From: Verrucomicrobiota bacterium
Lineage (GTDB): Bacteria > Verrucomicrobiota > Verrucomicrobiia > Limisphaerales > PALSA-1396
Direction: 5' to 3'
Assembly: GCA_016200005.1 (NCBI GenBank)
Contig: JACQFP010000031.1
Location: forward strand, 62,001 to 126,000
Length of the DNA stretch: 64,000 nt
Shown here: piece by piece, positions 1-64,000 of the stretch
Numbering within the stretch: position 1 is the stretch's first letter
How the letters are laid out: each line of letters starts with the position of its first letter
Made by a program: the position numbers and the translations under genes
Notes under the pieces: model-generated
Database searches by the model: none
The model's input: the letters and a program-made list of their open reading frames with translations, nothing else
What the model was told of the DNA's origin: nothing

Positions 1-278
1 AGGCTGCCGGCGATGGCCTCTGCATTTCGTTGGGCAGCGGCTTCGGCGTCCTTGTGCGATTGCTCGATGTCGCGCTGGATCGCCCGGAGCTGTTCCTGCG
101 CCAGCAGATAAGCCCGCAACGCCTGTTGCGCCACGGAAACCTCGTCGCTCGGCGGCTCGCTGGTGGCGGAGGTGGATGATTTGGTTCCTTGCGCCCTCAC
201 CATGAGCGAGGATAAAAAGAGCGCAAGACTGATGGAGACGCTGACCACGAAAAGTCGATGAGATTGAAGTTTTTTCAT
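1..278 (-). CDS. Exported protein with coiled-coil N-terminus, partial
   Basis: This leftward gene starts at ATG 276-278 and runs off the left edge, so only about 92 N-terminal residues are visible. It opens with a signal peptide: MKKLQSHR, a hydrophobic stretch VVSVSISLALFLSS, then a likely cleavage after VRAQ. A Ser/Thr-rich linker follows, then an Ala/Gln/Glu-rich stretch (for example AQQALRAYLLAQEQLRAIQR) that looks like a long helix or coiled coil. It is probably secreted or periplasmic. No family can be named from the visible part. Confidence 0.7.
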   Translation of the reverse strand, partial: MKKLQSHRLFVVSVSISLALFLSSLMVRAQGTKSSTSATSEPPSDEVSVAQQALRAYLLAQEQLRAIQRDIEQSHKDAEAAAQRNAEAIAGS

Positions 279-410
279 AAGCGTGGGACGCTGTCCGCAC
301 GTTAAGAAGCAGGTGCAAATTTGCAAGGTAAAAAGCGGCGACAAACTGGACAAGTTATTAACAATTTGAACCTGACGGGATCGCCCCAATCATGGGGTAA
401 CAACGCAACG

Positions 411-605
411 ATGAATACCCATGAACTGACCAAGGTGTTGCTTGAACTGGGTTGTCCGCCGGAAAAATCGGAGGAGATGGCCGCCCAACTGGACAAGCGC
501 GCCCGCCAACTGGCCAGTCAGAAGGGCTGGACTTACGAGGAATCGCTGACCCACTTGCTTTCTTTAATGAAGCAGGGCTGGGCGGCGAAGGAGAAAGGAC
601 TGTGA
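411..605 (+). CDS. Small hypothetical protein, 64 aa
   Basis: A short acidic/basic helical protein starting MNTHELTKVLLELGCPP and ending QGWAAKEKGL. An upstream in-frame TTG at 321 would lengthen it, but the ATG at 411 gives the more protein-like N-terminus and lies a few bases after a GGGG stretch. No signal peptide or membrane segment is seen, and I do not recognise the family. It lies between a divergent exported protein and a Nudix gene 90 bp downstream. The pattern of charged and hydrophobic residues (LDKRARQLASQKGWTYEESL) suggests two or three helices. Confidence 0.55.
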   Translation: MNTHELTKVLLELGCPPEKSEEMAAQLDKRARQLASQKGWTYEESLTHLLSLMKQGWAAKEKGL

Positions 606-697
606 CATCACCGGATGAAATTCGAATCGTGGTTTTGCCTCGGCGGGGTTTTTACTCATCGCAGTTCACAACCTGAAACTCACAACTTGAAATTCGC

Positions 698-1279
698 ATG
701 ATCAAACCCTGGCCCAGGATCGCTTCCAAACCAGCGGGAGATTTCCGCATCTTCACCATTCGCGATGAGCAGAAACGGTCTCCACGCACTGGCGAGCCGC
801 ATGATTTTTACGTCATTGACTGCGTCAATTGGGTCAACGTCATCGCCACAACCTCCGACCAGCAGCTTGTGATGATCGAACAATATCGCCACGGCACGGA
901 CACCGTGGAGTTGGAAATTCCCGGCGGCATGATGGACGCGCATGAGAACTCGCCGGTGGCCACCGGCTTGCGCGAGTTGCGCGAGGAGACCGGTTACGAG
1001 GGACAGAACGCCCGCCTCATCGGGGAAATCTTTCCCAACCCGGCCATCATGAGCAACACCTGTTACACCGTGCTGGTGGAGAATTGTGAATTGAAGCATC
1101 CAACAGAATTCGATCACGGCGAAGACATGATCAACCGGCTTATGCCCATCGCCGAGATCCCGCGGCTGATTGCGGATGGAAGAATCCGCCATGCGATGGT
1201 GGTGGTGGCGCTGTACCACTTCGAACTGTGGCGACGCGGTATCAAGTCTTCCGGGAAATTTTCCAGTTGCGAAACGTGA
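698..1279 (+). CDS. Nudix hydrolase, ADP-ribose pyrophosphatase-like
   Basis: A 193-residue cytosolic Nudix enzyme. The segment EQYRHGTDTVELEIPGG (residues 61-77) matches the region before the Nudix box in ADP-sugar pyrophosphatases, and the box follows at about 76-100 with RELREETGY. Enzymes of this group hydrolyse ADP-ribose or similar nucleoside diphosphate sugars to AMP and a sugar phosphate, using Mg held by the box glutamates. The spacing between the first box glutamate (E83) and REL is eight residues by my count, where the consensus has seven, so there is a one-residue insertion at NSPVATGL. The final residues (GIKSSGKFSSCET) look unconserved. The ATG at 698 is the only good start. The exact substrate cannot be told from sequence. 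Confidence 0.9.
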   Translation: MIKPWPRIASKPAGDFRIFTIRDEQKRSPRTGEPHDFYVIDCVNWVNVIATTSDQQLVMIEQYRHGTDTVELEIPGGMMDAHENSPVATGLRELREETGYEGQNARLIGEIFPNPAIMSNTCYTVLVENCELKHPTEFDHGEDMINRLMPIAEIPRLIADGRIRHAMVVVALYHFELWRRGIKSSGKFSSCET

Positions 1280-1340
1280 TTCGCGGCTAGAACGACGGCC
1301 CCTCACCCCGTCCTCTGCCATGAAGCTTGCCAGAATCGTC

Positions 1341-1376
1341 TCCCAAACTTTGTCGCATATGCGACAAAGTTTGGGA
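1341..1376. repeat. 36-bp perfect palindrome in intergenic repeat region
   Basis: The 18-base left arm beginning TCCCAAACTTTGTCGCAT is followed at once by its exact reverse complement, giving a 36-bp perfect palindrome with no loop. It sits in the 246-bp gap between the Nudix gene and the convergent hydrolase gene. Nearby (about 1300-1316 and 1450-1475) lie C-rich patches similar to the CCCTCACCC...CTCCC-type repeats seen again at 44.8 kb. It may be a REP-like element or cruciform. There is no T-run for a normal terminator. Confidence 0.7.
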
Positions 1377-1525
1377 CGGCGAGATTGAAGGTCCCGATGC
1401 GTGTCCAAAGTTGGAGGTGGAAACTTTCCATGAACCTGCGGCCACCCACCCTTTGCCCCTCCCAGGAGGGGAACAATCCGCCATGCGCCGCTCCCCCTCC
1501 GGCTGTGAACGAAAGATTTCCGTTG

Positions 1526-2344
1526 TCAATGGCGGGAAAGGAATTCGAGCACCGTCTGGTTGAACTGCCGAGGGTTTTCCAAATGCAACCCGTGCGAAAC
1601 GTCCGGCAACGTGATGAGTTCTGAACTCGGCAGATCCGCTTGCAGTTCGCGGATGGTCTGGCGAAAAACCGCCGTGCTCAATTCGCCTTCGAGCAATAAG
1701 GTGGGCGCTTTTATTTTTCGCGCGTGCTCAGACTTGAAGGCCGTGGTGGAACTTGTTCCCAGTAACATCGGTTTCAACGTGTTGATGTTGTCCATCATCA
1801 CGGCGCGTACCGGCGCCGCAAGTTCGTCAAACGTCCACGGTGCGATTACCGCGTTGATGAAATGCCTTAACGCGGCTTCTGCGCCTTCTATCTGCCAGCG
1901 CGCCAGCACCTGCTCGGTGAGGGAAATCAGTTCCTGCACCAAGGGGCGGTTTTCAGGCTTCGGCGTGAGCAAAGAGAACAGCGTCGGTTCGGCCAACACG
2001 AGCGTGCGCACCAACTCCGGATGTCTTGCCGCGAGCCACGCGGCCACGGCGCCGCCGTAGGAATGGCCGATGACATGAGCCGGCTGGAGTTTCAACCTGC
2101 AAATCAAAGCCGCCAGATCACTGGCGTGGCGATCGGCAGTGTAGTCGGTGACATCATCGGCGCAGTGGGCGGGGTGGTGATAGCGCCGCGAATAGGCAAT
2201 GGCGCGGTGATGGCGGGCAAACGTTTTTAACTGGGCGTTCCAGGTGCGATAATCGCCCAATGCCCCGTGCACAAAAACGACCGGCGCGCCTTCCCCATGA
2301 TCGACGAAGACTAATTCCGCTTCGTTGACGGCGAGTCGCTGCAT
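1526..2344 (-). CDS. Alpha/beta hydrolase
   Basis: A 272-residue cytosolic alpha/beta-hydrolase. The oxyanion-hole motif VVFVHGALGDY is at about residues 22-32, the nucleophile elbow GHSYGG at 93-98 gives Ser95, and the catalytic histidine is His251 in DVSHGLHLENP. The expected acidic residue after the strand PTLLLEGE appears to be Glu rather than Asp. The substrate is unknown; relatives include esterases, haloperoxidase-like enzymes and C-C hydrolases. The ATG at 2344 fits the start of the fold. The gene lies 22 bp downstream of a small helical-protein gene on the same strand, and a TPR gene lies upstream of that, so the three probably form one leftward operon. Confidence 0.88.
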   Translation of the reverse strand: MQRLAVNEAELVFVDHGEGAPVVFVHGALGDYRTWNAQLKTFARHHRAIAYSRRYHHPAHCADDVTDYTADRHASDLAALICRLKLQPAHVIGHSYGGAVAAWLAARHPELVRTLVLAEPTLFSLLTPKPENRPLVQELISLTEQVLARWQIEGAEAALRHFINAVIAPWTFDELAAPVRAVMMDNINTLKPMLLGTSSTTAFKSEHARKIKAPTLLLEGELSTAVFRQTIRELQADLPSSELITLPDVSHGLHLENPRQFNQTVLEFLSRH

Positions 2345-2366
2345 CAGAACTTTCTAGTGGCGGATT

Positions 2367-2648
2367 TCAACCACCGCTCTGCCGCGCTTTTTCCTTCTTC
2401 TCCTCGAGTTCGGCCTGGATTGATTTGCGGTCGATCACCAGTTGTTTCTCCAACTGTGCATAACCTTCGTAGTCGCCTTTCTCGGCGGCCTTGGCGAGTT
2501 CGCCCTTCAGAAAAATCTCCCGCTCGGCAATCTTGGCGGCGTATTGCGAGTCGAGTTCGGCGAGTTGTTTCTTTTTGGCGGCGGTCATTTTGACGGTCGG
2601 CGCGGTCTTGTTCAGACGTTCCATGGCAAGTTCGTAGGATGATTTCAT
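2367..2648 (-). CDS. Conserved-looking helical protein, 93 aa
   Basis: A 93-residue, very charged protein beginning MKSSYELAMERLNKTAP. Almost all of it (residues 20-93) is predicted by eye to be helical or coiled coil, rich in Lys, Glu and Ala, with repeats such as AAKKKQLAELDSQYAAKIAERE. There is no signal peptide or membrane segment. The N-terminal SSYELAMERLNK stretch looks like the most specific part. It sits between a TPR gene (55 bp upstream) and the hydrolase gene (22 bp downstream), all on the minus strand. The function is unknown. Confidence 0.7.
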   Translation of the reverse strand: MKSSYELAMERLNKTAPTVKMTAAKKKQLAELDSQYAAKIAEREIFLKGELAKAAEKGDYEGYAQLEKQLVIDRKSIQAELEEKKEKARQSGG

Positions 2649-2703
2649 AAGATTTCAGTTGGTTGGAGTGCCCATCTGCGTTTGGAATTATGAACTGGGC
2701 ATT

Positions 2704-3165
2704 TCATTTTGCCGGGCCGCCGCCAAGGGGCGGCTTCTTTTTCCACGGCATGTCGGGAAATTTTGTCGGCAGTTTGACCGGCGGCGGTTTCGGCGCGGCC
2801 ATTTGCAGTTCGGGATCACCGGACCTGGCGGCGTCGGGCGGCGACATGTTTTCCTTCCAGGACGCGATGCGCGCTTGCAAACCGTGGTGTTCAGCGGTTT
2901 TTTTGTCGCCGCTCTTCATGTAAAAGAGCGAGAGGTTGGTGTGCACGAGTTGGTCGTTGGGCCGGAGCTTTTCCGCTTTATGTCCTTCCGTAATCGCGCT
3001 CGCATAATCGCCCTTGCGATAATACGCCATGCCGAGCGAGAGCTGCGCATCAAAATGAGCCGGGTCTTCCGCCAGCACGCGTTTCAACGTGGCGATGGCG
3101 GCATCGTAGTCGTCCTGGCTGAAGGCGAACATCGCCTCGTCGTATTGTTCCTGGAGGGAAGCCAT
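2704..3165 (-). CDS. TPR repeat protein
   Basis: A protein of 153 residues from the ATG at 3165; a TTG at 3183 would add six residues. It carries about three tetratricopeptide repeats in residues 1-100: the units around AMFAFSQDDYDAAIATLKRV, QLSLGMAYYRKGDYASAI and TNLSLFYMKSGDKKTA have the usual small and aromatic residues. The last 50 residues are Pro- and Lys-rich (KPPPVKLPTKFPDMPWKKKP) and probably unstructured. TPR proteins act as protein-protein scaffolds; the partner is unknown. No signal peptide is present. It is the first gene of a probable three-gene leftward operon. Confidence 0.85.
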   Translation of the reverse strand: MASLQEQYDEAMFAFSQDDYDAAIATLKRVLAEDPAHFDAQLSLGMAYYRKGDYASAITEGHKAEKLRPNDQLVHTNLSLFYMKSGDKKTAEHHGLQARIASWKENMSPPDAARSGDPELQMAAPKPPPVKLPTKFPDMPWKKKPPLGGGPAK

Positions 3166-3313
3166 AAGTCTTTTGACAATCAACCGTAGCTCACCATCAT
3201 AGGACCGTGCAAGTGCCGGAGACAGGTTTCAGCGTTCTATCGTTGCACGGTTGCCTCGACCTTGATGCTGAGATCTCTTAACAATTCACGGTTCAACGAT
3301 TTGACTTTAGCAG

Positions 3314-4126
3314 ATGACTTTGCCAATCCAACTCATCTCGACCGATTTTGACGGGACGTTTTTCGCGGAGTTTGAAAGCCCGCCGGTTCCGGAAAAAATT
3401 CAGACACTCATCGGCCAGTTGCAGGCGCAGGGTGCCAAATGGGTCATCAATACCGGACGCGACATGTCGAGCCTGATGGAAGCGTTGGGGCGCGCCCGGG
3501 TTTCTGTTCACCCGGATTATCTGGTCCTGGTGGAACGGGAAATTTACTGCCGCGAAGGTTCGCGGTACGTGAGTCTGGAGGAGTGGAATCAGGCGTGCGT
3601 GCGCGACCATGAGGCATTGTTCACGCGCGTGCGCGCCGACCTGCCGACGTTGATGGAATGGGTGAATTCTCGTTATGAGGCCACCGTGTACGAAGATCCG
3701 TACTCACCGTTCTGCCTGATTGCCGGCAACCATGGCGACGCCGACGCCATTCACGATTACTTGAGTGACTACTGTTGCAGGGTGCCCGCCCTCACCGTGG
3801 TGCGCAACGATGTGTATGCGCGGTTCAGTCACGCAGCCTACAACAAGGGGAAGGCGTTGGCGGAGATCGCGCGACGACTCCGGATCGGGGTGGAGAATGT
3901 TTTTGCAGCGGGCGACCACCTGAATGATCTGCCAATGTTGTCGCGGGAGTTTGCGCGCTGGCTGGTCGCTCCGGAAAACGCCGTGGATGCCGTGAAGGAG
4001 TCCGTCCGCCGACAAAACGGCTTTGTCAGTTTGCTGCCGCACGCTCATGGGGTGGCGCAAGGACTGGAACTGCATCTGGCGGATGCGGGCGCATTGATAT
4101 CCAAGTTAATCCGCTCACCGAGTTAA
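3314..4126 (+). CDS. HAD-superfamily hydrolase (Cof/sucrose-phosphatase-like)
   Basis: A 270-residue cytosolic HAD phosphatase. Motif I is DFDGT at residues 11-15 (nucleophile Asp11, general acid Asp13), motif II is NTGRD at 46-50, the motif III lysine lies in YNKGKAL (about 176-182), and motif IV is GDHLNDLPM at 200-208. The large insertion between motifs II and III is the C2-type cap of Cof-like and sugar-phosphate phosphatases, so a phosphosugar or similar metabolite is a likely substrate. It stands alone on the plus strand, with a hairpin about 20 bp after its stop codon and korAB beyond. Confidence 0.88.
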   Translation: MTLPIQLISTDFDGTFFAEFESPPVPEKIQTLIGQLQAQGAKWVINTGRDMSSLMEALGRARVSVHPDYLVLVEREIYCREGSRYVSLEEWNQACVRDHEALFTRVRADLPTLMEWVNSRYEATVYEDPYSPFCLIAGNHGDADAIHDYLSDYCCRVPALTVVRNDVYARFSHAAYNKGKALAEIARRLRIGVENVFAAGDHLNDLPMLSREFARWLVAPENAVDAVKESVRRQNGFVSLLPHAHGVAQGLELHLADAGALISKLIRSPS

Positions 4127-4144
4127 ATTACGTTCCCTAATCAG

Positions 4145-4176
4145 CGGCTTTGTCCGGCGCCAACCGGATCAAGCCG
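4145..4176 (+). terminator. Hairpin after HAD gene, weak terminator candidate
   Basis: CGGCTT and TCCGG pair with CCGGA and AAGCCG across the loop CGCCAA, with a 2-base internal bulge on each side. No T-run follows, so this is not a typical intrinsic terminator. It may protect the 3' end of the HAD mRNA. Confidence 0.4.
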
Positions 4177-4342
4177 GAGCGCAACAACCTGCTGTTTGCT
4201 GAGGAAATGCGCGGCGATGTTATGGTTTGACACCTTGGACGACAATGCTAGTGTGACTCGGCAACGGAGTTGCGTCGTTGAAAATCTGCATGTGACGTAA
4301 TGATCCCGCGCCGTTTATCAGGACGTTTAATTGATCGAACTC

Positions 4343-6091
4343 ATGAGTGCAACAACATTAACGGCTCAATCCTCCGGTGGCACGCCAAAGATGGCGAAGG
4401 TCTCGGAAGCGGTCATCCGCATCGCCGGCAATTCGCAGGACGGCATCCAGGCGATCGGTGGTTTTCTCGCCCGGCTGGCCGGCCGCAGCGAGCAGGAGGT
4501 CATGACCTTCATGACAATTCCTTCCACGATTTCCGGCGGACCATCAATCTTTCAAGTGCGCATCGGCTCCGGTGAAGTGTTGAGCGCCGGCGATGAAGCG
4601 GACGTGCTGCTCGCCTTCTATCAACATTCCTACGAAGACCACATCAAGTCGCTCAAGAAAGGCGGCATCGTGTTGTATGACTCCGACCACGTCGAAGTGA
4701 AGCCGGAGTGGGAAAAGGAATACCGCCATGTCGGCGTGCCCATATCCGGTTTGACCGTTGAGGCCATCGGCGGCACGGCCAAGGACAAGGGCAAGAATAT
4801 CGGCGGCAAAGACACGAGCATTCTCAACAACGCGCTGGCGGCGTTCCAGGCCGGCTACGCCCACTCGCTCGGCAACGTGATTGAAACTTTTAAATTCGTC
4901 GATAGCCAGAAGCGGGCTGGCCTTCAGGTCGTCATGAACGGCAACGAGGCGCTCGGTTATGGAATTCTCGCCGCTGGCGTCCGTTTTGGCGCGGGTTATC
5001 CCATCACGCCGTGGTCGGACATCATGGAATTGCTGCGACGCGAGTTGCCCAAATACGGCGGCACGTTTGTGCAATGCGAGGATGAAATCGCCTCCATCTC
5101 GATGGCCATCGGCGCCAGCTACGCCGGACGGGTGGCGGTGACGGGTTCGAGCGGGCCGGGGATCTCGCTGAAAACCGAAGCGCTCGGTTGGGCGGTCATG
5201 GCGGAAATACCGTTGATCATCGTGGACGTGCAACGGGGCGGACCTTCCACCGGAATGCCGACGAACGTCGAACAGTCCGACCTGAACATCGCCTGCTTCG
5301 GCGGCCACGGCGACTCTCCACGCGTCGTCATCGCGCCGGCCAACGTCGAGGATTGTTTTTACACTGCCATCGAAGCCGTCAACCTCGCGCGCCAATACAG
5401 CGTCCCGGTCATCATCCTTACCGATCAGGCCATCGCCACACGCATCGAAGCCTTTGAAGAACCGAAGCTCGAAAAAATTTGCCAGGACATTTCGCCGGAT
5501 CTGACGCCCGTGGCGGACCACAAGCCTTACGATTTGTCAGTCGCGGATGGCGTCACTCATCATGTGGTGCCGGGAACGCGGGTTCAGAGTGGCAGGTATC
5601 CCATCATCACCGGCTTGGAACACGACGAGCTTGGTCATCCCACCGGCTCGCCCAAACTGCACATGCAAATGACCGCCAAACGACGCAGGAAATTGCAAGC
5701 CCTCGCCGCCACGCTGCCCGTGCCGAAAGTGTACGGCCCGCCCGAAGGCAATGTGCTCCTCGTCGGCTGGGGTTCAACGCAAGGCCCGATCAAAGAAGCC
5801 GTGGACCGCGCCCGGGCGGCGGGCGACAGTGTTTCTGCGCTCCATTTCCGCCACCTCAATCCGTTGCCCAACGGTGTCGAAAACATTTTCTCCGGTTTCA
5901 ACCACGTCTTCGTTGTGGAATTGAATGATGAAGGTCTTTACGGCTACGGCCAGTTCGCCGGGCTGTTGCGCGCCCGTTACTGCGACCCGAAGATTCGCGG
6001 CCTCAACAAGACCGACGGTTTGACCTGGAAAGTGAAGGAAATTCTCGAACGCGCCCACACCCATGTCGCCACTGGCCTGCGCAAACTGTAA
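4343..6091 (+). CDS. korA: 2-oxoacid:ferredoxin oxidoreductase, fused gamma-alpha subunit (KorA-like)
   Basis: A 582-residue subunit of a coenzyme-A-dependent 2-oxoacid:ferredoxin (probably 2-oxoglutarate) oxidoreductase, which makes acyl-CoA, CO2 and reduced ferredoxin. The N-terminal gamma-type domain (about 20-200) begins with IRIAGNSQDGIQAIGG, the GDSGDGMQ-like signature of this fused form. The alpha domain follows, with GYPITPWSDIMELL, TGSSGPGISLKTE and VQRGGPSTGMPT, all typical of the pyrimidine-binding subunit. The C-terminal part (about 440-560) is the usual transketolase C-like domain. I chose the ATG at 4343 over the TTG at 4331. korB begins 32 bp downstream and surely forms an operon with it. 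Oxoglutarate preference over pyruvate is inferred from the family. Confidence 0.92.
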   Translation: MSATTLTAQSSGGTPKMAKVSEAVIRIAGNSQDGIQAIGGFLARLAGRSEQEVMTFMTIPSTISGGPSIFQVRIGSGEVLSAGDEADVLLAFYQHSYEDHIKSLKKGGIVLYDSDHVEVKPEWEKEYRHVGVPISGLTVEAIGGTAKDKGKNIGGKDTSILNNALAAFQAGYAHSLGNVIETFKFVDSQKRAGLQVVMNGNEALGYGILAAGVRFGAGYPITPWSDIMELLRRELPKYGGTFVQCEDEIASISMAIGASYAGRVAVTGSSGPGISLKTEALGWAVMAEIPLIIVDVQRGGPSTGMPTNVEQSDLNIACFGGHGDSPRVVIAPANVEDCFYTAIEAVNLARQYSVPVIILTDQAIATRIEAFEEPKLEKICQDISPDLTPVADHKPYDLSVADGVTHHVVPGTRVQSGRYPIITGLEHDELGHPTGSPKLHMQMTAKRRRKLQALAATLPVPKVYGPPEGNVLLVGWGSTQGPIKEAVDRARAAGDSVSALHFRHLNPLPNGVENIFSGFNHVFVVELNDEGLYGYGQFAGLLRARYCDPKIRGLNKTDGLTWKVKEILERAHTHVATGLRKL

Positions 6092-6123
6092 CCGACTTAA
6101 CTATTGTAACCATTCACCGAAGT

Positions 6124-7065
6124 ATGAATTCTCCCGTCATCGAAATCCCCGCGCGCACCGGCAATATCACCGTCGCTCCGCTGCCTGACGCTGAACGCAA
6201 AGGCCTCACCAAGAAAGAGCTTGCCGCCGATCATCCGACCTGGTGTCCCGGTTGCGGCGACTTCTCCGTGCTCGCGCTTTACTTCAAGCTCATCGAAAAG
6301 CGCAAACTGATTCACGAGAAAATCACCACGATCGCCGGCATTGGCTGCTCCAGCCGTTTTCCGTATTTCGTCCAGGCCCATGGGGTGCATTACATTCATG
6401 GTCGCGCGCTGCCGTTCGCCAGCGGCATTTCGTTGAGCCGGCCCGACCTGCATGTGTTCGTTTTTGGCGGTGATGGCGACGCGTTCTCCATCGGCGGCAA
6501 TCACTTCAATCACACGGCGCGCAAGAACATCAACCTCACCTATGTCGTGATGGACAATTGGGTCTATGGCCTGACGAAGAAGCAGACCTCGCCCACGTCG
6601 CCGCCGGGCTTCAAGAGCAAGACCGACACCTGGGGTGCCGTGGATCAGCCGATCAATCCGATGAAACAAGCCATCGGCGCCGGCGCCACGTTTGTGGCCC
6701 GCACGACGCACACGAATCCCAATCACGTGCTGCAAATGATGGAAGCCGCGATGGATCACGACGGCTTCAGCTTTGTCGAGTGCCTCAGCGAATGCGTGGA
6801 GTTTTACGAAGGCGCCTTCGACGCCTCCAACCCCCGCAAAGGCGGCGTGTTCAACACGGTGCCGGCCGATCACGACGTGACCGATGAAGTGGCGGCCTAC
6901 AAACTGGCCGGCGAACCGTTCCCCGGTTACTTCGGCATTTTCTACAACGTCAACCACCCGACCAAGAACGCGCTCGAAGCCAAAATCATCGCCAGCCAGC
7001 GCGAGAAGGTCAAAGGACTGAAAGACTGGCAAATCCTCCAGCAAAATTTTGACCGGTCGAAGTAA
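6124..7065 (+). CDS. korB: 2-oxoacid:ferredoxin oxidoreductase beta subunit (KorB-like)
   Basis: A 313-residue thiamine-diphosphate-binding partner of the upstream subunit. It has CPGCGDF at residues 41-47, GIGCSSRFP at 72-80, the ThDP/Mg motif GDGDAFSIG at 117-125 with the matching Asn in VVMDNWVYGLT (about 142-152), and TKKQTSPTS, which corresponds to the GGQxSPTT loop of the family. The length is normal for KorB; there is no ferredoxin domain, so electrons must go to a separate ferredoxin. A strong intrinsic terminator begins 23 bp after the stop codon, so the operon is just korAB. Confidence 0.93.
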   Translation: MNSPVIEIPARTGNITVAPLPDAERKGLTKKELAADHPTWCPGCGDFSVLALYFKLIEKRKLIHEKITTIAGIGCSSRFPYFVQAHGVHYIHGRALPFASGISLSRPDLHVFVFGGDGDAFSIGGNHFNHTARKNINLTYVVMDNWVYGLTKKQTSPTSPPGFKSKTDTWGAVDQPINPMKQAIGAGATFVARTTHTNPNHVLQMMEAAMDHDGFSFVECLSECVEFYEGAFDASNPRKGGVFNTVPADHDVTDEVAAYKLAGEPFPGYFGIFYNVNHPTKNALEAKIIASQREKVKGLKDWQILQQNFDRSK

Positions 7066-7087
7066 ATGGATTGACCAACAATTCCCC

Positions 7088-7115
7088 AGCTCCGGCGCAA
7101 CCCGGGGCTTTTTTT
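7088..7115 (+). terminator. Rho-independent terminator of korAB
   Basis: An 8-bp stem AGCTCCGG / CCGGGGCT (one G-T wobble) closes on the loop CGCAAC and is followed at once by seven Ts. It lies 23 bp after korB, on the plus strand. Confidence 0.9.
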
Positions 7116-7190
7116 ACCGCCTCGCCTTGCTCGGTTGTGTCTCCACGGAAAATCTTTGACCCGTGCACCGGGCGGATTTAGTTTCCGGCC

Positions 7191-8546
7191 ATGCTTCACG
7201 AAAAGCCTCATTCGCATTCACGCGAGCACGCCTTTTCGTTTTTCAATCCTCGCGCGCGCGAAGGGCTGACCGTCTTCAGCCGGCGCAGCATGTTGAAAGC
7301 GAGCCTGGCCGGTCTGGCCGGGTTGACGTTGCCCGGCTTGCTTCAGGCTCGCGGTGAAGCCGTGAAGAGCGGCAAGCCGATTCGTGGCAACAAGAGCGTC
7401 ATTCTCCTCTGGATGGCCGGCGGGCCCAGCCACATTGACACGTGGGACGTCAAGCCCGACATGCCGTCCGAAATTCGCGGCCCCTTCAGCGCCATCCCCA
7501 CCAAACTGCCCGGGGTGCGCATCAGCGAGTATCTGCCGAAATGTGCCGCCATGATGGACAAGTTCACGCTCATCCGCTCGGTGGATTGCCGCGAGAGCAA
7601 TCATGAGCCGAACATGGTAATGCAGACCGCCAACCTCGAAGCCGAACCGCGCACGAATCCGAAGGGCGATAAATATCCGGCCATCGCCTCGATCGTCGCC
7701 AAACTGCGCGGTGCGAATCATCCCGCCATGCCACCCTACGTGGCCTTGAACGTGAAGGATAAATCGCATCTGGCCTGGGGCGGCTACCTGGGCAAGGCGT
7801 ACGACCCGTTCGTCGGCGACAACGTCAGCAAGATTTTTCAACTGCCGCGCGGTTTGACCATGGAGCGGTTGCAAACGCGCCAGACCCTGTCCCAACAAAT
7901 GGACCGGCTGCGAAGCGATCTGGATTTGAGCGGCTCCATGGAAGCGTTGGATCGCTTTGGGCAAACGGCGTTCGACATCGTCGCGGGCCAGCGCGCGCAA
8001 GAAGCGTTTGACTTGTCGAAAGAGTTTCCCAGGACGTTTGAACGTTTCGGAACGCATGCTTGGAGTCGTCAGGCATTGCTGGCGCGACGGTTGGTGGAAG
8101 CGGGTGTGAGTTTTGTGACGATTGATTTGAGCAACCACTCCGCGTCTGGCACGTGGGACACGCACGGTGACAACATTCCGCCCTACGGCGGCATCTGGAG
8201 CGGTCTGCGCCCATTGCTGCCGGTGTTCGATCACCTGTTCACCACGTTGATCAGCGATCTGGCAGAGCGCGGTTTGCTGGATGACACCCTCGTGATCGCG
8301 ATGGGCGAGTTTGGTCGCACCCCGAAGATCGGCACGCAGGGCAGCACGGACGGGCGCGATCACTGGCCGGTGGTGATGTCGATGGTGATGGCCGGTGGTG
8401 ATGTCGATGGTGATGGCCGGCGGCGGCTTCCGCCACGGACAGGTGATTGGCGCAACGGAACGCGACGGCGGCGCGATCAAGGAGCGTCCCATCACGCCTG
8501 GGGATATTGCGGCGACAATTTATTATCACATGGGTGTGCCGCTTGA
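7191..8546 (+). CDS. DUF1501 family exported protein, frameshifted near the C-terminus
   Basis: A DUF1501 protein, a family of sulfatase/alkaline-phosphatase-like exported proteins common in Planctomycetes and Verrucomicrobia. It has a Tat-like signal (SRRSMLKASLAGLAGLTLPG at about residues 30-49) and the family segments LLWMAGGPSHIDTWDVKP, SNHEP, HLAWGGYLGKAYDPF, TWDTHGDN and MGEFGRTPKI. After DHWPVVMSMVMAGG the frame is wrong: a 25-bp tandem duplication (8367-8416) shifts the reading frame and gives an Arg-rich tail ending at 8546. The proper C-terminus continues in another frame to 8622. So the gene is either a real recent pseudogene or phase-variable allele, or an assembly artefact. The exact substrate of the family is unknown. 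Confidence 0.85.
   Translation: MLHEKPHSHSREHAFSFFNPRAREGLTVFSRRSMLKASLAGLAGLTLPGLLQARGEAVKSGKPIRGNKSVILLWMAGGPSHIDTWDVKPDMPSEIRGPFSAIPTKLPGVRISEYLPKCAAMMDKFTLIRSVDCRESNHEPNMVMQTANLEAEPRTNPKGDKYPAIASIVAKLRGANHPAMPPYVALNVKDKSHLAWGGYLGKAYDPFVGDNVSKIFQLPRGLTMERLQTRQTLSQQMDRLRSDLDLSGSMEALDRFGQTAFDIVAGQRAQEAFDLSKEFPRTFERFGTHAWSRQALLARRLVEAGVSFVTIDLSNHSASGTWDTHGDNIPPYGGIWSGLRPLLPVFDHLFTTLISDLAERGLLDDTLVIAMGEFGRTPKIGTQGSTDGRDHWPVVMSMVMAGGDVDGDGRRRLPPRTGDWRNGTRRRRDQGASHHAWGYCGDNLLSHGCAA
8367..8416. repeat. 25-bp tandem duplication causing a frameshift
   Basis: The 25-base unit CCGGTGGTGATGTCGATGGT + GATGG occurs twice, at 8367-8391 and 8392-8416. Because 25 is not a multiple of three, the second copy throws the DUF1501 gene out of frame. 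Removing one copy restores a normal DUF1501 C-terminus. Each unit also holds shorter internal GGTGATG repeats that could promote slippage. Confidence 0.9.
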
Positions 8547-8622
8547 CGCCACGTATCTCGATCACCAGGGCCGCCCGCGTTACATCGTGGACAACGGCGC
8601 GCCGATTCGTGAATTGATTTGA
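8395..8622 (+). pseudogene. Displaced C-terminus of the DUF1501 gene
   Basis: This frame encodes the missing end of the DUF1501 protein: MVMAGGGFRHGQVIGATERD, then ITPGDIAATIYYHMGVPLDA and RPRYIVDNGAPIRELI with a stop at 8622. Those are standard C-terminal DUF1501 motifs. It overlaps the upstream frame through the duplicated 25-bp unit and has no start signal of its own, so it is the downstream half of one broken gene and not a separate protein. Confidence 0.85.
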
Positions 8623-8723
8623 AGTGCTCGCCGGCACGGTCCATGTTCAGGGCTTTAATCTCACGGGTGTTCTGCAAACCTTGAGTCTGACCTCCTCGAT
8701 CCTCATTTCTGTTCATTCGTAAA

Positions 8724-9794
8724 TCAGGTGAACAGCGAAAGCTGGTTGCCGTCAGGGCGGCGAAACGCGGCGGTTGAAAGCGTCGGCGACTGATCGCCGA
8801 TGCCCGCTTTGCGGCAGGCCACATCGAACATTTTTTCGATTTGCCCGGCAAAAATTCCTTCGCCGGTCATGCGCGAGCCGAATTGCGCGTCGTTAAGTTT
8901 GCCGCCCCGCAGCGCGCGGATGCGATTCAGCACCTTGTCCTTCTTCTCCGGGAAATGCTGCGTCAGCCATTGCTCGAAAAGCGGCGCGACGGCGTGGGGC
9001 AGGCGCAGCGTCACATGGCCGGCGAACTGCGCGCCCGCTTGCACAGCGGTGGCAATGAGCGCTGGGATTTCGTGATCGGTCAATCCCGGAATGACCGGCG
9101 CAATGAACACGCCCGTCGGAATACCGGCATCGCGCAACGCGCGCACCGCCGCCAGCCGCGCCGCCGGCGGTGACGTGCGCGGCTCCATGACTTTGCGCAG
9201 TTCGGTGTCCAGCGTCGTGAGGGAAATGAACACGGCGACGGCTTGATGTCGCGCCAGGTCGGCGAGCAGGTCAAGGTCGCGCGTGACGAGAAAGTTCTTG
9301 GTGACGATGGCGACCGGATTCCGAAAGTTCGCCAGCACTTCGAGGCAGCGCCGGGTGAGTCTGAGTTTTCTTTCCACCGGTTGGTAGCAATCCGTCACGC
9401 CGCTCATCGCAATGACTTTGGGATTCCATTTGGGCGAAGCGAGTTCGCGGCGCAAAAGCTCCGGCGCGTTTTCTTTGACCATGATCTTCGTCTCGAAGTC
9501 CAGGCCCGATGAAAATCCAAGATACTCGTGGAACGGCCGCGCGTAGCAGTAGATGCAGCCGTGCTCGCAACCGCGATACGGATTGATGCTCGCCTCGAAA
9601 CCGATGTCGGGACTGTCGTTGGTGGCGATGATGGTGCTGCTGCGGTCTTTGAGAAACTGTGTGCGAGGCAACGGGTCTTCGTCCGGATTCCAGTCCGCGT
9701 CACGTTCGAGATGGATTGGCTCGAAACGGTTTGGCGGATTGTCCGCCGCACCGCGATGGGGAATGGAAACTTGTCCGTCCATGGAAAAAGACAT
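8724..9794 (-). CDS. Radical SAM protein, PA0069/SplB-like family
   Basis: A 356-residue radical SAM enzyme. The [4Fe-4S] cluster motif is C-x3-C-x2-C in NPYRGCEHGCIYCYARPFH (about residues 71-89). Flanking motifs VIAMSGVTDCYQPVERKL, VAIVTKNFLVTRD and APVIPGLTD are typical of the PA0069 family of Rv2578c-like radical SAM proteins. Function is undefined for the family; some members are compared with spore photoproduct lyase. The GTG at 9800 is an alternative start two codons upstream of the chosen ATG. It is the last gene of a leftward run with Uma2 (36 bp upstream) and moeB. Confidence 0.9.
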   Translation of the reverse strand: MSFSMDGQVSIPHRGAADNPPNRFEPIHLERDADWNPDEDPLPRTQFLKDRSSTIIATNDSPDIGFEASINPYRGCEHGCIYCYARPFHEYLGFSSGLDFETKIMVKENAPELLRRELASPKWNPKVIAMSGVTDCYQPVERKLRLTRRCLEVLANFRNPVAIVTKNFLVTRDLDLLADLARHQAVAVFISLTTLDTELRKVMEPRTSPPAARLAAVRALRDAGIPTGVFIAPVIPGLTDHEIPALIATAVQAGAQFAGHVTLRLPHAVAPLFEQWLTQHFPEKKDKVLNRIRALRGGKLNDAQFGSRMTGEGIFAGQIEKMFDVACRKAGIGDQSPTLSTAAFRRPDGNQLSLFT

Positions 9795-9830
9795 GCTCAC
9801 GAGTCAACCGGTTTACCTGCGCACCCGAAT

Positions 9831-10400
9831 TTAGCGCAGCAACTCGCTGAACGCGACGGCAAAACCCGCCAGCAATTTTGACCGTGCGGATTCGGCGCCC
9901 GAAGTTTTGCTGTGCAGTTGGTAGCTGCCTTTCACGAGAACGAAGATTTCAATGGTCTGGCTGTCCGGGTCCACGATCCAATACTCCGGCAAACCAAATT
10001 GCTCATAGAGCGCTTTCTTCTGGATGCGGTCGCGCTGCCAGCTTCCCTCGGAAATGACTTCCATTGCCAGATCAGGCACGCCATTCACATGGCTTTTGAT
10101 GATATCCTTTCGGGCTTTAGAGACGAACAACACGTCGGGTTGCACGACCCGATGCTGGGTTAGCACCACCTCAATCGGACCGAACAGAACCTCGCCGAGT
10201 TTGCGCTGCTCAACGAAGCGGTCCAGTTTCTTGTAAAACCTGGCAACAATTCTTTGATGATCAGGATGCGGTGCAGGCGACAGGATGATTTCTCCATTCC
10301 AAAGCTCGACGGGTAGGTTGGTTTCCGGCAAATCCGCAACCATCTCGTCGTAAGTCCAGAGACGTTTCGTTTTGGGTCGTGGCAGGGTTGCGGTTGTCAT
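9831..10400 (-). CDS. Uma2 family endonuclease-like protein (DUF820)
   Basis: A 189-residue protein of the Uma2/DUF820 family, which has a restriction-endonuclease-like PD-(D/E)xK core. Visible family motifs are LPVELWNGEIILSPAPHPDH (about 29-48), RVVQPDVLFVS, PDLAMEVISE (core acidic residues) and LPEYWIVDPDSQTIEIF. Members are very abundant in cyanobacteria and occur in Verrucomicrobia; their biological role is not known. The gene is between moeB and a radical SAM gene on the same strand with short gaps, so they may be co-transcribed. Confidence 0.9.
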   Translation of the reverse strand: MTTATLPRPKTKRLWTYDEMVADLPETNLPVELWNGEIILSPAPHPDHQRIVARFYKKLDRFVEQRKLGEVLFGPIEVVLTQHRVVQPDVLFVSKARKDIIKSHVNGVPDLAMEVISEGSWQRDRIQKKALYEQFGLPEYWIVDPDSQTIEIFVLVKGSYQLHSKTSGAESARSKLLAGFAVAFSELLR

Positions 10401-10450
10401 ACTCCAATCATGAGTCTTTCGGTTGCAGAATCAAACCGAAACATTTCTGT

Positions 10451-11599
10451 TCAATACTTCGCCACACTGTGGTCGATTTCATCCGACCAGGCGTTGATGC
10501 CGCCCTTGACACTCTTGACGTATTTGAAACCCTGCTCCTGCAAAAACTTTACGGCCTTCATCGAGCGCACCCCGCTCTTGCAATGAATGTAAATCTGCTG
10601 GTTGGGATCGAGTTCGGTGAACCGTTGCGGCAACGAGCCGAGCGGAATTTGCGGCACGCCGTTGACGTGGCAGATCTCGTATTCGTCCGGATCGCGCACG
10701 TCGAGGACGCGGATGCCAAGTTTGGGGTCTTCCAAGGCGCGCTTCATTTCCTGCACGCTCACTTCGTCGGGGTTCTCCGCCGGCTCCGATTCGCCGCGGG
10801 TCAAACCGCAGAACTGTTCATAGTCGATGAGTTCCTTGATCGTGGGATTGTCGCCGCAGACGGGACATTGCGGATCACGACGGAGCTTCAGTTCACGGAA
10901 CTTCATGTCGAGCGCGTTGAACAGCAGCAGTCGGCCTACGAGCGAACTGCCCTTGCCGAGCGCCAGCTTGAGAATTTCTGTCGCCTGAATGCAGCCGATG
11001 ATTCCGGGCAACACGCCGAGCACGCCGCCCTCCGCGCAACTTGGCACCATGCCGGGCGGCGGCGGCTCGGGGTACAAGCAGCGATAACACGGTCCGCCAA
11101 GATGCGGAGCGAACACACTGGCCTGCCCTTCGAACCGGAAAATCGATCCGTAAACATTCGGTTTCTTGAGCAGCACACAAGCGTCGTTGGTAAGATAGCG
11201 CGTGGGGAAATTATCCGTGCCATCCACCACGATGTCGTATTGGCGGATGATCTCCAACGCGTTCTCGCTGCTGATGCGGGTGTTGTGGACGACGACTTGT
11301 GTGTTGGGATTGATGCTGGCAATGGTTTGCCTGGCGGATTCGGTCTTCGGACGGCCAACGTCTTCTGTGCCGTGAAGGATCTGGCGTTGGAGGTTGGAGA
11401 AATCGACTGCGTCGAAGTCGAGCACGCCCATTTTTCCAATGCCGGCGGCGGCAAGATAGAGCGCGATGGGCGAGCCAAGGCCGCCTGCGCCGATGCAGAG
11501 AACACTGGTGCCCTTGATCTTTTTCTGGCCGGCCAGCCCGACCTCCGGCAGAATCAAGTGCCGCGAGTAACGGCGGATTTCGTCATTGTTCAATTCCAT
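10451..11599 (-). CDS. moeB: MoeB/ThiF-type sulfur-carrier adenylyltransferase with rhodanese domain
   Basis: A 382-residue cytosolic E1-like enzyme that activates the C-terminus of a ubiquitin-like sulfur carrier (MoaD or ThiS type) with ATP. The ATP loop GAGGLGS is at residues 37-43, followed by LDFDAVDFSNLQRQ. The zinc ligands are C171/C174 and C245/C248, and C188 in VPSCAEGGVLGVLPG is the usual crossover-loop cysteine. A rhodanese domain fills residues about 278-378, with the active-site loop HCKSGVRS (C340), so the protein can probably also deliver the sulfur. No MoaD/ThiS gene is nearby. It is divergent from the purine nucleoside phosphorylase gene; the gap of about 66 bp must hold both promoters. 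Confidence 0.93.
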   Translation of the reverse strand: MELNNDEIRRYSRHLILPEVGLAGQKKIKGTSVLCIGAGGLGSPIALYLAAAGIGKMGVLDFDAVDFSNLQRQILHGTEDVGRPKTESARQTIASINPNTQVVVHNTRISSENALEIIRQYDIVVDGTDNFPTRYLTNDACVLLKKPNVYGSIFRFEGQASVFAPHLGGPCYRCLYPEPPPPGMVPSCAEGGVLGVLPGIIGCIQATEILKLALGKGSSLVGRLLLFNALDMKFRELKLRRDPQCPVCGDNPTIKELIDYEQFCGLTRGESEPAENPDEVSVQEMKRALEDPKLGIRVLDVRDPDEYEICHVNGVPQIPLGSLPQRFTELDPNQQIYIHCKSGVRSMKAVKFLQEQGFKYVKSVKGGINAWSDEIDHSVAKY

Positions 11600-11665
11600 A
11601 AATAAATTAAGGTTAGCGAGCGTAGTGCAGTTACAAAATAAATCAAGTCGCCAACCTTGCCCAAA

Positions 11666-12493
11666 ATGTCTCCGACTCTTAATCCGCAGATCGCCGCCGC
11701 GCGTTTGAGAAAAATCTCAAAGCTCCGGCCAACGCTGGCGATGGTGCTGGGCAGCGGATTTCAGGATGCGCTGGTCGAACTGCGCGTGCAGGCCAGGCTG
11801 GCCTTTGGTAAGCTACCAGGTTTTCCACCGGTCGGGGTGAGTGGTCACGCGGGGCAATTGCTGATCGGACATCTGGGTGGTACGCCGGTGCTGGTGTTGA
11901 GCGGCCGGGCGCATTTTTACGAGGGGCATTCCATGGCGGCCGTGACGTTTCCGATTCGTGTGCTGGCGGAGTTTGGCATTCGCGATCTGCTGCTCACCAA
12001 CGCGGCAGGTGGCGTCAACCGGCGTTATCGTTCGGGCGATTTCATGTGCTTGACCGACCACATCAATTTCATGGGCGCAAACCCGCTCAGAGCTGGGGCG
12101 TTGCGCGGTCGAGCTTGTTTTCTGGATCTGACGCAAACATATGACGAAAATCTGAATCGGCTGCTTAAAAGAGCGGCGCGTCGGAGCGGGGTGCGATTGC
12201 ATTCGGGTGTTTACCTTGCGGTATCGGGCCCCAGTTACGAAACGCCGGCGGAAATCCTCGCGTTCACCCGGCTCGGAGCGGATGTTGTCGGGATGAGCAC
12301 GGTGCCGGAAGCCATTGTGGCGCGGCAATGCGGCTTGAAAGTGGCGGCGGTTTCGTGCATCACCAATCTGGCGGCAAGACGGGGCCGCGATTCGTTGTCG
12401 CACGCGGAGGTGCTGGAGACGGCGGGAAAAGTGAAAACGATGGCAGCGTTCCTGCTCAAAGAGTTTGCCCGGTTGTATGGCCAACATCAGTAA
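11666..12493 (+). CDS. punA: Purine-nucleoside phosphorylase (trimeric, PNP/MTAP class)
   Basis: A 275-residue enzyme that phosphorolyses purine nucleosides to the base and (deoxy)ribose 1-phosphate. Family motifs are MVLGSGF near residue 27, GVSGHAG, SGRAHFYEGHSM, LTNAAGGVN, SGPSYETPAE and GADVVGMSTVPEAIVARQCG. These fit the trimeric class with guanosine/inosine preference. I chose the ATG at 11666; a TTG at 11657 would add three residues. The cytidine deaminase gene starts inside its 3' end (17-bp overlap), so the two form a nucleoside-salvage operon with coupled translation. Confidence 0.93.
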   Translation: MSPTLNPQIAAARLRKISKLRPTLAMVLGSGFQDALVELRVQARLAFGKLPGFPPVGVSGHAGQLLIGHLGGTPVLVLSGRAHFYEGHSMAAVTFPIRVLAEFGIRDLLLTNAAGGVNRRYRSGDFMCLTDHINFMGANPLRAGALRGRACFLDLTQTYDENLNRLLKRAARRSGVRLHSGVYLAVSGPSYETPAEILAFTRLGADVVGMSTVPEAIVARQCGLKVAAVSCITNLAARRGRDSLSHAEVLETAGKVKTMAAFLLKEFARLYGQHQ

Positions 12494-12890
12494 GAAGGAT
12501 TTGATTGAAGCGGCGTTTCGAGCGCGCCGACGCGCGGTTGCTCCGTATTCGAAGTTCAAAGTCGGTGCCGCCTTGCTTACGAAGCCGGGGAAAATCATCA
12601 CCGGCGCGAATGTGGAGAGTGCCAGTTACGGTTTGACCTGTTGCGCGGAGCGAGTGGCGCTCTTCAAGGCGTTGACCGAAGGCCACACGCACTTTGCTGC
12701 CATTGCCGTCGTGGCGCGCGTGCCGGGAGGACCGATGCCGTGCGGTGCCTGCCGGCAGCTTTTGGCGGAATATGCGGCGGACGCGGTGGTGTTGGTCGCA
12801 GACAGCCGGTCGTTGCGCCAGATAAGGCGGTTTTCAGTAAGGAATTTGTTGCCGGCTGCGTTTGTCAAAGTTCCGAGACGGTCTGCGTGA
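12477..12890 (+). CDS. cdd: Cytidine deaminase
   Basis: A 137-residue homotetrameric-type cytidine deaminase, converting cytidine or deoxycytidine to uridine forms in pyrimidine salvage. YSKFKVGAAL is near residue 24-33, the catalytic glutamate is in TCCAERVALFKA, and the zinc cysteines are in PCGACRQLL. The ATG at 12477 sits inside the upstream phosphorylase gene (overlap 12477-12493), which argues for translational coupling. The length is normal for the short bacterial form. The C-terminal tail (NLLPAAFVKVPRRSA) contains the usual LLPxAF motif. Confidence 0.94.
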   Translation: MANISKKDLIEAAFRARRRAVAPYSKFKVGAALLTKPGKIITGANVESASYGLTCCAERVALFKALTEGHTHFAAIAVVARVPGGPMPCGACRQLLAEYAADAVVLVADSRSLRQIRRFSVRNLLPAAFVKVPRRSA

Positions 12891-12937
12891 GGAAAGCTTT
12901 GAAAGAACAGCTTCAGTGACTTACAAGTAATGAGTTG

Positions 12938-14470
12938 ATGATGAAGTCTGAGTTTGTATTTGCCTTGGAGAACGCCGCCTGGCCCGCGTTTCTAGTGGAT
13001 GAGGCCGGGACGATACGCCGAGTTAATCAAGCGGCGGTGAAAGCTTTTGGCGCGGTTCTGGAAGGCGAGTTTGCGTTGCTCTCGGCGATCTGGTCGCCGG
13101 CCAATGAAGGCACGGCGGAACAATTTTTGGCGCGTTGGGAACGTTCTCCTTCAGCCACGGTTTCGCTTAAATTCTCCAGCAAAGGTGGAATCACCACCGG
13201 ATACCTGACCCACATTTGTTCCGCGACCTGGGGCCAACAAAAGCATTTCGTGTTTCAACTCTTGGCGGAAACTGACGCTGGCCCTGGGCTTCAAGCCGCT
13301 GCTCTGGAAACCAAAGTCCTGAACCTCGAAGCCAGCGTGGCGCACAAACAGAAACTGGACTGCGCCTTGCAACTGGCACGCACGGTGGCGTTGGACTTCA
13401 ACAATGCACTGACCAGCATCCTCGGGCACACTTCGCTCGTTTTAAGCCGGATGCCTCCCAACGATCCCTGGCGCGCTTCCTTGATGGAGGTGGAGAAATC
13501 GGCCGCCAAGGCGGCGGAGATTGCCAGCGACCTTGGCACTTTTAGTCGTCAGGAAAAGGACACCCGCGGCCAGACCGCCGGCAATTTGAATCTGCTCCTG
13601 CAACCGAACGTGGAACTGTTCCAAAGTTCAAACAAGGGCAAGATCAATTGGTCCCTCCAGTTGGAGCGAAAACTATTCACGGTAAAGTTTGACGAGGCCA
13701 AAATGCAGCAGGCTTTCGTCAAGATTCTGGAGAACGCCGTTCAAGCTCTTGGCCCGGCCAATGGACGGATCAGCATCCAAACGCGCAACCTGGAACTCCG
13801 GCAGCCAACTCAGGACCGGAACGTGCACCTCGCCGCGGGCAATTACGTTTGCGTGGAGATCGCCGACAATGGTTGCGGCATAGAGCCGGAAGTGTTGCCG
13901 CGAATTTTCGAACCGTTCTTCACCACCAAACCGGGGGGCACTCATCGCGGTCTGGGTCTGGCTTGGGTTTACGGCATCGTCACCAACCACGGCGGCGGCG
14001 TGGCGGTGTCCAGTCACCCCGGCACGGGCACCTCGGTGCGCGTTTATTTGCCGGCCGAGAAAAAAGTCGTCAAAGACAACGGCGTCTCCACCGCCGACCT
14101 GCACGGAACTCAAACCATCCTGATGGTGGATGACGAGGATTTGTTGTTGACGATGGGCCAGACGATCCTGTCGGCATTTGGCTACCGGGTGTTGACGGCC
14201 AACAGTGGGGCGAAGGCGCTCGAAATCTTGTCGCAGAATGAAACCCATATTGATTTGATTATCACGGACCTGGTCATGCCGAACATGAGCGGGCGGGATC
14301 TGATTGAGCATGTCCGCCAGCTCGCGCCCGAGCTGCGCATCATCCGCTCCAGCGGTTATGTTTGGCCGATGGGCAAGGAGGACGACGCCGACTACCTGCA
14401 AAAACCCTTTACCAGCCAGGAGTTGTTATTAAAAGTCAAGCAAGTGTTGACGCCCCAGGAAACAACATAA
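12938..14470 (+). CDS. Hybrid sensor histidine kinase-like protein lacking the H-box histidine
   Basis: A 510-residue cytosolic signalling protein. The N-terminal part (about 5-115) looks like a PAS sensor (WPAFLVDEAGTIRRVNQAA). A dimerisation helix follows, then the H-box, which reads LARTVALDFNNALTSILGH: Leu stands where the family has the phospho-accepting His of AHDFNN. The ATPase domain is intact by eye: ENAVQAL (N box), IADNGCGIEPE (G1), FEPFFTTKPGGTHRGLGL (F/G2). A receiver domain is at the C-terminus (about 385-505) with VDDED, phospho-Asp in IITDLVMPNMSG and the lysine in LQKPF. No membrane segment is seen. It may act as a phosphatase, an ATP sensor or a partner for another kinase. 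A LysR gene follows 37 bp later. Confidence 0.88.
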   Translation: MMKSEFVFALENAAWPAFLVDEAGTIRRVNQAAVKAFGAVLEGEFALLSAIWSPANEGTAEQFLARWERSPSATVSLKFSSKGGITTGYLTHICSATWGQQKHFVFQLLAETDAGPGLQAAALETKVLNLEASVAHKQKLDCALQLARTVALDFNNALTSILGHTSLVLSRMPPNDPWRASLMEVEKSAAKAAEIASDLGTFSRQEKDTRGQTAGNLNLLLQPNVELFQSSNKGKINWSLQLERKLFTVKFDEAKMQQAFVKILENAVQALGPANGRISIQTRNLELRQPTQDRNVHLAAGNYVCVEIADNGCGIEPEVLPRIFEPFFTTKPGGTHRGLGLAWVYGIVTNHGGGVAVSSHPGTGTSVRVYLPAEKKVVKDNGVSTADLHGTQTILMVDDEDLLLTMGQTILSAFGYRVLTANSGAKALEILSQNETHIDLIITDLVMPNMSGRDLIEHVRQLAPELRIIRSSGYVWPMGKEDDADYLQKPFTSQELLLKVKQVLTPQETT

Positions 14471-14507
14471 GTTGACTGAATTACCGGGATGGGGTTTCAA
14501 TCAGCTT

Positions 14508-15386
14508 ATGCAAATTGAGAGTCTCAAAGTCTTTTGTGACCTGGCCGAAACCGAAAGTTTCACGAAGGCCGCCCAGATCAACGACATCACCCAGTCCGCC
14601 GTCAGTCAACAGATCAGTTCGCTGGAACGGCAATTCAAATCGCTGCTCATCGAACGGAGCAAGAAGAAATTCCGCCTGACGCGGGAAGGCCACGTGCTCT
14701 ACGAATTCAGCAAGCAGATCATTCAGACTTACGATTCGTTGCACAGCCGGCTGCAGGAAATCAAAGACATCATCTCGGGCACCATTCGCGTGGCCACCAT
14801 TTACAGCATCGGGTTGCACGACCTGCCGCCCTACATCAAGCGATTTCTCAAGCGCTATCCCACCGTCAACGTGCACGTTGAATATCGCCGCGCCAACCAG
14901 GTGTATGAGGACGTGCTGGGCAACGTGGTGGATTTGGGGCTGGTCGCCTATCCCGCGCGGGAAATCAAACTGGAAACGGTGGCCCTGCGGAAAGACCCGC
15001 TGGTGTTGATCTGCCATCCGCAACATGCCTTCGCCAAAGCCAAAACGATCAAACTGAAGGCCATTGCCGGTCAAAAATTTATCGGCTTCGAACCCGACAT
15101 TCCCACCCGCAAAGCCCTCGATAAAATTTTGAAAGACCACGAAGTCCAGGTCGATCACGTGATGGAGTTCGACAATATCGAAACGGTAAAGCGCGCCGTG
15201 GAGATCGATGCGGGCATCTCCATCGTTCCGCAAGGCACGATCTTGCAGGAAGTCTCCAAACAAACTCTCGCCCAGGTGCAATTCGAGGACGCGGAGTTCT
15301 ATCGGCCGTTGGCGGCCATCTACAAGAAGAACAAGGTGCTTTCGCCGGCCATGAAACAATTTCTGGCGATCTTGAAAGAGGCGTGA
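14508..15386 (+). CDS. LysR family transcriptional regulator
   Basis: A 292-residue LTTR. The winged helix-turn-helix is at residues 1-65 (LKVFCDLAETESFTKAAQ, then SAVSQQISSLERQF, and RLTREGHVLYEF). The co-inducer domain follows (IRVATIYSIGLHDLPPYIKRF; GLVAYPAREIKLE; GISIVPQGTI), as in CysB/CbbR-type regulators. The ATG at 14508 puts the HTH at the very start, as is usual; an upstream TTG would add 12 unlikely residues. It lies directly behind the hybrid sensor gene and converges on the aminopeptidase gene. Its target genes are unknown; LTTRs normally control a divergent neighbour, and none is present here. Confidence 0.92.
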   Translation: MQIESLKVFCDLAETESFTKAAQINDITQSAVSQQISSLERQFKSLLIERSKKKFRLTREGHVLYEFSKQIIQTYDSLHSRLQEIKDIISGTIRVATIYSIGLHDLPPYIKRFLKRYPTVNVHVEYRRANQVYEDVLGNVVDLGLVAYPAREIKLETVALRKDPLVLICHPQHAFAKAKTIKLKAIAGQKFIGFEPDIPTRKALDKILKDHEVQVDHVMEFDNIETVKRAVEIDAGISIVPQGTILQEVSKQTLAQVQFEDAEFYRPLAAIYKKNKVLSPAMKQFLAILKEA

Positions 15387-15508
15387 TGGAAGGACTGGCC
15401 CGGATTTTCCGGCAAACGTTTGGTGCTCCAGAAAAGCAACGCGGTCTCGAACGGCTGCTCCGATGAAAACGGCAAGCGCTTCAAACTGACATGCGGGGCG
15501 GCCCGCAG

Positions 15509-16618
15509 CTACTTTAGATTCGTCGGGTTCAACGGCTTCAAATCGCGCGGCACGAACATGCCATTCTTGCGAATCACTTCGCCGTCGAACCACACCTCGC
15601 CGCCGCCCCAATCGGGTCGCTGAATCAACACCATGTCCCAGTGGACGGCGGAGCGATTGCCGTTGTCGCATTCCTCGTACGCCTGACCCGGCGTGAAGTG
15701 CAGCGAGCCGGCGATTTTTTCATCGAACAAAATGTCGCACATCGGGTTCAGGATGTAAGGATTGAATCCAAGCGAAAACTCACCGACGTAGCGCGCGCCC
15801 GCGTCGGTATCCAGAATCTCGTTCAACCGTTTCGTGTGGTTGCCCGTGGCCTTGATGATTTTCCCCTCCTTGAATTCCAGTCGCACATTTTCGAATTTCG
15901 TGCCCGAATAAATCGTCGGCGCGTTGAAGTGAATCACGCCGTTGACGGAATTCTTCACCGGACAGGAGAAAACTTCGCCGTCGGGAATGTTGCGGTCGCC
16001 CTTGCACATCTTCGCGCCGATGCCTTTGATGCTGAAGGTGAGGTCCGTGCCGGGACTTTTCAATCGAACGCGGTCCGCCCTTTTCATCCGCCGTTCCAGC
16101 GGCACCATCGCCCGCGCCATCTTGCGATAATTCATGGTGCAGACATCGAAGTACAGGTTTTCAAAAGCCTCCGTGCTCATGCCGGCGCCCTGTGCCATGC
16201 TCGGTGTCGGCCAGCGCAACACGCACCACCGGGTTTTGTTCACGCGATAGTTCAACACCGGCCGCAGGATTTTGGAATAGAGCGCCATGCGATCGCCCGG
16301 CACATCGGCATTTTCACTGGCGTTGGCGCTGCCACGGATGGCGATGTATGCCTGTACCTTCTTCATGCGAAACAACTCCACGTCGCGCACCAGCGCCGCG
16401 TGCCTGGCGTTCGTGTCGTGTTGGATTTCCCGGGTGATTCGCGTGTGGCGGATTTCGATGAGCGGCGTGGCGCCAGCGGCCCGCGCGGCGCGCATCAACT
16501 CGATGGAAAACTCATCCGGCACGTCGATCATGTCCAGCAGCACGCGGTCGCCCTTCGTCAACGCCGTGGAGTAGTTCACCAACAGTTTCGCCAATTTTGA
16601 ATAACGTGGATCGGTCAT
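15509..16618 (-). CDS. M29 family aminopeptidase (thermophilic aminopeptidase)
   Basis: A 369-residue cytosolic metallo-aminopeptidase of family M29 (AmpS/PepS/AmpT type), removing N-terminal residues from peptides. N-terminal family motifs are KLAKLLVNYSTALTKGDRVL and LMRAARAAGATPLIEI. The two-metal site in the C-terminal half is marked by IPDGEVFSCPV, GARYVGEFSLGFNP, AGSLHFTPG and NRSAVHWDMV. The length fits the family. It converges with the LysR gene; the 122-bp gap between them holds nothing clear. It could process peptides brought in by the POT and Opp systems found later in the window. Confidence 0.9.
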   Translation of the reverse strand: MTDPRYSKLAKLLVNYSTALTKGDRVLLDMIDVPDEFSIELMRAARAAGATPLIEIRHTRITREIQHDTNARHAALVRDVELFRMKKVQAYIAIRGSANASENADVPGDRMALYSKILRPVLNYRVNKTRWCVLRWPTPSMAQGAGMSTEAFENLYFDVCTMNYRKMARAMVPLERRMKRADRVRLKSPGTDLTFSIKGIGAKMCKGDRNIPDGEVFSCPVKNSVNGVIHFNAPTIYSGTKFENVRLEFKEGKIIKATGNHTKRLNEILDTDAGARYVGEFSLGFNPYILNPMCDILFDEKIAGSLHFTPGQAYEECDNGNRSAVHWDMVLIQRPDWGGGEVWFDGEVIRKNGMFVPRDLKPLNPTNLK

Positions 16619-16654
16619 ATATTTTGCCGAGGCTAGAATGAATTGAGTGAAGAA

Positions 16655-16909
16655 TCAAACCGGCCGTGATACTTGCTTGCGTTGGGCTGATGCATACGAA
16701 CTTTTTCGAGCCTGGTTTCCCGCCAAAATACTGTCCTTCCATTCGCTAAATTCCTCGGCAGTGCTGAAGTGAAAAATCCATTTGGGAAAACGGATTTCAC
16801 CGGATTTCATCCGCCGCCGTAATTTGCGCAGCCCGGTCAATTCCCGCCTGGAGGCCAGCTTGAACAAAAGCTCGTGCCGTGACTTTGGCGCTTTCTCGAC
16901 TTCGATCAA
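16655..16909 (-). CDS. Possible small basic protein, 84 aa
   Basis: An open frame with a TTG start (an in-frame stop lies just upstream) that encodes a basic protein with a plausible sequence: HELLFKLASRRELTGLRKL, then GEIRFPKWIFHFSTAEEF and a Lys/Arg/Ser-rich tail. There is no recognised domain and no good ribosome-binding site. It sits 36 bp upstream of the aminopeptidase on the same strand. It may be a real small gene, the end of a decayed gene, or a chance frame. Confidence 0.35.
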   Translation of the reverse strand: MIEVEKAPKSRHELLFKLASRRELTGLRKLRRRMKSGEIRFPKWIFHFSTAEEFSEWKDSILAGNQARKSSYASAQRKQVSRPV

Positions 16910-17304
16910 TGGTGTGTTTCACGGCGGCTCAAGCTTAGGCTGGTGCGCGGGACAAAGCAAGCGGTCGCATTCCTTCAAGCTGTTCGGGTTTCCAACGCGA
17001 CGGCGCTTTCGCTCCGGCTGCCATGCTGGAGGCGCATGGGGGTGCCGTCCCCGTAGCGCCAACTTCCAAGCCGGATGTGTCGCGGATTTCCAAATCCGCG
17101 ACCCTTGAAAGGCTCCACGAGCGCCAAGGTCTCCATGCGTCGCGGCGGCAGAGAGAGATGGGATTCGCGATCCCCAAGACTGGATGGGATTTTCTTGGAC
17201 GGCGACCGGCCAGTTGTGGCAGCATGAGGGACATTGAACCACGAGACTCTGACAAGAGCGCACTTTTGAGTGCTGGCATCCTTACCTGAATCAACTTCGT
17301 GACC
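16910..17304. other. Intergenic region with repeat-like palindrome
   Basis: About 395 bp without a convincing gene. It contains the hairpin TCGCGGATTT-CC-AAATCCGCGA at 17080-17101 (10-bp arms, 2-base loop) and GC-rich stretches around 16985-17070 that look like dispersed intergenic repeat sequence. The last 60 bp must hold the promoter and leader of the GH28 gene. Confidence 0.5.
17080..17101. repeat. Palindromic intergenic hairpin
   Basis: Arms TCGCGGATTT and AAATCCGCGA pair perfectly around two Cs. The surrounding text (GCGCCAACTTCCAAGCCGG before, CCCTTGAAAGGCTCC after) also contains short inverted matches, consistent with a dispersed REP-like unit. Confidence 0.55.
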
Positions 17305-18927
17305 ATGAAAATAACCCGCAAAGATTTTCTCCTTCGCTCAGGCGCGGCGGCGTTGCCGCTCTCGCTGGCCGGCGCGGGTGCCGCCCTGGCGGCCGAGCCG
17401 ACTCAGCCCTCGCCCACGCAGTCCGGCCAACCGCATTTCAACGTCCGACAATTCGGCGCCATTGGCGATGGGAAAGCAAAGGACACCAACGCCATTCAAT
17501 CGGCCATTGATGCTGCCGGAAAAAACGGCGGAGTCGTTTATCTGCCGCCGGGAAAATACTTGTCGGGAACGGTGCGCCTCAAGAGTCATGTCTCCGTTTT
17601 CATCGACGCGGGCGCAACTCTGATCTCCAGCCCCGACAAGGATGATTTCGATCCTTACGAGAAACTGGACTTCAAGTCCTTTTCCGACGATGAGACGACC
17701 GACTTCCACTACGCGTTGTTGCGCGGTCAGGATGTCGAGCATGTCGGCGTCTTCGGGCCGGGCACCATCGAAGGCAACCGGACCAAGCGTGGCGGCCCGA
17801 AACCGATCGCTCTCAAAAACTGCCGGCACATTGCTGTTCGCGACATCACGTTGCAAAACTCGCCCAATTACAACATCAGCCTGCTCGGCTGCGACCACGT
17901 CAACATCGAGGGCGTCACGATTCTCAACGGCTACTGCGACGGCATCGACCCCGACTGTTGTCATCACGTCCGCATCGCCAATTGTTACGTCGAATCGTGG
18001 GACGACGCGATCGTGCCCAAAGCCAGCTTCGCGCTCGGATACCGTCGCTCCACCGAGAACGTGGCCGTGACCAACTGCGTCCTCACCACCGCCTGCAACG
18101 CGTTCAAGCTCGGCACGGAATCGAGCGGCGATTTCAAAAACATCAGCGTCGGCAATTGCACGATGTATGGCCGGCCCGATTTGTGGAAGCGCAATCCAAC
18201 TTCCGGCGTGTCCATTGAGATGGTGGATGGGGCGAGCATTGACCGCGTCGTCGTTTCCAACATTGCCATGGCCGACATCCGCGCGCCGATCTTCATCCGC
18301 CAGGGCGCCCGTGGTCGCGCGCAAAAAGTTCCCAAGCCGGAGGTTCTGCAAAATGTTTCCATCTCAGACGTCGTGGCAACCGGCGCGCAACTCACTTCCT
18401 CCATCAGTGGCATTCCCGGCTATCCGGTTCACAAGATCACGCTCAAGAACATCCACATCTCGGCGCGCGGCAGCGCGGCTGCGGATTTGGCAGACCGCGT
18501 AGTGCCGGAACAGGAGAATGGCTACCCGGATGCGGGGCGTTTCGGAGAATTGCCCGCTTACGGTTTGTATTGCCGTCACGTAGAAACCCTGATGCTCGAC
18601 AATATCAGCCTTCATCTCGAACAAACCGATGGCCGACCGGCGCTGATTGCTGAGGACGTTGCCGAACTTGATCTTCGTTCCATCACTGCCGACCCGCCTT
18701 CGAGTACGCAGCCCGCGCTGTGGTTGCGCGATGTTCGCAGCGCTTTCCTGCAAGGATCGCGCGCGCGCGCCGGCACCAGGACATTTGTCAAATTGAGCGG
18801 TGAGAAAACCGCGCGGATTCGGGCGATCGGCAATGACTTCGGCGAGGCGGAAAAGGAATTCCTACTGGCGAAGGAGGTTTCCGAAAAGGAATTCCGGCAG
18901 GAGGGGAACCTGTCCGCCGGGCGATGA
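17305..18927 (+). CDS. Exported GH28 polygalacturonase-like glycoside hydrolase
   Basis: A 540-residue pectin-acting right-handed beta-helix enzyme. The N-terminus has a Tat/Sec-like signal (MKITRKDFLLRSGAAALPLS, then AAALAAEP). The mature protein begins FNVRQFGAIGDGKAKDTNAI, the standard start of the fold, then YLPPGKYLSGTV, a series of parallel coils, and the active-site region GYCDGIDPDCCHHVRI plus ESWDDAIVPKAS (acidic pair). The classic NTD and RIK motifs are altered (CDGID; no clear RIK), so it may act on a side-chain or modified galacturonan. The ATG at 17305 is preferred to GTG 17299. A PL1 gene begins 40 bp later on the same strand: a pectin-degradation pair. Confidence 0.9.
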   Translation: MKITRKDFLLRSGAAALPLSLAGAGAALAAEPTQPSPTQSGQPHFNVRQFGAIGDGKAKDTNAIQSAIDAAGKNGGVVYLPPGKYLSGTVRLKSHVSVFIDAGATLISSPDKDDFDPYEKLDFKSFSDDETTDFHYALLRGQDVEHVGVFGPGTIEGNRTKRGGPKPIALKNCRHIAVRDITLQNSPNYNISLLGCDHVNIEGVTILNGYCDGIDPDCCHHVRIANCYVESWDDAIVPKASFALGYRRSTENVAVTNCVLTTACNAFKLGTESSGDFKNISVGNCTMYGRPDLWKRNPTSGVSIEMVDGASIDRVVVSNIAMADIRAPIFIRQGARGRAQKVPKPEVLQNVSISDVVATGAQLTSSISGIPGYPVHKITLKNIHISARGSAAADLADRVVPEQENGYPDAGRFGELPAYGLYCRHVETLMLDNISLHLEQTDGRPALIAEDVAELDLRSITADPPSSTQPALWLRDVRSAFLQGSRARAGTRTFVKLSGEKTARIRAIGNDFGEAEKEFLLAKEVSEKEFRQEGNLSAGR

Positions 18928-18967
18928 GAATAAACTTTCAATAATCCACCCACCTCAAATTCGTGGT

Positions 18968-20305
18968 ATGCCAAAACTCTTGCCGCTCTTAACCCGAACG
19001 ATCTTTTTGATGGGGTTGACGACCGCGGTTGGGAAGGACCTGCCCGCCTTTCCAGGCGCCGAAGGTTTCGGCGCAAACACACCGGGCGGACGCGGTGGAA
19101 AAGCTCTGTTCGTTTCGAATCTCAATGACGCCGGTCTCGGCAGCTTGCGCGCCGCCTGTGAAACCAAAGGCCCGCGCACCATCGTCTTCCGCGTTGGCGG
19201 CATCATCGACCTCAAATCGACAATCAAGGTGACCGAACCGTTTCTGACTCTTACAGGTCAGACTGCGCCCGGTGACGGTGTTTGCCTGCGCGGGCACAGC
19301 CTGATTGTCGCCACTCACGACGTGGTCATCCGCTATCTGCGCAGTCGGCCGGGCGACATCAGCGGCAAGGAAACCGACGCGCTGGGCGCCACGCACGGCG
19401 CGGCCAATGTCATCTTCGATCATTGCTCGGCGAGTTGGGCCGTGGATGAAAATCTTTCCATGAACGGCACGAACCACAACGTGACGTTGCAATGGAGCAT
19501 CGTCAGTGAGGCGCTCTATCACAGCGTTCACCACAAGGGCGCGCACAGCATGGGCTCGTTGATGAGCGGTTTCGCCGGCGTTTCCCTGCATCACAATATT
19601 TACGCGCACAACAATTCCCGGAACACGCGACTGGGCGGTCGGGACACCAACTTTCCGCCCACCATCGACTTTCGCAACAATGTCCTCTACGACTGGGGCG
19701 AAATCTGCACCGGCATGGTCGGCGACACCATCAACGTCAACTACGCGGCCAACTACATCAAGGCCGGGCCGAGCAGCAAAGTGTCCAAACCCATCCTCAT
19801 CGTTCACACGAATGCTAACGCGCAGTTTTTCCTGAGCGACAACGTGGTGGTGGGGCGGCCCAACTTCACCAGGGACAACCGCACCATGTTCAGCCGCACG
19901 GAACTGGATGGCCGCCGGCTCATCACCGTCGTTTCAAAACCGTTCGATGCGCCGCCCATCAAAATGTCATCGGCGGAAAAAGTGTATGAAACGATTTTGG
20001 CGAATGCCGGTGCCATCTTGCCGAAGCGGGATGCTGTCGATAGCCGCGTGGTGGAAGAAATCCGACGCGGCACCGGCCACATCATCGACTCGCAATGGGA
20101 AGTCGGCGGCTGGCCCGAATACAAGTCCGCGCGTCCGCCGCTCGATACCGACCGCGACGGAATGCCGGATGAATGGGAGAAACGCCACGGCCTCAATCCG
20201 AACGATCCGCGCGACGCCAACGATGACGCCAATGGCGATGGCTACACAAACCTCGAAGAGTTTATGAATGGCACTGATCCTCGTTCCAGCAGAGCGCTGA
20301 AGTAG
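18968..20305 (+). CDS. Secreted pectate lyase-like PL1 protein with C-terminal calcium-repeat tail
   Basis: A 445-residue exported polysaccharide lyase. The signal peptide is MPKLLPLLTRTIFLMGLTTA. The catalytic beta-helix begins with FPGAEGFGANTPGGRGG, then SLRAACETKGPRTIVFRVGG, RYLRSRPGD, NVIFDHCSASWAVDE and DFRNNVLYDWG, matching bacterial PL1 proteins. The C-terminal 70 residues hold LDTDRDGMPDEWEKRHGLNP and DANGDGYTNLEEFMNG, two calcium-binding DxDxDG loops of thrombospondin-3/dockerin type. The segment 19943-20275 is repeated at 21913-22245 beyond the ATPase gene. It works with the upstream GH28 in pectin breakdown. Confidence 0.9.
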   Translation: MPKLLPLLTRTIFLMGLTTAVGKDLPAFPGAEGFGANTPGGRGGKALFVSNLNDAGLGSLRAACETKGPRTIVFRVGGIIDLKSTIKVTEPFLTLTGQTAPGDGVCLRGHSLIVATHDVVIRYLRSRPGDISGKETDALGATHGAANVIFDHCSASWAVDENLSMNGTNHNVTLQWSIVSEALYHSVHHKGAHSMGSLMSGFAGVSLHHNIYAHNNSRNTRLGGRDTNFPPTIDFRNNVLYDWGEICTGMVGDTINVNYAANYIKAGPSSKVSKPILIVHTNANAQFFLSDNVVVGRPNFTRDNRTMFSRTELDGRRLITVVSKPFDAPPIKMSSAEKVYETILANAGAILPKRDAVDSRVVEEIRRGTGHIIDSQWEVGGWPEYKSARPPLDTDRDGMPDEWEKRHGLNPNDPRDANDDANGDGYTNLEEFMNGTDPRSSRALK

Positions 20306-20329
20306 GATGTGCCAAGAGCGCGGCGGCGA

Positions 20330-21784
20330 TCAAGTATCGTCGCGGCGGTTGGATTCAAGTTCGGAGCGGCCGAGCCAGTAACACGCGAGCGGCGCGGGGA
20401 TTTTCAAAAGGCGGCACTGTGCGCCGTCACGGACCACCTCAATCGTCTGGAAATCGGTGAGCTCGCGGGTAATGACGTAGCCGCGTTCCACTTTCTTGTT
20501 CGCGCAAAATTCCACCATGCCCTTCAACTCGCCCAAACCGGTGTGCTGCGGAGAACGATACTTTACCTCGAAGGGAACGAGCCGCCCATCGAGGTCGGCG
20601 ATGAAATCCACCTCGCGGTCCTGTTTCCCGCGCCAATAGGAGAAGCCCACGCTGCGGGCGTAGTAACGGGTAAAGACGTGTTTGAAAAAGGCGGTTTCCA
20701 CGGCGCGCCCCAAGCCGTCGGCATCTTCCAACAGCGCCTTGCCTTTGAGCAGCACACTTGGGCCAATGGCGGCGTCGGCAAGGTAAATTTTGGCCCGGGC
20801 GCGGAGCACTTGTTTGCCGTAACCGAACGGGAGCAGGCGGTGGATGAGATGCGTGGTTTCCAGCAGATCAATGAAGCTGCCGACGGTGGGCCGCTTGAGT
20901 TGAAGGCTGCTGCATAATTCGGGCAGGCTCAACAGGCCGCCGTCGTGCAGGCACAGGTAAAGAAAAACTTGTTCGAGCTCAAGAATGCGACGCACGCCGA
21001 AGAGCGCGGTCATGTCGCGCTTGAGCACCTTGTCCACGATGTCTTCGCGCAGAAGTTTTTGCGCGAGCGGAATGCTTTCCACGAGCGCGCTTTGCGGGAA
21101 ACCTCCCCGCAGCAGGTATTCGTGGAACACCCCCACCAGCGGACGGGCCTCCTCACCGGTCCGGGTGAATCGGGCTTTGTCCCACTCGAATAGTTCCAGC
21201 AGCGAGCCAACGGCGGGCAGCACCGGGGTCACGAGTTTGCGGATTTGCAAGTATTCATAAAAGGAAAGGGTGGCGAGGCGGATGGTTTGCCAGCGACCAA
21301 CCCCTGATTCCTGACCCTCGGTAACCAGTGGTGTGGCCGAACCGGTCACGGCGATGCGACGACGCTTCTCGAAATCCACCTGGTGTTTGATCCAAGTCTG
21401 CCAATCCTTTGCGACTTGGATTTCGTCGAGGAATAAATACTCTGGTCCTTCGCGAGCTGGCTCGAACTCGCGCCAGAGGCGGATGAGTGCATCCAACCCG
21501 ATAAGCTTGAGCAGCGGATGATCGAAGGTGGCGTAAAGGATGTTGGTGGGAGGCGTGCCGCGCGCAAGCATTTCGTCTATGGCTTGGAGAAAAAGCGTCG
21601 TCTTGCCGACTTGCCGCGCACCGCTCAATAAGAGCGCGCGACCCGCCGGCGGATTGTTCACCCAACCGGTAATCTCACGGAATGCGGCCCGCTTCCATGT
21701 CGGCAAATCTGGAAAACGTGCGCCGGCCCACCAAGGATTGTATTGGCGAAGAACCGCGAATAGTTCGGCTTTGGAAGCAATCAC
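20330..21784 (-). CDS. AAA ATPase with DUF4143 domain
   Basis: A 484-residue protein of the AAA_14/DUF4143 family. The Walker A loop is LSGARQVGKTT (about 53-63) and Walker B is EYLFLDEIQVAKDW (about 115-128), followed by sensor-like ITGSATPLV. The C-terminal half has a winged-helix segment (QLKRPTVGSFIDLLETTHLI) and the DUF4143 end HVFTRYYARSVGFSYWRGKQ-type, with EVDFIADLDGRLVPFEVKYR, a nuclease-like (PD-(D/E)xK) pattern. The role of these proteins is unclear; they are often accessory and mobile. The start is GTG at 21784. It lies opposite in strand between the PL1 gene (24 bp away) and a PL1 fragment, so it was probably inserted. Confidence 0.9.
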   Translation of the reverse strand: MIASKAELFAVLRQYNPWWAGARFPDLPTWKRAAFREITGWVNNPPAGRALLLSGARQVGKTTLFLQAIDEMLARGTPPTNILYATFDHPLLKLIGLDALIRLWREFEPAREGPEYLFLDEIQVAKDWQTWIKHQVDFEKRRRIAVTGSATPLVTEGQESGVGRWQTIRLATLSFYEYLQIRKLVTPVLPAVGSLLELFEWDKARFTRTGEEARPLVGVFHEYLLRGGFPQSALVESIPLAQKLLREDIVDKVLKRDMTALFGVRRILELEQVFLYLCLHDGGLLSLPELCSSLQLKRPTVGSFIDLLETTHLIHRLLPFGYGKQVLRARAKIYLADAAIGPSVLLKGKALLEDADGLGRAVETAFFKHVFTRYYARSVGFSYWRGKQDREVDFIADLDGRLVPFEVKYRSPQHTGLGELKGMVEFCANKKVERGYVITRELTDFQTIEVVRDGAQCRLLKIPAPLACYWLGRSELESNRRDDT

Positions 21785-21909
21785 GCACAGATTCAGCCAA
21801 TTTATGAGATGCAGTGCAAGTGTATATTAATTAAATATGAGATTTTGTACATTATGCACGTTTTTTAGGTCGCTCCTGTCTGGTTAACGCAGGGAGCAAG
21901 AACTCGACA

Positions 21910-22248
21910 ATGTTCGATGCGCCACCCATCAAAATCTCATCGGCGGAGAAAGTGTATGAAGCGATTTTGACGAGCGCCGGTGCCACCTTGCCAAAGCGGG
22001 ATGCCGTCGATAGCCGCGTGGTGGAGGAAATTCGCCGCGGCAGCGGACACATCATCGACTCACAATGGGAAGTGGGCGGCTGGCCTGAATACAAGTCGGC
22101 CCGACCGCCGGTCGATACCGACCGCGACGGAATGCCGAATAAATGGGAGAAACGCCACGGTCTGAATCCGGACGATCCACGCGACGCAAACGAGGATACC
22201 GACAGCGACGGCTACACGAACCTTGAAGAATTCCTGAATGGACAGTGA
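21910..22248 (+). pseudogene. Truncated second copy of PL1 C-terminus
   Basis: This 112-residue frame repeats the last quarter of the upstream PL1 protein. Aligned over 110 residues without gaps, 95 match by eye (for example DAVDSRVVEEIRRG and DSQWEVGGWPEYKSARPP). Both DxDxDG calcium loops are kept. The beta-helix domain and signal peptide are absent, and there is no ribosome-binding site before the ATG. It is the remnant of a tandem paralogue whose front part was lost, probably when the ATPase gene came in. Confidence 0.85.
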
Positions 22249-22392
22249 CTTCCACTCAAACGGACAATCACAAAAATTAGAAAGGCGGTTGCGAACCGAT
22301 CAAAGTCTGGGACGGCGCGGCGACTGCGACGGAAACTGAACCGCCGGCGGGCAAATCCAAAGTGTTGGAAGATAATCTGGCGACGGCGTGAA

Positions 22393-25125
22393 TTATGGCG
22401 CTCGCAGCCGATAATACTTCCCCGATTCGCTGGCGGCGTTGGTCACGACGTTGTTCGTGCCGCTGACCGAGGGCGCGGGAGTTACAGTGCTCCAGACGTT
22501 CGTGGTGAGGTTGGTGTTGGCCTCCAGCGTGAAGCCAGTGAAGTTCGTGGCCCACGAGAGCACGACATCCGTGTTCGCGCTGCGTTGAATGTTCAAGAGC
22601 GGCTGCGGCGGCGGCAGAGTGAGAAACACATTCCGCACGGATTCCGTGATGCTCTCCGAGCCGTTGTGTCGGCCGCTGCGATAATAACCGCGCGCGCGAA
22701 TGTAGAGGTTCTGTCCGATTGAAAGGTTCAAACCGGTCAGCGTCCAGTTGTTGCCTGTCGCCGTGCCGTTGCCGAGGAAATTGTAATTCACGCCGTCGGC
22801 TGAATCCTCAAAGGTCACGCGTGTGAATTGCGGGCTTGACCCGCCGAGTATCCAGGTAACAGTGGTTTGCGTCACGGCGAGATTATGTCGCGCGCTGGTG
22901 TCGTTGCTCAAACGGGCGAAGAAATTGCGCGTCTGTCCGCCAATGGTCGTGAAACCGCCACCCGCCAAGATTTTTCCGTCCGCCTGCACCGCGATTGAAA
23001 GGACAGCACCGCTCGCTTCCGGGATGAACGAATCCGCCAAGCCGGTCGCGGGATCGAGCCGGGCGATGTTGTTGCGCGTCGCTCCGCCAATGGTCGTGAA
23101 AACGCCGCCCACCAAAATTTTTCCGTCCGCCTGCACCGCGATTGATTGGATTGAACCGTTCGCGCTCGGGTTGAACGAATCCGCCGCTCCGGTGATGGCA
23201 TCGAGCCGGGCGATGTATGTGCGCGCCTGTCCGCCGATGCTCGTGAAAAAGCCGCCCGCTAAGATTTTTCCGTCCGCCTGCACCGCGATGGAATCGACCC
23301 CGCCATCCGCGTTCGCGTTCGGGTTAAACGAATCAGCCGCTCCGGTGATGGCATCGAGCCGGGCGATGTTGGTGCGCGCCTGTCCGCCGATGCTGGAGAA
23401 AAGGCCGCCCACTAAAATTTTGCCGTCCGACTGTATCGCAATGGCACCGACAGCCGAGGTGCCGGTCGGGTTCGGGTTGAACGAATCAGCCACGCCGGTG
23501 ACGGCATCAAGCCGGGCGATGCCGGTGCGCAGCTCTCCGCCGATAGTGAAGAAACCGCCACCAACTAAAATCCTGCCGTCCGCCTGCACCGCGATTGCAC
23601 CGACAAAACTGTTCGCGTTAGGGTCGAAGACGCTGTCGAGCGTGCCGTCGGGGTTCAGTCGGGCAATGTGGTTGCGCGTGACGGACACCCCCCCATTCGG
23701 CGCGAGCGACGTAAAGTCGCCTCCGATGAGAACTTTGCCATCTGCCTGCACCGCAATTGCAGTAACCGAATTGTTCACGTTCGGGTTGAAGGCGAAGTCG
23801 AGCGTGCCATCCGTGTTCAATCGGGCAATGTTGGTGCGCGCCGCACTCAAAACGGTTGTAAAAGAACCGCCGATAAGAATTTTCCCGTCCGGCTGGACGG
23901 CAGTGGCGGAAACAGCAAAGCTGCCGACGATGTTGAGATTGAGCGTCCGGTCAAGCAGGCCGCCGGTTTCCAGTCGGGCGATGTTGTTGCGTGCCACCGC
24001 CGCTCCGCCGTTCGGCGCAAGCGTGGTGAAAGCGCCGCCCACTAAGATTTTCCCGTCCGCCTGCAACGCGAGTGAAAAGACCAGATCATTCGCGCCCGGG
24101 TTGAATGCGGTGTCCAGCGTGCCGTTCGGATTGAGCCGGGCGATGCGGTTGCGCGTCTGTCCACCGATGGTCGTGAAAAAGCCGCCCGCTAAAATCTTGC
24201 CGTCTGCCTGCACCACGATGGACTCGACCGTATCGCTCGCGTTCGGGTTGAACGAATCCGCCACGCCGGTGGTGGCATCAAGCCGGGCAATGAAATTGCG
24301 CGGCTGCCCGCCGATGCTGTTCGCGCCGCTGAAAACGCCGCCCACCAAAATCTTGCCGTCCGCCTGCAACGCGATGGCAAAGATATTACTGTTCGCGTTC
24401 GGGTCGAACGTCAGGTCAACCGCTCCGGTGGCATCGAGTCGGGCGATGCGATTGCGCGTCTGTCCACCGATCCTGGTGAAAGCGCCGCCCACTAAAATCA
24501 TTCCGTCCGCCTGCACCACGATCACAGTCACCTGATTGTTCGCGCTCGGGTTGAACGTCAGGTCCACCGCTCCGGTGGCATCGAGCCGGGCGATGTTGGT
24601 GCGCGCCTGTCCGCCGACGCTGGTGAAAAGGCCGCCCACTAAAATCATTCCGTCCGACTGTATTGCGATGGCACCGACAAAAATGTTCGCGCCCGGGTTG
24701 AACGTCAAGTCAGCCAAGCCGGTGGTGGCATCGAGCCGGGCGATGTTGGTGCGCGTCTGTCCGCCAACGCTGGTGAAAATGCCGCCCACTACAATCTTGC
24801 CGTCCGCCTGCACCGCGATCGCAGTGACCTGATTGTTCGCATTTGGATTGAAGGCGCTGTCGAGCGTGCCGTCGGGGTTCAACCGGGCAATGCGGTTGCG
24901 CGTGACGGATACTCCGCCGTTGGGCGAGAGTGAGGTAAAATTGCCGCCGATAAGAATCTTGCCGTCCGGTTGGACGACGACGACTTGAACCGTGCCGTTG
25001 GCGTGCGGATCGAAGCCGTCGAGCGCGGATTGCCCGCGCACCGCCGCCGCACCGCCCGCCAGCAGCACGGCCACGGAAAACAGCAGGAGCGCAGCTTTCC
25101 TAGTGAGGGAAGATGTATGCTTCAT
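22393..25125 (-). CDS. Exported delta-60 repeat protein
   Basis: A 910-residue secreted protein. After a signal peptide (AALLLFSVAVLLAGGAAAV) it has 14 delta-60 repeats by my count between residues about 40 and 730, each around 50 residues with the core VQADGKILVGG-FT followed by GGQ-R--IARLD. These repeats are thought to form beta-propeller-like blades. The C-terminal 180 residues (from HNLAVTQTTVTWILGG) look like a beta-sandwich, ending in a NWS-like LSWATNFTGFTLEANTNLTT segment typical of Verrucomicrobial surface proteins. The function is unknown; a surface or adhesive role is inferred. The repeats are also very similar at the DNA level, so copy number could vary. Confidence 0.9.
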   Translation of the reverse strand: MKHTSSLTRKAALLLFSVAVLLAGGAAAVRGQSALDGFDPHANGTVQVVVVQPDGKILIGGNFTSLSPNGGVSVTRNRIARLNPDGTLDSAFNPNANNQVTAIAVQADGKIVVGGIFTSVGGQTRTNIARLDATTGLADLTFNPGANIFVGAIAIQSDGMILVGGLFTSVGGQARTNIARLDATGAVDLTFNPSANNQVTVIVVQADGMILVGGAFTRIGGQTRNRIARLDATGAVDLTFDPNANSNIFAIALQADGKILVGGVFSGANSIGGQPRNFIARLDATTGVADSFNPNASDTVESIVVQADGKILAGGFFTTIGGQTRNRIARLNPNGTLDTAFNPGANDLVFSLALQADGKILVGGAFTTLAPNGGAAVARNNIARLETGGLLDRTLNLNIVGSFAVSATAVQPDGKILIGGSFTTVLSAARTNIARLNTDGTLDFAFNPNVNNSVTAIAVQADGKVLIGGDFTSLAPNGGVSVTRNHIARLNPDGTLDSVFDPNANSFVGAIAVQADGRILVGGGFFTIGGELRTGIARLDAVTGVADSFNPNPTGTSAVGAIAIQSDGKILVGGLFSSIGGQARTNIARLDAITGAADSFNPNANADGGVDSIAVQADGKILAGGFFTSIGGQARTYIARLDAITGAADSFNPSANGSIQSIAVQADGKILVGGVFTTIGGATRNNIARLDPATGLADSFIPEASGAVLSIAVQADGKILAGGGFTTIGGQTRNFFARLSNDTSARHNLAVTQTTVTWILGGSSPQFTRVTFEDSADGVNYNFLGNGTATGNNWTLTGLNLSIGQNLYIRARGYYRSGRHNGSESITESVRNVFLTLPPPQPLLNIQRSANTDVVLSWATNFTGFTLEANTNLTTNVWSTVTPAPSVSGTNNVVTNAASESGKYYRLRAP
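22915..25050. repeat. DNA-level tandem repeats of the delta-60 gene
   Basis: Units of roughly 150-165 bp recur through the gene; common words include GCCCACTAAAATTTTGCCGTC and CACCGCGATTG. Fourteen copies of the coding core are present. The third of the units that read GTGGTGGCATCGAGCCGGGC-like are near-identical, which invites recombination or assembly collapse. Confidence 0.8.
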
Positions 25126-25369
25126 AGTTCACTGGGCCGTGGTTCACCGAGTTGCAACCAGGGTCGCCAGAATTCAAGGCTCACGGCCAACGAACCAGAA
25201 ATGGTGGAGACAAGAATAAGAGAAGCAGATTGACCGACGATTGGCGAGCTTTATTCCCTTGGGTTGTGCCTGTTACGAGCGCTTCACTTAACTCTCTTCT
25301 GCCTGCACTCCCGCTGTGCTCGCGCACTCTCGCGGCGGGTCGTTTCGGCACGGGCGCGCCGTGGCCGCC

Positions 25370-25597
25370 TCAAAACGCTGCGCGATACGTTTTCAATGAA
25401 TCAGCCGCTTGGGTGTCTTCGCCGGGTGTCAGACCGAATTCACGGCTGCACAGGGTTGAAGCTTTCCGATATTCGGCATGGCCGTCGGTGAAGAGGAGGT
25501 CGCCGCCGCTCGTGTGGATGGTGCTGTAGAGTTGGAAGCCGTAGGTGAGCCGGTCCTGCCACCTTTTTCGGTTTGAGCCAAGACGGTTACTGGTCAT
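25370..25597 (-). pseudogene. Remnant of a prepilin-like (type II secretion) protein C-terminus
   Basis: The leftward frame encodes RLTYGFQLYSTIHTSGGDLL, FTDGHAEYRKASTL and FGLTPGEDTQAADSL before a stop at 25370. The GGDLLFTDGHAEYR block is the usual C-terminal motif of the abundant Verrucomicrobial/Planctomycetal prepilin-like proteins (compare [14 protein letters not shown] in the intact gene at 29.6 kb). No N-terminal FTLIELLVV leader lies upstream, so only the tail survives. It lies next to the toxin-antitoxin-like pair. Confidence 0.65.
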
Positions 25598-25607
25598 GGG
25601 TCCAACG

Positions 25608-26018
25608 TTAGCCTGATTCCTTCCCTTCTGCCGACTTCGGCCGTCGGGCCGGCAGGGCGGACAACTTGATGCGCTGATAAGCGCCGCGCTTCTGATCTTC
25701 CGGGTGTGGCTCAATGGCGAGAACAGTGATGTCGCCCTGCTCCGGCCCATACGCCCAAAACAAAAGCCCGGCTGCCGGCGTCCGGTTCTCCAGATAGGAC
25801 TGGAAAATCTTGATGCGGTATTTGCGCGTCAGGTCGTCAATCTCGTGCGAGGCCAGTCCAGGATGGCGCGGGTTCTGGCTTAAAAATCCTAGCGCCTTGG
25901 CGAGCTTCTTGAAAAACTTTTCTTCGTCCCGGCTCAACTTACCCTGAAGTTTCCGGGTCGAGAGGTCGTTCCAATGCGCCTCCATCTCCGGCACACCCAT
26001 GCGAATGTGAAAGGCCAC
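25608..26018 (-). CDS. Putative toxin of a toxin-antitoxin-like pair
   Basis: A 136-residue basic protein starting at GTG 26018. Its pattern (GKLSRDEEKFFKKLAKALGF, HPGLASHEIDDLTRKY, KIFQSYLENRTPAAGLLFWA, GDITVLAIEPHPED) resembles RelE/ParE-like small toxins: a helical N-terminus, then strands with RIKIFQSY and LLFWAYG and a final EPHPED motif. I cannot name a family with certainty. It begins 9 bp after the stop of the upstream small gene, which has antitoxin size and its own palindromic operator candidate. Confidence 0.65.
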   Translation of the reverse strand: MAFHIRMGVPEMEAHWNDLSTRKLQGKLSRDEEKFFKKLAKALGFLSQNPRHPGLASHEIDDLTRKYRIKIFQSYLENRTPAAGLLFWAYGPEQGDITVLAIEPHPEDQKRGAYQRIKLSALPARRPKSAEGKESG

Positions 26019-26027
26019 GGCGTCCCC

Positions 26028-26318
26028 TTAACTGTCGAGAAACGGCATGAGATCGATGGGCGGCGAGGCGAGGCCTTTCTTCAGGTGGGCCACGGATTTG
26101 TGGAGCATTTTGCGCGTGCGGGCAGAGATGGCCTGCGGCGGCACGAGCACGCGCGGTTCCAGCAGGTAACAGCCGTTGGAGAGGGCTTTGACATGAAAAT
26201 ACTTCGTCGTGGCACTGCGCAGGCTGATGCGCTTCTTCGCGTCGGCAGCCACGTCGTAGTGTTCGACAATGGTGATGCCGCCGCCCGGTTTCTTGCGTTC
26301 GAGTGTCGCGCTTGGCAT
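26028..26318 (-). CDS. Putative antitoxin of a toxin-antitoxin-like pair
   Basis: A 96-residue protein starting at ATG 26318. It has an N-terminal beta-rich segment (GGGITIVEHYDVAADAKKRI), then SLRSATTKYFHVKALSNGCY and LLEPRVLVPPQAIS, reminiscent of AbrB/SpoVT-like antitoxin barrels, and a helical C-terminus (RTRKMLHKSVAHLKKGLASP) that could wrap the toxin. The toxin gene starts 9 bp downstream. An 18-bp palindrome lies 10 bp upstream of the start codon and could be its autoregulatory operator. The family assignment is inferred. Confidence 0.65.
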   Translation of the reverse strand: MPSATLERKKPGGGITIVEHYDVAADAKKRISLRSATTKYFHVKALSNGCYLLEPRVLVPPQAISARTRKMLHKSVAHLKKGLASPPIDLMPFLDS

Positions 26319-26328
26319 GGCACAACTG

Positions 26329-26346
26329 TGGTGGGAATTCCCACCA
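26329..26346. promoter_or_regulatory. 18-bp palindrome, candidate operator of the toxin-antitoxin-like pair
   Basis: TGGTGGGAATTCCCACCA is a perfect 18-bp palindrome whose near edge lies 10 bp upstream of the antitoxin start codon. Antitoxins commonly repress their own operon by binding such a site. Confidence 0.5.
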
Positions 26347-26580
26347 ACGTCAAGCGGCTCAATTCAACTTTCTCGCCGGGGCTTGCCTTCATACTCCGCA
26401 TGGCCGCGTCAGTTTCGGCATCGCCGCTGGCGCGACGCAACATTCCATCACCGCTCCAACGCCAACAGCAATTGAATCCTCATGTGTTCGGACGACGCTG
26501 CCAAATCCGGCACGACGAGCAAGTAGGCTCGAAAAAATGCTTACTCTTTTTCGTCGGTGCTGGCATTTTGAGTATTAACG

Positions 26581-28695
26581 ATGAGCAAGGTTTCCAAGAA
26601 GCGCGCCTGCCCGGCGGTCGGGCGCGAGATTTCCTCCGGCGAGTGCGGCGAGAACCGCCAGAGCCGTTACGTCTGCCCGGCGGATTGCGTGCACAATCCT
26701 TTCGCGCCGGCCAATTACTCCCAATTCCTCGAACTCGAAGGTGAGTTGGATCACAAATGCATGGACCGGCTGATCGAGCACGCCCCCAGTCGCGCGACGA
26801 TGGAAAAAGCCATCCAGGCAGCGCGTCATGATCCAAACCCGCACGCCTTGCACGCGTTTTACGAATGGCAATTGTTCTTTGCAGGCGGCCCGGACGGTTT
26901 GACGACCGCTCAACGCTGGGAGAAAGCCGGTTTTTCCGGCCTGAAGAATGACGAGCGCGTTCTGCTGCGCGCGAAAATGCAGACGCGCCTCGCTTTGCTG
27001 GAAATTCATCGCGTGCTGGACGGCGAACGCGTGGAGGCCGTGGATTTGCTCGCGCCCGGCGCGCCGGCGATGACGTTTCAAGACCGCAGTCTGGCCGGCG
27101 TCGCGGTGCGGTTCGCCAGCGCGCTGACGTGGATTTATCCGCTGCCGCACTTCTGGCGGTTGAGCGGCACGGCGGTGCTGCTCCCCGAGCTGGCCCAGTT
27201 CTCAGCCGAGGAAGTCGTGACCGAAATCGTCCGGCATCTGGGCGGCCCGACCGGCGCGGAAGAAATGCGCCGGTGGCTGGCGGAAAACCTCGTGCGTTTC
27301 GACGATGCGCTGCAAGCCACCGCGCGGCTGCGCCGGATGAAGATGTTCGCCGGAATGGACGCCCGATATGGCAAGGCGGTTTACGCTCTTCAATCGTCCT
27401 TTGCCGAATGCCGCCAGCGTTTGGACGACGTGCCCGAAGTGGAGACGGACCAACTCTCCGAGGTGGAACGTCAGGAGGGATTCGCCGAAGCGCGCGTGTG
27501 GTTCACGGATTTGGTGGCGGTGAAACAAGCGGTGCCGCCGGGCGGGCGCGCGCTGCTGGGGCGCGTGTTGCTCGGCCAGGCCCACTGGCGGCTGGAAGCG
27601 TTCGGCGGCGAGCGCTTCGCGGAATTGCGGCGGCAGTTCGAGCAATGCCTCGGCGAACGCGTCCGACTCACGGGTGAGCGCCTCGACGACCTCGGCGCGG
27701 GCCTGGCCGCCAAAGAACCAACGGTGAATGAATCGCTCGTTCCACCGCGGCTGCTTGAGGAGCCGCAAAAAATTCTACTGGCTTCCTCACGCATCCCACC
27801 GCCTCCGCCTGGTTTGTCTCGCGAGGAGACCGAAAACGAACTGATGCGCGCCGCCGACCGCGCGTTCCTGGACGACTCCATTCCCGCGTTGGACAACCGG
27901 ACGCCGCGCGAAGCCGCGCGCGAACCGGCTTTGCGTCCGCGCCTGATCCGACTGCTCAAACAGCGCGTCCGCATGCACGACGAACGCAACCTGAGCACGG
28001 GGCGCACCGACGACATCAACTGGCTGCTGCGCGAACTTGGCGCGGAGGAAATCATTTTCGATCCGCCGCCGTGGCGTCCGCCGCTGCCGGACACGCCGAA
28101 GGAGGAGGAGTTGATGGACGGTGCGGACTTTGACGACGAGCTCGAACCGAATCCGAGTCTCCCGCCGGCGCCCCCATTGCCCGCCACGCCATTCAGCGTC
28201 GAAGAGGCGGCCCGACGGCTGGACGCCGCGATGGCCGCCTTCGACACAGCGGCCGAAGCCGAGGAGGCGCTTTATGACAGCGGCTCGCCGTTGATCAGTC
28301 ACGCCGACGAACTCACGGTGGAATTGCTTTCGGACAAGGAGTTTGCATTCGCCGTGCCGTTTCTGTTGCAGTCATGGCTGGCGCTGGTGCCGCCAGGGCA
28401 TCGCGCGCCCAAACTTCGTTTCGCAGACCTCGCGGCCGGCTTTGATCGCAATTGCGCCCAGCTTGAGGAATCGGTGAATTCGGGTTCGGTTGACCGATTG
28501 TTGAACTTTAGCAAAACGAGTTGCCAGCCCGAACTGATGCTGCTGCTGACGAATGAGATCTTGCACAACGGCATGAATGCTCCCAAACAGATCCGCCCCG
28601 GCGCCGGATCGCTCACGTTCATACTGGCGCTGGTCAAATCGGTCGTGGATGAACTGGACGGCGCCTTGCGCCGAAGCTCCCTGCACCGCGCATGA
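26581..28695 (+). CDS. Unrecognised 704-residue protein with Cys-rich N-terminus
   Basis: A large cytosolic protein of unknown function. The N-terminus has four cysteines (C10, C22, C32, C36: C-x11-C-x9-C-x3-C, in ACPAVGREIS, GECGENRQ, RYVCPADCVHNPF) that could bind zinc. A helical middle part follows (about 60-400). Around residues 425-470 is DDSIPALDNRTPREAAREPA, which resembles the PALxGxTPREAA segment found near the end of several SEC-C/ORF-3-type proteins. A Pro-rich acidic linker (about 495-540) and another helical domain complete it. There is no signal peptide or membrane segment. Its stop codon overlaps the mqnA start (ATGA), so the two are co-translated. Confidence 0.85.
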   Translation: MSKVSKKRACPAVGREISSGECGENRQSRYVCPADCVHNPFAPANYSQFLELEGELDHKCMDRLIEHAPSRATMEKAIQAARHDPNPHALHAFYEWQLFFAGGPDGLTTAQRWEKAGFSGLKNDERVLLRAKMQTRLALLEIHRVLDGERVEAVDLLAPGAPAMTFQDRSLAGVAVRFASALTWIYPLPHFWRLSGTAVLLPELAQFSAEEVVTEIVRHLGGPTGAEEMRRWLAENLVRFDDALQATARLRRMKMFAGMDARYGKAVYALQSSFAECRQRLDDVPEVETDQLSEVERQEGFAEARVWFTDLVAVKQAVPPGGRALLGRVLLGQAHWRLEAFGGERFAELRRQFEQCLGERVRLTGERLDDLGAGLAAKEPTVNESLVPPRLLEEPQKILLASSRIPPPPPGLSREETENELMRAADRAFLDDSIPALDNRTPREAAREPALRPRLIRLLKQRVRMHDERNLSTGRTDDINWLLRELGAEEIIFDPPPWRPPLPDTPKEEELMDGADFDDELEPNPSLPPAPPLPATPFSVEEAARRLDAAMAAFDTAAEAEEALYDSGSPLISHADELTVELLSDKEFAFAVPFLLQSWLALVPPGHRAPKLRFADLAAGFDRNCAQLEESVNSGSVDRLLNFSKTSCQPELMLLLTNEILHNGMNAPKQIRPGAGSLTFILALVKSVVDELDGALRRSSLHRA

Positions 28696-29579
28696 ATTCT
28701 TCTAACGACCCACCCAGACTCCGTATGGCCGCGCGCGAAACGGCGGAGGAACTGGCGCGGCGTCTGGAGCACGAGCACCGTGCGGCAACCACCCAGCGCG
28801 AATACAACCTTGAACAATCGCTCGCGCCGTTCCGCGTCGGCTCGGTGCGGTATCTGAACGCCGTGCCTTTGACGCGCGGATTGGAGAGCGAAGTGACTTT
28901 TGCCACGCCCTCGAAGCTGGCGGAGCTGTTGCGCGCCCATGAACTGGACGCGGCACTTGTCAGCGTGACGGAGGTGTTGTTGAACGACGCCTACGACGTA
29001 CTGGATGGCATCGCCGTGGCGTCGCTCGGCGAAGTCAAAAGCGTTTTGCTCGCGCACCGAAAACCGCTTGAAGAGGCACGGGAGATTTTTTGCGACACGG
29101 CTTCGCTCACGAGCGTGCAACTGTTGCGGGTGTTGCTGGCCGAACGCGGATTGCGTCCCGAGTTCAGGCCATTGGCCAGTTATGAGATTGCCGCCATGCC
29201 GGACTATGCGTTGTTGATCGGTGATCCGGCGCTGGATTTTTTACGCGCGGCCCATGAACACGAAATCTGGGACCTGGGCGCGGCCTGGTCGGAATTGACC
29301 CGCCTTCCGTTTGTCTATGCGGTCTGGGCGTTGCGGCGGGGCATTGAGAACGCCACGTTGCGACGGCAATTGCGCGAAGCGAAGGACTTTGGTCTGGACA
29401 CGCTGGATGCCATCATTCATGAGCGTTCGGAATACGATTATGAATTTCGCAAGGATTATCTTGGCTGGCACATCCATTATCATCTCGGCGCCGACGAAAA
29501 ACGGGGCTTGGCGAAGTTTACGGAGCTTTTGCGAAAACATACCGACAACACCATTTACGAACCGAGGTTTGTCGCCTGA
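28692..29579 (+). CDS. mqnA: Chorismate dehydratase, futalosine menaquinone pathway
   Basis: A 295-residue MqnA/MqnD-family protein. MqnA turns chorismate into 3-enolpyruvylbenzoate, the first step of the futalosine route to menaquinone. The family start [17 protein letters not shown] is at about residue 48, then [30 protein letters not shown], and [20 protein letters not shown], all typical of MqnA. The 47-residue N-terminal extension, charged and helical, is unusual; an internal start is possible, though no good ATG lies right before the core. The start overlaps the stop of the preceding gene by ATGA. No other mqn gene is in the window. Confidence 0.9.
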
Positions 29580-29635
29580 CGGAGGCATTGGATTGCAATG
29601 GCGAGTCGTCACCGGCATCATCCCTACCGTACCCG

Positions 29636-30463
29636 ATGAATCAGGCAGCGCAGAAAAACCAAGAATCGAAAAACGGCGCCATTGCGTTCACGTTGATCGA
29701 GCTGCTGGTGGTCATCGCCATCATCGCGATTCTGGCGGGGCTGTTGTTGCCGGCACTTGCCAAAGCCAGGACCAAAGCCAAGCAAACGGCCTGTCTCAAC
29801 AACATGCGCCAACTGGGCATCGCCACCGTGATGTACGTCCAGGAATACGGGAAATATCCAGGCACACTCTTCGCCCAGGGCGGCTTCCGGTATGTCTGGC
29901 CGTTGAGACTCTTTACCCAGCTTGGCACCAATCGAGCCGTGTTCTCATGTCCGACTGCGCGGCCCGACAGTTGGTGGGATACGAATCTCAATAAGACATT
30001 GGGCGCGCCATATCCAACTGGCGGGGGCAGGGATCCTTGGGGCATCAGCGAGACGGCGCTGTTTTCCATGGGCTACAACGATTGGGGCGCGTTCTTCGCG
30101 TTCTCCGATAAGGGCCTGGGCGGCGATGTGGACACCTGGCCGGAAGTCAAAGAATCGCAAGTCTTGAAGCCGGTGCAAATGATCATGCTGGCCGACAGCA
30201 AACCCGGTGATGGCAGCAGCTCCAAACCCGCCCGTGGCTCGTTCGACGCGAACATAGATCCCACGACGCCGTCGGAGTGGCCTTCAAACCGACACAATCG
30301 CCGCACCGTGCTGATGTTTTGTGACGGGCACTCCGAGGCCGCGTTTCGCAAGGAAGTGATCGACCCGAAGAATGAACTCTGGCACCGCCGCTGGAACAAC
30401 GACAATTCAAACGCCGGTTCCTGGACAGTGAACGCCGCCGAGGAAGCGCGCAACGATCCGTAG
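29636..30463 (+). CDS. Prepilin-like protein with type II secretion leader
   Basis: A 275-residue pseudopilin-type protein. After a short charged start ([17 protein letters not shown]) comes the N-methylation motif and helix [36 protein letters not shown]. The C-terminal half includes [30 protein letters not shown] and WNNDNSNAG, standard in the Verrucomicrobial and Planctomycetal family of such proteins with a metal-site-like DGH motif. It is cleaved by prepilin peptidase and inserted in the inner membrane. The ATG at 29636 is chosen because it gives a normal leader; an in-frame upstream start would add 16 odd residues. Confidence 0.92.
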
Positions 30464-30563
30464 CAGGCTGTTCAGGCAGTCGCAGCCGGCAAAAGCGATT
30501 GGCGAGCAGGCCTTCGTAGCCGCCGAAGTAATGAGGCGGAGTTTCTAACGAGACGAGCCTGCT
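30462..30563. repeat. Possible dispersed repeat between convergent genes
   Basis: AGCAGGCT (30462-30469) pairs with AGCCTGCT (30556-30563), and inside lies CTTCGTAGCCGCCGAAGTAA, which holds its own inverted match (CTTCG/CGAAG). It may be a REP-like unit or a bidirectional end signal. Confidence 0.35.
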
Positions 30564-30575
30564 GAATCCGCATCC

Positions 30576-31337
30576 TCACGTCATCGGCTGCGACTCCTTC
30601 TGAAGCGCCGCCAGCACTTCCGGATCGCGCACGTCCACCCAACGCCCCTGGATTTCCAATCCGGCGATGCGGTGATGCGCCGCCACCAATCCGCTGATGG
30701 CATCGGTCAGTTCATATTCACCGCGCGGAGATTTCTGGAGCCGGGTGGTAAACTCGAAGAGTGACGGTTTGAAAATGTAAATGCCGGCGTTGTACCAGAC
30801 CGGCTCGCCTGGCTTGAGCCAGCCTTCGCGGCGCAACTGCTCCAACTGCGCCGGGCTTGGTTTTTCCACGAGCCGCTTCAGGCAAAACTTGTCGTCAAAG
30901 AAATTCAATCCACCTTTCGTCACGTCCTCACCCGCCGTCACGGTGATGACGCCGGAAAAATAATCCTCATTGTACCGGCGCACCATGCGTTGATACGTCT
31001 CCGGCTTTACGACAATGTCGCCGTAAGTCAGCAGAAACGGCGACGCACCGACGAATACTTTCGCCAGCTCCGGCGCTTTGCCGGTGCCATCCTGTATTTC
31101 TTGACGACCGTACTCGATGCGCGCGCCCCAATTGCTGCCATCACCAAAATGGTGCTCGACCACCTCTGCCCGGAACCCCGTGACGATGAAGATGTCGCGA
31201 ATTCCCGCGCTCAGGATACCCTCGATGATGTGTTCGAGAATGGGCCGGCCCAAAACTTTGAGCATCGGCTTGGGCAGCTCATCGGTAAGTTCTTTCATGC
31301 GCGTGCCTTTGCCGGCGGCGAGAATGACAGCTTTCAC
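30576..31337 (-). CDS. Sugar-phosphate nucleotidyltransferase
   Basis: A 253-residue cytosolic enzyme of the NTP_transferase family (glucose-1-phosphate thymidylyl-, uridylyl- or mannose-1-phosphate guanylyltransferase type). It has the nucleotide-binding signature LAAGKGTRMKELTDELPKPM at the N-terminus, then PILEHIIEGI, LTYGDIVVKPE (metal Asp in GDI) and VEKPSP with WYNAGIYIFKP. It lacks the C-terminal left-handed helix seen in bifunctional GlmU enzymes. The start is GTG at 31337, the only one before the nucleotide loop. Which sugar and nucleotide it uses cannot be told. It converges with the prepilin gene. Confidence 0.9.
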   Translation of the reverse strand: MKAVILAAGKGTRMKELTDELPKPMLKVLGRPILEHIIEGILSAGIRDIFIVTGFRAEVVEHHFGDGSNWGARIEYGRQEIQDGTGKAPELAKVFVGASPFLLTYGDIVVKPETYQRMVRRYNEDYFSGVITVTAGEDVTKGGLNFFDDKFCLKRLVEKPSPAQLEQLRREGWLKPGEPVWYNAGIYIFKPSLFEFTTRLQKSPRGEYELTDAISGLVAAHHRIAGLEIQGRWVDVRDPEVLAALQKESQPMT

Positions 31338-31459
31338 TGGCGCAGAACATTGCCGGATTCGCCGGGAAAACAGAAATAAATTCGCGCTGAAACGCTGGGT
31401 CCGCTAAAAGGAAGTTGACCCGGGCAACAAATCCTTTCTTAATTCACGACATTCGACAA

Positions 31460-34400
31460 ATGAACCTCCGCTTACTCTTATTCCTTTCCATCGCGCTTCT
31501 CTCCATCAACCGTGCCCCAGCCGCGGGCAAGCAACTCACAGGCGAACACGCCCCCGCCGGCACGCCGGCACTTTCTCCCGCGGAAGCGCAAAAGAAATTT
31601 GTCGTGCCGGACGGTTTTGAAGTGCGCCTTTTCGCCGCCGAACCGGACGTCATCAACCCCGTCGCGATGACCTGGGACGAGCGCGGTCGATTGTGGGTGG
31701 TGGAACTGTTCGAGTATCCGCTGGGCGCGCGACCCGGCGCCAAACCGCGCGATCGCATCAAGATTCTGGAAGACACCGATAACGACGGTCGCGCCGACAA
31801 AGTCACCATCTTCGCCGATGGACTGAATCTCGCGACCGGCATTCAACTTGGTTACGGCGGCGTGTTTGTCGGCCAGGCACCGGACTTGTTGTTTCTCGAA
31901 GACACGAACGGCGATGATGTCGCCGACAAGCGGACGAAGCTACTGACCGGTTTCGGCATGGAGGATCGACACGAGTTGTTGAACAGTTTCACCTGGGGGC
32001 CGGACGGCTGGCTCTATTTAACGCACGGAGTGTTCACCCGCTCCAAAGTCAAGATCCCGGAAGCCAGCGAACCGGGTGTTGAAGTCAACGCCGCCGTCGC
32101 CCGAATTCATCCGCGCACGAAAAAATTTGAAGTCTTCGCCGATGGCACCAGCAATCCGTGGGGCGTGGATTTTGACCGCTACGGCAACGCCTTTGTCAGT
32201 GCGTGCGTCATCGATCATCTTTTTCACATGGCGGCGGGCGGGCTTTACGCTCGGCAAAGCGGTTCGCCGCCCAATCCTTACGGCTACGAACTTCTGAAGT
32301 CGATTGTGGAACACAAACACCACATGGCTGCCTACGCGGGCGTGCAGATTTATCAGGGCGATGAATACCCGGCGGAGTGGCGCGGGGAAGTCTTCATGGG
32401 CAACATTCACCAGAACGCTATCAACCACGATCATCTGACGCAGAACGGTTCGAGTTTCAAAGCGACCGCCGAGAAGGATTTTCTCACTACGAGCGACGGT
32501 TGGTTTCGTCCTGTCAGCGAACAGGTCGGACCGGACGGCGCGCTGTGGGTGATGGATTGGTACGACAAGTATCCGTGTTACCAAAACGCGGACGCCGACC
32601 CGGAAGGCGTGGATCGCGAGCGCGGCCGCATCTGGCGCGTGGTTTACACCGGAAAAACGCCCGGCGCGAAAGTCCCCAGCCGCCGCGTCGCGGACATGAA
32701 CATGGCCAAGTGGAGCAACGCGCAACTGGTCGAAGGCTTGACGTTTGGGAACGTCTGGTCGCGCCGCATGGCGCAACGCATCTTGACCGAGCGACGCGAT
32801 CCCCTGGCCGTTCCTCCACTGCAACAACTCGTCGCCGAAGGCAAAACGTTGGAAGCGCGCCTCGCCGCGTTCTGGACACTCCTGGGTTCTGATCGATTGA
32901 ATGACACCATTCTCGACAAGCTGGCCGCCGATCCTGAGCCAGCCATTCGCCTGTGGACGGCGAGAGGCACCGGCGAACGCGGCGACGCCTCCACCAAAGC
33001 ACTGGCCCGGCTGATGACCCTGGCCAAAGACCGTGATCCCGCCGTCCGCCTCGCCGTGGCGACCGCTGCGCGGCAATTTGTCTCCGGCAGCTTAACCGTG
33101 AATTCACCCCCGCCCGCGGACGCGACCAACGCCAACGTGCTCCCGATTCTCACGACCCTCATGGAACAACCCGGCTGCGGCGAAGACCCGCTCCTGCCGT
33201 TCATGACCTGGCTGGCGCTCGAACCCAAAGTTGCCAAAGACCCGCAACCGCTCTTCGTCTGGATGCACGACAACGGCACAAAATACGCCAGCGTGAGCAA
33301 ACAGATTCTGCCCAAGCTCACCCGCCGCATTTGCGATACGCAAGACCCCAAGCTGCTCGACCTCGCCATCAATTTTGTCAGTTCGCTGGAAGCCAAAGAC
33401 TCCGCGCTGGCGGCGATGGCGCTGGACGGTTTGCTGGAAGGTCAGCGCGGCAAGGCCGTCGTGCCGACGGTTCCCACCGCACCGTTCCTCGCCAAACTGA
33501 AAGCCAGCGGCAAACCCGAACTGGTTGAGCGTGCGCAACGACTCGGCGCACTCTGGGGCGACGCTGCCGCCATCAAGGAAACGCTCCAACGCGTCGGTGA
33601 TCCAAAGCTGAGCGTCGAGGACCGGCTGCAAGCGATCCGCGCCGCGAAACAAACCAGAAGTTCCGCCGCGCGCGAAGCCATGTTTCAATTGCTGGCCAAC
33701 GAAAAGAACGAAACCCTCGTCACGGAAGCAATTCGGGCGCTTGGTGAAATCGACGGCGACGACGTGGCCGATCAAATCATCAAGCATTGGCAAACGTACT
33801 CGTTCCCCGAGCGGTTTGCGGCGGCGGAAGTGTTGTCGTCGCGCGGCAAATGGCTGGGGCCATTCTTCAAGGGACTCGAAACAAAAGTGATTCAGCCGAC
33901 CGACATTCCGGTGACCGTCATTCGCGCGCTGTTCAATCGCGAAGACGCCGTGGTTCACGATTACACGACGCGATTCATCGGACGTTACCGCGAAGCGAAT
34001 ATCGACAAGCTCAAGTTGATCGAGGCGAAGAAAAAAATCGTCACTGAAGGACCCGTGGATGTGAACGCGGGACATGAGGTCGCCAAAAAAGTTTGCTTCG
34101 TCTGTCACAAGTTGAACGGCGAAGGCGCGGACGTCGGACCGGACTTGACTGGCGTGGGCCGTTCCACTCTCGATGCGCTGTTGGCCAATGTGATTGATCC
34201 CAATCAAGTCATCGGCAAGGGTTACGAAAACGTCGAAGTAACGACCAAGGACGGGCGCACTCTCAGCGGCCGGCTCGCGGAAGACACGGACACGCGGGTG
34301 AAGCTGCTTTCGTCCGGGCCGAAGGAAGATGTCATCGCGAAATCAGATGTTGCTTCGATGCGCGTCAGCGAAATGTCAGTGATGCCGGAGGGTCTGGAGC

Positions 34401-34465
34401 AAATGCCCGACGCCGACTTTCGCAATCTCATCCAGTTCATTTTGAATCCGACACCCGCCAAGTAA
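31460..34465 (+). CDS. PVC-type haem-binding membrane-bound dehydrogenase with HEAT-like repeats
   Basis: A 1001-residue exported protein. After the signal peptide (LRLLLFLSIALLSINRAPAA) comes the N-terminal beta-propeller of the PVC-type membrane-bound dehydrogenase family (about 45-400): VPDGFEVRLFAAEPDVINPV, DERGRLWVVELFEYP, EDTDNDGRAD, FTWGPDGWLY. The centre (about 440-850) is helical with HEAT-like repeats. The C-terminus has the PVC-type haem site CFVCH at residues 879-883, with GADVGPDLTGVG and SGRLAEDTDT. These proteins are abundant in Planctomycetes and Verrucomicrobia and are believed to oxidise sugars or similar substrates in the periplasm. The ATG at 31460 gives the signal peptide. 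Confidence 0.93.
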   Translation: MNLRLLLFLSIALLSINRAPAAGKQLTGEHAPAGTPALSPAEAQKKFVVPDGFEVRLFAAEPDVINPVAMTWDERGRLWVVELFEYPLGARPGAKPRDRIKILEDTDNDGRADKVTIFADGLNLATGIQLGYGGVFVGQAPDLLFLEDTNGDDVADKRTKLLTGFGMEDRHELLNSFTWGPDGWLYLTHGVFTRSKVKIPEASEPGVEVNAAVARIHPRTKKFEVFADGTSNPWGVDFDRYGNAFVSACVIDHLFHMAAGGLYARQSGSPPNPYGYELLKSIVEHKHHMAAYAGVQIYQGDEYPAEWRGEVFMGNIHQNAINHDHLTQNGSSFKATAEKDFLTTSDGWFRPVSEQVGPDGALWVMDWYDKYPCYQNADADPEGVDRERGRIWRVVYTGKTPGAKVPSRRVADMNMAKWSNAQLVEGLTFGNVWSRRMAQRILTERRDPLAVPPLQQLVAEGKTLEARLAAFWTLLGSDRLNDTILDKLAADPEPAIRLWTARGTGERGDASTKALARLMTLAKDRDPAVRLAVATAARQFVSGSLTVNSPPPADATNANVLPILTTLMEQPGCGEDPLLPFMTWLALEPKVAKDPQPLFVWMHDNGTKYASVSKQILPKLTRRICDTQDPKLLDLAINFVSSLEAKDSALAAMALDGLLEGQRGKAVVPTVPTAPFLAKLKASGKPELVERAQRLGALWGDAAAIKETLQRVGDPKLSVEDRLQAIRAAKQTRSSAAREAMFQLLANEKNETLVTEAIRALGEIDGDDVADQIIKHWQTYSFPERFAAAEVLSSRGKWLGPFFKGLETKVIQPTDIPVTVIRALFNREDAVVHDYTTRFIGRYREANIDKLKLIEAKKKIVTEGPVDVNAGHEVAKKVCFVCHKLNGEGADVGPDLTGVGRSTLDALLANVIDPNQVIGKGYENVEVTTKDGRTLSGRLAEDTDTRVKLLSSGPKEDVIAKSDVASMRVSEMSVMPEGLEQMPDADFRNLIQFILNPTPAK

Positions 34466-34594
34466 TCGCCACTTGACCGTTGTCGGAAACTGATTCCTTG
34501 GACGGCGGAGTTCCATCGAACCGTTCCTGGAGCAGCTCGGCGTGAATTAAGCACGGTATTTGACCATGCCGCGCGCATCTGTTACGCTCTGACC

Positions 34595-34942
34595 ATGCAA
34601 GTGACCATCGAAATTCCGGATGATCTGGCAGGACGCCTCGAAGGGGAGCGCGAACATCTGGCTGAAATCATTGAGCGTGGCTTGCGTCGTAACTGGTCCG
34701 AAGCCACCACCCTCGCGCGTGAAGTGGTTTCGTTTCTGGCGCGCGAACCGCGCCCGGATGAAATCCTCGCCTTCCAACCCTCGGAACGTTTCGTGGAGCA
34801 CACGCGCGAACTGCTCGACAAGAATCGCGACGGCACGCTTACACCGGATGAAGAGGCCGAGATGGACGAGATCGAGGCGCTTGACAACTTCATGGCCGTG
34901 CTCAAAGCGCGCGCGCGTCGCCTGGTCAAGACCTCATCGTGA
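34595..34942 (+). CDS. Small antitoxin-like or DNA-binding-like protein, 115 aa
   Basis: A 115-residue acidic protein. The N-terminus VTIEIPDDLAGRLEGER looks like the strand and first helix of a ribbon-helix-helix-type protein. The middle EHTRELLDKNRDGTLTPDEE has an EF-hand-like DKNRDGTLTPDE loop. The C-terminus is basic (KARARRLVKTSS). The stop codon overlaps the GTG start of the HNH gene by four bases (GTGA), so the two genes are translationally coupled. Such overlap and size suggest an antitoxin or regulator for the partner nuclease, which is inference. Confidence 0.75.
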   Translation: MQVTIEIPDDLAGRLEGEREHLAEIIERGLRRNWSEATTLAREVVSFLAREPRPDEILAFQPSERFVEHTRELLDKNRDGTLTPDEEAEMDEIEALDNFMAVLKARARRLVKTSS

Positions 34943-35355
34943 GCCGCCCCGCGATTCCGGCAGCCCTTCGTCTGGCGGTTCGGCAACAGGCGGCGATGCG
35001 TTGTGAGTATTGTCTTCTTTCTGAAAGCGATGGGCTCGTGCCACATGAAGTGGATCACATCGTCGCGCGGCAACACCACGGAGCCACAACTGGCGACAAT
35101 CTGGCGTTGGCGTGCTTTGCCTGTAATCGCCGCAAAGGAGCCAACATCGCTTCAGTTGACCCAACGACCGGGAAATTGGTCCCGCTGTTTCATCCTCGGC
35201 ACGATGTCTGGGCGGAGCATTTCCGGCTGCAGGGTGCCCGCATCCTGCCTCTGACCCCGCAGGGCCGCGCGACCGCCGAGTTGTTGCAATTCAACAGCCA
35301 CGCGCGACTTCGCCGCCGCCAACTCTGGCTCAATGCCGGGCGCTACCCCGGCTAG
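34939..35355 (+). CDS. HNH endonuclease
   Basis: A 138-residue HNH nuclease. The zinc pair C22/C25 is in MRCEYCLLSE, the catalytic part is HEVDHIVARQHHG (His40 as general base), then NLALACFACNRRKG supplies the second zinc pair C59/C62 and the NxxK residues. These are complete for an active ββα-metal nuclease. The GTG start at 34939 overlaps the upstream gene's stop, so it is co-translated with the small acidic protein. Free-standing HNH proteins of this type are common in cyanobacteria and PVC bacteria; substrate and role are unknown. Confidence 0.9.
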   Translation: MSRPAIPAALRLAVRQQAAMRCEYCLLSESDGLVPHEVDHIVARQHHGATTGDNLALACFACNRRKGANIASVDPTTGKLVPLFHPRHDVWAEHFRLQGARILPLTPQGRATAELLQFNSHARLRRRQLWLNAGRYPG

Positions 35356-35525
35356 CCGCCACTTGTTTGTGATGGAGGGGTGAACGGAGCGCTTTACAAG
35401 CCGCAGGCGTGACGGGCAGGATTGCACCAGTCCGTGGCTTTTTGAAGAAACTTTGAAGGATTTGAACGGTGACAGGCGTGTGGTGGCTGAGTCCATGAAC
35501 CAAAACTCTGGAAAATAACTTCGCC

Positions 35526-36413
35526 ATGAGAACACACACCTTGCTTCGATATTTCCTCACTGCCGCCAACCTTGCAGCCGCCCTGGCTTTGCTCCCGCCG
35601 CACGCGCTTGCCGAGGACAAGCCGCCGTCGCCTCCAAACAAACCATCCGTATCCGCCGAATTCAAAACACCGGGATACGATCTCGAGATTGTGGAGGGGC
35701 AGTTTGTTCAGAAAGGGAAGAAAGTCACCGCCACCTTGGCCAACGTGGTGGACGCGCTGCGCGAGCGATACCCCAAGGCCAACATCGTGCTGTCGCCCGG
35801 CCTGGCGAATCTCCACGTTGGAGATCTCAAGTTGCGCTCGCGAAATTCTTTAGGAGAGGAGTTGGAAGCGATTCGTGCGGCAAGTGGCGAAAAGTTTGAG
35901 TTTACGGGAGCCGGGGGCGTCGGATCAGGCGCGTCCGCGATCGATCCCACGACGGGATTGCCCGTCGCGATCGTCAGACCCGCTTCCAACGAAGGTCTGT
36001 TCATCCTGCGCGAACCGGCGCCGACACCGGAAACTGCTCGCACGGTCGAGGCGTTCAACATCGGTCCGTACCTTCAGTGGCTGCGCTTCGAGTGGCTGCG
36101 GGAGAACCAGGATGCGAAGCAAGCACAGGAAAATCGTGAGAAAGAAATTGCGGAACGCTTGGACGAGCTAAAACAAATTGTCCGTGAAACGGTGCAGATA
36201 CTCCACCGTGGCACTTCCGTGGAAATGCCGAGTTATCAGTTTCATCGAGGGGCGAATCTCCTCATCGTGACCGGGACGAGAGAGGCCGTTGATGTCGCGC
36301 GCAAAGTGGTGAATGCCCTACCGGGTCAGTCTGGCTTCGGTGGCGGTGGCAGCGCAGTATTACGGGATGCTGAAGCCCGGCTTCGCGAACTGCGCGAACG
36401 ATATACGGATTAA
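35526..36413 (+). CDS. Exported protein with secretin-N-like domain
   Basis: A 295-residue exported protein. The signal peptide is MRTHTLLRYFLTAANLAAAL, cleaved near ALAED. Residues 60-110 (KVTATLANVVDALRERYPKA, NIVLSPGLANLHVGDLKLRS) and the C-terminal GANLLIVTGTREAVDVARKV resemble the small alpha/beta domains that precede secretins and STN domains. A charged helical segment (about 185-225) separates them. No secretin barrel is present. It may be a periplasmic partner of the ECF sigma system that follows 200 bp later, a guess from position only. Confidence 0.75.
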   Translation: MRTHTLLRYFLTAANLAAALALLPPHALAEDKPPSPPNKPSVSAEFKTPGYDLEIVEGQFVQKGKKVTATLANVVDALRERYPKANIVLSPGLANLHVGDLKLRSRNSLGEELEAIRAASGEKFEFTGAGGVGSGASAIDPTTGLPVAIVRPASNEGLFILREPAPTPETARTVEAFNIGPYLQWLRFEWLRENQDAKQAQENREKEIAERLDELKQIVRETVQILHRGTSVEMPSYQFHRGANLLIVTGTREAVDVARKVVNALPGQSGFGGGGSAVLRDAEARLRELRERYTD

Positions 36414-36613
36414 CATCCGCTTGTTAAAGATTTGCATCATAGGATCGAGATCTTGAAGCAGCAACTGTCAGAAGAGTCCGGGACGGGGCCGGGAGCGCCG
36501 CCTGCCCCAGTTCCACCTCGTTGAATCCGGTGACCACACCACCCGCCAATTTGTCGCTTGCACTTCGTCTAACCGGAACCAAAACCGTGGAAAACAATTC
36601 CACGTCGGAACTA

Positions 36614-37165
36614 ATGCCCAACCGCGTCGCGCTTTTGACTCGTCGGCTGGCTGCGGGCGACGAAGCGGCGTTTCAAGAGTTCCACGAGCAATATTTCGAC
36701 CGGCTTTACCAATTTCTGCTCGTCGTCACGCGCGGGCAGGACGATGAGGCGCAGGAGGCGCTACAGCAGACTTTGTTGCGTGTGCTCCGCTACGTGGGCG
36801 TTTTTGAATCGGAGGAAGCGTTCTGGAGCTGGCTCAAGGTGGTGGCCCGAAGCGCCGCCCGCGATGCCGGACGCAAACAGCAGCGCTATTCGGCGTTGCT
36901 GGAAAAATTCGCGCTCCGCTGGCGCGGCCTGGCCGATGAGCGAACCTCCAGTGAAAACGACCGCTTGCGCACGGTCCTGGAAGAGAGCCTGGATGAACTC
37001 GAACCGGATGATCGCGGATTGATCGAAGACAAATACATTGACGGAACAACGGTAAAAGAACTGTCCGCCCTCGCGGGTCTGACGGAGAAAGCGGTTGAAT
37101 CGCGGCTGCTGCGGCTGCGACGCCACCTCCGCGCGCGCGTGCTGAACAAACTTCAAAGCCCATGA
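36614..37165 (+). CDS. ECF-type RNA polymerase sigma factor
   Basis: A 183-residue sigma-70-family factor of ECF type. Region 2 begins RRLAAGDEAAFQEFHEQYFD, then RLYQFLLVVTRGQ and the 2.4-like AFWSWLKVVARSAARD. Region 4 is TTVKELSALAGLTEKAVESR with LLRLRRHLRARV. I chose the ATG at 36614; a TTG at 36521 in frame would add 31 residues that do not look like the family. The last codons overlap the start of the next gene (ATGA), which encodes a small membrane protein that could be its anti-sigma factor. Confidence 0.9.
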   Translation: MPNRVALLTRRLAAGDEAAFQEFHEQYFDRLYQFLLVVTRGQDDEAQEALQQTLLRVLRYVGVFESEEAFWSWLKVVARSAARDAGRKQQRYSALLEKFALRWRGLADERTSSENDRLRTVLEESLDELEPDDRGLIEDKYIDGTTVKELSALAGLTEKAVESRLLRLRRHLRARVLNKLQSP

Positions 37166-37566
37166 AACGTTCTGAACAGGATCAGTTGTTGAAAGAAATT
37201 CTGGCCGGCGATGAGTTGTCAGATTTCCGCCAGGCTTCCCTTGAACAAGGATTGGTAGCAATTCGACGGCAACGTCGGCGTCGGCGCGTCGGGCGTGCTT
37301 GCGCTCTGGCATCGCTGCCATTCCTGCTGGTATTGGGAATCTACATTCGCCGCCCTCCAGAATCTCCCACAGGAAGAATCGCCTCTGCCGATCCGCCGGT
37401 GACTGCACCCCCAACGGCACGGGCCGGGAAGTCAGATATCAAATTCATCAATGACGAAGAACTGTTCGCGCTCTTTCCGAATCGTTCGCTGGCGTTGATC
37501 GGGAAACCCGGAGAGCAGCAACTCGTTTTCCTGGATAGGCGAACTTCACAAAGGGAAGATCGCTGA
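37162..37566 (+). CDS. Small membrane protein, possible anti-sigma partner
   Basis: A 134-residue protein with a cytosolic N-terminus (SEQDQLLKEILAGDELSDFR, then a run of arginines RRQRRRRRVGR), one transmembrane helix (ALASLPFLLVLGIYI, about 47-62) and a periplasmic Pro/Ala-rich tail ending in a small domain (DEELFALFPNRSLALIG). Its start overlaps the sigma factor stop by ATGA. That arrangement and topology fit an anti-sigma factor, but the usual zinc-binding HxxxCxxC motif is absent, so the role is inferred. Confidence 0.75.
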   Translation: MKRSEQDQLLKEILAGDELSDFRQASLEQGLVAIRRQRRRRRVGRACALASLPFLLVLGIYIRRPPESPTGRIASADPPVTAPPTARAGKSDIKFINDEELFALFPNRSLALIGKPGEQQLVFLDRRTSQREDR

Positions 37567-37771
37567 AAAGCCGACACGAGCGGGCATGGAGAAGTTGAGC
37601 CGTTCCTCAGAGAAACCGGGACAAGTGAGAGTACGGCCGAGGGCAATGGGGGCAAAAAGCATTGAATGAAAGCTGCACGTTCGCTTTAATCATTGCCGAT
37701 GAACAAGCGCGTCCGGAGAAGCATTCAAGCCGGAAACAGGATCAACCTCAAATCACAGAAAGGAAAAGATC

Positions 37772-38245
37772 ATGCAAACCAAACTCAAATCCAGCGGTCT
37801 TCCGAGTTGTCTTACGGCCCTCGCATTGTTGTTCAGTCTTCAGATTGCATCCGCTCAACGCGGCGACGTTCGCGCGGCGATCGAGGCGGGCAACAAGGAG
37901 TTTCTGGCTTTGTTCGCTCGCGGCGACTCCGCCGGCGTCGCATCGCTTTACACCACCAACGCGCAGGCTTTTCCACCGAACAGCGACATCGTCAGTGGCA
38001 AGGAAGCCATACAGAAACTCTGGCAAGGCGTCATCAACTCCGGTGTCAAGGACGGAACTTTGAAAACTTTGGAAGTGGAAGCGCATGGTGACACCGCCCA
38101 CGAGGTCGGCACCTACACCATGATCGGAGAAGGTGGCAAATTGTTGGACTCCGGCAAATACGTCGTCATCTGGAAACGCGAACAGAAGAAATGGAAAATC
38201 CATCGCGACATCTGGGACAGCAACCAGCCGGCGGCGGCGAAGTAA
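37772..38245 (+). CDS. Exported DUF4440/SnoaL-like protein
   Basis: A 157-residue protein with a signal peptide (LTALALLFSLQIASAQ) and one NTF2-like domain: AIEAGNKEFLALFARGDSAG, then LYTTNAQAFPPNSDIVSGKE, and the final strand KYVVIWKREQKKWKIHRDIW. DUF4440 domains bind small ligands or form dimers in a cone-shaped pocket; no activity can be assigned. A good ribosome-binding site (AAAGGA) lies 9 bp upstream of the ATG. An intrinsic terminator lies 55 bp after the stop. Confidence 0.9.
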   Translation: MQTKLKSSGLPSCLTALALLFSLQIASAQRGDVRAAIEAGNKEFLALFARGDSAGVASLYTTNAQAFPPNSDIVSGKEAIQKLWQGVINSGVKDGTLKTLEVEAHGDTAHEVGTYTMIGEGGKLLDSGKYVVIWKREQKKWKIHRDIWDSNQPAAAK

Positions 38246-38300
38246 GTTTGAAGCACCTCTTGTGATCGGTCGCGCGCTGGCGTGAATTTCTTCCGGCATC

Positions 38301-38330
38301 GCGAGAGAATTTATTCGACTCTCGCTTTTT
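38301..38330 (+). terminator. Rho-independent terminator after the DUF4440 gene
   Basis: GCGAGAG pairs with CTCTCGC across an 11-base AT-rich loop and is followed by five Ts (38326-38330). It closes the DUF4440 transcript before the POT transporter gene. Confidence 0.85.
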
Positions 38331-38373
38331 GATGCGGCTGGACACCCGGCGGGTTTTCCCGTAAACGCTCCGT

Positions 38374-39795
38374 ATGCCTGCCGCACCGAAAAGCGCCGCC
38401 GACCGCTGGCCGGCGCAGGTCAGATTCATCCTCGGCAACGAAGCCGCCGAGCGGTTCAGCTACTATGGGATGAAGGGCATCCTCGCCCTTTACATCACCA
38501 ACGTGCTGCTGATGAGCAAGGACGATGCGACGAACATCATCCACTTGTTCGGCTTCACGAACTACTTCATGCCCCTGCTCGGCGCGTGGGTCGCAGACCG
38601 GCTTTGGGGGCGCTATAACACGATTCTATGGATTTCCCTCTCCTATTGCGCCGGGCACGGTGTCATGGCGCTGAGCGACGCCATCCACACGACGGACGGC
38701 AAAGCGCTCGCCCTCTACATCGGATTGGGTTTGATCGCGTTCGGTTCTGGCGGCATCAAACCCTGCGTCGCCGCGTTCATGGGCGACCAGTTCAAACCGG
38801 AGCAAAAACATCTGCTGCAAAAAGCTTATGCGGCGTTTTATTGGTCGATCAATTTCGGCTCGACCGCCTCATTCCTCATCATTCCGTGGATTCGGAAAAC
38901 CCACGGCTACAGTTGGGCCTTTGGCGTGCCGGGACTAGCCATGGCGTTTGCAACCTTCGTCTTCTGGCTGGGCACGAAACGTTATGTGATGGTGCCGCCG
39001 TCGCGGAAAACAAAAACTGCCGGCTTCTTCCGCGTGTTTGGTTGCGCCTTGTCAAATCGAAGCCGTCGTCAACCTGGGCAATCGTTCTGGGACGTGGCGC
39101 GCGGCCCATTCACCGATGCCGAGGTGGACGCGGCGAAATCCGTCGGGCCGATCCTCTCGATCTTCGCGCTTGCGCCGATCTTCTTCTCGCTGTTCGACCA
39201 GACGTTCTCGACCTGGGTGTTGCAGGGGGAAAATATGATTCCCTATCAACTCGGCACATACACGATTGGCCCGGAGGAAATGCTGTCCGCCAATCCGATT
39301 CTCGTGATGATCTTTGTGCCGGTGATGACCTTGCTGGTCTATCCGGTGTTGGGCAGGCTGGCCACTCCGCTGCGGCGGATGTCGTGCGGCATGTTTGTGG
39401 CGGCGCTCTCATTCGTGATCGTGGCGATGATGCAGACGCGACTCGACGCGGGAGAAAAGTTCAGCGTGCTTTGGCAGCTTGTGCCCTACATCATCATTAC
39501 GATGGCCGAGGTGCTCGTCTCCACCACCGGGTTGGAATTCGCCTTCCGCGAAGCGGCACCGTCCATGAAGAGCACGATCATGGGTTTCTGGAATCTGACG
39601 ATCGCGATGGGGAATCTTTTCGTCATTCTGCTCACCAAGACCCTCGCGGGAGTGGGCGGCGGCGGGCATGAAGCCTCCGTCAGCACCTCGCGGTTCATGC
39701 TGTATGCCGGTCTGACTTTTGTCGTCGCCATTCTCTTCAGCATCGTGGCCGCATTTTACAAGTACCGCGATGAGGCGGCGGCGCAGGGACGCTGA
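38374..39795 (+). CDS. POT/PTR2 family proton-coupled peptide transporter
   Basis: A 473-residue integral inner-membrane transporter of the proton-dependent oligopeptide family. The signature GNEAAERFSYYGMKGILALY (about 22-41) holds the ExxER proton motif, and TNYFMPLLGAWVADRLWGRY covers the second family signature. About twelve or more hydrophobic segments are visible. It imports di- or tripeptides with protons. It is a stand-alone gene, with a terminator upstream and a long spacer with an inverted-repeat element downstream, before the Opp ABC transporter genes. Confidence 0.92.
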   Translation: MPAAPKSAADRWPAQVRFILGNEAAERFSYYGMKGILALYITNVLLMSKDDATNIIHLFGFTNYFMPLLGAWVADRLWGRYNTILWISLSYCAGHGVMALSDAIHTTDGKALALYIGLGLIAFGSGGIKPCVAAFMGDQFKPEQKHLLQKAYAAFYWSINFGSTASFLIIPWIRKTHGYSWAFGVPGLAMAFATFVFWLGTKRYVMVPPSRKTKTAGFFRVFGCALSNRSRRQPGQSFWDVARGPFTDAEVDAAKSVGPILSIFALAPIFFSLFDQTFSTWVLQGENMIPYQLGTYTIGPEEMLSANPILVMIFVPVMTLLVYPVLGRLATPLRRMSCGMFVAALSFVIVAMMQTRLDAGEKFSVLWQLVPYIIITMAEVLVSTTGLEFAFREAAPSMKSTIMGFWNLTIAMGNLFVILLTKTLAGVGGGGHEASVSTSRFMLYAGLTFVVAILFSIVAAFYKYRDEAAAQGR

Positions 39796-40003
39796 ACAGC
39801 GGGCAACCCGCAGCACGTGAGTTGACTTTTTGCGAGAAAAGATTCTGCTAGAGTGATTGTGACGAAAGATTTCCGGATGGAAATATGAACAGCCCCTCAT
39901 CTGGCCATCGGCCACCATCTCTCAATGCGATGGGGAGAGAATTCCCAGATCTTCACTCGCGCCTTGCGCTGCTGAACCAAAGGGAATGCGGGTGGTCGCG
40001 TCA
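39796..40003. other. Spacer downstream of the POT gene
   Basis: The first part of a 434-bp gene-free gap (39796-40229). A small hairpin GCGGG-CAA-CCCGC lies at about 39799-39811 without a T-run. Open frames here carry no recognised protein motifs. The inverted-repeat element at 40004-40118 fills the middle of the gap. Confidence 0.5.
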
Positions 40004-40118
40004 GCGTTTGGAGTGCGGCGACTTGTCGCCGCTGTTGCACGAGGCGTGTGGGGAAAACACACTTGCTCTGTTGTCGGCACCATCCCAGAGCGGCGACAAG
40101 TCGCCGCACTCCAAACGC
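40004..40118. repeat. MITE/REP-like element with 30-bp perfect inverted repeats
   Basis: The left arm (40004-40033) begins GCGTTTGGAGTGCGGCGACT and its exact 30-base reverse complement is at 40089-40118. Each arm also contains its own small palindrome GCGGCGAC-TT-GTCGCCGC. The 55-bp centre is not repeated. It has the size and shape of a non-autonomous mobile element or long RNA hairpin. There is no gene inside. Confidence 0.8.
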
Positions 40119-40229
40119 TTCGCGCGTATCCATCGGTTTGGAAAGCATCGACGTTCGTGTGTACGACGAGGTGAGGAGGCGTCGTTCTAATCGGGAATTA
40201 CTTTTGGCAACCAGTAATCTTGAAAACGA

Positions 40230-41897
40230 ATGCAGTTCAATCAAAGCAGCAAGCTTAAGTCATGTCGGTGGATGTGTTCCTTCATCTGTGCGGCGGCGGG
40301 CTTTGTTTTCCTGACCGGTTGTACACCGCCGCCGACGCGCGTCAGCATCGGCGACCGGGAGCAGATCCTGCATCGCGGCAACGGCGCCGAGCCGCAGGAC
40401 ATCGATCCGCAGACCGTCACGGGTGTCATTGAAGACCACATCATTGTGGCGTTGTTTGAAGGATTGGTTTCCGAAGACCCGCACGATTTGCATCCGGTGC
40501 CGGGCGTGGCGGAACGCTGGGACATCTCGGACGACAAGAAGACCTACACGTTTCACCTACGAAGGAATGCCCGGTGGTCCAACGGCGCGCCGGTCACCGC
40601 GCAGGATTTCGTGCGTTCGTACCGCCGCATATTGATGCCGTCGCTTGCCGCCGAGTACGCCTACATGCTTTATGTGGCGGTCAACGCGGAGGAATTTAAC
40701 ACGGGAAAAATCACGGATTTCTCGCAGGTCGGTTTCAAGGCGCTCGACGATTTTACGCTGGAGGTGCGGCTCAAAAATCCGACGCCTTACTTTCTTTCGC
40801 TGTTGAATCATTACTCCTGGTTTCCCGTGCCGATTTCGGTCATCGAACGCTGCGGGCCGATTGATCAGCGCGGCAATCGCTGGACGCGCCCGGAAAATTT
40901 CGTCGGCAACGGGCCTTTCCGGCTTACCAAATGGAAGGTTAACGACGTGCTGGTCGTCAAAAAAAACGCCACGTATTGGGACGCCGATAAGGTCAGGCTG
41001 CGGGAAATCCGGTTTTATCCGGTGGAGAGCCACGAGACGGAAGCGCGCGCGTTTCAAGCGGGCCAATTGCACATGACGTATGAAGCGCCGCTTTCCAAGA
41101 TCGATTATTACAAGAAGTACCACCCCGAACTGCTGCGCATCGATCCATTTCTCGGCACTTACATTTACCGGTTCAACGTCACCAAACCACCGCTTAACGA
41201 CAAACGCGTCCGCCGCGCGCTCGCAATGACGGTTGATCGGGTGGCCATCGCGACCCGCATCCGCCGCGCCGGAGAAATTCCCGCCTATTCTTTCACCCCA
41301 CCGGACACTGCGGGCTACACCTGTCGGGCCAAACTTCCTTATGACCCGGAACAGGCGCGCAAGCTCCTCGCCGAAGCTGGTTATCCTAACGGCCAGAGTT
41401 TTCCGAAGCTCACCATCATGTTCAACACGCTGGAAAGCCATAAAGCCATCGCCGAAGCTGTTCAGGAAATGTGGAAGAAGGAGTTGAACATCGAGGTCGA
41501 ACTGGAAAACCAGGAGTGGAAAGTCTATATCGACAATCAACGGACATTGAATTACCAGATTGGCCGCTATGCGTGGATTGGCGACTACGTGGATCCGAAT
41601 TCTTTTCTCGACATGTTCATCACCGACGGCGGCAACAATCAGACCGGCTGGTCGAACAAGGAATACGACCGCTTGATTGCCGAAGCCGGTCGAACCGGCG
41701 ATCAGCCGAAGCGTTACGAGTTGTTCCAAAAGGCCGAAGGCATCCTGCTCGATGAAGCGCCGATGGTGCCCGTTTATCATTACGTGCAGCCGTTCCTGAT
41801 CCAGCCGAGTGTGCAAGGTTGGTATCCGACGATTCTCGATCACCATCCTTACAAATACGTCTGGCTGCAGCCGCGGGCGGGAAACGAAACGCAATAG
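40230..41897 (+). CDS. oppA: Oligopeptide ABC transporter substrate-binding lipoprotein
   Basis: A 555-residue SBP_bac_5 family lipoprotein. The signal ends with a lipobox LTGC (Cys31), so it is membrane-anchored in the periplasm. Family segments are GAEPQDIDPQTVTGV, WDISDDKKTYTFHLRRNARW, GNGPFRLTKWKVNDVLVVKK, and DKRVRRALAMTVDRVAI. It binds peptides and passes them to the OppBC channel. The next gene starts 2 bp after its stop codon; the order oppA-B-C-D-F is complete in this window. Confidence 0.93.
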   Translation: MQFNQSSKLKSCRWMCSFICAAAGFVFLTGCTPPPTRVSIGDREQILHRGNGAEPQDIDPQTVTGVIEDHIIVALFEGLVSEDPHDLHPVPGVAERWDISDDKKTYTFHLRRNARWSNGAPVTAQDFVRSYRRILMPSLAAEYAYMLYVAVNAEEFNTGKITDFSQVGFKALDDFTLEVRLKNPTPYFLSLLNHYSWFPVPISVIERCGPIDQRGNRWTRPENFVGNGPFRLTKWKVNDVLVVKKNATYWDADKVRLREIRFYPVESHETEARAFQAGQLHMTYEAPLSKIDYYKKYHPELLRIDPFLGTYIYRFNVTKPPLNDKRVRRALAMTVDRVAIATRIRRAGEIPAYSFTPPDTAGYTCRAKLPYDPEQARKLLAEAGYPNGQSFPKLTIMFNTLESHKAIAEAVQEMWKKELNIEVELENQEWKVYIDNQRTLNYQIGRYAWIGDYVDPNSFLDMFITDGGNNQTGWSNKEYDRLIAEAGRTGDQPKRYELFQKAEGILLDEAPMVPVYHYVQPFLIQPSVQGWYPTILDHHPYKYVWLQPRAGNETQ

Positions 41898-41899
41898 CT

Positions 41900-42817
41900 A
41901 TGTTGAGATTCATCGGCCGGCGCATTTTGGAAACGATCCCGGTGCTGTTTGTCATCGCCACAATGACGTTCTTTCTGATCCGCCTGACGCCCGGCGGGCC
42001 ATTCGACAAGGAAAAGAATACGACGCCGGAAATCCGCAAGGCGCTCGAAGCTCAATACCATTTGGACCGACCGTTGGTCGTGCAATATTTTGAGTACCTC
42101 AAGCAACTTCTCAAAGGCGATCTCGGGCCGTCGTTCAAATATCCAAACCGTAGTGTGAATGAATTGATCTTCGACGCCTTTCCGGCTTCGCTCGAACTCG
42201 GAATCCTCAGTCTTGCCGTCGCGTTGGTAATTGGAATGACTGCCGGGTTCATTGCCGCGCTTCGCAAGAACACGTTCTACGATTATTCCGCGATGTCGCT
42301 GGCGATGGTGGGTATTTGCCTGCCGACGTTCGTGCTCGGGCCGGTGCTGATGCTCGTGTTCGCCATCCATTTGAAATGGTTCAATGCCATCGGCTGGGAC
42401 TTTGCGCGCGACCGCGCCCTGCCGGCCTTGACGCTCGGTTTTTATTTTGCAGCGTATGTCGCACGGCTCACGCGCGGCGGCATGTTGGAAATCTTGAGCC
42501 AGGATTTCATCCGCACCGCGCGGGCGAAAGGCGTTCCGACGGCGCGGGTATTGTTCAAGCACGCGCTGCGCGGTGGGATTGCGCCGGTCGTGTCCTTTCT
42601 CGGTCCGGCCACGGCGGGCGTGATTACCGGCTCGTTTGTCATCGAAACGATTTTCCAAGTTCCGGGTCTGGGACGGTTCTTTATCACGTCCGTTTCCAAT
42701 CGCGATTACACGTTGGTCGTGGGAACGGTTTTGTTTTACGCGGTGCTTATAATCTTCTTCAACCTGCTCGTGGACATTGTGCAAGTTTGGCTGAATCCGA
42801 AACTGAAATTCGAGTAA
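41900..42817 (+). CDS. oppB: Oligopeptide ABC transporter permease
   Basis: A 305-residue inner-membrane permease of the DppB/OppB type. It opens MLRFIGRRILETIPVLFVIA with the first helix, then the periplasmic linker LDRPLVVQYFEYLKQLLKGD and five more membrane segments. The ABC-coupling (EAA) loop is in SQDFIRTARAKGVPTARVLF, and VPGLGRFFITSVSNRDY is the usual C-terminal motif. The ATG lies 2 bp after oppA, in the same operon, and oppC begins 1 bp after this gene. Confidence 0.94.
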   Translation: MLRFIGRRILETIPVLFVIATMTFFLIRLTPGGPFDKEKNTTPEIRKALEAQYHLDRPLVVQYFEYLKQLLKGDLGPSFKYPNRSVNELIFDAFPASLELGILSLAVALVIGMTAGFIAALRKNTFYDYSAMSLAMVGICLPTFVLGPVLMLVFAIHLKWFNAIGWDFARDRALPALTLGFYFAAYVARLTRGGMLEILSQDFIRTARAKGVPTARVLFKHALRGGIAPVVSFLGPATAGVITGSFVIETIFQVPGLGRFFITSVSNRDYTLVVGTVLFYAVLIIFFNLLVDIVQVWLNPKLKFE

Positions 42818-42818
42818 A

Positions 42819-43757
42819 ATGCCGGCGGAACTGTCATCACCAGAAGTTGCGCCGCCGGAACGAGAAGCGGCAGAGTCGGCGACTTCTCTTTGGCGGGATG
42901 CCTGGCATCGGCTCGCCAAGAACAAAATCGCCACCGCTGGGCTGTGGTTCGTGATCGTGTTGACGTTAATTTGTTTTCTGGTGCCGCTGCTCGAAAAATT
43001 GCCCGCCGGTGTGCGCCCCGTCGGGCTTTCGTTTTCGTACGAGCAGCAAACTTTGGAAGACCGTGCAATGCCGCCGAACGCGAAACACTGGTTGGGCACA
43101 GACCAGCTCGGCCGGGATGTATTGTCACGCCTTCTTTATGGGGGGCGGATTTCTTTGACGGTCGGGTTGAGCGCCACGGCGGTATCGCTCACCATTGGCC
43201 TGTTGTGGGGCGCGCTGGCAGGTTACTTTGGCGGCAAGCTCGACGCGGTGATGATGCGCATCGTGGACATCCTTTACGCGCTGCCACTGGCGGTGTTCGT
43301 GATTCTGCTGATGGTTTTCGTTGGGCGCAGCATCTTTCTGCTCTTCTTCGCCATCGGCGCGGTCGAATGGCTGACGATGGCGCGGATCGTGCGCGGCCAG
43401 GTGATGTCGCTAAAGAAACAGGAGTTTATTGAAGCGGCCATCGCGCTGGGTTTGCGCAAACGCCGCATCATTCTGCGCCACATCATCCCGAACGTCCTCG
43501 GTCCGGTGATCGTCTATGCCACGCTGACCGTGCCCGGCGTCATGTTGCTCGAAGCGTTCCTGAGTTTTCTCGGCCTCGGCGTCCAGCCGCCGATGAGTTC
43601 GTGGGGATCGCTCATCAAGGAAGGCGCTGACTGGATGGAAGACTCGCCGTGGATTCTGATTTCAACCGGAGCGGTCTTCAGCATGACTTTATTCTCTTTG
43701 AATTTTCTGGGAGATGGATTGCGCGACGCGCTGGACGTTCGTGCGTCGAAGGACTGA
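42819..43757 (+). CDS. oppC: Oligopeptide ABC transporter permease
   Basis: A 312-residue partner permease. After a cytosolic N-terminus (SLWRDAWHRLAKNKIATAGL) and the first helix comes HWLGTDQLGRDVLSRLLYGG, the signature of OppC/DppC. Five further helices follow with the EAA loop in KKQEFIEAAIALGLRKRRII, and FLSFLGLGVQPPMSSWGSLI near the end. It pairs with OppB to form the channel. The ATP-binding subunit gene follows with a 4-bp gap. Confidence 0.94.
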   Translation: MPAELSSPEVAPPEREAAESATSLWRDAWHRLAKNKIATAGLWFVIVLTLICFLVPLLEKLPAGVRPVGLSFSYEQQTLEDRAMPPNAKHWLGTDQLGRDVLSRLLYGGRISLTVGLSATAVSLTIGLLWGALAGYFGGKLDAVMMRIVDILYALPLAVFVILLMVFVGRSIFLLFFAIGAVEWLTMARIVRGQVMSLKKQEFIEAAIALGLRKRRIILRHIIPNVLGPVIVYATLTVPGVMLLEAFLSFLGLGVQPPMSSWGSLIKEGADWMEDSPWILISTGAVFSMTLFSLNFLGDGLRDALDVRASKD

Positions 43758-43761
43758 TATC

Positions 43762-44742
43762 ATGCCATTGCTCCAAGTCAAAAACCTGCGGACGAGTTTT
43801 CACCTGCGCGATGGCATTGTGCGCGCGGTGAACGACGTCTCGTTCCACATCGACAAGGGCGAGACGCTGGGCATCGTCGGCGAATCTGGTTCGGGAAAAT
43901 CGGTGACGTGCTATTCCATCATGGGTCTAATACAGCAACCGCCCGGACGGATTGAGAGTGGCGAGGCCGTTTTCGACGGCGTTGACCTTCTGAAGTGCAG
44001 GTTGCCAGATCTGAACCGCATTCGTGGGAAACGCATCGCCATGATTTTCCAGGATCCGATGACCTCGCTGAATCCTTATATGCGCATCGAGGATCAACTT
44101 ATCGAGCCTTTGCTGCTTCATGAAAAGACAGATCGCAGTCTGGCGGTGGAACTGGGCATCCAGGCGTTGAAAGACGTGGGTATTCAGGATGCGGCGAGCC
44201 GGATCAAAAGTTATCCGCACGAATTCTCTGGTGGAATGAGGCAGCGGGTGATGATTGCGATGGCGCTGATCACCAAGCCGGACCTGTTGATTGCGGATGA
44301 ACCAACGACCGCGCTCGACGTCACCGTGCAGGCCCAGATTCTCGAACTCATCAAGAAAATGCAGCATGAGCTGGGCATGGCGGTGATTCTGATTTCTCAT
44401 GATCTCGGAGTGGTGGCCGGCGTTTGCGACCGGCTCATGGTGATGTATGCCGGCAAGGTGGTGGAAAGCGCGCCGACGACCGAGGTTTTTTATCGGCCGA
44501 AACATCCTTACACTCGCGCGCTGCAAAGATCACGACCGTCCTTGCAGACCAAGGGCGCGGAACTGTACACGATTCCCGGCATGCCACCGGATTTGTCGAA
44601 GCCGATCACCGGATGCGCTTTTGCTCCGCGTTGCGACCATGCGGTAGAATCGTGTGGCAGGTTGGAAACGCGCTTGCAATCGATCAGCCCCGGCCACGAT
44701 TCGTCCTGCCTCCGGGTGCAGCGGGGAGAACTGCAATTATGA
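43762..44742 (+). CDS. oppD: Oligopeptide ABC transporter ATP-binding protein
   Basis: A 326-residue peripheral ATPase. Walker A is GESGSGKS (residues 40-47), then [17 protein letters not shown], the signature FSGGMRQRV and Walker [14 protein letters not shown], with switch histidine in LISHDLG. The C-terminal oligopeptide-type tail includes a Cys cluster ([14 protein letters not shown]) as in OppD/DppD. It works with OppF on the OppBC channel. The ATG at 43762 lies 4 bp after oppC. Downstream, REP-like inverted repeats separate it from oppF by 262 bp. Confidence 0.94.
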
Positions 44743-44814
44743 ATCCACAGGGCGAAGCAACTGGTGTTGGAGTTCTGGCTTTAACCGTGTCTCTGCAGTC
44801 AGAAATGTTGTCCG

Positions 44815-44949
44815 CCCTCACCCTCACCCTCTCCCCCAGGAGAGGGAAATCACAGCCGCCGGTCTGGAAAAAGTCACCGGACGATGAACATTTTCCAGGG
44901 TTGATGAAGTTTCTCCCTCTCCTTGGGGGAGAGGGCCGGGGTGAGGGGG
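44815..44949. repeat. Inverted pair of CCCTCACCC-type REP units
   Basis: The left unit (44815-44847) reads CCCTCACCCTCACCCTCTCC with an internal hairpin CCTCTCCCCCAGGAGAGG; the right unit (44911-44949) is its imperfect inverse copy (CTCCCTCTCCTTGGGGGAGA and then GGGCCGGGGTGAGGG). They flank about 63 bp. Similar GC-rich intergenic units are common in many bacteria. They lie inside the opp operon between oppD and oppF. Confidence 0.75.
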
Positions 44950-45004
44950 AGCGTTTCATGTTACTGAACAATTGCGGCTGCAGCTTGGACTCCAGTTCTG
45001 ATTT

Positions 45005-46000
45005 ATGCCTGAAGCCTTTCTTGAACTGAACAACGTCAAGACGCACTTCCCGGTCGAGCGGGGGATCATTTTTCGCCGGCGCATGGGCATGGTGAAGGCG
45101 GTCGATGGCGTCACGCTATCGCTGGGCCGGGGCGAAGTATTGGGGCTCGTGGGCGAATCGGGCTGCGGCAAGTCCACACTGGGGCGCACCATTTTGCAAT
45201 TGATCCCCGCGACGGAGGGAACGGTGGTCCTGGCGGGTAAAAACTTGAACGGGATTTCGACTGATGAATTGCGGCTGGCGCGGGCGGACTTCCAGATGAT
45301 TTTTCAAGACCCGTACGCTTCGCTCAACCCGCGCATGACGGTTTTTGACACCATCGCCGAAGCGATGTTGACGCATCGGAAAGTTCCGGCAGAAAAATTA
45401 TCCGACGAGGTTTGTGGTCTCCTAAACAAGGTGGGTCTGGCCTCCCGCTATTGCAAAAAATATCCACATGAGTTTTCCGGCGGCCAACGGCAGCGCATCG
45501 CCATCGCCCGCGCGCTGGCGGTGCAACCGAAGTTGATCATCGCCGACGAACCGGTTTCAGCGCTCGATGTTTCCATCCAGGCGCAGATCATTAATCTGCT
45601 CGCGAAGCTGCGGTGTGAGATGGGGCTGACGTTGATTTTCATTTCGCACGATCTGTCGGTAGTGAAACACATTTCCGACCGGATTGCGGTCATGTATTTG
45701 GGAAAGATTGTGGAAGTAGGGCCGGCGACGGAGGTCTTTGAAAAGCCGCTGCACCCGTACACCAAGGCTTTGGTCAGCGCGGTACCGTTGCCGGATCCGG
45801 AAAAAGAAAAGCGCCGGCAGAGAATTCTTTTGGCCGGCGACCCGCCGTCGCCCTTGAATCCACCGAGCGGCTGTGCGTTTCATCCCCGGTGTCCGTACGC
45901 CATCTCCGAATGTTCCCGCAGTGTTCCTGCTTTCGTCAATTTAGGCACCAGCCAGGAGGCCGCTTGCATTCGATTGAAAGAGATAAATCCGGTCGGCTGA
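45005..46000 (+). CDS. oppF: Oligopeptide ABC transporter ATP-binding protein
   Basis: A 331-residue ATPase subunit. Walker A is GESGCGKS (50-57), then FQDPYASLNPRMTVFDTIAE, the signature FSGGQRQRI, Walker B LIIADEPVSALDV and LIFISHDLSVVKHI. The C-terminal PPSGCAFHPRCPYAISEC cysteine cluster is typical of OppF/DppF. It completes the transporter. No tight overlap with oppD exists because of the repeat-filled spacer, so it may have reduced or separate expression. Confidence 0.94.
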   Translation: MPEAFLELNNVKTHFPVERGIIFRRRMGMVKAVDGVTLSLGRGEVLGLVGESGCGKSTLGRTILQLIPATEGTVVLAGKNLNGISTDELRLARADFQMIFQDPYASLNPRMTVFDTIAEAMLTHRKVPAEKLSDEVCGLLNKVGLASRYCKKYPHEFSGGQRQRIAIARALAVQPKLIIADEPVSALDVSIQAQIINLLAKLRCEMGLTLIFISHDLSVVKHISDRIAVMYLGKIVEVGPATEVFEKPLHPYTKALVSAVPLPDPEKEKRRQRILLAGDPPSPLNPPSGCAFHPRCPYAISECSRSVPAFVNLGTSQEAACIRLKEINPVG

Positions 46001-46114
46001 GTTCGGATTTAGCGCAACGCGAAATTGAATCGCCGCCCGCAGTCTAACCATATTTTGTTCCAGACGAAGCAGTTGCAGCTTTGCATTTAATGATGTTTCC
46101 TAATTGAAGTTCGC

Positions 46115-46144
46115 TTGACAGCGGCAACGGCCACGTCCTATAAA
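46115..46144 (+). promoter_or_regulatory. Sigma-70-type promoter upstream of the TonB-dependent receptor
   Basis: TTGACA at 46115-46120 and TATAAA at 46139-46144 are separated by 18 bp, close to the ideal spacing. A purine-rich AAAGGGAG follows, 7 bp before the ATG at 46157. Confidence 0.6.
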
Positions 46145-46156
46145 GGGAGTGTTCCG

Positions 46157-46366
46157 ATGAACCAGCGCTGGCCATCTTCTGTCCTCGCTAAGAAAAATCC
46201 GTCTATCCTTGGATTTAGTACCCCCGGCTTGCGCTCGTCGTTGGACGCTCAGATCAGGATGCATTTCACGTCGGATGACTGGAGTGCCCGTACCAGAGAA
46301 AAGAACATCAACCTCCCCGAAAGCTATGAACAACATTACCCAAGAGTCCTTTGGCAAGGTGGTTAA
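46157..46366 (+). CDS. Possible leader peptide overlapping the TonB-dependent receptor start
   Basis: A 69-residue frame starting MNQRWPSSVLAKKNPSIL behind a good promoter and an AAAGGGAG ribosome-binding site. It overlaps the first 41 bp of the receptor gene in another frame and stops at 46366. The sequence has no signal peptide or known domain. It might be a leader whose translation couples to the receptor, a small real protein, or chance. The rest of the 325-bp gap between oppF and the receptor (46001-46114) shows nothing else. Confidence 0.35.
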   Translation: MNQRWPSSVLAKKNPSILGFSTPGLRSSLDAQIRMHFTSDDWSARTREKNINLPESYEQHYPRVLWQGG

Positions 46367-49055
46367 AGCCGTGCGTTATGCGGCGATACTCGGCGCGGTT
46401 ACCGCGCTAGGGGTGTCGCCAAGGGCGTTCGCCCAGCAAGATGCGAGCACCACCAATGCTCCTACCAAACTGAAACCGGCGGTGGTCACCGGCTCGCTGA
46501 TTCCTACCGCAGCCACGGCGACGGCGACACCGGTGGACGTGATCACGACCGAAGCAATTGAAGCCACCGGCTCGCAAAACCTGTATCAACTGGTAAGGAC
46601 ATTGCCGGCGGCGTACGGCCCGGGAAATTATGGCGATTCCAGAGGGAACGGTGGAAATGGTTCAGCGGCCATCGCCCTTCGCGGTCTGCAAAGAGGGACG
46701 CTGGTACTGATCAACGGCCGGCGTGTCGCACCCGAGAATCATGGGATAGGCAGCGGCAACGTTGACTTGAACCTGATTCCGCTGGCCGCCATAGATCACG
46801 TCGAAATTCTTAAAGATGGCGCGTCGGCCATTTATGGCGCGGACGCCCAGGTGGCGGTGGTCAACATCATCTTAAAGAAGGATTTCAACGGCTCGGAATT
46901 CTCCGCGTCTTACGGCAATACGACCGAGACCGACGTGGGCCAGCAGAACTATTCCTTTGTCACCGGAGGTACAACGGAGCGGTCGTCCTACTTGATTGGT
47001 GGCAGCTACTACAAGGAGAACGCCTTGTTCAGCAAGGATCGCGCCCGCTCGCGCGTGGATGTTTCTGACATCAATAACACCAGCGGCAACAGCAATCCTG
47101 GCCGCGTCATGGAAGGCACGTTTGGCAGTGCGGGCCAGGGGGTGGTTTACGGAGGGCCGCCGGGCACCTACTCGCTGAATCCGGCGGATTTCCGCGATTA
47201 TAACCCGTCAACCGACCGCTTCCCGTTTCCCAATTATACTCCTGCAGTTCAGCCGGTTGAGCGCTACAGCTTTTTTGGAAACGGGGACTACAATATATTC
47301 GCAAAGAATTTGGTCTTTTTCACCGAAGCCATGTACACGCACTCCTGGTTTCAAAATCAACTGGCGCCCACGCCGATGGCGGGCCAGTCCTTCGGAATCG
47401 TTGTGCCTGCCTCCAACCCTTACAACCCGTTTGGACAGGATATTCCCACGTGGCGTTACCGCCTGCTCGAAGCCGGTCCGCGAACGGACACGTTCATAGG
47501 AGACATCTTCCGCATCGTAAATGGTTTGAAGGGTCAGGTCGCGGATACTTCATGGAATTGGGAAACCGCCTTCTCTTACAGCCTCGACCAAAGAAAGGAG
47601 ATCCAAGGGGGAGATGTCAATGTGGCTGCCTTGGCCAACCAGGTGAGTCTGACGACTCCGGACGCGTTTAACCCGTTCGGTAACCAGGCGAATACGCACG
47701 CCCAGTTTGACCCGCTGGTGCAGCAGAACATCATCCTTTCCGATTCCGCCAACTTCGGTGTGGACGGCAAAGTGAACGGCGATCTTTTCGACCTCAAGTC
47801 CGGCACCGTGCGGAGCGCAATAGGCGCCGCACACTTTGAGGAAAACGTCAGCTTTACACCCGACTCTACGATCAAGAACAACCAGAGCGTTGGCTTCAAC
47901 GGTGCGCTGCCCTACAGTTATGGGCGCGACGACAACTCGTTTTTCGCCGAAGTGAAAGTGCCGTTCCTGGGCGAAGAGTTTACCGTGCCGGGCATTCACA
48001 GTTTTGAGGTGGACGTCGCCGGACGATACGATCACTACAGTGACTTTGGTGGCACGTGGAATCCCAAGGTTTCCTTCCGGTGGGAACCCGTTGATGACAG
48101 TGTTGTGTTGCGCGGTTCATGGGGAACATCCTTCCGCGCACCAGACTTCATTTCCCTGGCCTCCACTGCACAGAATTTTCCGGAAGTCTTCAATCCTTTC
48201 ACTGGGATTTTCGAACAGCCAGCCGCTGGAGTGCTGTATCTACCCAATCCTAATCTCAAACCCGAAACCGCTGAAAACTGGACCGCAGGTGTTGTCTGGT
48301 CCCCGAAGACACCCAACTTCTTGAAGGGATTGACGATTTCAGTCGATTATTATCGCATCGACATCCAGGATTGGATCGGACAAAGCACGCAGTTCATAAT
48401 TAACGAGAATCTCAGGACCGGTGGCCCCACCAATCCGGCATCCCTGTTTTACACAAACGTGGCCGCGTCTTTTGACCCAACTACTGGTGGCTATGACAAT
48501 GCACCGATCATTGTCCCTGCCTTTAACCTCCACAGAATCCTGACGGAAGGTATCGATATCGCCGGCGATTACAAATATCCCACGGACAACTACGGCACGT
48601 TTGATCTGCGCCTGGCGGCGGAATATGTACTCACTTACGATCAGCAGACCAGCGCTTCATCGACTCCGCAGGATCGCCTCGGTAATTTCTCGGCCGATGA
48701 AATCGGGTTTGAAAGCATTCCGCGTCTGCGCGGCAACGCCAGTCTCTTCTGGGATTACAAGGGATTCGAGTTTGGCGTCACGGCCAATTACACGGCCAGC
48801 ATGAGAGACGACAAACTGGCTGTACCCAGCGGCCGTAACATTTCCAGCTTCCTGACTTGGGACCTGCAAGCCAGTTACACCATCACGGGGTGGAAACATG
48901 ATTGGGTCAACAATACCAAGTTCACCGTCGGCGTTCTTAACGTGGCCGATTCACCGCCACCCCGGGTGGAAGCGGCGTTTGCCGACAAGTATGACCGCGA
49001 CTTGTTCGACCTCCGCCAGCGATTTGTTTATTGCTCATTGAGCAAGAAGTTCTGA
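46326..49055 (+). CDS. TonB-dependent outer-membrane receptor
   Basis: A 909-residue outer-membrane transporter. The signal peptide (AVRYAAILGAVTALGVSPRA, then FAQQ) is followed by the TonB-box region KPAVVTGSLIPTAA, then the plug domain (PVDVITTEAIEATGSQNLYQ, GTLVLINGRRVAPE, DHVEILKDGASAIYGADAQV). The remaining 700 residues are the beta-barrel, ending in the aromatic DLFDLRQRFVYCSLSKKF. This is the family without a carboxypeptidase-like N-terminal domain. tonB-exbB-exbD follow directly and are probably its energy supply. The ligand is unknown; the adjacent opp operon makes peptides a possibility. Confidence 0.93.
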   Translation: MNNITQESFGKVVKAVRYAAILGAVTALGVSPRAFAQQDASTTNAPTKLKPAVVTGSLIPTAATATATPVDVITTEAIEATGSQNLYQLVRTLPAAYGPGNYGDSRGNGGNGSAAIALRGLQRGTLVLINGRRVAPENHGIGSGNVDLNLIPLAAIDHVEILKDGASAIYGADAQVAVVNIILKKDFNGSEFSASYGNTTETDVGQQNYSFVTGGTTERSSYLIGGSYYKENALFSKDRARSRVDVSDINNTSGNSNPGRVMEGTFGSAGQGVVYGGPPGTYSLNPADFRDYNPSTDRFPFPNYTPAVQPVERYSFFGNGDYNIFAKNLVFFTEAMYTHSWFQNQLAPTPMAGQSFGIVVPASNPYNPFGQDIPTWRYRLLEAGPRTDTFIGDIFRIVNGLKGQVADTSWNWETAFSYSLDQRKEIQGGDVNVAALANQVSLTTPDAFNPFGNQANTHAQFDPLVQQNIILSDSANFGVDGKVNGDLFDLKSGTVRSAIGAAHFEENVSFTPDSTIKNNQSVGFNGALPYSYGRDDNSFFAEVKVPFLGEEFTVPGIHSFEVDVAGRYDHYSDFGGTWNPKVSFRWEPVDDSVVLRGSWGTSFRAPDFISLASTAQNFPEVFNPFTGIFEQPAAGVLYLPNPNLKPETAENWTAGVVWSPKTPNFLKGLTISVDYYRIDIQDWIGQSTQFIINENLRTGGPTNPASLFYTNVAASFDPTTGGYDNAPIIVPAFNLHRILTEGIDIAGDYKYPTDNYGTFDLRLAAEYVLTYDQQTSASSTPQDRLGNFSADEIGFESIPRLRGNASLFWDYKGFEFGVTANYTASMRDDKLAVPSGRNISSFLTWDLQASYTITGWKHDWVNNTKFTVGVLNVADSPPPRVEAAFADKYDRDLFDLRQRFVYCSLSKKF

Positions 49056-49073
49056 TTGGCGATAATTCACAAC

Positions 49074-49109
49074 GGCGGGCTGGCATTCTCCCAGAGTGCT
49101 CAGCCCGCC
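49074..49109 (+). terminator. Hairpin after the TonB-dependent receptor
   Basis: GGCGGGCTG (49074-49082) pairs with CAGCCCGCC (49101-49109) around an 18-base loop, 19 bp after the stop codon. No T-run follows, so it may attenuate the transcript or stabilise the receptor mRNA instead of ending it fully. Confidence 0.45.
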
Positions 49110-49349
49110 CGGTTGGGCAAAAACTGCTTTATACCAAGCCCACGGTCACTCGTACTGTCCATGCTTTACGCTGTCAAACCACGCGAAAATAACACATGCC
49201 CGCCTCACTTTTTTGAGACCATGCGCGGCCCGATGTGCTTTTGCACGGCGCTGTTTGACGATGGATTTTAATGAACCGAGCGTTGGAAGTGGAGGCTGGG
49301 TGAATTGCACTTCGTCTTTTTCGGTGATAATTTTGGGCGGATTAAAATC

Positions 49350-50096
49350 ATGAGTCAGCCGTTTCCAAAGCCCTCGTCCGCGATGAGGCAGCAAGCCCCC
49401 TCAGAAGCTAAGGCAACGCACGAGTACGCCCTTGCTTCCGAGCTGGCCAGATTGTCCCTGCCGGAAGCTTCCCAAGATGTCAACCGCAGACTGGCCTGGG
49501 TCAATTCCATCTGCCTCTTGTTTCTGGCCATCGGCGTCATGGGCTTGAAAGCGCCAAGAGTGATTGAGAAACCGCTCAGCGAAGTCCAGGACATTGTGCC
49601 AGTCGTTTACATTCCGCCGGAGGAACCACCGAAAATCGAACCGGATCGACCGCCCGACCAACCCGAACAAACCAGCGAGGCCGTGGATACGCCGCAAGTG
49701 GTCACGGTCGTGGCGGCCAATCCTGCGGCGGCGGCCTTCGCGGTGCCGGTGGAAGGGCCGGTCATTCTGGCACCGGTGAAATTCGCTTCGGCGCCGCCCC
49801 CGCCAAAACCGGCGGCACCCAAAATAATGAGGTTTACGGGTACTGATGGCGGCATATACCCTGAACCCAATTATCCGCGCGCGGCTCTGGAACAACGGCA
49901 ACAGGGCACGGTGACACTGCTCATGACCGTTGATTCCAAAGGCAACGTCACGTCGGTCGAGATCAAGAGAAGCTCCGGTTACTCCACGTTGGATCGTCAT
50001 GCGTCTCAATGGGTGCAAAAGAATTACAAGTTTCTTCCAATCGACTCGACTGAAAACCGGCTGGTGGAACACGACGTGGTCTTTCAATTACGATGA
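49350..50096 (+). CDS. tonB: TonB family energy transducer
   Basis: A 248-residue TonB protein: cytosolic N-terminus (about 1-48), one membrane helix (WVNSICLLFLAIGVMGL, about 50-66), a Pro-rich periplasmic stretch (VYIPPEEPPKIEPDRPPDQP) and a C-terminal TonB_C domain (about 160-248: YPRAALEQRQQGTVTLLMTV, GNVTSVEIKRSSGYSTLDRH). It transmits the proton-motive-force signal from ExbB-ExbD to the receptor. The ATG at 49350 avoids an odd N-terminal extension. It lies between the receptor and exbB. Confidence 0.9.
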   Translation: MSQPFPKPSSAMRQQAPSEAKATHEYALASELARLSLPEASQDVNRRLAWVNSICLLFLAIGVMGLKAPRVIEKPLSEVQDIVPVVYIPPEEPPKIEPDRPPDQPEQTSEAVDTPQVVTVVAANPAAAAFAVPVEGPVILAPVKFASAPPPPKPAAPKIMRFTGTDGGIYPEPNYPRAALEQRQQGTVTLLMTVDSKGNVTSVEIKRSSGYSTLDRHASQWVQKNYKFLPIDSTENRLVEHDVVFQLR

Positions 50097-50218
50097 ATAT
50101 ATGTTGCTCCACGCGGGTGAGCCAACCAATGAATCCTTTTACATTTTATCCGGTCCTGTTACGCTGAAGAAAACCTGAAAGGTAAACCTGCGATTCCAAC
50201 CTCAAAAATCCAACACGT

Positions 50219-50884
50219 ATGCTGGCAAACATTGTTGTCGAACTTTTCCTCAAGGGCGGCCCGGTCATGTGGCCCATTCTCGTGACCGCGCTGGTGGCCG
50301 TGGCCGTGGTCGGCGAACGCGCCATTTGGTGGATGCGCTTGAGCCTTAAGCGCGACCCGCAGAAACTCGAAAAGCTCTTCGCCGCCCTGGAGAACGGAGA
50401 TTTCAAGGCAGCCTCGGCCATTTCCAAAGGGTCGGAGGACCCGGTGATTCGCATGGTCTGGCACGGCATGAACCATTATCACTCGTCGTTGCAAGGCGCT
50501 TTGCAGGTCGCCGCTGGTATCGAACTTCAGCGCGCCGGTCGTTTTCTCACCGTCATGGACACCCTCGTGACACTGGCGCCGCTGCTGGGTTTGCTGGGCA
50601 CCGTCACCGGCATCATGCGGTCCTTTACTTCCATCGGCAGCGCGGAACTGGCTGTGGAGAAGGTGACCGGTGGCATTGGCGAGGCGTTGATTGCGACGGC
50701 CTGCGGTCTGGGCATCGCCATCGTCGCGTTGATTCCCTTCAACTTTTTCACCAGCAAGACCTCGCGGTTGCAATTCGAACTGGAATCGGCGGCCACCAAC
50801 GTGGAAGTCATGGTCAACGCCGCCAAGCAAAAGGGATTCGACACCATGGAATTTCGCCGGGAACAAAACGAAACCTCCGCGTGA
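50219..50884 (+). CDS. exbB: MotA/TolQ/ExbB proton channel protein
   Basis: A 221-residue inner-membrane protein with three hydrophobic segments: near residues 12-35 (GGPVMWPILVTALVAVAVVG), around 112-130 (TLVTLAPLLGLLGTVTGIMR) and 150-175 (GLGIAIVALIPFNFFT). The loop LGLLGTVTGIM and EALIATACGLGIA are family signatures. With ExbD it forms the proton channel that energises TonB. exbD begins 23 bp downstream. Confidence 0.93.
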   Translation: MLANIVVELFLKGGPVMWPILVTALVAVAVVGERAIWWMRLSLKRDPQKLEKLFAALENGDFKAASAISKGSEDPVIRMVWHGMNHYHSSLQGALQVAAGIELQRAGRFLTVMDTLVTLAPLLGLLGTVTGIMRSFTSIGSAELAVEKVTGGIGEALIATACGLGIAIVALIPFNFFTSKTSRLQFELESAATNVEVMVNAAKQKGFDTMEFRREQNETSA

Positions 50885-50907
50885 GCCGTAGCTCAACCTG
50901 ACTCGCC

Positions 50908-51330
50908 ATGAAAATAGGGACTCCGCTGCCGCACAAGAAGGCGCGTATCGAAATCATTCCGCTGATTGACATCATGTTCTTTCTGCTCGCGTCGTTCATG
51001 ATGGTCAGCCTCACCATGATCAAGATGCAGTCCATCAAGATGGACCTGCCCACGGCGACGCAGGCCACGCGCGATTTCAAACCGGACATCGTCAACATCG
51101 CGGTGGACAAGGCGGGTGAGATTTACATCGAGAAAAAACCGGTCAACCTCGCGGAACTGCACAGCTACCTGTCGAACAAATTTCACATGAACACAAACGT
51201 GCCGGTTTACATCAGCGGGGACAAAGATGCCACACACGGTTCGGTGATCCGGGTGCTCGATCTGGTGCGCAAGGAGGGGATTCAGAAAGTGTCGTTTGCG
51301 ATCACCGCCCCGACGCCAACCAAGCCGTGA
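50908..51330 (+). CDS. exbD: ExbD/TolR biopolymer transport protein
   Basis: A 140-residue protein with one N-terminal membrane helix. The key aspartate is in IEIIPLIDIMFFLLASF (about 14-30), the residue that carries protons in ExbD/TolR. The periplasmic domain follows (KPDIVNIAVDKAGEIYIEKK, VYISGDKDATHGSVIRVLDL). It ends the receptor-tonB-exbB-exbD block. Only one ExbD is present. Confidence 0.93.
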   Translation: MKIGTPLPHKKARIEIIPLIDIMFFLLASFMMVSLTMIKMQSIKMDLPTATQATRDFKPDIVNIAVDKAGEIYIEKKPVNLAELHSYLSNKFHMNTNVPVYISGDKDATHGSVIRVLDLVRKEGIQKVSFAITAPTPTKP

Positions 51331-51386
51331 ACTCCGACTCAGGGCGCCATCCCGGATTCTTTCAACAAACGCCGCTTTGAAGGCGA

Positions 51387-51923
51387 TCACTTCTTGGGCG
51401 GTGCATTCGTGGCGCCCTTGCTGATTTCTTCCTGTTGCTTGTTCCACTTGTTGACGAGATCGTTGTATTCACCGGCCAGTTTGTTGAATTTTTCCACCGA
51501 GGCATTTCGCTCTTCAACCAGTTTTTTGATGTCCTCGTTCTGCTTCTTGATGTCCTCGTTCTGCTTCTTGATGCTCGCGTTGGCCGTTTCCAGCGCAGCT
51601 TTGTAATGGTCAATCTGGATCAACTGCTTCTCAATTTCCTGGCCTGCTTTTTCCACATCCTTCTTCAATGCGGCCATCTCCACCCGGTTGCTTTTCACCG
51701 TCTCCGTCAGTTCGGACTTCAATTTGTCCAGGCGCGCGACCTCGACCTCGCTCTTCTTCAACTGGCCTTCGAGGTTTTGAATGGTTTCGGCCTTGTCATG
51801 GATCGTGTCGGTCAACGATTGGATTTTGGCGCGCAAATGCGTCTCCCGCACCCATTGAAAGGCAATCAACCCGCAAAGCGTCAGCGAGAAAAAAATCAGC
51901 AGGCTCGACAGGAATTTTTTCAT
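51387..51923 (-). CDS. Membrane-anchored coiled-coil protein
   Basis: A 178-residue protein from the ATG at 51923. One N-terminal membrane helix (FLSSLLIFFSLTLCGLIAFQ) is followed by a near-continuous coiled coil of about 140 residues (RAKIQSLTDTIHDKAETIQN, GQLKKSEVEVARLDKLKSEL) and a short tail. The heptad SIKKQNEDI-KKQNEDI holds a 21-bp direct repeat. No enzyme domain is seen; a structural or scaffolding role in the envelope is likely. It converges with exbD. Confidence 0.8.
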   Translation of the reverse strand: MKKFLSSLLIFFSLTLCGLIAFQWVRETHLRAKIQSLTDTIHDKAETIQNLEGQLKKSEVEVARLDKLKSELTETVKSNRVEMAALKKDVEKAGQEIEKQLIQIDHYKAALETANASIKKQNEDIKKQNEDIKKLVEERNASVEKFNKLAGEYNDLVNKWNKQQEEISKGATNAPPKK

Positions 51924-52145
51924 ACCTGGCTTCTCATTGTGGATCTGCATCTCGCGCGACTAGTCAACCTTAATTGTTTGTCTGTGAATGTTGATTTGGT
52001 CACGCGTGAAATGAACGCATCATGTGACTGATGAAAAAGTTCTCAGCTTTCCCTCCAATTGTCAAAGCATTTGAAAAAAGACTTTCCAATTCCCGGTGGA
52101 TACTCACTAATAGGGTCGTTGAACCCGGTTAATCTTCCACGCACC

Positions 52146-52961
52146 ATGTCGAAAAAACTGCTGACAAACCTTCTCATGTTCGGTCTCGCATTGAGCAGCC
52201 CGCTGACGTTGGTTCGCGCCGAAGACATTGTGACCAGCCAGGGCAAGACTTACAAGAATGCTGAAATCATCCGCGTGGATTCGGACAGCGTTGTGATCAA
52301 ACACGACGCGGGCGAAGATCGTGTCGGAATTCTGCAACTGCCGCCTTCGGCCCTGTTGGCCGAACTGCAACGGCAACTGGCCGAGCGGGAGAAGTTGAAG
52401 GAACAACTGGCCACAGCGCAGGCGGAAATCCGGAAGCTTAAAAACGAAAACGAAGGCGTCAAACAGGAAAACCAGGCCGTCAAACAACAGTTCCAAAGCG
52501 CGCAGACAAAAATCACCGCGGCGCAGTCCAGGGAGGAAAAGGCGCCCTCGCCCACCCCGCCGCTGGCTGGCTTGCCGCCGATCAAAAAGGATGAAGTCGT
52601 GCCGGCCCACGACATTGTGAACCACTATCAGGCCGACCGCACCACGGCAGACCAGCGTTATCGCAAACAGTTTTTCAAAGTTCGCGGCGTGGTGGAGCGG
52701 TTGGACAAACCGCTGTTCGTCAGCAAGTACGTTGTGTTCCTGAAATCGTTCAACCCAGCCGTCAAAGTGGAGTGCAATGTCCAGCCGCCGCCCGAGCTGG
52801 CCAAAATCTATGTGAAGGACGCAGACACGTTGATGGTTGCGCGCTCCGGCGGAGAAGCAGTGGCCTTGATGAAGGTGGGCGACGAAGTCACGTTGGAGGG
52901 CCGCTGCTCGGGTTTGGACAACTCACGAATCACTTTCCAGTCTTGCACGCTCGTGCGCTGA
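52146..52961 (+). CDS. Exported coiled-coil protein with C-terminal OB-fold-like domain
   Basis: A 271-residue protein. The signal peptide is KKLLTNLLMFGLALSSPLTL, cleaved near VRAE. A small beta domain (DIVTSQGKTYKNAEIIRVDS) comes next, then a coiled coil (about 60-130: AELQRQLAEREKLKEQLATA and KNENEGVKQENQAVKQQFQS), a Pro-rich link, and a C-terminal tRNA_anti-like OB fold (FFKVRGVVERLDKPLFVSKY, KVGDEVTLEGRCSGLDNSRI). Such domains in exported proteins have no settled function. The ATG at 52146 gives the signal peptide; upstream codons do not. Confidence 0.85.
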   Translation: MSKKLLTNLLMFGLALSSPLTLVRAEDIVTSQGKTYKNAEIIRVDSDSVVIKHDAGEDRVGILQLPPSALLAELQRQLAEREKLKEQLATAQAEIRKLKNENEGVKQENQAVKQQFQSAQTKITAAQSREEKAPSPTPPLAGLPPIKKDEVVPAHDIVNHYQADRTTADQRYRKQFFKVRGVVERLDKPLFVSKYVVFLKSFNPAVKVECNVQPPPELAKIYVKDADTLMVARSGGEAVALMKVGDEVTLEGRCSGLDNSRITFQSCTLVR

Positions 52962-53003
52962 ACGACGGTGTTCTTTTTGCTGGTGCCAACCCGTTTGCGA
53001 ATC

Positions 53004-56000
53004 CTATGGGTTGTGGCTCAAGGCATCGATTATCACCTGCGCCGCATTGATCAGACTCTCGGCCAGTGCGGGATCCAGCGGCGTCACCTGCGCGCGCACT
53101 TTGTTTTGGAAGGCGTTGAGTTGATTGATTCCCGGGCGCTGTCGTTCGGACTCGAAGGAAGCCGCCGCCGCCTTCAGGGTCACAATCAACGGACTGCGGT
53201 TCTGTCGCGACAGGGTGGACTCTTCCACCAGCGAAATCAATATCCCCACCGACTGCACTGGGGTGATCACTTCCACGACTGCCGTGTCCGTCCCGACATC
53301 CATCCCATCGCTGACCACCAGCGTGATCGTGTGAGTGCCAATATCCAGATGGTTGGTGGCCAGCACACCGGAGGCAATGACGTTGGTGCCCTCCAACCAG
53401 GAGTATTGCAGCGGATCATTTTCAACATCGGTGGACTGCGAGCCGTCCAGCACCACCGTCGCATTGGAGTTGTTGGGCGAGATCACCACCAGATTTGTAA
53501 GGCCGGGGAATTGCGCCAAGGGTGAGACCGTAGCCTTGGCCATGGGCGGATCGTTCACGGAAATGACGTTGAGGCTGACCGTCGCCACGATTGAATCCAT
53601 TTGTCCATCGTTGACTTTGAACGTGAAGCTGTCCGGACCGAAGTAATTTGTGTTCGGCTGATACGTCAGATTTGGCGGCGTGCCGATGAGTGTGCCATGC
53701 GACGGCGCTAAGACGAGGTAAGTGAGCGAATCGCCGTCCACATCGAACGCGCCGAGGGTGAAGGCGGCGGTCGTGTCCTCGTTGAGCGCGACGGATTGCG
53801 ACTGGGCGACCGGCGGATCGTTGACGGGCAGGACCGTGAGGTTGATCGTGGCGGGTGCTGAGTCCGCCAGGCCGTCGTTGACCTTGAACGTGAAGCTGTC
53901 CGGTCCGTTGTAGTCTGGCGACGGCAAATAGATCACATTCGGTGGCGTGCCACTGAGGGTGCCGTGGGCCGGCGGCGTGGCAATGGAATAAATCAGGGGG
54001 TCGTTCTCGCGATCAGAACCATGAAGTTCAATCGCCGTCGGAGTGTCCTCGTTCAATGTCACCACGTCGCCGGCCGCCGTCGGTACAATGTTGGCCGTAA
54101 GCACGGCGTTGGAACTGGTGATGGCCCCAAACACATTGGTCACGCGGACGGAAAACGTGCCGCCGCTCTTGACAATGAAGCTGTAGGAGGAGTTTGTGGC
54201 TCCGAGGATACTCTGGCCGCTGCTGAACAACCACTGATAACGAAGCCGTGGTGAGCCTGCGGCCACCACACTGAATGTCACGTTCGAGCCGACTGTGACG
54301 CGCTGGCTGACGGGTTGAACAAGGATGGTCGGCTTCACTTTGCATTTGCCCGCCGCGCCGGCCTGGCGGATGGCCAGAATCTCGGCGGCGGAGAGTGCGC
54401 GGTTGTAAATGGCCGGCTCATCAATCAGTCCGCCAAAGTAGGAATTGGAAAGCGTGATCACCGGAGCGCCGATATACAATGGAGGACTGCTGGCGAGACT
54501 GGCTTTGCGTTTGGTTGGGTCGAAGGTCAACACAAGCTGTCCATCAACGAAGAGGTTGCCTCCGTTGGTGACAGTGCGATTCAAACTCACGGCCACGTGG
54601 TGGAACATCCCGTCGCGCAAATCGGGTCCGGGTGAGATGAATGTGGCAACATTCGTGGCACTCAGCGGTGTCGAGCCCATCGCAAATGCCAGGCGGCCCT
54701 GATTCAGTGACAGGGAGTACCCAACCCAGGCGGCGGTGCCCTCGGTGCGTTTTTCGATGATGGGTACGTTGGGATTGATGGTGTTGCTCGGCCCGGTCTT
54801 GATCCACGTTTCAATGGAGAAATCGACATTGCTTCCGAAGTTTAACGTCGTCGCCGGTGCCACTTGGATACGGCTGGAGATGCCGTTGAGGCTGAAGGCC
54901 CGGTCAACCTTCCCGGTCGCATAAAGCGTCGGCGAGAATGACGAGATGTTGTTCGTCCCCATCGCGTCGGCCTGATTGCCGTCGCCCGGCCACCAACTGA
55001 TCAAGCCGGTGGGTGTGTCCGTGCAAGTTGGCGGCGGGAGCAAAGTCAACTCCGCACGAGCGCTGATGGCAAAGCCGACAGCGTTCGTGACCGAGACGTT
55101 GTAAAGGCCAGCCTGGTTGGTCTTGAGCTTTTCAAGCACGAGCGCGGAGTTGGTAGCGCCGGGGATCACCTGACCGTTGAAACGCCATTGATACTTTAAC
55201 GGCCGGCTGCCAAGAACCGAGACGCTGAACTTTACATCTTCACCGAGCGGAACGGCCTGATCTTGCGGCTGCGTGACGATGGTCGGCGCCACGAGACATT
55301 TGCCGACGACGTCCGCGTTGAAGATCGCTTGAATTTCGGCGTCGGTCAGCGCGCGGTTGTAGAGCGAGACTTCGTCCAGCAGGCCCAAGAAGGGCCAGAA
55401 GAAGGACCTGCTTGACGGAATTGCGCCGAGTCCGAGGTTGGCCGTGCCGGGGAAGATGCCGCCGGAGTAATTGGTTTGTGCGGCCAGCGCGCCGTTAACG
55501 TAAATGCGTAGCGCTGCGCCATCATAAGTCGCCACGATGAAGCTCCACTGGTTAGTCGGCAGCACCTGACTTGTCACGAGCATGGTGTTCGTCCGCGCGG
55601 AGCCGGTGGCGCTGACTGTGAAAAACAACCGACCGTTGTTCGTCGTGCCCAGCAGGTAACCGCTCTGAGTGCCAACCGGCTGTTCCGGGGGATAATCGAA
55701 TTTGGAAATGATGGTGCGGGGCGTCGTGCCCGAGACACTCGAAGGATTGACCCAGGCTTCGAGCGTAACTCCGTTGGTCAATCGCAGCGAAGGCGAGTCG
55801 GGCACTTGGATTCCGCGTTGGATGGAGATCGCTTTGTCCGCTTTGCCGGGGGAGAAAACAGCCGGGAGCGCCGGAACGGCGTTGTTGGAGTCCCAACTGT
55901 CAATCGTGTCATTCTCCCAGCGCCACCAACTGACCAGGCCCGTCGGCGGCGGAACACAGTCTGGCAGTGGATTCACGAACAAGAGTGCAGGGGAACTGGT

Positions 56001-59000
56001 AACGGACCCACCGGCGTTGCTCACGATGACGGAGTATGTTCCAGCGTTGCTAAACTGCGCGCCGGCCACAGTTAGCACGCTGGAGGTCTTGCCGGGCAAG
56101 TTGGTTTCATAAAAGCGCCATTGGTAGGCGAGCGGCGCGCCGCCGGTGGCGGTGACACGGAAGGTGGCGTTGCTGCCGACATAGACGGTGAGGTTGGTCG
56201 GCTGCGAGACGATGACAGGCGCCGGCGGCGCGACTTCGACGACGGCATATTGCAATTGATTGGACGGCGCGTCGTTCCACGAGCCGAGCGGGAAACCGGA
56301 ACTGGGATGCCAGATCAGCACGTGATCCTCGTCCGGGAAAACGCCGTCGCCACTGTTCGGTTCGATGGGCGACCAATTCAAATAGGTCACGGGTTCGCCG
56401 CTGACCCAGACCCACGTGCCCTCCTGCGCGGCATCGTTGAGCCCGATCCACATCGGGCGCTCCAGTCCGCCGAACGTGCTGAACGTGTCGAAGACCCATT
56501 GGTTCTCCGCCGCATTGTTGATCGTGGCGAGGTGACCGCCGAGGCTGACGGCGATCTGTTCGGCGGCGGGCCAGTTGGTGAAGTTGAGGAGGTAATACCA
56601 ATGACCGTTCGCCGTGTTCGTAATCGGGCCGGCGAGGATGATCGGATCCGGCGGGCCGACTTCGATGACGGCGGAGTGGAGCTGGTTCGACGGCGCATCG
56701 GTCCACGTGCCGAGCGGGAAGCCGGAGCTGGGATTCCAAATCAACACGTGGTCTTCGTCGGGGAAAAAGCCGCCGCCGCTGTTTGGCTCGCCGGGCGCCC
56801 AATTGAAATAGGTCACCGGCTGGCCGCTCACCCAAAACCAGATGTTTTCCTGACCAGCATCATTCAACCCAATCCACAAGGCCCGGTCGCCGCCGCCGAA
56901 GTTGCCGAAGTTGGTGAAGACCCATTCGTTTTCGGCGGCGTTGTTGATGGTGGCGAGATGGCCGCCGAGGCTCACGGCGATTTGTTCGGCGGCCGGCCAG
57001 TTGGTCGCGTCGAGCAGATAATACCAGTGGCCGTTCGCGGTGTTTGTGATCGGGCCGGCGAGTAGATATGGCGGCGGCGGGGGCAGGCATTTGCCCGCGC
57101 GACCGGCGTGGTAGATGCCCGCGATTTCGGTGGCGGAAAGGGCCCGGTTGAAGACGGCGGGCTCATCGATCATTCCGAAAAACGTGCCGCCACGCCCATC
57201 GCCGCGCGAACCAATTGCAACTGCCGCATCGCAGGCGCAGGTCGCGTCATCGAAGGTAAACGGGTTGGGATGATCATAGGCCGGGGTCGCCTGGGGCGCA
57301 CCATCCACATAGAAAACGGCGCTCGATCCGGATTTGGTTACCGCCAGATGGTGCCAGTTCGTATCCGTGACTAGCGGGGCCGAAAAGAGACCATCCAGAT
57401 CAATCCTGCTGAGAAACATCCGCCCGTCGTTGGCAATACCAAAGCCATAGCCGCCACGTCCGTAGCCGAAAATCACAGCTCCGTCCCCAGCCACGGAACC
57501 ATCCGCGCCCAAAACGTCGAAGGAAGTGACCGTTGGACTGGATCGCTTAACCCAAGCCTCAAGCGTAAAATCTTCCAAGCGGAGGCTCGCTGGATTCCCA
57601 AGAGTCACCCGGTCGCGGTGCGTGCCGTCAAACACAAAAGCCTGCCCGACCACGCCCAGCCCATAGGTGACGGTCCCCGTTCCGTCGATTGTTCCGGTGT
57701 TTCCGTCGGCTGCGTCCGCCGTTGATCCCTCTCCTCGCCACCAACTCACCAGTCCGGACGGGGGTGTAACACAGGCGGTCGGCGGCGGAGGAGGACACTT
57801 GCCCGCGCTGCCGGCGTTGTAGATGGATTGAATTTCATTGGTCGTAAGCGCCCGGTTGTAAATCGAAACCTCGTCGATCAGCCCGCCAAAGGCCTGACCG
57901 TAAAACGCTCCACAACTGCCCGAGTCGCCAATCTTCAAAGGCGCCGTGTTCGCCGGTCCCAGCGAGCCGGGGGTCGTCGCCGCCAACTGGCCGTTGATAA
58001 ACAGACGCAGCGTCGTGCCGTCAAACGTGCCGGCCAGATGCGTCCAGGTGTTGAGGGGCAGGGCTTGTCCCGAACAGGCGCACGCGCCGCTCGGCGGGCC
58101 GAAGGCCAGCCCTACACCCGCGTCGTCAAAAACCAACTGGAAAGTTCCCTCGGTCGAGCTGCCGGTGCAGCTTGCGCGCTTGCCGATGATGTGCTGGACC
58201 GGATTGCTTGAGGTACGATAAACCCACATGTCCACCGTCATCGGGGAGGTGGGACCAAATCTCAGATTGGGCGCATCGGCCACAAGGGCGACATCATCCA
58301 CGCCATCCAAGCTAAATGCCTGGCCCACCTTGCCGGCCGCAATCACGGCCCCGTTTTGCAGCGTTCCATTATTCCCGTCGGCACTGTCCAAGGCATCGCT
58401 CTCCCCCCGCCACCAACTCACCAAGCCCGAAGGCGTTGGAACACACCGAGGCGGCGGTGGAGCAGGTGGACACTTGCCAGCACTGCGGGCGTTGTAGATG
58501 GATTGGATTTCAGTCTGGTTGAGTGCGCGCGAGTAGAGGGAAACTTCATCCATCAAACCTGCCCACCGATATGCCGCTGCCGTGCCACCGGGACGAGCGC
58601 CGAGATACAAATTGTAACTGGTTTGCGGCGTAAAACTCCCCAGATTCTGCTGGGCAACCACCGCACCGTTGAGGAGCAGCACGGCCAATCCAGAACTCTC
58701 GTCGTAAGTCACGGCGACATGCTGAAAGGAATTGGTGTTGATCAAACCGCCTGCCGAGGTCAGCCAATGAAAATTGCCTGCGGTGTCCACCAGGTTGGCG
58801 TAAAGGCAGCCCGGCCCCGCGCCGTAACCCACGGGAACCGAAATCCAGAAATGCACGCCATAGGGGTAAGGATTGCCCCCCGTCACCGAATTCCATTCCA
58901 CAATCGGCCGCTCCAATTCAATGGCGGAAGGCTTGATCCAGGTTTCGATCGTCAGGCCAGCACCGAGGCCGACATTCAAGCTAGGCGAAGCGGGCACAGT

Positions 59001-59966
59001 GATAACCCCATCCACTCCGTCGAAAACGAATGCCTGACCAGTTTGACCGGAAGCGAAAGTGATGGCACCCGCGAGTTGGCCGTGGTTGCCACCGCTCGTG
59101 TCCGCAGCGTTGCTTTCACCCTTCCACCAACTCACCAGACTGGAGGGAGCGGAGAGACAGGGTGGAGGCAGCAGACACTTGCCTGCACTGCCGGCGTTGT
59201 AAATGCCGGCGATCTCGTTGGCGGAAAGTGCACGATTGTAAATCGCGACCTCGTCAATGCGGCCTTTGAAGTGCGAGTTCAACGCCGGGTCGGCGTGGTT
59301 GCCGATGCGCAACGGTTCGGTCGTGGACAAATCACCCGGTTGCACCGTCGGGTCAAACGTCAGCACCACTTGGCCGTCCACGTAGAGGTGGCCCCCGTTC
59401 GTCGCACTTCGGATTACCGTCATGGCGACGTGATGGAACTGCCCGTCGCGCAAGTCCGGGCCGGGCGAAGTGTAGCTGGTAAAATCCAGTTGGGTCAGCG
59501 GCGCGTCGGCCAGTTGGCAGGACAACTTGCCGTCCGCCAGCCCGAACTCGTAGCCCACTGCGGAAAGGAAGTTGGGCGTGTAACGCTTGTTCACGATCGA
59601 TTGCACCCCGAAGTCCGTGACAGCGGTGATGGGTTGAATCCACGCTTCGATGGAGAAGTTTTGGCCCGGTCCAAAATTCAGCGCCGCCGCGTTCGACACG
59701 ATCACACGGTCATCCACGCCGTCAAAGAAGAATGCCTCGCCCACGACGCCGTTGGTGAAGGTCGCGCCATTCAGCAACACAGCCGTATTACTGCCAACCA
59801 GCTCGGCGCCGTTACCTTCCGCTGGCCACCAACCGACCAGCCCTGGAGGCGGCGTGATGCACGCAGGAGCGCCCGCGATTACCTCGACCTGCAAAAGGAT
59901 GGCAATGAAGACGAACAAAAGCCTGAGGTTGGCCAGCGGTGTCTGTGTTCGAGGTGGGTTATTCAA
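53004..59966 (-). CDS. Giant exported LamG/C-type lectin/Ig/cadherin-like surface protein
   Basis: A 2320-residue secreted protein. After the signal (LRLLFVFIAILLQVEVIAGA) it has four LamG modules each opening C-x-(5)-LVSWW, then two C-type-lectin-like domains encoded by a 426-bp tandem duplication, an Ig-like domain, a fifth LamG, another Ig-like domain, a sixth LamG, a third Ig-like domain, and two cadherin/tandem-95 repeats (LNEDTPTAIELHGSDREND; FTFKVNDGLADSAPATINL) with a PKD-like end. It must be an adhesin or polysaccharide-binding surface protein. The start is a TTG at 59966, so the true start could differ. The last 60 residues look helical and contain no sorting motif I recognise. Confidence 0.9.
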   Translation of the reverse strand: MNNPPRTQTPLANLRLLFVFIAILLQVEVIAGAPACITPPPGLVGWWPAEGNGAELVGSNTAVLLNGATFTNGVVGEAFFFDGVDDRVIVSNAAALNFGPGQNFSIEAWIQPITAVTDFGVQSIVNKRYTPNFLSAVGYEFGLADGKLSCQLADAPLTQLDFTSYTSPGPDLRDGQFHHVAMTVIRSATNGGHLYVDGQVVLTFDPTVQPGDLSTTEPLRIGNHADPALNSHFKGRIDEVAIYNRALSANEIAGIYNAGSAGKCLLPPPCLSAPSSLVSWWKGESNAADTSGGNHGQLAGAITFASGQTGQAFVFDGVDGVITVPASPSLNVGLGAGLTIETWIKPSAIELERPIVEWNSVTGGNPYPYGVHFWISVPVGYGAGPGCLYANLVDTAGNFHWLTSAGGLINTNSFQHVAVTYDESSGLAVLLLNGAVVAQQNLGSFTPQTSYNLYLGARPGGTAAAYRWAGLMDEVSLYSRALNQTEIQSIYNARSAGKCPPAPPPPRCVPTPSGLVSWWRGESDALDSADGNNGTLQNGAVIAAGKVGQAFSLDGVDDVALVADAPNLRFGPTSPMTVDMWVYRTSSNPVQHIIGKRASCTGSSTEGTFQLVFDDAGVGLAFGPPSGACACSGQALPLNTWTHLAGTFDGTTLRLFINGQLAATTPGSLGPANTAPLKIGDSGSCGAFYGQAFGGLIDEVSIYNRALTTNEIQSIYNAGSAGKCPPPPPTACVTPPSGLVSWWRGEGSTADAADGNTGTIDGTGTVTYGLGVVGQAFVFDGTHRDRVTLGNPASLRLEDFTLEAWVKRSSPTVTSFDVLGADGSVAGDGAVIFGYGRGGYGFGIANDGRMFLSRIDLDGLFSAPLVTDTNWHHLAVTKSGSSAVFYVDGAPQATPAYDHPNPFTFDDATCACDAAVAIGSRGDGRGGTFFGMIDEPAVFNRALSATEIAGIYHAGRAGKCLPPPPPYLLAGPITNTANGHWYYLLDATNWPAAEQIAVSLGGHLATINNAAENEWVFTNFGNFGGGDRALWIGLNDAGQENIWFWVSGQPVTYFNWAPGEPNSGGGFFPDEDHVLIWNPSSGFPLGTWTDAPSNQLHSAVIEVGPPDPIILAGPITNTANGHWYYLLNFTNWPAAEQIAVSLGGHLATINNAAENQWVFDTFSTFGGLERPMWIGLNDAAQEGTWVWVSGEPVTYLNWSPIEPNSGDGVFPDEDHVLIWHPSSGFPLGSWNDAPSNQLQYAVVEVAPPAPVIVSQPTNLTVYVGSNATFRVTATGGAPLAYQWRFYETNLPGKTSSVLTVAGAQFSNAGTYSVIVSNAGGSVTSSPALLFVNPLPDCVPPPTGLVSWWRWENDTIDSWDSNNAVPALPAVFSPGKADKAISIQRGIQVPDSPSLRLTNGVTLEAWVNPSSVSGTTPRTIISKFDYPPEQPVGTQSGYLLGTTNNGRLFFTVSATGSARTNTMLVTSQVLPTNQWSFIVATYDGAALRIYVNGALAAQTNYSGGIFPGTANLGLGAIPSSRSFFWPFLGLLDEVSLYNRALTDAEIQAIFNADVVGKCLVAPTIVTQPQDQAVPLGEDVKFSVSVLGSRPLKYQWRFNGQVIPGATNSALVLEKLKTNQAGLYNVSVTNAVGFAISARAELTLLPPPTCTDTPTGLISWWPGDGNQADAMGTNNISSFSPTLYATGKVDRAFSLNGISSRIQVAPATTLNFGSNVDFSIETWIKTGPSNTINPNVPIIEKRTEGTAAWVGYSLSLNQGRLAFAMGSTPLSATNVATFISPGPDLRDGMFHHVAVSLNRTVTNGGNLFVDGQLVLTFDPTKRKASLASSPPLYIGAPVITLSNSYFGGLIDEPAIYNRALSAAEILAIRQAGAAGKCKVKPTILVQPVSQRVTVGSNVTFSVVAAGSPRLRYQWLFSSGQSILGATNSSYSFIVKSGGTFSVRVTNVFGAITSSNAVLTANIVPTAAGDVVTLNEDTPTAIELHGSDRENDPLIYSIATPPAHGTLSGTPPNVIYLPSPDYNGPDSFTFKVNDGLADSAPATINLTVLPVNDPPVAQSQSVALNEDTTAAFTLGAFDVDGDSLTYLVLAPSHGTLIGTPPNLTYQPNTNYFGPDSFTFKVNDGQMDSIVATVSLNVISVNDPPMAKATVSPLAQFPGLTNLVVISPNNSNATVVLDGSQSTDVENDPLQYSWLEGTNVIASGVLATNHLDIGTHTITLVVSDGMDVGTDTAVVEVITPVQSVGILISLVEESTLSRQNRSPLIVTLKAAAASFESERQRPGINQLNAFQNKVRAQVTPLDPALAESLINAAQVIIDALSHNP
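56215..57066. repeat. 426-bp tandem duplication encoding two C-type lectin domains
   Basis: Two adjacent units of 426 bp (142 codons) share long near-identical stretches, such as ATAATACCAGTGGCCGTTCG-like and AAATAGGTCAC at 56380-56390 and 56806-56816. The offset between matching points is constant, so the copies have no net indel. Confidence 0.8.
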
Positions 59967-60062
59967 TTGAATGAAGGTTGAATCATCGATGCGAGAAGGA
60001 ATGGCATAAGGCTTTGGCCGCTGAGGTAATCAAAGCATTAAAATCAGGGAAAAGCAATAAGA

Positions 60063-60079
60063 GAAACGGTCACCGTTTC
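60063..60079. promoter_or_regulatory. 17-bp palindrome between divergent surface-protein and galE genes
   Basis: GAAACGGT-C-ACCGTTTC is a palindrome with 8-bp arms around one base, in the 189-bp gap between divergent genes. It is a candidate operator; no regulator can be named. Confidence 0.45.
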
Positions 60080-60155
60080 CTACGGTGAATCCCTTATCAC
60101 AAACTCCACCAGCATTTTTGTTGAGTCGGCACATCCGCCTCACTAGCTTGTTCTG

Positions 60156-61127
60156 ATGAACGTTTTTGTCACCGGCGGCGCGGGCTACATTGGATCAATC
60201 TTCGTGGAGGAATTGCTCAACACCGGCCATGAGGTGACGGTTTACGATAATCTGACGGAGGGACATCGCTCCGCCGTCGATCCGCGCGCAGGGTTCATCC
60301 TGGCCCGACCGGGATTGGCAAGCGATACTGCGTCTGCCATAAAGGAAGCAGCGCCTGACGCCATCATTCACGTGGCCGGAAGCGCATTAGTCGGCGAATC
60401 GATGACAAATCCTGGAAAGTATTTTTGGAACAACGTCGCCAACGGATTGAAAGTCCTGGAGGCGGCGGTTGCGGCGAACGTAAAAAAAATTGTTTTCAGT
60501 TCCACCTGCGCCACTTACGGCGTGCCGGAGCGAATGCCGATGACCGAGGATCTGCCACAACTTCCCACAAATCCCTACGGCGAATCCAAGTTGATGTTTG
60601 AGAAGATGCTTCAGTGGTATCACACCCTGCACGGGCTGGAATTTGTCGCCTTTCGTTATTTCAACGCCGCCGGTGCCAGCCAGCAGTTCGGCGAACATCA
60701 CCGCGTGGAAACGCATTTGATTCCCAACGTGCTGAAAGTCGCCCTCGGCCAGTCTCTCCACTGTGAGATTTACGGCACGGATTATCCGACGCCCGATGGC
60801 ACTTGCATTCGCGATTACATTCACATCATCGACCTTGCCCAGGCGCATATCCGGGCGCTCACGCCCGGCGCTCAGGGCTTCTACAATCTGGGCAATGGCG
60901 ATGGTTATTCCGTGCGGCAGGTGATCCAATGTTGCGAAAAAATCTCCGGTCGGAAAATCCCGACGGTTGAGAAGCCGCGACGACCCGGCGATCCGCCCCG
61001 GCTCGTTGCTTCAGCGGAAAAGGCCATCCGCGAGCTGGGTTGGAAACCGAAGTATCCGAAGCTGGAGGACATCGTCGCCACTGCGTGGCAATGGCACAAG
61101 GCCCATCCGGCGGGTTATCCCGATTGA
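60156..61127 (+). CDS. galE: UDP-glucose 4-epimerase
   Basis: A 323-residue cytosolic short-chain dehydrogenase-fold enzyme. The NAD loop GGAGYIGS is at residues 7-14, the catalytic triad is marked by VFSSTCATYG (Ser/Thr) and NPYGESK (Tyr and Lys), and FRYFNAAGAS plus RDYIHIIDLA are strong GalE signatures. It interconverts UDP-glucose and UDP-galactose for envelope polysaccharide or galactose use. It is divergent from the giant surface-protein gene and converges with the HupE gene. Confidence 0.94.
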   Translation: MNVFVTGGAGYIGSIFVEELLNTGHEVTVYDNLTEGHRSAVDPRAGFILARPGLASDTASAIKEAAPDAIIHVAGSALVGESMTNPGKYFWNNVANGLKVLEAAVAANVKKIVFSSTCATYGVPERMPMTEDLPQLPTNPYGESKLMFEKMLQWYHTLHGLEFVAFRYFNAAGASQQFGEHHRVETHLIPNVLKVALGQSLHCEIYGTDYPTPDGTCIRDYIHIIDLAQAHIRALTPGAQGFYNLGNGDGYSVRQVIQCCEKISGRKIPTVEKPRRPGDPPRLVASAEKAIRELGWKPKYPKLEDIVATAWQWHKAHPAGYPD

Positions 61128-61158
61128 AGGGGAGCCGGAAATGTAGCGCCAGTACAGG

Positions 61159-61761
61159 CTACGCCAGCCAGAGTGACAAACCGGCCAGTGCGATGGCCGC
61201 ACCCGCAAAACGAAGCAGCGGAACTTTCGACTGCTGCTGCGCCATCCGGCCGAGACCAATGCCGCAAGCGTGCAGTGCGATGGTCGTCAGCACAAAGCCC
61301 AGTCCGTACGAAATGCCTGATACGCCGACCTGCATCGCCGTCCCGTGAGCATGTCCGTGAAAAATGGCAAATAACCCAACCACGACGATACTCACTGCCA
61401 GAGGCAATCGCGCAGCAGTGGCAATCAAAACCCCCAGCATCAGCACGGAAATCAGAATGCCCTCAGCAACGAATGGCAGTGCAAAACCACTAATCCCCAA
61501 CAAGCCACCGACGGTCATCAAGCTGACAAAGGTTGCGGGCACCAGCCAGATGGCGCGTCCGCCGAGTTGTGCCGCCCATAAGCCCACCGCCACCATCGCC
61601 AGAATGTGGTCGAGGCCAAGCAGCGGGTGACTTAAACCGCCGAGCACGTTGTTGGCGTGGTTGGGCGAAATATGCGCGTGAGCCATGGAAGGCACGCTTA
61701 AACAGAGCGCCAGCACCAGCAGTTTGCTGGTCGCCGTGAGATGATCGATTGTCGTTTTCAT
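61159..61761 (-). CDS. HupE/UreJ family membrane protein
   Basis: A 200-residue integral membrane protein. The signal-like start is followed by HAHISPNHANNVLGGLSHPL, then GLDHILAMVAVGLWAAQLGG, the family HPxxGxDHxxxMxxxGLW signature with likely nickel-binding histidines, and HGHAHG in a loop before the C-terminal helices. HupE/UreJ proteins are thought to take up nickel or cobalt. No hydrogenase or urease genes are seen in the window. A good ribosome-binding site (AGGAGA) lies 8 bp before the ATG at 61761. guaB-like lies upstream on the same strand. Confidence 0.9.
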   Translation of the reverse strand: MKTTIDHLTATSKLLVLALCLSVPSMAHAHISPNHANNVLGGLSHPLLGLDHILAMVAVGLWAAQLGGRAIWLVPATFVSLMTVGGLLGISGFALPFVAEGILISVLMLGVLIATAARLPLAVSIVVVGLFAIFHGHAHGTAMQVGVSGISYGLGFVLTTIALHACGIGLGRMAQQQSKVPLLRFAGAAIALAGLSLWLA

Positions 61762-61792
61762 AGTAGTATTCTCCTATTTGACGTAATTACGA

Positions 61793-62971
61793 TTATCGCG
61801 TTCCCATCCCGACACTTTGCACCGTTTGAAAGAGTTTGCCTTCGGTCTTGATGCTGGGCGCGATGATGATTTCAGTTTCTTGAAACTGCCTTATGGTTGC
61901 CGCACCCACGTTGCCCATGCAAGTCGTAATTGCGCCAACCAGATTCTGCGATCCGTCATCGACGCTCGCCGGGCCAAACAGGATTTGCTTCAGCGATCCG
62001 GTCACGCCGACCTTGATGCGCGTGCCGCGCGGCAGGTTCGCGTGCGGCGTGGCCATGCCCCAATGATTCCCCTGCCCCGGCGCTTCCTTGGCGCGCGCAA
62101 ATGCGCTCCCGACCATGACGGCGTCCGAGCCGCAGGCCAGCGCTTTGCAAACATCGCCGCCTTTGCTCATGCCGCCGTCGGTGATGATGGGAATGTAATT
62201 GCCGGTTTTCTTGTGGTGCATGTCGCGGGCGGCGGCGCAATCGACCGTGGCCGTGACTTGCGGCACCCCGAGACCGAGCACGCCGCGGCTGGTGCAGGCC
62301 GCGCCCGGCCCCACACCGATCAGCACACCGGCCACCCCGCACCCCATCAACTCCAAAGTCACGCTGTAGGTGACGGCATTCCCGATGAGCACAGGGATTT
62401 TCATGCTTTTGATGAACGCCTCAAGCTCGAGCGATTTGTATTCCGTCGAAATGTGCTTCACGGTGGAGACGGTGGATTGCACGACAAAAACGTCCGCGCC
62501 CGCTTCCTGGGCAATCGCGCCAAACCGGTCGGCCTTTTGGGGGATGGAACTGACGGCCGCCAGCACGCCGGCCTTTTTTAATTCCTGGATGCGTTTGGTG
62601 ATGAGTTTCTCCTTGATCGGCTCCAGGTAGATTCTTTGAATGAGCGTGGTGACTTCGTCCTTGTCCGCCTTGACGACCTTCTCCAGCACTTCGGACGGAT
62701 TCTCATAACGGGTCTGCACGCCTTCGAGATTGATGACGCCCAAACCGCCGAGCTTACCCATCTCCACGCAGAATTTCACATCGGTCACGCCGTCCATGGC
62801 GCTGGCGATGATGGGAATCTTGAGCGTGATGGCGCTGCCGTCCTTGCGCGGGATTTCAAAACGGGTGTTCACCTCGTTTGGATTGATGGTCACTTCACCC
62901 GGCACGAGCGCAATTTCGTCAAACCCGTAAGTGACGCGGGCTTTTCGGTTACGGCCTATCCACATTCCCAT
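61793..62971 (-). CDS. IMP dehydrogenase/GMP reductase family protein without CBS domains
   Basis: A 392-residue TIM-barrel protein. GFDEIALVPGEVTINPNEVN and PIIASAMDGVTD are at the N-terminus; the catalytic loop is IGVGPGAACTSRGVLGLGVP, where the Cys is the usual IMPDH nucleophile; IITDGGMSKGGDVCKALACG and MVGSAFARAKEAPG complete the phosphate site. The pair of CBS domains found in normal GuaB is absent, and the length matches the GuaB3-like IMPDH-related group. It may still oxidise IMP to XMP or have another nucleotide substrate. Downstream on the same strand is the HupE gene, with 31 bp between. Confidence 0.9.
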   Translation of the reverse strand: MGMWIGRNRKARVTYGFDEIALVPGEVTINPNEVNTRFEIPRKDGSAITLKIPIIASAMDGVTDVKFCVEMGKLGGLGVINLEGVQTRYENPSEVLEKVVKADKDEVTTLIQRIYLEPIKEKLITKRIQELKKAGVLAAVSSIPQKADRFGAIAQEAGADVFVVQSTVSTVKHISTEYKSLELEAFIKSMKIPVLIGNAVTYSVTLELMGCGVAGVLIGVGPGAACTSRGVLGLGVPQVTATVDCAAARDMHHKKTGNYIPIITDGGMSKGGDVCKALACGSDAVMVGSAFARAKEAPGQGNHWGMATPHANLPRGTRIKVGVTGSLKQILFGPASVDDGSQNLVGAITTCMGNVGAATIRQFQETEIIIAPSIKTEGKLFQTVQSVGMGTR

Positions 62972-63094
62972 AAATGATCTGCCTTCGGAACAGTTAGAAT
63001 TATTTCACACGGCGATGCAAGCGATGGACTGAAGGAATCCCGGAATGTTGTCCCCGCACATCGTTCGACTTGCCGCATCGCTTTGCCGACCCTG

Positions 63095-63319
63095 TCAAAA
63101 CTTCATCGGTTCGTTCAAGGCCCCGCACTGTGAACAACGCGAGCGATCCACATCTGCGTCGTCCGTATAGACAAAACCGCATTGGTTGCAACGGAAAATG
63201 CGGTCGGCGCTTGCCGTCGGCTCGAATCGCTTGCGACGTTGCTCCGAATATACGGCGAGGCCGGAAAGCGCGGCAAGCAAAGAAACCACGTAACCTAAAA
63301 TGAGCGATTCGATGGACAT
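63095..63319 (-). CDS. Small membrane zinc-ribbon protein
   Basis: A 74-residue protein with a single membrane helix (LILGYVVSLLAALSGLAVY) and a C-terminal rubredoxin-like zinc ribbon: CNQCGFVYTDDADVDRSRCS with CGALNE, giving C-x2-C and C-x2-C pairs. The start at ATG 63319 places the helix directly at the N-terminus. Membrane-tethered ribbons of this kind have unknown roles. It sits between the IMPDH-like gene and a TonB-C-like gene on the same strand. Confidence 0.8.
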   Translation of the reverse strand: MSIESLILGYVVSLLAALSGLAVYSEQRRKRFEPTASADRIFRCNQCGFVYTDDADVDRSRCSQCGALNEPMKF

Positions 63320-63372
63320 GGCTGAATTACTGAATCGTTGAATCATTAAACACATTCCACGGCGAACAACAA

Positions 63373-64000
63373 TCAGGGTTTTCGGGGCGGCGGACCGGCT
63401 GGCGGCAACGCCACCGTGTGCCATTCAAAAATCAGCCGACCCCAAGTCAACTTGCTGACGGGCGATTGACTCGCCCCGTGGTTGCGGATGGAACTATAGC
63501 GTGCCGCTTTGGCCAAGTTCAACGCCTGTTTGTCGGCGTCTGTCGAACCGCTCTTGGACAGCACACTTGCCGAGACAGTCTTGCCGTCCAAGTCCACCAT
63601 GACTTGCACCACGGTCGGAGTGAGGATGTTGGTGCCCGGCCAATTGGTCAAAACCATTGGTGACGCAAACGTTCGCTGCAACAGTTCGCCTTCGACCCTC
63701 AACTCCGACTGTGTGGGTACGGGTGTCACGGTCAGGAAAAGTTCTGGTGACGACAGGCGTGGTTCGGGGTTGTCTGCGACGGTGAAAGACGAAGTGTTGT
63801 TGGTCCGGACAAACTTGGTGAAGGCATTGCCGAGTTGCCGAGTTTGCAAGCCCAACAAACTCGGCGGGGCCGTCCAATCCGCCAGATGAAATTCCAGCTT
63901 GGGCGTTTTCGACCAGACACCGCCGGAGAAACCATTGGGATTAGCCGGTGAAAAGAGCAACGGGTCGGTCACGGTCGGTAACCTGACCAGCGCATCTTGC
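63373..64000 (-). CDS. TonB-C-like domain protein, partial
   Basis: This leftward gene is open through the right edge (frame continues QDALVRLPTVTDPLLFSP), so its N-terminus is missing. The C-terminal part has VVQVMVDLDGKTVSASVLSK and GSTDADKQALNLAKAARYSS, typical of the TonB_C/energy-transducer fold. The last residues are Pro-rich (ALPPAGPPPRKP). No membrane helix is seen in the visible part. It might be a TonB-like protein separate from the main tonB gene at 49 kb. Downstream on the same strand lies the zinc-ribbon gene. Confidence 0.75.
   Translation of the reverse strand, partial: QDALVRLPTVTDPLLFSPANPNGFSGGVWSKTPKLEFHLADWTAPPSLLGLQTRQLGNAFTKFVRTNNTSSFTVADNPEPRLSSPELFLTVTPVPTQSELRVEGELLQRTFASPMVLTNWPGTNILTPTVVQVMVDLDGKTVSASVLSKSGSTDADKQALNLAKAARYSSIRNHGASQSPVSKLTWGRLIFEWHTVALPPAGPPPRKP

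Follow-up and report, generated by a model that had tools for sequence, protein, structure and literature searches.

An ancient family of predicted hybrid pseudo-histidine kinases in the order Limisphaerales

Why would a bacterium keep a hybrid sensor kinase that has lost its phospho-accepting histidine, and what could such a protein still do? This question is raised by the open reading frame at 12938-14470 (+) of the window, i.e., the whole stretch of 64,000 nucleotides analysed here, which encodes a 510-aa protein with the layout PAS-DHp-CA-REC. Its H-box reads ARTVALDFNNALTSILGH (given in full as QLARTVALDFNNALTSILGH), with Leu152 where the acceptor histidine is expected. To our knowledge, studies have covered few naturally occurring pseudo-histidine kinases. 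The standard bacterial example is DivL; plant phytochromes and subfamily-2 ethylene receptors likewise contain histidine kinase-related modules without the acceptor histidine, and differ in that they have other input domains, are eukaryotic, and underwent an unrelated loss. The features of the locus, all on the + strand, are as follows.

11657-12493, +: purine nucleoside phosphorylase, upstream neighbour (NCBIfam PRK08202, synteny)
12477-12890, +: cytidine deaminase, upstream neighbour (NCBIfam cyt_deam_tetra, synteny)
12938-14470, +: predicted hybrid pseudo-histidine kinase, 510 aa (Pfam, AlphaFold2 pLDDT 85.9, 90-row family alignment A1)
12986-13267, +: PAS-like domain, N-terminal, residues 17-110 (model secondary structure, weak Pfam PAS)
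13295-13558, +: DHp helical hairpin, residues 120-171 and 179-207 (AlphaFold2 model)
13391-13393, +: Leu152 (TTG), phospho-acceptor position (Leu/Met in 104/106 family members)
13394-13405, +: DxxN motif D153-F-N-N156 (H+1 acid, H+4 Asn), kept (alignment)
13586-14065, +: CA (HATPase_c) domain (Pfam, AlphaFold2 model)
13721-13723, +: Lys262 (AAG) in place of the first N-box Asn (alignment)
13943-13960, +: HRGLGL ATP-lid motif, canonically GTGLGL (alignment with canonical kinases)
14111-14452, +: receiver domain, C-terminal (Pfam, alignment)
14508-15386, +: LysR-type regulator, 38 nt downstream of the kinase gene (synteny)

In the protein, the Pfam matches to HATPase_c (2.8e-22) and Response_reg (1.6e-16) are above cut-off, HisKA is under it (18.5 bits vs. 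26.9), and the PAS match is weak. The AlphaFold2 model, for which the family alignment served as input, contains PAS, DHp, CA, and REC domains at a mean pLDDT of 85.9, with a pTM of 0.53 that leaves the arrangement of the domains uncertain. Conservation within the family is highest in the DHp (mean major-residue frequency 0.80 vs. 0.46 in the N-terminus). In three lineages (L047, L098, and L106) the PAS domain is absent and a short Pro-rich or unrelated N-terminus takes its place while the DHp-CA-REC core is kept, so that the core can be retained without the sensor and the input need not be the PAS domain.

Leucine at the acceptor position and its history

The earlier note had read leucine instead of the H-box histidine, and this was borne out, as all nine of the closest paralogues in the same genome have AHDFNN or AHDLNN with the histidine present. 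Among the 30 strongest HATPase_c matches of the genome, the H-box histidine was found in 29 (20 by regular expression, 9 by inspection); in the remaining one (L161) it was neither matched by the pattern nor settled by eye. Leucine at the acceptor also occurs in a genome of the same genus (G001) and in about 90 other genomes, and is encoded by six codons, i.e., CTG (52), TTG (21), CTC (17), CTT (8), CTA (1), and TTA (1) in 114 rows that include a few genomes fetched twice. A read error is therefore ruled out, as had been argued for a single-base error from the distance of TTG to a histidine codon, and a mutation of this single genome is rejected on the same evidence. Two ways in which the first reading might have failed were likewise not encountered, namely, I) a true histidine elsewhere in the helix, since H164 is Tyr in several members and there is no fixed alternative His, and II) relatives with His combined with an error here, since relatives overwhelmingly have Leu.

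Orthologues (E <= 1e-70) were found in 110 of the 293 genomes of the order Limisphaerales and in 60 of 118 genera. A search of 388 phylum-wide genomes at E <= 1e-66 added only canonical His kinases with 35-37% identity, and no intermediates between these and the family turned up. With 355 bits for the weakest near-full-length member against about 234 for the top canonical kinase, the family is discrete. The gene is without a match in the other 183 of the 293 genomes, a count that is affected by incomplete genomes and by the scoring of top candidates only. At least one absence is recent, since genus g85 holds one genome with the kinase (G123) and one without it (G158). One orthologue (L013; JAFGTN010000015.1, match 558-2072) lies in a MAG titled Pirellulales (Planctomycetota) and is positioned in the tree among Limisphaerales members; this contig is probably mislabelled or misbinned, with transfer as the alternative.

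In a tree of 121 rows obtained with a quick method, a branch with an SH-aLRT support of 100 separates all 106 family members from the other rows. The acceptor residue of these 106 is Leu in 93, Met in 11, and His in 2, and the alignment that had been proposed as a check thus finds Leu/Met in 104 members from about 60 genera of one order. At least four changes are needed at this position, and the cheapest history consists of one basal His-to-Leu change, one Leu-to-Met change (covering families f26, f48, and f30), and two late Leu-to-His returns at the tips, with the direction resting on the canonical outgroup. Many deep forks of the tree are weak and the long outgroup branch was flagged, but the tip positions of the His members are independent of both. 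The clade that changed from Leu to Met suggests maintenance of a hydrophobic side chain at the acceptor. Within this clade, the f26 members L107, L110, L111, L113, L114, and L116 encode a longer protein of about 550-570 aa. The two His members, G091 (L033 / L125) and G274 (L106), both use CAC, which is one base from CTC, and both keep the other changes of the family around the H-box, N-box, and lid; they are therefore single-residue returns and not canonical kinases. The His protein of G274 is also one of those without a PAS domain.

Pairwise NG86 dN/dS values are 0.03-0.34 in all 14 close pairs and are low in CA and REC too, by which a decaying pseudogene is rejected. Two family members show internal stops in the alignment. 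Taken together, the sequences demonstrate an ancient, selectively maintained family of what are predicted to be hybrid pseudo-histidine kinases.

Remodelled and retained sites around the acceptor

The family was compared with 15 canonical kinases at positions where the canonical set is 80-100% uniform, and differs from it by G144L, G148R, G149T/S, H152L/M, Q198D, N262K/R, G336H, T337R, and Q350N. The GG before the acceptor has become RT; at position 262, 97/98 family members carry K/R and 15/15 canonical kinases carry N; and in the lid, R337 is invariant and H336 is present in 95% of the family, where all canonical kinases compared have T and G. The loss of the histidine is one element of a concerted remodelling of the catalytic face. 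In CpxA, Asn356, the equivalent of N262, contacts the H+1 Glu249 and its substitution N356Y is kinase-deficient, and GHKL ATPases have a general-base Glu at the equivalent position (PMC3904827). In the family, an acid at 153 occurs together with K/R at 262 in 97/98 members, which suggests that a D153-K262 acid-base contact may replace the catalytic pair. With Leu/Met at the acceptor and Lys/Arg in place of the Asn by which the H+1 acid is positioned, the established histidine kinase mechanism predicts that the protein cannot autophosphorylate via the normal route and is kinase-dead.

Other sites are retained. Among the 98 full-length members, the second N-box Asn (N266), D310, G312, G314, and G338-L-G340 are essentially invariant, each position of DxGxG and GLGL is at least 97% conserved, and the DxxN motif has its D153 in 97/98 and its N156 in 97/98. 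In the receiver, D398, D399, D444, and K489 are invariant (98/98) and S/T472 is always present, in line with the earlier view of an intact receiver aspartate. The claim of intact ATPase boxes held for the second N-box Asn, DxGxG, and GLGL, but not for the first N-box Asn, which is Lys/Arg, nor for the lid, where GTGLGL is HRGLGL; a live ATP site was accordingly half right, as catalytic positions around it changed along with the histidine. Since the nucleotide-contact and receiver residues are essentially invariant, the ATP and receiver sites are under selection without the histidine, and use of both is implied. Of the roles that had been offered for the protein, pseudokinase is well supported by Leu/Met in 104/106, the sequence being compatible with more than one sub-mechanism.

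The gene neighbourhood

The kinase gene is part of a conserved cluster with the order pnp-cdd-HK-lysR on the same strand. Beside the kinase, LysR is found in 73 loci, purine nucleoside phosphorylase (PNP) in 85, and cytidine deaminase (CDA) in 60, many other loci having too little flank. The adjoining LysR, usually 77-93% identical, occurs in 252 of the 293 order genomes vs. 110 for the kinase, and is thus far more conserved and widespread than its neighbour; its best NCBIfam matches are all under cut-off. In 20 sampled genomes without the kinase, CDA directly precedes LysR in 7 and PNP directly precedes it in 2, with other contents or too little flank in 11. The kinase is thus cleanly missing in some relatives, and an obligate kinase-LysR pair is weakened, since LysR is so much more widespread and the kinase is simply missing between CDA and LysR in 7/20. 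In two kinase-less genomes of f42, the space between CDA and LysR is enlarged (L139 2368-5171; L140 2205-3577), and in L139 it contains an ORF that by eye resembles a macro-domain protein, along with non-coding-looking sequence. A scan of the cluster for promoters and terminators returned no more than expected by chance.

A candidate mechanism and its rivals

The closest known system is CckA. It is the best NCBIfam match (5.8e-82, under the model's own cut-off), and its DHp-CA (5idj) matches best by sequence of all solved structures (1.8e-43); in a fold search, its CA domain (5idm) reached a target TM-score of 0.79, with low full-length TM-scores, so that the likeness is at the domain level only. 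CckA shares with the 510-aa protein the PAS-DHp-CA-REC layout, an HDFNN-type H-box context, DxxN, and an SGY receiver, whereas the latter has Leu (in the family Leu/Met) at the acceptor, RT for GG, Lys for the first N-box Asn, the lid HRGLGL, a single PAS, no membrane helices in the model, and no convincing ChpT in its genome. Here, six weak PF10090 matches were found, several within canonical kinase loci and one barely above cut-off (24.2 vs. 22.9 bits, in canonical locus L008), none a convincing ChpT homologue; Hpt gave five matches, all in long frames of 431-932 aa, and the window genome thus offers no good candidate for a ChpT/Hpt relay partner. ChpT/PF10090 phosphotransferases, DHp-CA-like pseudo-histidine kinases as well, keep the His and have a degenerate CA domain (PMC9981736), the reverse of the present family.

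The family itself is well supported; for its mechanism, we infer from the retained and lost residues, tentatively and at not quite an even chance, a CckA-like hybrid pseudo-histidine kinase in which the receiver would be the input of an ATP-held, kinase-dead switch, with possible residual receiver-phosphatase activity. The intact C-terminal receiver would be phosphorylated by a kinase in trans or by a small phosphodonor and would then dock on the DHp around Leu152, a face of unusual conservation. With ATP in its retained pocket, the DHp-CA core would be kept in one defined state, perhaps via the D153-K262 contact by analogy with Glu249-Asn356 of CpxA, and would signal through protein contact. 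The retained DxxN may aid dephosphorylation of the receiver and hence reset. The adjacent LysR is a candidate output partner, though it persists without the kinase in many relatives. For this switch count the single clade (SH-aLRT 100), the four state changes, the six Leu codons, the dN/dS of 0.03-0.34, and the essentially invariant nucleotide-contact and receiver residues, as well as features that point the same way by their sequence, i.e., the retained DxxN, a PAS domain that seems dispensable in three lineages, CckA DHp-CA as closest structure by sequence, and the joint change of kinase-specific positions (G148R, G149T/S, N262K/R, G336H, T337R). Against it, the two regains of His hint that this residue is still tolerated to some degree at the acceptor, and phosphatase activity may be poor with Leu there, by analogy with the H260A variant of HK853, in which phosphatase activity is diminished (PMC5727384).

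The main rival is a sensor or scaffold resembling DivL, which is possible but rather doubtful. Its pseudo-DHp would bind the phosphorylated receiver of another regulator, or would heterodimerise with a live kinase and alter its activity; ATP would be structural, and the protein's own receiver would be a competitor or autoinhibitory lid. As in the family, the acceptor His of DivL is replaced in a protein still in use, and DivL was retrieved as a fold match (4q20, aligned at only about 20% identity). It differs by a Tyr and poor ATP binding; in the family, the acceptor is Leu/Met, the main nucleotide contacts are intact, and the protein carries a receiver of its own, a domain that DivL is not known to have. 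The high conservation of the DHp face would be expected with a conserved partner, and dozens of HATPase_c proteins in the genome (66 matches) are possible partners; conversely, the best NCBIfam match and the closest PDB match by sequence are CckA and not DivL. Despite its Tyr in place of the His, DivL retains binding to DivK~P, and it has neither kinase nor phosphatase activity (PMC4211667); it is the closest functional precedent, which speaks for this rival and counts against the switch. The same study found that DivL binds nucleotide poorly (PMC4211667), which sits badly with the invariant main nucleotide-contact residues of the family.

Less probable still is a phosphatase-only sink, in which phosphate from a regulator would flow back through an Hpt/ChpT-like protein to the receiver and be hydrolysed with the aid of DxxN. 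In CckA, the receiver and DxxN motif serve dephosphorylation in this manner, with phosphate passing via ChpT (PMC4853435), and the conservation of DxxN, receiver, and ATP site alongside lost kinase residues would fit. The absence of a convincing ChpT and the long frames of the Hpt matches argue against such a sink, as does the lowered phosphatase activity of HK853 upon His-to-Ala substitution. Live catalysis with another acceptor, as a Ser/Thr kinase or in trans on the DHp of another protein, would explain the retained ATP-binding residues, but is very unlikely given the replaced first N-box Asn and lid residues and an acceptor that is never Ser, Thr, or Tyr (Leu/Met only, bar the two His members). 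A decaying pseudogene or sequencing error, which could draw on the 183 genomes without a match and on the internal stops, has a negligible chance and is already refuted as a general explanation by the six Leu codons, the about 60 genera, strong purifying selection, and invariant receiver and nucleotide residues.

Pseudo-histidine kinases as such are already known from DivL and from a laboratory-evolved ChrS variant (PMC9491836). In a literature search of partial coverage, no description was found of a hybrid family in which Leu/Met is fixed order-wide at the acceptor while the receiver is intact and the contacts to the nucleotide are conserved. Returning to the preferred switch, a broader and more doubtful proposal is that signal flow was reversed across the order, with the receiver as input, a D153-K262 acid-base pair at the DHp-CA interface, in place of the catalytic acid-amide pair, setting the ATP-held state, and His returned twice in proteins that stayed otherwise remodelled. 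Since the acceptor His is absent and the ATP-contact and receiver sites are conserved order-wide, natural selection has uncoupled autokinase activity from the binding of ATP and from the chemistry of the receiver. With their His regained in an otherwise remodelled background, the proteins of G091 and G274 offer a direct test of whether kinase activity can be restored; in DivL Y550H, such activity needed DivK~P. An ancient loss shared by more than a hundred related bacteria is the mark of a working family whose kinases are 'dead'.
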